Source: a virus. Taken from it: a stretch of DNA of 20,470 bases. Position 1 is the first letter of the stretch. Each line of letters begins with the position of its first letter. The notes beneath the pieces were generated by a model that was not told where the DNA came from, ran no database searches, and saw only the letters and a list, made by a program, of their open reading frames with translations. Where the stretch lies: positions 1-20,470 of IMG/VR virus record IMGVR_UViG_3300027709_000005, one strand, 5' to 3'. A program made the translations under genes and the position numbers. This document shows positions 1-20,470 of this stretch, one piece after another.

Positions 1-1248
1 AAAGAATTTCACAGTATTTATCGAGCTATCTCTAAACACTTTGAGCTGGAAAATGCTCTTCCTACTTTCGATGACCTATTACTTAGCATCCCCAGTAGGG
101 AAGTAAAAGAAAAAATAACTGCCTTAAAGTCTTTAGAGATAGAATCGGAACCCTACCTTCTTCTCGAGTATCTAAAAAATGAATATACTCAAGGAGAGTT
201 ATTAGATGAAATTGATAAGTATTTAGACAACTCTATAGCTATGTCTCGTGCAGAAGAGAATATAGAAGCAGTAGAAGAAATAGTATTAAACCTTAGAAAT
301 AAAGTAGACTTGGATGTAGAGTCTGTTAGTATGCAGAAAATATCTGTTCTAGCTACAGAAGAAGATATACAGAGTTATGTTTCATTAGGATTAAATGCAG
401 AATACGATCAAGGATTACGATTTACAAAGAACGATCTTATACTTCTTGGAGGTAGAAGAGGCGCAGGTAAGTCCTTTACCTGTACAAATATAGCGGTAAG
501 TCAGTATCTAAACGATGCTAGTTCTTTATATTTCACTATAGAAATGACTAAAGAACAATTGTTTAGACGAATGGTTTCCACCGCTACTGGTATCCCATTG
601 AAGAGAATCAATGATAGAATGATCTCTGATGTGGAATACGAAATACTTGCTAAATTTCAAGCAGGTAGGTTTGATGGGAGTGAAGAAACGTTGAATCGCT
701 ACTTAGAGACGAAAGACTTTGAGAAGTTCCAACAGGACGTTACTAAATTAGAACTACGAGAAACACAAATGGATATAGTATATGAGCCGTCACTTACTCT
801 AGCAAAGATTAAATCGGAGATAGAGCATAAGATATCGGTATCAGACGTAAAAGTAGTAATCGTAGACTATCTAAACCAAGTAAAACGTTCTAGTATTCCT
901 GGAAGGAATGGTCAGTACGACTGGACAGAGCAGATAGAAGTAAGTAAAGCTCTGAAACAGTATGCACAAGACTATGGAGTACTAATCTTCTCTCCTTACC
1001 AAACCGATGCAACCGGCGAAGCACGCTTCGCAAAAGGCATCCTTGATGCGGCTGATGCAGCCTTTGCGCTAGAAACATGGACGCCTCAAGATGCTTGTAT
1101 AACATTCGATTGTAAGAAGATGCGGAACGGATCTATGGATAGTTTCACAAGTGAGATGGAATGGGATACATTAAAAATTGGTCCCAACTCAGCCTTGAGT
1201 CCGACTCAGAAGGCAAAGCTAAAAGAGGATATGGAAGACGATGAATGA
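1..1248 (+). CDS. dnaB: Replicative DnaB-type DNA helicase, 5' end cut by window
   Basis: The reading frame is open from base 1, so the gene begins upstream of the window; the ATG at 241 is internal. The visible 415 residues hold part of a helical N-terminal region, a linker, and a RecA-like motor domain. The Walker A loop is GRRGAGKS at window residues 151-158, a catalytic-type Glu lies in FTIEMT near 181, and the Walker B stretch VVIVDY has its Asp at 289. Later segments SPYQTD and CKKMRNGS match the positions of the conserved DnaB motifs that sense nucleotide across the hexamer ring. The inferred role is a 5'-3' hexameric helicase unwinding the phage fork, working with the separate primase encoded downstream. 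It overlaps the next gene by 8 bases. An RNA-type inverted repeat lies inside it at 1016-1031. The family call is strong; the missing N-terminus leaves full length unknown. Confidence 0.93.
   Translation, partial: KEFHSIYRAISKHFELENALPTFDDLLLSIPSREVKEKITALKSLEIESEPYLLLEYLKNEYTQGELLDEIDKYLDNSIAMSRAEENIEAVEEIVLNLRNKVDLDVESVSMQKISVLATEEDIQSYVSLGLNAEYDQGLRFTKNDLILLGGRRGAGKSFTCTNIAVSQYLNDASSLYFTIEMTKEQLFRRMVSTATGIPLKRINDRMISDVEYEILAKFQAGRFDGSEETLNRYLETKDFEKFQQDVTKLELRETQMDIVYEPSLTLAKIKSEIEHKISVSDVKVVIVDYLNQVKRSSIPGRNGQYDWTEQIEVSKALKQYAQDYGVLIFSPYQTDATGEARFAKGILDAADAAFALETWTPQDACITFDCKKMRNGSMDSFTSEMEWDTLKIGPNSALSPTQKAKLKEDMEDDE
1016..1031. repeat. Inverted repeat GCGAAGC/GCTTCGC in the helicase gene
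   Basis: Seven-base perfect arms are separated by 2 bases, followed by CAAAAG-like sequence. A related GCGAAG/CTTCGC pair lies in nrdA at 13383-13401. Both are G+C-rich islands in otherwise AT-rich coding DNA; they may only reflect Ala/Arg codons. Confidence 0.45.
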
Positions 1249-1471
1249 GAATATCATGAGAGCTATGATGGAAGGCAACGTAAAGTTGCAGTACACTAGT
1301 CTTGTTTCTGGAAAAGAAAAAGAAATTATTGGAACTTTAAAAGGAAACCATATGGTGAATCAAAATAAAGAAAATCCAACTATAGTTTTTTGGGACGTAG
1401 ATAATAAAAAGTATGAAGACATAAGGTCTGATACTATAACAGGGTGGTTTAGAATGGAGGTACCGGAATGA
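1241..1471 (+). CDS. Small protein resembling phage SH3 beta-barrel (DUF2693-type) proteins
   Basis: This 76-residue protein starts inside the end of the helicase gene (8-base overlap) and ends in an ATGA overlap with the next microprotein. It is predicted to be mostly beta strand: alternating hydrophobic runs such as VKLQYTSL and TIVFWDVD, ending in a tryptophan-containing strand. The layout of a short N-terminal helix, a strand carrying a Lys/Glu-rich turn, then a 'WDV...' strand and a C-terminal 'DTITGW' strand is reminiscent of small SH3-like barrel proteins in T4-like phages, whose function is unknown. That link is from memory of the pattern and is tentative. Its position beside helicase and primase suggests co-expression with the replisome. 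Confidence 0.75.
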   Translation: MNENIMRAMMEGNVKLQYTSLVSGKEKEIIGTLKGNHMVNQNKENPTIVFWDVDNKKYEDIRSDTITGWFRMEVPE

Positions 1472-1548
1472 CTGAAGGAAAAGTTTGGCAATACTTTTTT
1501 GTTTTAGCAATACTTGTATTTATACTGGATAGTTGTGCAGGCGTATGA
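1468..1548 (+). CDS. 26-residue single-pass membrane microprotein
   Basis: The ATG at 1468 overlaps the preceding stop as ATGA, and its own stop overlaps the next ATG in the same way (1545-1548). An in-line GGAGG at 1456-1460 sits about 7 bases upstream, a good Shine-Dalgarno. The peptide has a short polar N-terminus (MTEGK) followed by one continuous hydrophobic stretch, residues 8-20 (YFFVLAILVFIL), and a short tail containing a Cys. This is a minimal membrane anchor. Function is unknown. The coupled starts and the ribosome binding site support real translation. The tail LDSC only loosely resembles a lipobox and would leave almost no mature protein, so a lipoprotein is unlikely. Confidence 0.62.
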   Translation: MTEGKVWQYFFVLAILVFILDSCAGV

Positions 1549-1679
1549 GCTATGATTTTTGGATAGGTTGTAGCGTAGTATTCAGTATTGTAGTTACTAT
1601 ACTTCTAGTAAGCTTTGAGGAACTTAGGCTTCGTGAGTCAGGTCTTAGTGGGGTAAGCCCCGAAAAAAAGGGAAAATAA
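1545..1679 (+). CDS. 44-residue single-pass membrane microprotein
   Basis: The start is an ATGA overlap with the previous microprotein. Residues 6-24 form one hydrophobic segment (WIGCSVVFSIVVTILLVSF), followed by a charged tail (EELRLRES, then a Lys-rich end), so a cytoplasmic C-terminus is likely by the positive-inside rule. The stop lies 2 bases before the next ATG. No homologue is recognised. The two back-to-back membrane peptides could be a pair acting together, but the sequence gives no direct sign of lysis function: there is no holin-like dual start and no endolysin nearby. Confidence 0.62.
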   Translation: MSYDFWIGCSVVFSIVVTILLVSFEELRLRESGLSGVSPEKKGK

Positions 1680-1681
1680 AA

Positions 1682-1903
1682 ATGAAAACGTACTTAATGG
1701 AAATAGTAACTGGAGACGGAGTAACTACTGTATATCATGGACATACTCCATATAGTAATCTGGCACATAAATGGGCTAGAGATTATACACAAGAAGGAGG
1801 TAGTAGAGTGATAGGGGTATCAACTACCTATGTTAATAATCGAATAAGTAAGGTAGCAAGAATTACAGAAATAGAAGAGTATAAACATGAAATTACTTCT
1901 TGA
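1682..1903 (+). CDS. Hypothetical 73-residue protein
   Basis: This is a soluble-looking small protein with an alternating strand/helix pattern: an N-terminal strand (YLMEIVTGDG), a helix around 'NLAHKWARDY', then strands ending in acidic residues. It has no cysteines, no signal peptide and no recognised motif. It starts 2 bases after the preceding microprotein stop. The sequence upstream is purine-rich (AAAAAGGGAAAA) but is not a clear Shine-Dalgarno. Its stop codon overlaps the -35 box of the promoter at 1900-1928, so it is the last gene of the first transcriptional segment in the window. Function is unknown. Confidence 0.68.
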   Translation: MKTYLMEIVTGDGVTTVYHGHTPYSNLAHKWARDYTQEGGSRVIGVSTTYVNNRISKVARITEIEEYKHEITS

Positions 1904-1928
1904 CATTTATTTTAAAATTTGAGATAAT
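1900..1928 (+). promoter_or_regulatory. Sigma70-type promoter with extended -10, in front of the primase
   Basis: A perfect -35 TTGACA (1900-1905) and a -10 GATAAT (1923-1928) are 17 bases apart, with a TGa extended -10 at 1920-1922. Counting seven positions on from the -10 puts +1 at 1935, exactly the A of the primase ATG. It shares TTCTTGACATT and the downstream TTTGA-ATAATATA elements with the promoter at 6887-6915. Confidence 0.82.
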
Positions 1929-1934
1929 ATAACA

Positions 1935-2771
1935 ATGGATGTAATAGAACTTTTAAATAAACAACAATTAGTTTACACCGTATCTGGACAAGACTTCCAG
2001 ATTAAGTGTTTAAATCCAGATCATGATGACCGTAATCCTTCACTAAGAGTGGACAAGGTTACGGGAGTCATGCATTGTTTTAGTTGTGGATTTAGAGGTA
2101 ATGTATTTACTCATTTCGGGACAGCTCCAAGTGCTAAAGAAGTACGCTTGCATAAAGTAAGAGCAAAAGTAAACGCTATACGATCTGAGAATGTAGGATT
2201 AAAAATACCGGAGAAGTCCACTAGATATGTAGGGTCTTTTCGAGGTATTAGTGCTGATACACTAGCCCAATTCGAGGCATTTACTCATTTTGAGAAAGAG
2301 TATGCTAGTAGATTAGTATTTCCTATACGAGATATCACAGGAAAGGTAAGAGTATTCTTAGGTCGAGCAATGGATAATACTATTGACCCTAAGTATATGA
2401 TTCATCCTCGTGGCAGTAAAATGCCTTTGTTCCCTTCAGTACCAGATATACGAGAAGGAACAATAATATTAGTAGAAGGCATCTTTGATGCTCTTAATCT
2501 TATAGATAAGGGACTCACAAATGCCGTTTGCTGTTTTGGTACAAATAACATGGATATCTATAAAGTATCTTTGTTAAAAATACTAGGAGTAAAAGGAATA
2601 CACATATTTTTTGACGGGGATTTAGCTGGTGAACAGGCTGCAGAAAAAGTAGCAGATTTATGTAATGAGGCAGGTCTACAATCAGATGTAGTCCCTATAG
2701 CAAAAGGAACAGACCCTGGAGATTTAACTCCAGAAAGAATTAATGATTTAAAGGAATTTTTATATGGCTAA
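1935..2771 (+). CDS. dnaG: DnaG-type DNA primase
   Basis: This 278-residue primase makes RNA primers for lagging-strand synthesis. The N-terminus has a CHC2-type zinc ribbon with Cys25, His30, Cys48 and Cys51 (HCFSC). A catalytic-core segment follows near residues 128-144 (FPIRDITGKVRVFLGR), then a TOPRIM domain with VEGIFDAL (Glu181) and FFDGDLAG (Asp227, Asp229). It is much shorter than E. coli DnaG (581 residues) and lacks a recognisable helicase-interaction domain, as in other phage primases. Unlike T7, primase and helicase are separate genes. No Shine-Dalgarno precedes the ATG, and the promoter at 1900-1928 places the transcript start at the ATG itself, so translation may be leaderless. 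It overlaps the polymerase gene by 8 bases. Confidence 0.93.
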   Translation: MDVIELLNKQQLVYTVSGQDFQIKCLNPDHDDRNPSLRVDKVTGVMHCFSCGFRGNVFTHFGTAPSAKEVRLHKVRAKVNAIRSENVGLKIPEKSTRYVGSFRGISADTLAQFEAFTHFEKEYASRLVFPIRDITGKVRVFLGRAMDNTIDPKYMIHPRGSKMPLFPSVPDIREGTIILVEGIFDALNLIDKGLTNAVCCFGTNNMDIYKVSLLKILGVKGIHIFFDGDLAGEQAAEKVADLCNEAGLQSDVVPIAKGTDPGDLTPERINDLKEFLYG

Positions 2772-5046
2772 TGTTGCATTAGTAGAGAAAGTACCAAGTA
2801 AAACTGACTTTGTGAGGCATTTTGAAAATGAGTTTCAATTCGATAGATTTTCACTGTGCTCGGATACGACTAAAAAGAAGATATTAAAGAGAGATGTAGA
2901 TATTGAAATCAGTATAGATGATTACGAGTTCATAATCTTAGTTGGATCAGAAGCATTACAGCATTTTACAAAAGAACGTTCTATAACAGAGCATTGTGGA
3001 CGACTAATAAATGATAAGTTTATACCTGTGATAAACCCAGGTATGTTAGCATTTAAACCCGAAGCTAGAGAGACTTGGGACGATGCTTTGAATAAGTTAA
3101 AGAAGTATATTTCTGGTGAGCTTACTAGTACTAAGATTGATGAGTCTAAGTTCTATGGTATTGTGGAAACACAAGAAGCAATAGAGTGGTTAAAGGCCGC
3201 TAAAGCCAGTAATAGTACTAAAATTGCAGTTGATACTGAGACAACAGGATTATATCCCCGTGATGGGTATATTCTCGGTATTTCTATGTGCGTAGATCCT
3301 GAGACCGCTGTTTACATTAATTCTGATTGTGTTGATGATGAAGTTGTTGATTTAATGCAGTCTATATTCAATGAGAAACAGGTAATAATGCATAACGCTA
3401 AGTTTGACTTGGCTATGTTAGAGTATCATTTCAATTTTGAGTTCCCAACTATAGATGACACGATGTTAATGTCTTATATGTTGAATGAAGTACCAGGAAA
3501 CCACGGATTGAAAGGATTGGCTATCAAACATACTCCATATGGAGACTATGAAAAGCCAATGTATGAATTTATGGACGACTACTGTCGTAGAAACGGACTA
3601 CTCAAGGGAGATTTTACTTGGGATATGATTCCGTTTGATTTAATACAAGTATACGCCGCAATGGATGCGTGTGTTACTTATAGGATCTATGAAGTCTTTG
3701 AAACAGAATTAAACAAAGACGTACAGATCCGTAGAGTTTATAAAAACTTATTAATTCCTGCAATGCGCTTTCTAAAAGACATACAGGAAACGGGTGTCCC
3801 GTTCGATAGAAAAAGACTAGAGATTTCTCAGAATCTAATGGAAGATGATATACAGATAGCCATAGATAAGTTAGAGAAACATCAAGAAGTAAGGAGTTTT
3901 CAAGAGTTTCAGGGCAAAGATTTCAACCCGAACAGTACCCTTCAATTACGAAAGTTATTGTTCGATTTTATAGGACTAAAGCCTACTGGAAAGAAGACAG
4001 GTACAGGAGCCCACTCAACAGATGCAGAAGTCCTACAAGAACTAGGAGAACAACATGAGGTTCCGACACTCATTCTCGACATTAGGCAGAAGAGCAAGAT
4101 TAAGAATACGTACCTTGACAAGATCATTCCACAGTTGGATAGGGACAGCCATCTCCGTACTAATTTTAATCTTCACGGCACTACTTCTGGTCGCCTTAGC
4201 AGTTCCGGCAAATTAAATATGCAACAAATACCCAGAGACAATCCTATTGTCAAAGGGTGTATAAAAGCAAAAGAAGGTCATCAGATAGTTGCAATGGACT
4301 TGACAACTGCTGAAGTATATGTGGCAGCAATATTAGCCAAGGATAATAAGCTACAAAATGTGTTTAGACAAGGCGGTAACTTTCATAGTACAATCGCTAA
4401 AACAGTATTCCACCTACCTTGTGAAGTGGAAGAGGTAGCAGAGTATTACTCTGTTAAAAGACAAGCAGCTAAAGCTGTTACTTTCGGTATTATGTACGGC
4501 GCAGGCCCGCATAAAATATCACAACAAGTCACAAAAGACTCAGGAACATACTTTAGTCTAAATGAAGCTCAAGAAGTAATTAATGATTACTTTGGAGAGT
4601 TTTCTAAGCTAAAATATTGGTTGGAGAATATGAAAGATGAGATTCAACGTAAAGGATTTATCTATTCTATTTTTGGGCGTAAGCGTAGGCTGCCTAATGT
4701 ATTTAGTAGTGATAAGGGAGTTGCCTCCCACGAAGTACGAAGTGGAATTAATTTCCTCGTGCAATCAACTGCTTCAGATATAAACCTACTGGGTGCAATA
4801 GAAATGAATAAGCATATAAAAGAACATGATCTAAAAAGTCGTATCTTTGCTCTTGTTCATGACTCTATTCTAGCAGAAGTACCTGAGCATGAAGTCGATT
4901 ACTATTGTGATAAACTAAAATACTTTATTCAGAAGCCTAGAGAAGGCTGTGTAATAGAGGGAGCCCCCATCGGATGTGACTTTGATGTGGGAGAGGATTA
5001 TAGCTTTGGAAAATTCCAAAAAACATACGGACAGATGGGAACATAG
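2764..5046 (+). CDS. polA: Family A DNA polymerase with 3'-5' exonuclease and glycosylase-like N-terminus
   Basis: This 760-residue protein is the phage replicase. Residues about 50-115 resemble a degenerate family 4-type uracil-DNA glycosylase fold (VGSEAL, SITEHCGR, then a PVINPGML segment) without obvious catalytic residues. The 3'-5' exonuclease follows: Exo I Asp157/Glu159 (DTETTG), Exo II Asp215 (HNAKFDL), Exo III Tyr297/Asp301 (YAAMD). The polymerase domain has TSGRLSS near 474-480, motif A with Asp512 (MDLTTAE), motif B R566-K570-F574-Y578 (RQAAKAVTFGIMYG), and motif C His699-Asp700-Ser701. Motif C thus reads HDS where E. coli Pol I has HDE. The residue equivalent to E. coli F762 is Phe574, a state usually linked to virulent marine phages. 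No 5'-3' nuclease domain is fused; that activity is encoded at 11532-12368. Confidence 0.96.
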   Translation: MANVALVEKVPSKTDFVRHFENEFQFDRFSLCSDTTKKKILKRDVDIEISIDDYEFIILVGSEALQHFTKERSITEHCGRLINDKFIPVINPGMLAFKPEARETWDDALNKLKKYISGELTSTKIDESKFYGIVETQEAIEWLKAAKASNSTKIAVDTETTGLYPRDGYILGISMCVDPETAVYINSDCVDDEVVDLMQSIFNEKQVIMHNAKFDLAMLEYHFNFEFPTIDDTMLMSYMLNEVPGNHGLKGLAIKHTPYGDYEKPMYEFMDDYCRRNGLLKGDFTWDMIPFDLIQVYAAMDACVTYRIYEVFETELNKDVQIRRVYKNLLIPAMRFLKDIQETGVPFDRKRLEISQNLMEDDIQIAIDKLEKHQEVRSFQEFQGKDFNPNSTLQLRKLLFDFIGLKPTGKKTGTGAHSTDAEVLQELGEQHEVPTLILDIRQKSKIKNTYLDKIIPQLDRDSHLRTNFNLHGTTSGRLSSSGKLNMQQIPRDNPIVKGCIKAKEGHQIVAMDLTTAEVYVAAILAKDNKLQNVFRQGGNFHSTIAKTVFHLPCEVEEVAEYYSVKRQAAKAVTFGIMYGAGPHKISQQVTKDSGTYFSLNEAQEVINDYFGEFSKLKYWLENMKDEIQRKGFIYSIFGRKRRLPNVFSSDKGVASHEVRSGINFLVQSTASDINLLGAIEMNKHIKEHDLKSRIFALVHDSILAEVPEHEVDYYCDKLKYFIQKPREGCVIEGAPIGCDFDVGEDYSFGKFQKTYGQMGT

Positions 5047-5134
5047 ATGGAAATGGTTTTACGAAATAGTCGGCGTTATAACGTGTTGTTTAATAGTAAG
5101 TAACATAATTTTAACATGGTTATCGCAGATTTAA
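4985..5134 (+). CDS. Membrane microprotein overlapping polymerase end (42-49 residues)
   Basis: In the frame offset from the polymerase, an open frame runs from ATG 4985 to TAA 5132-5134. It encodes a Lys/Arg/Trp-rich N-terminus (TDRWEHRWKWFYE) and a clear hydrophobic segment at residues 28-46 (IVGVITCCLIVSNIILTWL). A better start may be TTG at 5006 (42 residues), because GGAGAGGA lies just upstream of it. The frame fills the otherwise empty gap between polymerase and the 5116 gene and overlaps that gene by 19 bases. Its amphipathic-then-hydrophobic design looks like real protein rather than chance. Function is unknown. The exact start is uncertain. Confidence 0.6.
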   Translation: MWERIIALENSKKHTDRWEHRWKWFYEIVGVITCCLIVSNIILTWLSQI

Positions 5135-5598
5135 CATTCCCACTTTTTATTTTGTCACAAGATGCAGACATTGAAGAGATCGATGGGATTCTGTTCGCCG
5201 ATGGAAAATGTTTGGACGATAAGAATACACCAGGCTCAACCTTAGGTAGGAGAAGATTACGTACTTCTTATCCTAATTTGTATCCGTTAAGTAAAGCAGT
5301 ACATGATATTCCTTCCCTTTTAAAGTCTTCTGCTAAAAGATTTATAAACGAAGAAGGACAGGTTTTTAGCTATGAGAAGTCTCGTATGGTTCCTTTAAAA
5401 TATCATCTAATAAAGAAAGTGCGAACTAAAGAAACAGCGAGTTTGGTATGGATTGAAGATATTAATTTTCCCTTTGAAGTACCAAGACCGCCCGATGCCG
5501 GTATGACATGGGCAGGTATATTGTATGAACACAGCCATCCGTGGTTGTTGTATGAATTTTCAGAACAAATGAAAAAGGACACAAAACGAAAGATATGA
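5116..5598 (+). CDS. Hypothetical 160-residue protein coupled to the SF2 helicase
   Basis: No family is recognised. The protein is soluble-looking. Residues 1-30 alternate hydrophobic and acidic segments (LTFPLFILSQDADIEEIDG); a basic stretch lies near 44-49 (GRRRLR), and the C-terminus is lysine-rich. A possible metal or nucleotide motif cannot be assigned; HSHP near 138-141 is the only notable His cluster. The ATG at 5116 is the first start after an in-frame TAA at 5101. It lacks a strong Shine-Dalgarno and probably depends on coupling to the overlapping microprotein. Its stop overlaps the helicase ATG (ATGA at 5595-5598), so it is co-translated with that helicase and may be a partner of it; this is inferred from position only. 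Confidence 0.82.
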   Translation: MVIADLTFPLFILSQDADIEEIDGILFADGKCLDDKNTPGSTLGRRRLRTSYPNLYPLSKAVHDIPSLLKSSAKRFINEEGQVFSYEKSRMVPLKYHLIKKVRTKETASLVWIEDINFPFEVPRPPDAGMTWAGILYEHSHPWLLYEFSEQMKKDTKRKI

Positions 5599-6875
5599 AA
5601 GCCGTAGTTTCCGATAAAATCTACATGAATATAGATCCTGCTACTCAGGCTATTATTGATAAAGAGTTAACTTACTCTATACCTTCATATAATCCTATGG
5701 ACCCCCCTACAATTATTAAGAACATGGGCATTATTAAAAAGGGTATGATAACAGTTCCCTCAGGTCGATTCGATTTAGTACCTGAGGAGTATGAAATATC
5801 GGATAAAAGAACGCTTGCGCCGATGGACTTCCCAGATTTTCGCTACGAATTACGTGCGAGCCAAAAAGAGGTTTATGAGGCAATAGAAGACAACTGTATA
5901 ATTAACGCTTGGGTCAGTTGGGGTAAGACATTTACGGGTTTAGCAATCGCAGCTAAACTTAAACAGAAAACATTAGTAATAGTACATACAGTAGCACTAC
6001 GAAGTCAGTGGGAAAAAGAAGTAGAAAAAGTATTTGGATTTAAACCTGCCATAATAGGTAGTGGGAAGTTCGACCTAACAGGTCCAATCGTCATAGGCAA
6101 TGTCCAAACTCTCACAAGGCGAGTGCCCGACATAGCTAATGAATTCGGGACAATCATACTTGATGAGATGCATCATGTATCCTCTCCGACGTTTAGGAAA
6201 ATTATTGATAAATGTCGAGCAAGATATAAGATTGGCCTGTCAGGAACAATCGAGAGAAAGGATGGGAAGCACGTCGTGTTTAGGGATTATTTTAGCCCTA
6301 CAGTCTATGCTCCACCTAAAGAAAATTATATGCCGCCTAGAATAAATATCATCCATTCGGAGATCAGATTTCTAGACGGTGGAGGTACTCCTTGGGCTAA
6401 AAAGATAAATCATTTAGCATACAATGAAGAGTATCAACATGAAATAGCTATCATCGCTGCGGGCTATGCTGCAAAAGGACACAAGGTTTTAGTAGTAGGA
6501 GATAGAGTAGAATTCTTAAAGAAGTGTGCCAATCTAGTGGGAGATAGTGCAATTGTGATAACAGGAGAAACTCCACACGAAGAAAGACCCGCTATGATGG
6601 AGTTGATAAACAAAGATAAAAATGTATTGTTTGGCACACAGTCAATATTTTCAGAAGGAGTGTCTTTAGATGCACTAAGTTGCCTTGTACTAGGCACTCC
6701 TGTAAACAATGATCCGTTATTAACTCAGCTAATTGGTCGAGTAATAAGGATAAAAGAAGGTAAGAAAGACCCTGTAATTGTGGATATTAATTTAAGAGGC
6801 ACCACAGCTAGGAGACAAGCTAGCAATCGTACAGGGTACTACCTTAAGCAGGGATATGAAATCAAAAACATATAG
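5595..6875 (+). CDS. uvsW: UvsW/SSL2-like superfamily 2 helicase
   Basis: This 426-residue protein has the full set of SF2 motifs. A Q-like segment near 87-96 (LRASQKEVYE) precedes motif I at 107-112, read as VSWGKT. Motif II is DEMH at 190-193, motif III SGT at 216-218, and motif VI QLIGRVIR at 378-385. An N-terminal accessory region of about 80 residues precedes the motor, as in T4 UvsW. By family, UvsW unwinds branched DNA and R-loops and helps switch from origin- to recombination-dependent replication; the nearby gp46/47- and gp32-like genes fit that role. The motif I sequence is unusual: the GxGK core is replaced by SWGK. The gene starts at an ATGA overlap and ends 11 bases before the -35 of the next promoter. 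Confidence 0.9.
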   Translation: MKAVVSDKIYMNIDPATQAIIDKELTYSIPSYNPMDPPTIIKNMGIIKKGMITVPSGRFDLVPEEYEISDKRTLAPMDFPDFRYELRASQKEVYEAIEDNCIINAWVSWGKTFTGLAIAAKLKQKTLVIVHTVALRSQWEKEVEKVFGFKPAIIGSGKFDLTGPIVIGNVQTLTRRVPDIANEFGTIILDEMHHVSSPTFRKIIDKCRARYKIGLSGTIERKDGKHVVFRDYFSPTVYAPPKENYMPPRINIIHSEIRFLDGGGTPWAKKINHLAYNEEYQHEIAIIAAGYAAKGHKVLVVGDRVEFLKKCANLVGDSAIVITGETPHEERPAMMELINKDKNVLFGTQSIFSEGVSLDALSCLVLGTPVNNDPLLTQLIGRVIRIKEGKKDPVIVDINLRGTTARRQASNRTGYYLKQGYEIKNI

Positions 6876-6886
6876 AAAAATAGTTC

Positions 6887-6915
6887 TTGACATTCCGAGC
6901 CGACTTTGATATAAT
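6887..6915 (+). promoter_or_regulatory. Consensus extended -10 sigma70-type promoter
   Basis: This has perfect TTGACA (6887-6892), a 17-base spacer, perfect TATAAT (6910-6915) and a TGa extended -10 at 6907-6909. It is the second copy of the arrangement at 1900-1928, with shared flanks. The predicted +1 is near 6921-6923, a few bases downstream of the annotated ATG at 6918. Transcripts from it would therefore lack that ATG and chiefly serve the genes from 7310 onward. Confidence 0.87.
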
Positions 6916-6917
6916 AT

Positions 6918-7319
6918 ATGACACTATTTAATTGGAAAAAAATCGTAAAAGATACAGGTGGAAAAACCAAAGACATACTTGCAATAATGCATTGGCTGAC
7001 CTTTAAACAGGTTCCACAAAGTAAAAACGATATATTATTTAGATATTTTGAAAGAAACTATGCGGGAGACTCCTTTTTAGTGAACGCAGAAAGTCTCTTT
7101 TTTAAAAAACATAATTACGATATAGCTGAGATAATGCAGTACTTTTCTTTAGCAAGTTATCGTAGTTTTGCTAAGTATGTCCACGGACGTACTGTAACAC
7201 TAGACTTCTTTCACGTAGAAGTGGAAGAAGACGCAATCGACAACAACAGACTACTTACTTTAGAGGATGATCTCATCCACTTTAAGTATGAAGACGCAAG
7301 GAGAAAAATATGGCTCTAA
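6918..7319 (+). CDS. Hypothetical 133-residue protein upstream of the gp32-like gene
   Basis: This is a helix-rich protein with aromatic clusters (FNWKK at the N-terminus, DILFRYFERNY, QYFSLASYRSFAKY) and an acidic middle-to-end region (VEVEEDAIDNN, LEDDL). No known family is recognised. The first ATG (6918) lies only 2 bases beyond the -10 box and has no Shine-Dalgarno. On transcripts from the adjacent promoter the usable start would be further in, for example Met24 at 6987, whereas read-through from the helicase operon would allow the full protein. It overlaps the next gene by 10 bases, and that gene's Shine-Dalgarno (AAGGAG) lies inside it. Position before the single-stranded DNA binding protein suggests a DNA replication or repair role, but nothing in the sequence proves it. 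Confidence 0.72.
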   Translation: MTLFNWKKIVKDTGGKTKDILAIMHWLTFKQVPQSKNDILFRYFERNYAGDSFLVNAESLFFKKHNYDIAEIMQYFSLASYRSFAKYVHGRTVTLDFFHVEVEEDAIDNNRLLTLEDDLIHFKYEDARRKIWL

Positions 7320-7942
7320 AATTTGGAGACGCCAAGGGTTCAGCCCAAAAATCATCACTGGTACAATACCAGTACGTAGACGGAGACAACAGTGTGCGAA
7401 TGGTAGGAGATATACTTCCTAGATACGTTTACTGGGTAACCGGAGACAACAACAAAAACATTCCAATGGAGTGTTTGGCATTTAATCGAAACTCTGAGAC
7501 TTTCGATAATGCAGAAACAGATTGGGTCAGGAAGTTTCATCCCGAAAAGAAATGTGGATGGGCATATGCTATTCAGTGTGTCCACAATGGAGAAGTTAAG
7601 ATTCTTAATCTTAAAAAGAAACTTCTTGAGCAAGTAATGCTCGCAGCAGACGATTTAGGTGATCCCACAGATCCAGAAACTGGATGGGATATTAACTTTA
7701 AAAGAGTTAAAACTGGGCCTAACGTATATAACGTTGAGTATCAATTACAGGCTCTAAAATGCAAAGTTCGTGCATTAGACAAAAAAGAACAAGCACTAGT
7801 AGAAGGCTTAAAGTCTATGGAAGAGCTTCTTCCACGACCGACTGCCGACTCTCAAAGAGAGTTTTTAGAAAATGTTAGCAGGGGATCTTCAGAAGTACCT
7901 GCTGAAGCGGAAGAGTTACTCAAAGAGGATTTACCTTACTAA
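7310..7942 (+). CDS. gp32-like single-stranded DNA binding protein
   Basis: The 210-residue protein matches the layout of T4 gp32-type proteins: a short basic, Ser/Gln-rich N-terminus; a beta-rich core with MVGDILPRYVYWV and YAIQCVHNGEVKILNL; a segment GWDINFKRVKTGPNVYNVEYQL like the gp32 core strands; and an acidic tail from about residue 193 ending KEDLPY. The zinc-binding cysteine cluster of T4 gp32 is absent. By family it coats single-stranded DNA at the fork and recruits partners through the acidic tail. The start is well supported by AAGGAG 9 bases upstream. It overlaps the SbcD-like gene by one base (TAATG). The closing DLPY resembles the hydrophobic tip of bacterial SSB tails. The assignment rests on pattern, not on a catalytic motif. 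Confidence 0.78.
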   Translation: MALKFGDAKGSAQKSSLVQYQYVDGDNSVRMVGDILPRYVYWVTGDNNKNIPMECLAFNRNSETFDNAETDWVRKFHPEKKCGWAYAIQCVHNGEVKILNLKKKLLEQVMLAADDLGDPTDPETGWDINFKRVKTGPNVYNVEYQLQALKCKVRALDKKEQALVEGLKSMEELLPRPTADSQREFLENVSRGSSEVPAEAEELLKEDLPY

Positions 7943-8892
7943 TGAAAATACTGTTTACTGCCGACTGGCACTTAAAAGTAGGTCAGAAGAACGTTCCTGA
8001 GGAATGGGCACGTAAACGGTATAGTACATTTTTTAAAAAGGTACATGACTTAGAAAACGAAGTTGATCTTCATGTCATCGGAGGGGATTTGTTTGATCGA
8101 ATTCCTTCCATGACAGAGTTAGAACTATATTTTGAGTTCATCAGTGGCGTGGAGGTTCGTACCCTTATATACGATGGAAATCATGAAGCCACAAAAAAAC
8201 ATCAAACTTTTCTAACACAATTGAAAAAAGCATCTAAGGAGGTGAATCCGCTAATAGAGGTCGTAGATTCTATCTATAACGAAGATCAGTTTGGAGTGCT
8301 CCCCTACTGTGAGCTACACGGAAAATGGCACGCTAAAGACTTTAGTATACGAAAGCCGCTTTTCACTCACGTACGGGGAGCGATTCCTCCTCATGTTACT
8401 CCTGAAGTAGATTTAAAGAGATTTGAACAGTTCCCAATTATATTTGCAGGGGACTTGCATAGTCACACAAACACACAATTAAACATAGTATATCCTGGCA
8501 GTCCTATGACGACACAGTTCCATAGAACTCTAGTAGAAACAGGATACATACTTATTGATGATAATAGTTGGAGTTGGCATAAATTTGACTTGCCACAATT
8601 ATTAAGGAAGACGGTTACTTCTGAAGAAGAAATGGTTCCTACAGACTATAATCATACAATATATGAATTAGAAGGGGATATGGCAGACTTGTCTGCGGTA
8701 GCCAACACAGAACTCTTAGATAAAAAAGTTATTAAGAGAAAGACAGAAACAGCACTTCTTCTTAGTAAAGAAATGACGATAGAAGAAGAATTAGTAGAAT
8801 ATTTAAGTTATATTCTGGAATTAGACGAAACTAAAGTTAAGGATGTATTAAGTACTTTTCATGATTACTCTAAAGAAATTGCAATGGGATAA
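7942..8892 (+). CDS. sbcD: SbcD/Mre11-like (T4 gp47-type) nuclease subunit
   Basis: This is a calcineurin-like phosphoesterase of 316 residues. The metal-binding motifs are in order: Asp8-x-His10 (ADWHL), Asp49 (GGDLFD), Asn80-His81 (GNHE), His143 (FTHVRG), and GDLHSH at 170-175. The C-terminal about 100 residues are charged and helical, fitting the capping and partner-binding region of the Mre11 family. Together with the next gene it forms the Mre11/Rad50-type complex that resects DNA ends for recombination-dependent replication. It starts at TAATG with the gp32-like gene, and its end overlaps the ATPase start by 32 bases, so subunit synthesis is tightly linked. Confidence 0.93.
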   Translation: MKILFTADWHLKVGQKNVPEEWARKRYSTFFKKVHDLENEVDLHVIGGDLFDRIPSMTELELYFEFISGVEVRTLIYDGNHEATKKHQTFLTQLKKASKEVNPLIEVVDSIYNEDQFGVLPYCELHGKWHAKDFSIRKPLFTHVRGAIPPHVTPEVDLKRFEQFPIIFAGDLHSHTNTQLNIVYPGSPMTTQFHRTLVETGYILIDDNSWSWHKFDLPQLLRKTVTSEEEMVPTDYNHTIYELEGDMADLSAVANTELLDKKVIKRKTETALLLSKEMTIEEELVEYLSYILELDETKVKDVLSTFHDYSKEIAMG

Positions 8893-10666
8893 TTGTTTTA
8901 GTTATGGTAGTAATAATTCAATAGATTTAGACGACACTACCGTAACACAGCTTTTAGGAAAAAACGGTGCAGGGAAATCTTCAATACCTCTAATATTAGA
9001 AGAGGTACTTTTTAATAAGAATTCCAAAGGCATTAAGAAAGCTGAAATACAGAATCGAGAGTTTAACAAGGGATACAATATATTCCTTGATTTTTCTGTG
9101 GAGAATGAAAAGTATAGAGTAGAAGTACGAAGAAGTAGAGGTACCATTAAGGTAAAACTATTTAAGGACAAGGAAGACATATCTAGTCATACTGCTACTA
9201 ATACCTACAAAACTCTGGAAGGTATTCTTGGATTAGATTTCAAGACATTTTCCCAGTTAGTATATCAGAGTACAAATGCTAGCTTACAGTTCTTAACAAC
9301 TACTGATGCTAATAGAAAAAAGTTTTTGGTAGAATTATTCGGTGTCGAAGAATATGGTAAGTATTACGAGGTCTTTCGGGAAGTTTCAAAGGAAGTCAAT
9401 ATAAAGTTGACAGCCCTTTCCGCCAAGTCCGATACTATATTGAAATGGCTCGATTCCAATAAATTGGGAGAGTACAACATACTACCCGAGTTAAATCTTC
9501 CAAATATTTCGGAAGAAGACGATACGCGATTACGTTCATTACAAGTAGACTTTCAAAATATTTTTGAAAAAAACAAAAAAATTCGAGAAAATAACACATA
9601 CAAGGAACTACTTTCGAATATATCTCCTACCGACTTTACCCTAATAGGGGATGAAGAAGGTGGGGTTCAAAATACCGAGGAACTAACAATGCTTCTCGGT
9701 ACAGCACGGCGAAAGATTGCTGTAGAAGCCGAAGCAATTTCTGACTTAGAGAAATTAGAAGGAAAATGTCCGACATGCAAACAAGAAATAGATCATGGAA
9801 CAATCCAAAACCTAAAAAGCCAAAGCCAAAAAAGAAGCCAAACAGCGGAGGAGGAAGAAGTACACCTAAGCGTCGTAATAGAAAGAGTTAAACGTCTCAA
9901 TTCTATTATAGAAAAGAAGCAAAAGAAACAAAGAGAATTCGAAGATTTATATGCTAGAGTAGATAATAATCTTCAAATGGACTTCTTAGATGGGGATCAG
10001 TTAAAAAGCAGTATTGCTGAGTTAAAAACTAAAATAGACAAGGCTCGAACAGAGCTAAAAGGAGTTATAGATGAAAACTCGAGAAGACAAAAGCACAATA
10101 CAAGACTCCAAGTCATCGAAGAACAAACAACAGAGTTTGAACGAGAACTTGAAGGAATTACGAAAGAATTATCTGAGCAAGAAAAAATTGCAACGAACTT
10201 AGAAGTATTAAAACGAGCTTTTTCAAACAATGGGCTTATAGCTTATAAACTGGAAAATCTAGTAAAAGAGTTCGAAGACTTAACAAATGAATATCTTGCT
10301 GAGTTAAGTGATGGTCGTTTTAACATAAACTTTATAGTTGAAAACGACAAGTTAAATGTTTCATTATCTGATAATGGAAATATAGTAGACATACTAGCTT
10401 TAAGTAGCGGAGAGTTAGCCCGTGTTAACACAGCTACCTTAATCTCTATACGAAAATTAATGAGTAGTATTTCAAAGAGTAGAATCAATGTACTATTCTT
10501 AGATGAAGTTATTAATGTCTTAGACGAGCAGGGAAGAGAAAAATTAGTAGAAGTTCTTCTTAGTGAAGAAGGATTAAGTACTTATATAGTTTCCCACGGT
10601 TGGACTCACCCTCTATTAGGAAAAGTGGAGGTAATAAAAGAGGACAATATAAGCAGATTAGAATGA
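8861..10666 (+). CDS. sbcC: SbcC/Rad50-like (T4 gp46-type) ATPase
   Basis: This 601-residue SMC-type ATPase has Walker A GKNGAGKS at 33-40, the Q-loop region near 130 (FKTFSQLVYQS), a long charged coiled coil, and a zinc hook CPTC at 303-306 in the middle of the coil. A second coil follows, then the ABC signature LSSGE at 514-518 and Walker B LFLDE with Asp548/Glu549. Length and order match T4 gp46 (560 residues). The start at 8861 gives the expected N-terminal strand (ITLKKLQWDN) before Walker A; it lacks a clear Shine-Dalgarno and overlaps sbcD by 32 bases. Partner of the preceding nuclease. The end is an ATGA overlap with the next gene. Confidence 0.95.
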   Translation: MITLKKLQWDNCFSYGSNNSIDLDDTTVTQLLGKNGAGKSSIPLILEEVLFNKNSKGIKKAEIQNREFNKGYNIFLDFSVENEKYRVEVRRSRGTIKVKLFKDKEDISSHTATNTYKTLEGILGLDFKTFSQLVYQSTNASLQFLTTTDANRKKFLVELFGVEEYGKYYEVFREVSKEVNIKLTALSAKSDTILKWLDSNKLGEYNILPELNLPNISEEDDTRLRSLQVDFQNIFEKNKKIRENNTYKELLSNISPTDFTLIGDEEGGVQNTEELTMLLGTARRKIAVEAEAISDLEKLEGKCPTCKQEIDHGTIQNLKSQSQKRSQTAEEEEVHLSVVIERVKRLNSIIEKKQKKQREFEDLYARVDNNLQMDFLDGDQLKSSIAELKTKIDKARTELKGVIDENSRRQKHNTRLQVIEEQTTEFERELEGITKELSEQEKIATNLEVLKRAFSNNGLIAYKLENLVKEFEDLTNEYLAELSDGRFNINFIVENDKLNVSLSDNGNIVDILALSSGELARVNTATLISIRKLMSSISKSRINVLFLDEVINVLDEQGREKLVEVLLSEEGLSTYIVSHGWTHPLLGKVEVIKEDNISRLE

Positions 10667-11106
10667 AGTTAATGATTACAGATAAAATGCAAGATGAATT
10701 GGTAGATGTAGTAGAAAATTTTACTTATGTAAGTGACTCCGACCAGTTTGGAAAAAGAGAAGCTTGGTACATAATGAAAGAAAAGCCCTATACAGGAGAC
10801 TGTGAGGATTTCGCCCTTACAATACTGTATAATATATGCAATAGAAAAGTACCTTTAATGATACTATCTATATTCTTTGGAATGAGCAAGATATGTTATA
10901 CTAAGTCCCCTAGAGATGGAGGCCATGCAGTATTAAAGCATAGAGGTCTTTATACCGATAATTGGCAAAAAGAGTGGTTAACAAAGCAAGATTACTTAGA
11001 TAAAGGGTACACCTTTCATCCTTTCTTGTTTTGGGCGTACACCACAAGTGTTAAATTATTTTTAGGGTACTTAGCTGCCCGTAAAAAGGAGAAAGAGAAT
11101 GGTTGA
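10663..11106 (+). CDS. Transglutaminase-like cysteine peptidase
   Basis: The chosen start is ATG 10663, in an ATGA overlap with sbcC, giving 147 residues; an upstream ATG at 10600 would overlap sbcC by 67 bases and adds an unconvincing basic leader. The protein has the spaced triad of bacterial transglutaminase-like cysteine proteinases: Cys47 in TGDCEDFAL, His88 in GGHAVL, and Asp99 in LYTDNW. A hydrophobic stretch at 119-137 (HPFLFWAYTTSVKLFLGYL) may be buried or may touch membrane. The family cleaves or cross-links peptides; the substrate here is unknown. Its placement between DNA recombination genes is unusual. The Shine-Dalgarno of the next gene (AAAGGAGA) lies in its last codons. Fold call moderate, activity untested. 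Confidence 0.72.
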   Translation: MKLMITDKMQDELVDVVENFTYVSDSDQFGKREAWYIMKEKPYTGDCEDFALTILYNICNRKVPLMILSIFFGMSKICYTKSPRDGGHAVLKHRGLYTDNWQKEWLTKQDYLDKGYTFHPFLFWAYTTSVKLFLGYLAARKKEKENG

Positions 11107-11569
11107 TTCCCGAGCTAAAGGAGCCGAGGGAGAAAAACAAGTAAAGGATCTATTAAGAAAACACACAGGATTACCGTTTGAAAGGGTTCCAATGTCAGGA
11201 GCCCTTCCTTTTATGAAAGGAGACCTGTTTGTTCCCGATACAGCACTACACTATTGTATCGAAGTAAAGTTCTATAAAAACTCACATTTTGATGATAAAA
11301 TATTAACTAATAAATCAAGTGAGTTTGTGAGATGGTGGGAACAAGCCGTAGACCAAGGTAAGAAAACGGACAGAAAACCTGTATTATTCTTTAAGTATAA
11401 TAGGTCAAAGATTTTTGTAGCAGTTCGAGATGAACCGCAGAAGACAAAGAAGTATATGTATGTGGGACACTTAGGTTGTTATGTTATGATAGCAGAAGAG
11501 TGGTTAATAAACGAAAAACCGAGATTTATAAATGGCAATAACGTTTCAGAGCTTGCAAACGCGAGATGA
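11099..11569 (+). CDS. PD-(D/E)XK endonuclease, Holliday-junction-resolvase-like
   Basis: This 156-residue protein has the core of archaeal Hjc/RecB-type nucleases: an N-terminal helix with Glu12 (KGAEGEKQ), a motif with Asp42 (MKGDLF), the signature strand Glu55-x-Lys57 (IEVKFYK), and a downstream helix WWEQAV. By family it would cut branched DNA intermediates, fitting the neighbouring SbcCD and UvsW-like genes; a role as a packaging-linked resolvase is plausible but inferred. The start is supported by GGAGA 7 bases upstream, and the gene overlaps its neighbour by 8 bases. Alternatives are a VRR-NUC-type or RecU-type nuclease; the visible motifs do not separate these. Confidence 0.77.
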   Translation: MVDSRAKGAEGEKQVKDLLRKHTGLPFERVPMSGALPFMKGDLFVPDTALHYCIEVKFYKNSHFDDKILTNKSSEFVRWWEQAVDQGKKTDRKPVLFFKYNRSKIFVAVRDEPQKTKKYMYVGHLGCYVMIAEEWLINEKPRFINGNNVSELANAR

Positions 11570-12368
11570 GAATAGAATATTAGTAATTGATGCACTTAAT
11601 TTAGGATTTAGATGGAAGCATCAAAATAGAACAGACTTTTCTGAAGACTATATCAAAACTGTTAATTCATTTGCTACTTCCTACAAGTGTGGGACGATAA
11701 TTATCACCTGTGATAAAGGTAACAGTAGATATAGAAAGAATATCTATCCAGAATACAAAATGGATAGGAAAGAACGGTACGAGAAACAAACAGATCAGGA
11801 GAAGCAAGCATTTTTAGACTTTTACGATGAAATGCACTATACCTTACGCTGTTTAGAAGAGACTTGTATTGTTCTTCAATACGACGGAGTTGAGGCAGAC
11901 GATATAGCAGCTTATTTAAGTGCTAATCTTATTGCTGAACAAGTATGGCTAATAAGCTCTGATAGAGATTGGGACTTATTAATAAAAGACAATGTCTCTA
12001 GATTTTCTTATGTAAATAGGAAAGAGACTACGCTGCAAAACTGGAGAGAGTCACACGAGTTTCCAATAGAAGACTATATTACAATCAAATGCTTAACCGG
12101 CGACAGCGGGGACAACATTCCAGGGATACCAGGAATTGGTCCAAAACGCGCAGCCACCTTGGTATCTGAATATGGTACTCTTTTTGATATCTATGAAGCC
12201 TGTCCAATAAACAGTAAGTACAAATATATTCAAAGTTTAAATCTGCACAAGGACGTGCTATTACGAAACTTTGAAATTATGGACCTACTAGCTTATACTA
12301 ATGAAGCTATTGGTAAAGAAAATATAGAAGACATTAACGAAAAATGTTCTGGTATTTTACAAGGATAA
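11532..12368 (+). CDS. FEN-type 5'-3' exonuclease / RNase H
   Basis: This 278-residue PIN-like nuclease of the T4 RNase H/T5 flap-endonuclease family removes RNA primers and flaps. Metal ligands are visible in order: Asp20 (IDALN), Asp61 (CDKG), Glu121/Asp123/Asp124 (EADD), Asp144/Asp146 (SSDRDWD), and Asp191/Asp194 (GDSGDN). A helix-hairpin-helix DNA-binding loop follows at 195-206 (IPGIPGIGPKRA). It supplies the 5' nuclease that the PolA-type polymerase here lacks. The ATG at 11532 overlaps the previous gene by 38 bases and has no clear Shine-Dalgarno; TTG at 11553 is another possible start. The gene ends 3 bases before nrdA. Confidence 0.92.
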   Translation: MAITFQSLQTRDENRILVIDALNLGFRWKHQNRTDFSEDYIKTVNSFATSYKCGTIIITCDKGNSRYRKNIYPEYKMDRKERYEKQTDQEKQAFLDFYDEMHYTLRCLEETCIVLQYDGVEADDIAAYLSANLIAEQVWLISSDRDWDLLIKDNVSRFSYVNRKETTLQNWRESHEFPIEDYITIKCLTGDSGDNIPGIPGIGPKRAATLVSEYGTLFDIYEACPINSKYKYIQSLNLHKDVLLRNFEIMDLLAYTNEAIGKENIEDINEKCSGILQG

Positions 12369-12371
12369 GAA

Positions 12372-14147
12372 GTGAAGATAGAGTATAAAAGAGACGAAAT
12401 TTTACCAGATTTTAGTGTAAGAACGCTAAACGATAGATACTTATTAGAAAATGAGAACTCGCCTCAAGAAGCTTTCGCACGTGCGGCGAAAACCTTCTCT
12501 GATTCTGATGAGATGGCACAACGCTTGTATGATTATGCAAGTCAATTATGGTTTATGTTCTCTACTCCTGTTCTCTCAAATGGGGGAAGTAGTAGAGGCT
12601 TACCAATTAGTTGTTTTCTGAACTATGTAGGAGATAGTCGCGGTGGAATCGCGGGACACTACACAGAGAATGCATGGCTTTCGTCCGTGGGCGGAGGCAT
12701 AGGCGGATATTGGGGAGATGTAAGGAGTGTTGGATCTAAAACATCTCGTGGAAGTGAAAGTACAGGAGTTATTCCTTTTCTAAAAGTTGTGGATGCTGAA
12801 ATGCTCGCATTTAGTCAAGGAGTTACAAGGAGAGGATCTTATGCGGCATATTTACCAATTGATCATCCTGAAATCGAGGAATTTTTGGATGTACGGAAGC
12901 CAACTGGAGGTGATATTAACAGGAAGTCTATTAATCTTCATCACGCTGTTATCATATCTAATAAATTCATGGAACTCATCGCGAATGCTACAAATACTGT
13001 TGGATTTGATGACAGCTGGGATCTAATTGACCCACATTCGGGGGACATTAAAAAGACTGTTTCTGCAAAAGTATTGTGGATAAAGATTATCCAAAATCGA
13101 GTAGAAACTGGCGAACCTTACATAATGTTCGAGGATACTATAAACGAAGCCTTACCAGACTTTCAAAAGAAGTTAGGGCTCAAAGTCCACCAAAGTAACT
13201 TATGTAGTGAGATTACTTTGCCGACTGATGACAAGAGGACAGCAGTATGTTGTTTATCTAGTGTGAATTTGGAGAAGTTTGATGAGTGGTCAAATTGCGA
13301 GACTTTTATTCCTGACCTTGTACGGATGCTTGATAATGTTATTGAATATTTCATCACAAATGCGCCGGATGAGTTGGCGCGCGCGAAGTTTTCTGCTTCG
13401 CAAGAAAGATCGATTGGACTCGGGGCCATGGGTTTCCACGCCTACTTACAAAAACGTGGAATACCATTCGAAAGTGCTATGGCAAAAAGTTTCAACCTTC
13501 GGGCATTCTCGTACATTAAGGCTGAAGCATCCAAGGCTACTAGAGATTTGGCGGCAGAGCGCGGAGAATGCCCGGATAGCAAGTGGATTGGTGCTGGGGT
13601 TCGTAACGCTCACCTTCTTGCCATTGCTCCTAATGCTAGTAGCAGCATTATTTGTGGTAATACTTCTCCCAGCATTGAGCCTTATAGGGCTAATGCATTT
13701 ACTCAGAAAACTAAAACAGGTAGTGCTCTCTTAAAGAATAAATTCTTAGAAGAACTACTTGAAACCAAAGGTGAGAATACGGATGAAGTATGGAAAACCA
13801 TTATTACTAATGATGGATCAGTACAACACTTAGACTGTTTAAGTGAGTACGAAAAAGATGTATATAAGACGGCAGTAGAATTAGATCAGAGATGGATAGT
13901 AGAACACGCAGCAGATAGACAAGAGTTTATTTGCCAAGCACAAAGTGTTAATATGTTCTTTCCCGCTGATGTATCTAAACAAGAGCTACATAATGTTCAT
14001 CTAATGGCTTGGAATAGAAAATTAAAAACTCTTTATTATTTAAGGAGTGAGGCACTGAAAAGGGCTGAAGTAGTGTCGGATGAGAAGCTCAGAGAGTTCA
14101 TATTCGATTTTGATGATGAAGAAGGATGTTTAGCTTGTGAAGGATAA
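12372..14147 (+). CDS. nrdA: Ribonucleotide reductase class I, large (alpha) subunit
   Basis: This 591-residue catalytic subunit makes deoxyribonucleotides for phage replication. Active-site residues are present: Cys81 (SCFLN), Asn276-Cys278-Glu280 (NLCSE, thiyl radical site), Cys293/Cys294 for the redox partner, the APNASSS phosphate-binding loop, and a C-terminal CLAC pair that shuttles electrons. The N-terminal ATP-cone of the long NrdA form is absent (E. coli NrdA is 761 residues), so activity control by dATP is probably missing. It starts at GTG, with AAGGA 6 bases upstream. Its middle part is locally richer in G+C than neighbours, and it contains the inverted repeats at 12476-12485 and 13383-13401. 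Confidence 0.94.
   Translation: MKIEYKRDEILPDFSVRTLNDRYLLENENSPQEAFARAAKTFSDSDEMAQRLYDYASQLWFMFSTPVLSNGGSSRGLPISCFLNYVGDSRGGIAGHYTENAWLSSVGGGIGGYWGDVRSVGSKTSRGSESTGVIPFLKVVDAEMLAFSQGVTRRGSYAAYLPIDHPEIEEFLDVRKPTGGDINRKSINLHHAVIISNKFMELIANATNTVGFDDSWDLIDPHSGDIKKTVSAKVLWIKIIQNRVETGEPYIMFEDTINEALPDFQKKLGLKVHQSNLCSEITLPTDDKRTAVCCLSSVNLEKFDEWSNCETFIPDLVRMLDNVIEYFITNAPDELARAKFSASQERSIGLGAMGFHAYLQKRGIPFESAMAKSFNLRAFSYIKAEASKATRDLAAERGECPDSKWIGAGVRNAHLLAIAPNASSSIICGNTSPSIEPYRANAFTQKTKTGSALLKNKFLEELLETKGENTDEVWKTIITNDGSVQHLDCLSEYEKDVYKTAVELDQRWIVEHAADRQEFICQAQSVNMFFPADVSKQELHNVHLMAWNRKLKTLYYLRSEALKRAEVVSDEKLREFIFDFDDEEGCLACEG
12476..12485. repeat. Palindrome CGCACGTGCG, copy 1 (in nrdA)
   Basis: A perfect 10-base palindrome inside nrdA, flanked by TTT and GCGAAA so that TTTCGC and GCGAAA also pair. 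It codes for Ala-Arg-Ala. The second copy is at 15221-15230. Confidence 0.5.
13383..13401. repeat. Inverted repeat GCGAAG/CTTCGC in nrdA
   Basis: Six-base perfect arms around a 7-base TTTTCTG loop, inside coding sequence. The arms are identical to those at 1016-1031. Confidence 0.4.
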
Positions 14148-14301
14148 AATCTGGACTGTATGGAAGTATACCATAGGAAGTTTTAGTGACGAGAAAACTG
14201 CTGAATTTGACAATATAGTTGCACTTCTAAGAACTTTTATTGTTTTTGTAAGCATTGTGACTTGTTTTTTCATTATGGCAAATATAGTACATAATTGGTG
14301 A
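14137..14301 (+). CDS. 54-residue membrane microprotein between nrdA and nrdB
   Basis: A GTG-started frame (14137) overlaps the nrdA end by 11 bases and stops 5 bases before nrdB, filling the gap exactly. GGAUGU-like purines just upstream (AGAAGGATG) provide a plausible Shine-Dalgarno. The peptide opens with a basic/aromatic motif (KDKIWTVWKYT), a polar turn with SDEKTAEFDN, then a hydrophobic helix at about 33-52 (TFIVFVSIVTCFFIMANIV), ending NW. The compact, complete pattern and fit between neighbours make it a convincing gene. Small membrane proteins of this type are often seen near nrd genes of marine phages; that is from memory. Function unknown. Confidence 0.75.
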   Translation: MKDKIWTVWKYTIGSFSDEKTAEFDNIVALLRTFIVFVSIVTCFFIMANIVHNW

Positions 14302-14306
14302 GGTAA

Positions 14307-15266
14307 ATGGGACTACTAGACGAAAGAAATTATTATAAGCCTTTTAATTATTCGTGGGCATTTGAAGCATATAAGCAACAACAGCATATGCACTGGCTTC
14401 CAGATGAAGTCACCCTTGCGGATGATCTAAAGGATTACAGAGAGAAATTAAGTGATGATAATAGGAAACTGTTATCAAATATTTTTAGGTTTTTTACTCA
14501 AGCTGATGTAGATGTGGCTTGTGGGTATGCTACCCACTATTTGCCTACATTTAAACAGCCAGAGGTAAGAATGATGTTATCGGCTTTCGCTAATATGGAA
14601 GCGGTGCATCAAGAAGCGTATTCACTTTTGTTGGAAACGCTTGGTTATGACGATAGTGAGTATCAAATGTTTACTCAGGTACAATCCATGTCAGATAAGC
14701 ATGAGTATTTGAGTAGTTTTGATACAAGTACAAAAGTAGGGCTGGCTAAAACTATGGCTGTATATAGTGCCTTCACAGAAGGTGTACAGTTATTTAGTAG
14801 TTTTGCTATACTTTTAAATTTTCCGCGTCATAACTATATGAAGGGAATGGGACAAATCGTTACATGGAGTATTCGTGATGAAACTCTTCATGTAGAGAGC
14901 ATGAGTAGGCTTTTTAAAGAGTTTATTCGTGAGAACCCAGAACTTTGGAATGATGAGTTAAAGTATGAAATCTATTGCGCTGCAGAGCGTGTTGTTGAGC
15001 TAGAAGACGCTTTTATAGATACTTGTTTTGAAGAAGCCGAGATTACTGGTCTTAATGCTTCAGAAGTAAAAGAGTATATTCGTTATATTGCGGATAGACG
15101 ACTTCTAGGAATAGGTATGAAAGCAATCTTCCATAGCAAAGACAATCCATTACCATGGTTAGATTATATTCTAAATGGAGTGGAGCATACTAACTTTTTT
15201 GAAAACAGGGCCACTGAGTACGCACGTGCGAGCACTAGTGGGAATTGGAAAGATATCTTTAAATAG
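14307..15266 (+). CDS. nrdB: Ribonucleotide reductase class I, small (beta) subunit
   Basis: This 319-residue radical-generating subunit has all diiron ligands in the order and spacing of E. coli NrdB: Asp67, Glu98, His101, Glu158, Glu192 and His195, and the radical tyrosine at Tyr105 (NMEAVHQEAY). It is therefore expected to be a tyrosyl-radical, not a manganese/phenylalanine variant. GAGGT just upstream of the ATG is a good Shine-Dalgarno. The gene follows the microprotein by 5 bases and completes the NrdAB enzyme. The palindrome CGCACGTGCG, also found in nrdA, lies at 15221-15230 near its end. Confidence 0.96.
   Translation: MGLLDERNYYKPFNYSWAFEAYKQQQHMHWLPDEVTLADDLKDYREKLSDDNRKLLSNIFRFFTQADVDVACGYATHYLPTFKQPEVRMMLSAFANMEAVHQEAYSLLLETLGYDDSEYQMFTQVQSMSDKHEYLSSFDTSTKVGLAKTMAVYSAFTEGVQLFSSFAILLNFPRHNYMKGMGQIVTWSIRDETLHVESMSRLFKEFIRENPELWNDELKYEIYCAAERVVELEDAFIDTCFEEAEITGLNASEVKEYIRYIADRRLLGIGMKAIFHSKDNPLPWLDYILNGVEHTNFFENRATEYARASTSGNWKDIFK
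15221..15230. repeat. Palindrome CGCACGTGCG, copy 2 (near the nrdB end)
   Basis: The same 10-base palindrome as at 12476-12485, again coding Ala-Arg-Ala and again in an nrd gene. Confidence 0.5.
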
Positions 15267-15275
15267 GAGAATACA

Positions 15276-15527
15276 ATGGCAGACGCGCAAGCCAATGATA
15301 AGCCAGTACTGACTCTTAATGACAAAAATTATGTTATTGAGGACTTGTCAGAGCAGGCTAGATATTGTGTCGCTCAGATTCAAGACTTGGAATCTCAAAT
15401 TGGGCAATCAAAAGCTCGACTTGACCAGCTTGAAGTAGCGAAGCGAGGCTTTACTGATCTTCTGACTACCGAGGTTGAAAAACCCGATGAGCCAGAAGCA
15501 CCAGCAGAAGCTGAGACAGTGCAATAA
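15276..15527 (+). CDS. Small coiled-coil protein (DUF6447-like)
   Basis: This 83-residue protein has a beta-type start (VLTLNDKNYVIEDL) followed by a helical heptad region at about 24-64 (ARYCVAQIQDLESQIGQSKARL) and a Pro/Glu/Ala-rich, acidic tail. This organisation is like small phage proteins of the DUF6447 type, function unknown; the match is by pattern. An AGGAGAA Shine-Dalgarno precedes its ATG. It is the last gene of the rightward block and is followed directly by the terminator hairpin. Confidence 0.8.
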   Translation: MADAQANDKPVLTLNDKNYVIEDLSEQARYCVAQIQDLESQIGQSKARLDQLEVAKRGFTDLLTTEVEKPDEPEAPAEAETVQ

Positions 15528-15528
15528 G

Positions 15529-15553
15529 AAAAGGGGCGTAAAGCCCCTTTTTT
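15529..15553. terminator. Bidirectional Rho-independent terminator between convergent gene blocks
   Basis: A 9-base stem pairs AAAAGGGGC (15529-15537) with GCCCCTTTT across a GTAAA loop and runs into six T residues (15548-15553). On the opposite strand the same hairpin is followed by TTTTCTTATT. It lies between the stop of the coiled-coil gene at 15527 and the stop of the leftward tail gene at 15556, so it can end both transcripts. Confidence 0.92.
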
Positions 15554-15555
15554 AT

Positions 15556-15873
15556 TTACTCTTTTGGATACTTATCCTTTACTTCTTTAATTTTGGCTTT
15601 CCAGCCATCTATACCGTTATGGTAAAGTTCATCTAGTTGATCTTCGATAGAAGGATAGTTAACTGATCGAGTTCTTGAATAGTTTTGATCCGCAACAATT
15701 TCATCATAGTTCTTTTCCCTGATTGTAGGCATATCCTTATCCGTATCAGTAACAACTTTCCAGTCATAATCCAGAGGAACGATTAGTTTTTTAGGCCAAC
15801 CTCCATCGTTATCTTGAGGCCTTGTTGCGTTTAGTATTAAAACTCCATCCTCTTTAAAATATAAATATCTCAT
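15556..15873 (-). CDS. Putative tail fibre assembly / chaperone-type protein
   Basis: This 105-residue protein ends with a pattern often seen in small phage tail-associated proteins: a YPSIEDQLDELYHNG segment, then GWKAKIKEVKDKYPK. The N-terminus is a set of beta strands (YLYFKEDGVLIL) with an IVADQ stretch and a basic turn (RTRSVN). It follows the pyocin-knob fibre by 13 bases and has AAGGA upstream of its ATG. Position after the fibre suggests a helper for fibre folding or attachment (XkdW/DUF4376-like). Assignment is by pattern; a virion part is also possible. Confidence 0.72.
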   Translation of the reverse strand: MRYLYFKEDGVLILNATRPQDNDGGWPKKLIVPLDYDWKVVTDTDKDMPTIREKNYDEIVADQNYSRTRSVNYPSIEDQLDELYHNGIDGWKAKIKEVKDKYPKE

Positions 15874-15886
15874 TTACTTTTCCTTA

Positions 15887-17329
15887 TTATAATGCTGTCC
15901 AGGAAGACCATTGTGAATTAAAACTTCTTACATATAAATTACTCGTTTGTAATTGACTCCAAATTTGAGTAGTAACATTACTTTGATTTCCAAAAACACA
16001 AGCTGCTCCATAATTGCCTGCTATGGGCTGTCCTCCTGCATTATTTTGAATTCTGTAAAACCCTGTCTTTTTCAAATTGTCCATAGTGGAAGTAATTTCG
16101 TTAGCAGACGCATAAATTGTAGTACCGTCAAGATTCCCGTACGAATCAATAGTCAAAGCTGCAGCTGTACCATTACCCACGGCAGAAGTACTAGTCATAA
16201 ATTCAAGTCTTCCAGAAGTTCCTGAACTGTCGTCTGTTCTTGCTCGAATTAGTGCATAAGCATTACTATCCAGAGCATTTTGAAACCAGATACCCCCTAG
16301 TCCAGTATCGTCAGCTGCTCCAGCTGCTGATTTAAATACTAATCCAGCATCATTAGAACCGCCAACATCTGTTCTTTCTATTTTAATATGGGCAGTACTC
16401 CATCCTGAACCTGTAACATGAAGTGCGTTATCTGGACTTGCTTCTCCGATACCAACATAACCTGAACCATCAATGCGCATTCGCTCTGTAGTACCACCCG
16501 TTTGAAATGCAATAACTTCGCCAGATTCTTGCGCTCTAAGTAGCAATTGATTTTCAGAATCATTGTAGTAAATTAAAGCGCCGTTAGAGACTGAGCCTGT
16601 CTTAAATCCTATTTCCGCTTGTGATGCGTGCTTCAGCGATAACAGCCTGTTCGGACTAGTATTACCAATTCCTACTTTTCCAGTAGTATCAATACGTACA
16701 CGTTCATTCGTAGTTTCCGCAGCATCTGAATTTAGCGTTGTAGTTATTCCTGTATGAAAAGTTACTCCTTTATTGTATGTAAGAGCAATAAAGTTACCGG
16801 CGTCAGAGCCGTGTGCGTGGCGAACAATCGTATTATTAGCAGATCCTGCTTTTATATTATTTCCTAATAGAGTAGCTTGACTGCTTTTTATATTCCCAAT
16901 AGCAGGGTAATTTGTTCCCCAGATAATGTTTGCACCACCATAAGATATAGAAAGGTCTCCACTAAGTGTTACACCGCTATTAAAAGTAGCTGCGCCTGCG
17001 GCTGACATATCAAAAGTAAGAGCATTGACCATGCTGCCACCATCGTTTCCACGAATAAATATATCTGCGTCTGACACATTAGAGACTAAATAAAGTCCTG
17101 ACGAATTTGATATTTGACCAAATAAAGTGCCTCCATCGTGGAAGTTTATGTCGCCTCCGTCAGCATCAAAAGTTATATCTCCACCTACATCTATAGTAAA
17201 ATTAGATGCATGAGCAATATTACCCGCAAAAGTTACGTTCTCACTAGAGTCAATAGTTATAGCTGTAGCGTCCGAAGAATCTGCAATTCCGGTGTCTAAT
17301 AAGCCTCTTGGTATTTTAGTTAGTGCCAT
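15887..17329 (-). CDS. Tail fibre with VGIG repeats and pyocin-knob-like tip
   Basis: The 480-residue fibre begins with a short MALTKI leader, then a long beta-rich shaft. Two copies of an 'ERxRID..G.VGIG...P' repeat lie at about residues 207-225 and 280-298. The tip, about 419-480, is an aromatic/beta module (GFYRIQN, then WSQLQTSNLYVRS, ending WSSWTAL), matching the pyocin-knob fold found at the ends of tail fibres, which binds surface polysaccharide. No protease or autochaperone domain is evident. GGAGAAA lies upstream of its ATG. A receptor-binding role is likely; the specific host sugar is unknown. Confidence 0.88.
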   Translation of the reverse strand: MALTKIPRGLLDTGIADSSDATAITIDSSENVTFAGNIAHASNFTIDVGGDITFDADGGDINFHDGGTLFGQISNSSGLYLVSNVSDADIFIRGNDGGSMVNALTFDMSAAGAATFNSGVTLSGDLSISYGGANIIWGTNYPAIGNIKSSQATLLGNNIKAGSANNTIVRHAHGSDAGNFIALTYNKGVTFHTGITTTLNSDAAETTNERVRIDTTGKVGIGNTSPNRLLSLKHASQAEIGFKTGSVSNGALIYYNDSENQLLLRAQESGEVIAFQTGGTTERMRIDGSGYVGIGEASPDNALHVTGSGWSTAHIKIERTDVGGSNDAGLVFKSAAGAADDTGLGGIWFQNALDSNAYALIRARTDDSSGTSGRLEFMTSTSAVGNGTAAALTIDSYGNLDGTTIYASANEITSTMDNLKKTGFYRIQNNAGGQPIAGNYGAACVFGNQSNVTTQIWSQLQTSNLYVRSFNSQWSSWTAL

Positions 17330-17343
17330 TTATTTCTCCGCTT

Positions 17344-17619
17344 TTAGAGCCCTGCAGCCTCGTCACGCTGTTTACGTGTTTTATAATCACTTCTACCAGT
17401 TACCAAGGTTACAAAGTCTGCTTGGTTTGATGGGATAGGATCTGTAAAGCTATCATCGTTCATTAGCTTTGTGGTCCATTCAGACTGCATACGCTTCCAA
17501 CAATTACTTTGCTTTCCTGTTACTGCTTCTTCTATCCATGTTTTAATGTCAGTCAAGTCATTTTTCATGATTGCTTGCATTGTGTCGTTTATTGTTATTT
17601 CTACTTTTAAGTCTGCCAT
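17344..17619 (-). CDS. Hypothetical 91-residue tail-region protein
   Basis: The soluble, mostly helical protein has a short beta start (LKVEITIND) and Trp-containing helices (IKTWIEEAV, CWKRMQSEW), ending with GRSDYKTRKQRDEAAG. No fold is recognised. A perfect AAGGAGAT Shine-Dalgarno 8 bases before its ATG indicates strong expression. It sits between two fibre genes, 14 bases before the pyocin-knob fibre, and may be a fibre partner or virion part; this is inference from location. Confidence 0.75.
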   Translation of the reverse strand: MADLKVEITINDTMQAIMKNDLTDIKTWIEEAVTGKQSNCWKRMQSEWTTKLMNDDSFTDPIPSNQADFVTLVTGRSDYKTRKQRDEAAGL

Positions 17620-17652
17620 ATTTTATCTCCTTTAAGATAGGTTATTTCGCCT

Positions 17653-19152
17653 TTAGTGCAATAGTGAAACTGATGCGAATGATTGTCCGTCTACACTTGA
17701 TTGTGCTGCCCCACCACTTTGATTCAATTTGAATATAACGGTATCACTCTCGTCCATATCTACAACTCCCGACCAGGTCATGTCCCAATAATCAGAATCA
17801 TGACCAACCTGTGGATCGTATATTGAATAATAAACTCTGTTACTTGTTTCAACATACAATTGATAATAAGCAGCGGAATTATCCATATTTTTTAAATAAA
17901 GATTGCAACACACTAAATATCTACCTGAAGTAGGGGCAGTAAATGTATAATTACTAGTATTAAAATCTCCGTTCTGATCAAATCTGTTACTATTAAATTG
18001 TAGAGTATTAACATTGGCTGAAAAGCTATTCATATCGGCAGAAGTTCCAGCCCAACTTGACTGTCTTGGCATACGAACGTGACCATTAACATCTACACTT
18101 AATCCAAGCTGGGGAGAACCTACAGCGCCCGTATGAAGTGTTATGGCTCCGACTTCTCTATTTACAATGTTGAAATTAGTACCATCAGAAGCAATATCCA
18201 TTCCTCGACCATTTTCATTTCCTGTTGAGGTATTTGTCATCTTAATAGCTGAAGTATTTCCACTACCATTTATTTGTAAAGTTTTAGAATAATAAGAAGT
18301 AGGTGTTGCTTCATTTATTCCTATGTTACCATTAGTTTCAATCCAAAGTTTTGCAGCACCCCCTGTGCCCAATACAAGAGGCATACTGTTTATAGTGTAT
18401 AATCCATCGTTTCCACTAGAAGCATCAATATAAGTAGCAACTTTTCGTGTTCCATCACTATGGACTATTCCCCAATTATTACCTGTTCTTACGTCTAACT
18501 GATAAGAGGGAGCTCCATTAGTTCCTATACCAACTTTGCCAGCAGAATCAATACGCATTCTTTCCGCTGCATTAACTGTAAATGCCATATTTTCACTACC
18601 AGAACTAGTGTTATAAGAAATAATCGCATCATCAGCATCGCCACTATGTCCAAAATTAATTGCTAGTACAGAAGAACTTCCACCTAAAATACTTAATTCA
18701 GTATTGTCATCATCTTCTATAACTAAAACACTATTTGAAGTTGAAGTAGCACCACTTGATGCTTTGCTAATATGAAGTTCTCTGGCAGGATTATTAGTAC
18801 CAATCCCAATCTTATTCGGAACGTAAACTCCACCACTAACAGTTGCGAGTTCTTCTACATTATTAAATCTTAAACTTGCTGCTCCATTTGCAATAAATTG
18901 AGCCAAATACTCACTATTTGCCGCATTTGCAATATATACTGCATCTCCAGCTAATGTTAAATTTCCAGTTGTATTAGTAAGAGTTGTATGTGATCCAGAG
19001 TGTTTTATTACTAAGTCGTTTCCTGTTCCAACCCTAATTTCTTTATTATCCGCCAGAGATACGTGGCCAGGCATAGTTAAATCACCACCGAGTTGATCGC
19101 TAGTAATTGCATCATCTGCTATAACATTGGATGTGATTTTTGTTGTTGCCAT
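17653..19152 (-). CDS. Tail fibre with VGIG repeats and C1q-like tip
   Basis: The 499-residue fibre has an N-terminal leader (MATTKITSNVIADDAI), a beta-rich shaft with IGIG/VGIG-type repeats at about residues 110-125, 200-216 and 270-285, and a C-terminal module at about 374-499. That module has C1q/TNF-like strands (NTLQFNS, then YTFTAPTSGRYLVCCNLYL, DTVIFKLNQ, and a closing ASVSLLH). In this family the C1q-like head trimerises and binds ligands. GGAGT lies before its ATG. It starts 3 bases after the 89-residue gene. Its tip differs completely from those of the neighbouring fibres, while shaft repeats are shared. Confidence 0.88.
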   Translation of the reverse strand: MATTKITSNVIADDAITSDQLGGDLTMPGHVSLADNKEIRVGTGNDLVIKHSGSHTTLTNTTGNLTLAGDAVYIANAANSEYLAQFIANGAASLRFNNVEELATVSGGVYVPNKIGIGTNNPARELHISKASSGATSTSNSVLVIEDDDNTELSILGGSSSVLAINFGHSGDADDAIISYNTSSGSENMAFTVNAAERMRIDSAGKVGIGTNGAPSYQLDVRTGNNWGIVHSDGTRKVATYIDASSGNDGLYTINSMPLVLGTGGAAKLWIETNGNIGINEATPTSYYSKTLQINGSGNTSAIKMTNTSTGNENGRGMDIASDGTNFNIVNREVGAITLHTGAVGSPQLGLSVDVNGHVRMPRQSSWAGTSADMNSFSANVNTLQFNSNRFDQNGDFNTSNYTFTAPTSGRYLVCCNLYLKNMDNSAAYYQLYVETSNRVYYSIYDPQVGHDSDYWDMTWSGVVDMDESDTVIFKLNQSGGAAQSSVDGQSFASVSLLH

Positions 19153-19155
19153 TTA

Positions 19156-19425
19156 TTACTCCGTTATGGGACCTGCTGCTGCTGCCTGTGCTGTTTTATG
19201 TTTTGCTTTCGCGTCATCTGTAAAGTATATGGCAGCAAGAGCTTTTACTTCGTCAGATTCATTAGTTAAATCTGAATTAGGGTCTACCACATGGCGACGA
19301 AAAGTCCTAGATATTTCATCTCCGTCATCTTTAATTACTGTAGCCGTTCGTACTTGAATTACTTTGTAGCCTACTTGAGCTACAATTTCTAGTTTATCTT
19401 GTTCTGTGCTTTTTTCTAAAGCCAT
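19156..19425 (-). CDS. Hypothetical 89-residue tail-region protein
   Basis: The protein begins with charged residues, then two strands (LEIVAQVG, YKVIQVRTATVI), a polar Asp/Arg-rich middle, and an Ala-rich helical end (AKAKHKTAQAAAAGP). No family is recognised. AAGGAGA lies upstream of its ATG. It occupies the same relative place after a fibre as the 91-residue gene, but the two are not similar in sequence. It is probably a virion or tail accessory protein, from context only. Confidence 0.72.
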   Translation of the reverse strand: MALEKSTEQDKLEIVAQVGYKVIQVRTATVIKDDGDEISRTFRRHVVDPNSDLTNESDEVKALAAIYFTDDAKAKHKTAQAAAAGPITE

Positions 19426-19445
19426 TATTTTCTCCTTTTGTGTCC

Positions 19446-19467
19446 ATGCTCATCATCCAATGAGCAT
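19446..19467. repeat. Hairpin in the gap after the rightmost fibre gene
   Basis: Arms ATGCTCAT (19446-19453) and ATGAGCAT (19460-19467) pair perfectly over a 6-base loop. It lies in the 52-base gap between the fibre ending at 19478 and the small gene starting at 19425 (minus strand). No T-run follows on the minus strand, so it does not look like a Rho-independent terminator; an mRNA stability or processing role is possible. Confidence 0.6.
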
Positions 19468-19477
19468 AAGTTTGAAA

Positions 19478-20470
19478 TTAAGTTGAGTGATAGCTAAACT
19501 CGCCTGTTACATAGAGTATGGCACTAGGGGTATCTGTCCAATTTATAATATCCCATGCCCCACCATTAGCCGTTTTATAAAACTGAAAAGTTGCTTGCCC
19601 CGCATTTGGAATAATGAAAGGAAAGTGGCTTGAACCATAAGTTATATTATAAGTCGAAACATTAGCGGGGTAATAACCATTTGTTGATGAATGAATTGTA
19701 AAAGGTAACCCTGATACATAAATTCCTCCCGCTGGACTGTTCGTCCACGTTCTTCCAACATAAAATGTAACAAAAACACGATTTCCAATCTTGGTATAAC
19801 GTCCTGAAGGTGCTTGAGCGCCTCCTCCTGTTGGATTTGTGGTGCCAGCTATTAAAATTGGAGTCCAAGTCCCTTCTTCATAGTCATCAAACAATTCTGC
19901 ACCTAAATTTCCCGATGAGTTGCCAGTAGCTGCGAAACTTATTCCGTGTCCTGATGCAAAAGATAAGTCACCATCATTTATATCAACATTTCCAGCAGAA
20001 TTAATCTTCATTGCAATATTATTGGTAGCTGAATCTACCGAAGGTGAAGTCATAAAATAATGATCCGTAACACCTTTTGCAGAGCTATCTGCACTACCAT
20101 GATATAAACCAGTTTGTGAACTATTTGCATACATTTGTATAAGTCCAAGAGCATAATTGGAATAGTTTCGTGATTCTATTCCAGCCAGTTTGTTACTATT
20201 AGATGTAGCAGCACTAGCAATCATTAATTGATTATACCCGCCTGTATTAATTTCAAGTAAACGAGCAGGAGCATTAGTTCCTATACCGACCTTTTCATCG
20301 TCAAATCTTACATTTTCTACCCATGCAGACCCGTTGTAATACTGAAAAATTGTATCCCCTGCGGATTTGATGATTGTATTAGAGCCGTCCCCAACCATTG
20401 CTCCAATTTGTAATTCTTGCCCCGATGTATTACGAATTGTTCCGCCTGTATTCATAATAATATCGTGATT
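19478..20470 (-). CDS. Tail fibre with EGTWTP-type tip, 5' end cut by window
   Basis: The frame stays open through base 20470, so the N-terminus lies outside; the Met at 20455 is internal. The visible shaft has a VGIG-type repeat (KVGIGTNAPARLLEI) near 20260-20300 and segments such as SAGNVDINDGD. The C-terminal module starts with a DDYEEGTWTP motif near 19880 and continues with GRYTKIGNRVFVTFYVG to the end, a module common at the tips of marine phage fibres. Function: receptor binding, by analogy. It is the first of the three fibre genes in transcription order within this window. Confidence 0.88.
   Translation of the reverse strand, partial: NHDIIMNTGGTIRNTSGQELQIGAMVGDGSNTIIKSAGDTIFQYYNGSAWVENVRFDDEKVGIGTNAPARLLEINTGGYNQLMIASAATSNSNKLAGIESRNYSNYALGLIQMYANSSQTGLYHGSADSSAKGVTDHYFMTSPSVDSATNNIAMKINSAGNVDINDGDLSFASGHGISFAATGNSSGNLGAELFDDYEEGTWTPILIAGTTNPTGGGAQAPSGRYTKIGNRVFVTFYVGRTWTNSPAGGIYVSGLPFTIHSSTNGYYPANVSTYNITYGSSHFPFIIPNAGQATFQFYKTANGGAWDIINWTDTPSAILYVTGEFSYHST

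Follow-up and report, generated by a model that had tools for sequence, protein, structure and literature searches.

Background

Leaderless mRNAs, in which the start codon lies at the 5' end of the transcript, are documented in phages and in bacteria. The cI mRNA of phage lambda is a known leaderless phage mRNA (PMC9031893), and experimental work in Deinococcus found the -10 element of leaderless genes placed 6-7 nt before the ORF (PMC12340547). In Shigella, a short isoform of VirF is made from a leaderless internal transcript (PMC5101355). In phage T5 (AY543070), the promoters P31A and P31B stand before the T5.125-D11 gene pair, and ATATT in the discriminator is a feature of T5 early promoters (PMC7472727).

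A T5-like replication block in a marine virus

We analysed a 20,470-base IMG/VR virus record carrying a T5-like replication block; the whole of this stretch is called the window below. The virus is marine and related to phage T5, with which it shares the order DnaB-primase-Pol-orf-D10 helicase-T5.125-D11-D12-D13; the same gene order is found in Vibrio phages VCPH, D51, pVp-1 and Gary. The features of the window that bear on this analysis were as follows.

1-1248: DnaB-type helicase gene
1900-1928, plus strand: promoter P1, TTGACA (1900-1905), 17 nt, GATAAT (1923-1928), TGA extended -10; score 11/12
1935, plus strand: predicted P1 transcript start, on the A of the primase ATG (1935-1936 with a 6-7 nt discriminator); end of the -10 plus 7, the spacing of Deinococcus leaderless genes
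1935-2771, plus strand: DNA primase gene, 278 residues, no Shine-Dalgarno; phrog_47, E = 4e-42; 41% identity to T5 primase
2764-5046: family A polymerase gene
Between the polymerase and D10-like helicase genes: gene for a 160-residue protein
5595-6875, plus strand: T5 D10-like helicase gene, immediately 5' of P2; phrog_16 and synteny with T5
6887-6915, plus strand: promoter P2, TTGACA (6887-6892), 17 nt, TATAAT (6910-6915), TGA extended -10; score 12/12; positional homologue of T5 P31B
6918-7319, plus strand: gene for a 133-residue protein of the T5.125 family, ATG 2 nt after the -10, no Shine-Dalgarno; phrog_4258, E = 5e-16, alignment and AlphaFold model
6921-6923, plus strand: predicted P2 transcript start, just past the ATG of the 133-residue protein; end of the -10 plus 6 to 8
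7298-7303, plus strand: Shine-Dalgarno AAGGAG of the single-strand DNA-binding protein (SSB) gene, 6 nt before the SSB ATG
7310-7942, plus strand: D11-like SSB gene, 210 residues; phrog_1607, E = 2e-29, and T5 D11-like matches

SbcD and SbcC genes follow SSB, with flap nuclease and ribonucleotide reductase genes, assigned by translation, farther along. Three long, repeat-rich, fibre-like proteins are encoded on the minus strand at 15887-20455, opposing the replication genes, and two of them begin MALTKIPRGLLDTG and MATTKITSNVIADD; a strong terminator-like hairpin at 15527-15553 separates the replication block from this fibre-like block. A search of bacterial genomes for a host returned two matches only (L149 and L150), members of the 133-residue family in contigs binned with Bacteroidetes MAGs. 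These contigs are probably phage, and the hint of a Bacteroidetes host that they give is weak and not reliable.

Two consensus promoters of one class

The first-pass annotation of this DNA had placed promoters at 1900-1928 and 6887-6915, and both are present as described, with the 17-nt spacer, the TGA extended -10 and common flanks (TTC before and ATT after the -35, TGA before and ATA after the -10). Ranked with all 61 sigma70-like sites of the window they take the first two places, and they are among the few with a preceding TG. The motif search that it had proposed also bore it out: the window contains two copies of TTGACA-N14-TGn-NATAAT and 300 dinucleotide shuffles gave none, and the sites are conserved in relatives, so that a chance origin of the promoters was ruled out. 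The pair had been called a duplicated promoter. Near-identity of the two sites holds, but both belong to a promoter class that occurs throughout these phages. In the relative L050, P2 (about 3330-3360) is nearly identical in spacer and -10 to P1 of the window at 1900-1935 (TTTATTCCAAAATTTGA-GATAAT versus TTTATTTTAAAATTTGA-GATAAT), which suggests that sequence may have passed between P1 and P2 copies.

P2 matches T5 P31B in place, as a sigma70 consensus between D10 and the T5.125-D11 pair, and in having TATAAT with an AT-rich discriminator. The discriminator reads ATATATG at P2 and ATAACAATG at P1, and ATATATT in some relatives. T5 has no promoter directly before the primase in the region read, whereas the window has P1 there. 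As part of the explanation that we favour and consider likely as a whole, both sites would be sigma70-type promoters of the T5 early class.

The distance from the -10 to the ATG is 6 nt at the primase (ATG 1935) and 2 nt at the gene for the 133-residue protein (ATG 6918). The usual discriminator length is 6-7 nt. The computed starts at 1935-1936 and 6922-6923 agree with the earlier proposal of a +1 on the A of the primase ATG and a few bases past the ATG at 6918, and the P-31B feature of T5 as annotated terminates 8 nt past its -10. Neither start has a Shine-Dalgarno, as had also been claimed; several other genes of the window lack a strong one too, so this absence alone is not special.

P1 and the primase start codon

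The region upstream of the primase was read in 46 related loci. P1 was kept in the window's own clade (L003-L010) as TTGACA-N17-GATAAT with the ATG at 6 nt, and a second clade (L011-L046 type; primase 47-49% identical) carried TTGACA-N17-TATAAT with the ATG at 7-8 nt. Other relatives had a promoter about 20-30 nt upstream of a primase with a Shine-Dalgarno, and still others had no promoter before the primase, which overlapped the preceding gene.

We then compared these spacings with 291 distinct exact TTGACA-N17-TATAAT promoters in viral contigs, a sample in which a search blind to ATG position was pooled with all other loci; 236 of them have an ORF of at least 60 codons within 60 nt. Among genes outside the 133-residue family that lack a Shine-Dalgarno, 46 of 94 lay at 6-8 nt and none at 3-5 nt, which argues that the transcript start is fixed about 7 nt after the -10. 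Genes with a Shine-Dalgarno in the same sample had distances centred on 23-30 nt. A second promoter sample, with a different -35 flank, gave a smaller group at 5-8 nt (7/88).

The primase shows two marks of a leaderless gene, a -10 placed 6-8 nt before the start codon and no Shine-Dalgarno. The spacing kept in relatives, the sharp peak at 6-8 nt and the Deinococcus spacing together make the leaderless translation proposed for the primase well supported: most likely, P1 would give an mRNA whose 5' end is the primase AUG. P1 resembles the leaderless genes of Deinococcus-Thermus in having its -10 6 nt before an ATG without a Shine-Dalgarno; those are host genes with a TANNNT -10 motif, whereas P1 is a phage promoter with full -35 and -10 consensus (PMC12340547). 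The predicted P1 RNA would also share with lambda cI the character of a leaderless phage mRNA, but cI is one repressor gene (PMC9031893), while in the phages studied here leaderless expression is predicted from sequence for at least 15 gene families. The 46 genes at 6-8 nt span 15 families, including primase, DNA polymerases and an apparent NAD-dependent ligase, and leaderless expression may therefore be widespread in marine phages.

P2 abuts or overlaps the start codon in relatives

The position of P2 relative to its downstream ATG (here called the offset, counted from the -10) was then read in relatives. Searching viral contigs by alignment turned up at least 544 relatives of the 133-residue protein; one tblastn query, assembled from Klebsiella and T5 family sequence, served only for finding records. 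In 67 of 68 distinct relatives, a promoter scoring 11-12/12 had its -10 at an offset of -2, 0, 1 or 2 from the ATG; in the -2 arrangement, TATAATG, the start codon and the -10 hexamer overlap. The 231 distinct sequences, pooled from searches that included offset-selected scans and hence not giving unbiased frequencies, were distributed over offsets of -2 (24), 0 (46), 1 (11), 2 (81), 3 (56), 4 (4), 5 (1), 6 (1), 7 (2), 8 (1), 10 (3) and 12 (1), that is, 218 at -2 to +3, 5 at 4-5 and 8 at 6 or more. The scan for offsets of 3-14 was complete, and most of its distinct matches were at 3. The few relatives at 5-12 sit mostly on two early branches.

The ATG-blind sample gave the same picture, with promoters that have an ORF start at -2 to +2 coming nearly all from the 133-residue family; in the pooled sample, 54 of 60 members of this family were at these offsets compared to 5 of 176 other genes. 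The family and the other genes without a Shine-Dalgarno are mirror images in their offsets, and the break falls at the point where the AUG would enter a transcript starting 7 nt after the -10. Since the -10 abuts or overlaps the ATG, P2 transcripts should lack the AUG. The start codon is accordingly not at the expected 5' end, as it would be in a leaderless gene; at offset 2 the ATG precedes the expected +1. The earlier claim that P2 transcription starts inside the ORF is upheld, and is more general than the window alone.

It could be argued that host RNA polymerase starts unusually near the -10 at these promoters, so that the 133-residue gene is leaderless as well; translation of the protein from its ATG is clear, and many other genes of these phages seem to be leaderless. 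We regard this as highly improbable, because the offsets range from -2 to +3, with the ATG within the -10 hexamer itself at -2, and other genes of the same phages lie at 6-8 and none at 3-5, with a start about 7 nt after the -10.

Compaction of the genome was also considered, in which loss of the leader slid P2 against the ORF and exclusion of the AUG has no function. The intergenic space is indeed tiny: where measured, the helicase stop is no more than about 16 nt from the -35. The offsets -2, 0 and 2 are, moreover, separated by AT units. However, a tree of 136 representatives (132 columns, 136 rows, many forks open) requires at least 31 changes of the offset, nearly all of which stay at 3 or below, but about 5 changes between the zones of up to 3, 4-5, and 6 and above. 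The offsets of 6-8, commonest for other genes without a Shine-Dalgarno, are almost never used by the family. Compaction alone thus appears unlikely, and the explanation that we prefer would have the offset between -10 and ATG under selection that keeps the AUG off the P2 transcript. The few relatives at offsets of 6-12, which keep the AUG on the P2 transcript, count against it.

A separate gene in L043 (989 onward), beginning MDNVNKPKHYRSHP, likewise starts with an ATG 2 nt downstream of a perfect -10 and may be another example of a cut-off start codon; its product presumably resembles DUF3310 proteins.

Evidence that the 133-residue protein is translated from its first codon

The 133-residue protein aligns with T5.125 and its Vibrio phage homologues, and is a T5.125 homologue on the basis of its sequence. 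The phrog_4258 profile match covers residues 1-126 of 133. Its AlphaFold model has a mean pLDDT of 90, and a fold search in BFVD returned family members only, including the pVp-1 and PM135 proteins; searches of Pfam and PDB with the protein gave no match. A misplaced start codon was considered and rejected, as the N-terminal codons are coding-like and the -10 itself supplies an in-frame TAA (6912-6914) two codons upstream.

The first-pass annotation had suggested an internal start or alternative isoforms for this protein. Such a pair, with the complete protein made from upstream RNA and a shorter form by internal initiation on P2 RNA, has a precedent in VirF, where the transcript start likewise lies in or near an ORF and an internal AUG gives a shorter protein from leaderless mRNA (PMC5101355). 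P2 RNA would begin within the ORF, and the annotated T5.125 corresponds to a short form. In the 133-residue gene, unlike virF, no internal start is conserved: within codons 2-60, none is a start codon in as many as half of the 68 relatives, the methionine M24 of the window's protein is I, L or F elsewhere in the family, and the expected start falls in differing reading phases among relatives. The N-terminal strand and helix are modelled at pLDDT 96. The pattern of change in codons 8-23 is that of translated sequence, and the high pS (about 0.65, near saturation) and low pN (about 0.15) of codons 11-23 show that this stretch is translated. The short form of T5 appears to be an annotation problem, its N-terminus being encoded in frame behind a Shine-Dalgarno and an ATT. 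We therefore consider two forms very unlikely. With a translated N-terminus and no conserved internal start, translation would begin at the ATG, on RNA that contains the AUG. Codons 2-7 are near-frozen, with a synonymous pS of 0.01-0.03 compared to 0.11-0.17 at the same SSB codons, which fits an extra role at the DNA level as the initial transcribed stretch of P2.

Start of the gene across the T5 series

In T5, the promoter is followed by a leader of about 20 nt, the Shine-Dalgarno GAGGAG and probably an ATT start, whereas the -10 of the marine phages lies directly before the ATG or overlaps it. A long distance from -10 to start, with a Shine-Dalgarno, was found in T5, S132, Shivani, D51, D232, PSTCR5 and DU_PP_V. 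The distance was 19 nt in Gary, Ceto and pVp-1, 11 nt without a Shine-Dalgarno in Vibrio phages VCPH and VspSw_1, and 4 nt without one in Klebsiella Sugarlandvirus, where a second promoter lies about 100 nt upstream. T5, STWB21 and KPP2018 have ATT in place of ATG shortly after GAGGAG, and the conserved N-terminus continues in this frame; at the position of this ATT, S132 and Shivani have ATG and D232 has GTG. These starts (ATT, GTG, or short and without a Shine-Dalgarno) indicate that a weak or cut-off start recurs in this gene, and a weak start may keep the protein low relative to SSB.

Two annotations in the series appear to need revision. The annotated start of T5.125 (L061, AY543070, 9147-9509) is apparently 78 nt too far downstream, the ATT frame encoding the N-terminus IKFFDYEKLYLLARGNSD..., and gp10 of pVp-1 (L065, JQ340389), annotated at 67 residues, is truncated, the full homologue beginning well upstream as in Gary gp48.

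SSB as the probable gene served by P2

The SSB gene has its own Shine-Dalgarno in 88 of 90 relatives. No other promoter scoring at least 11/12 was found in the 1 kb upstream of P2 in 105 loci, and no convincing same-strand terminator was found between P1 and P2 in the window. Taken together, these results point to P2 as the promoter of SSB and to read-through as the source of the 133-residue protein.

We propose that P2 descended from T5 P31B, which stands after the D10 helicase gene and before the T5.125-D11 (SSB) pair, and that its -10 was drawn up to the ATG of the T5.125 homologue, or over it, in the marine relatives. Transcripts from P2 would begin past this AUG, express no 133-residue protein and supply mainly SSB, through the strong Shine-Dalgarno of that gene; the 133-residue protein would come only from upstream read-through RNA, which in the window would start at P1, about 5 kb upstream. 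The promoters, their spacings and conservation, the translated N-terminus and the SSB Shine-Dalgarno are read from the DNA itself, and from them we infer the transcript starts, expression by read-through and the purpose of the arrangement. The model as a whole, with a leaderless primase from P1, P2 serving SSB, the 133-residue protein made by read-through and the offset selected, seems to us likely. Against it, the AUG of the 133-residue gene has no Shine-Dalgarno on read-through RNA either, and P2 RNA would hold about 390 nt of untranslated ORF ahead of SSB.

We give about even weight to a broader proposal, that eviction of the start codon is a selected device: a consensus promoter would sit atop a start codon in hundreds of marine T5-like phages and express the next gene only, promoter use would decide whether the 133-residue protein is made, and many other genes of these phages would be leaderless. 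A limited literature search found no published description of such an arrangement of promoter and start codon.

Implications

Avoidance of the leaderless-gene zone by the 133-residue family offers a yardstick, read from sequence, for transcript starts in uncultured phages. The primase and the other genes at the same spacing suggest that leaderless replication genes are widespread among marine phages, from which few mRNAs of this kind have been recorded. If true, placing a promoter upon a start codon would be a simple way to tie the expression of one operon gene to promoter choice. This gene probably begins with ATT in T5, has GTG in some of the Vibrio phages and a cut-off AUG in the marine ones; low expression of the T5.125 family, a conserved partner gene of SSB, thus seems to have been selected for repeatedly.
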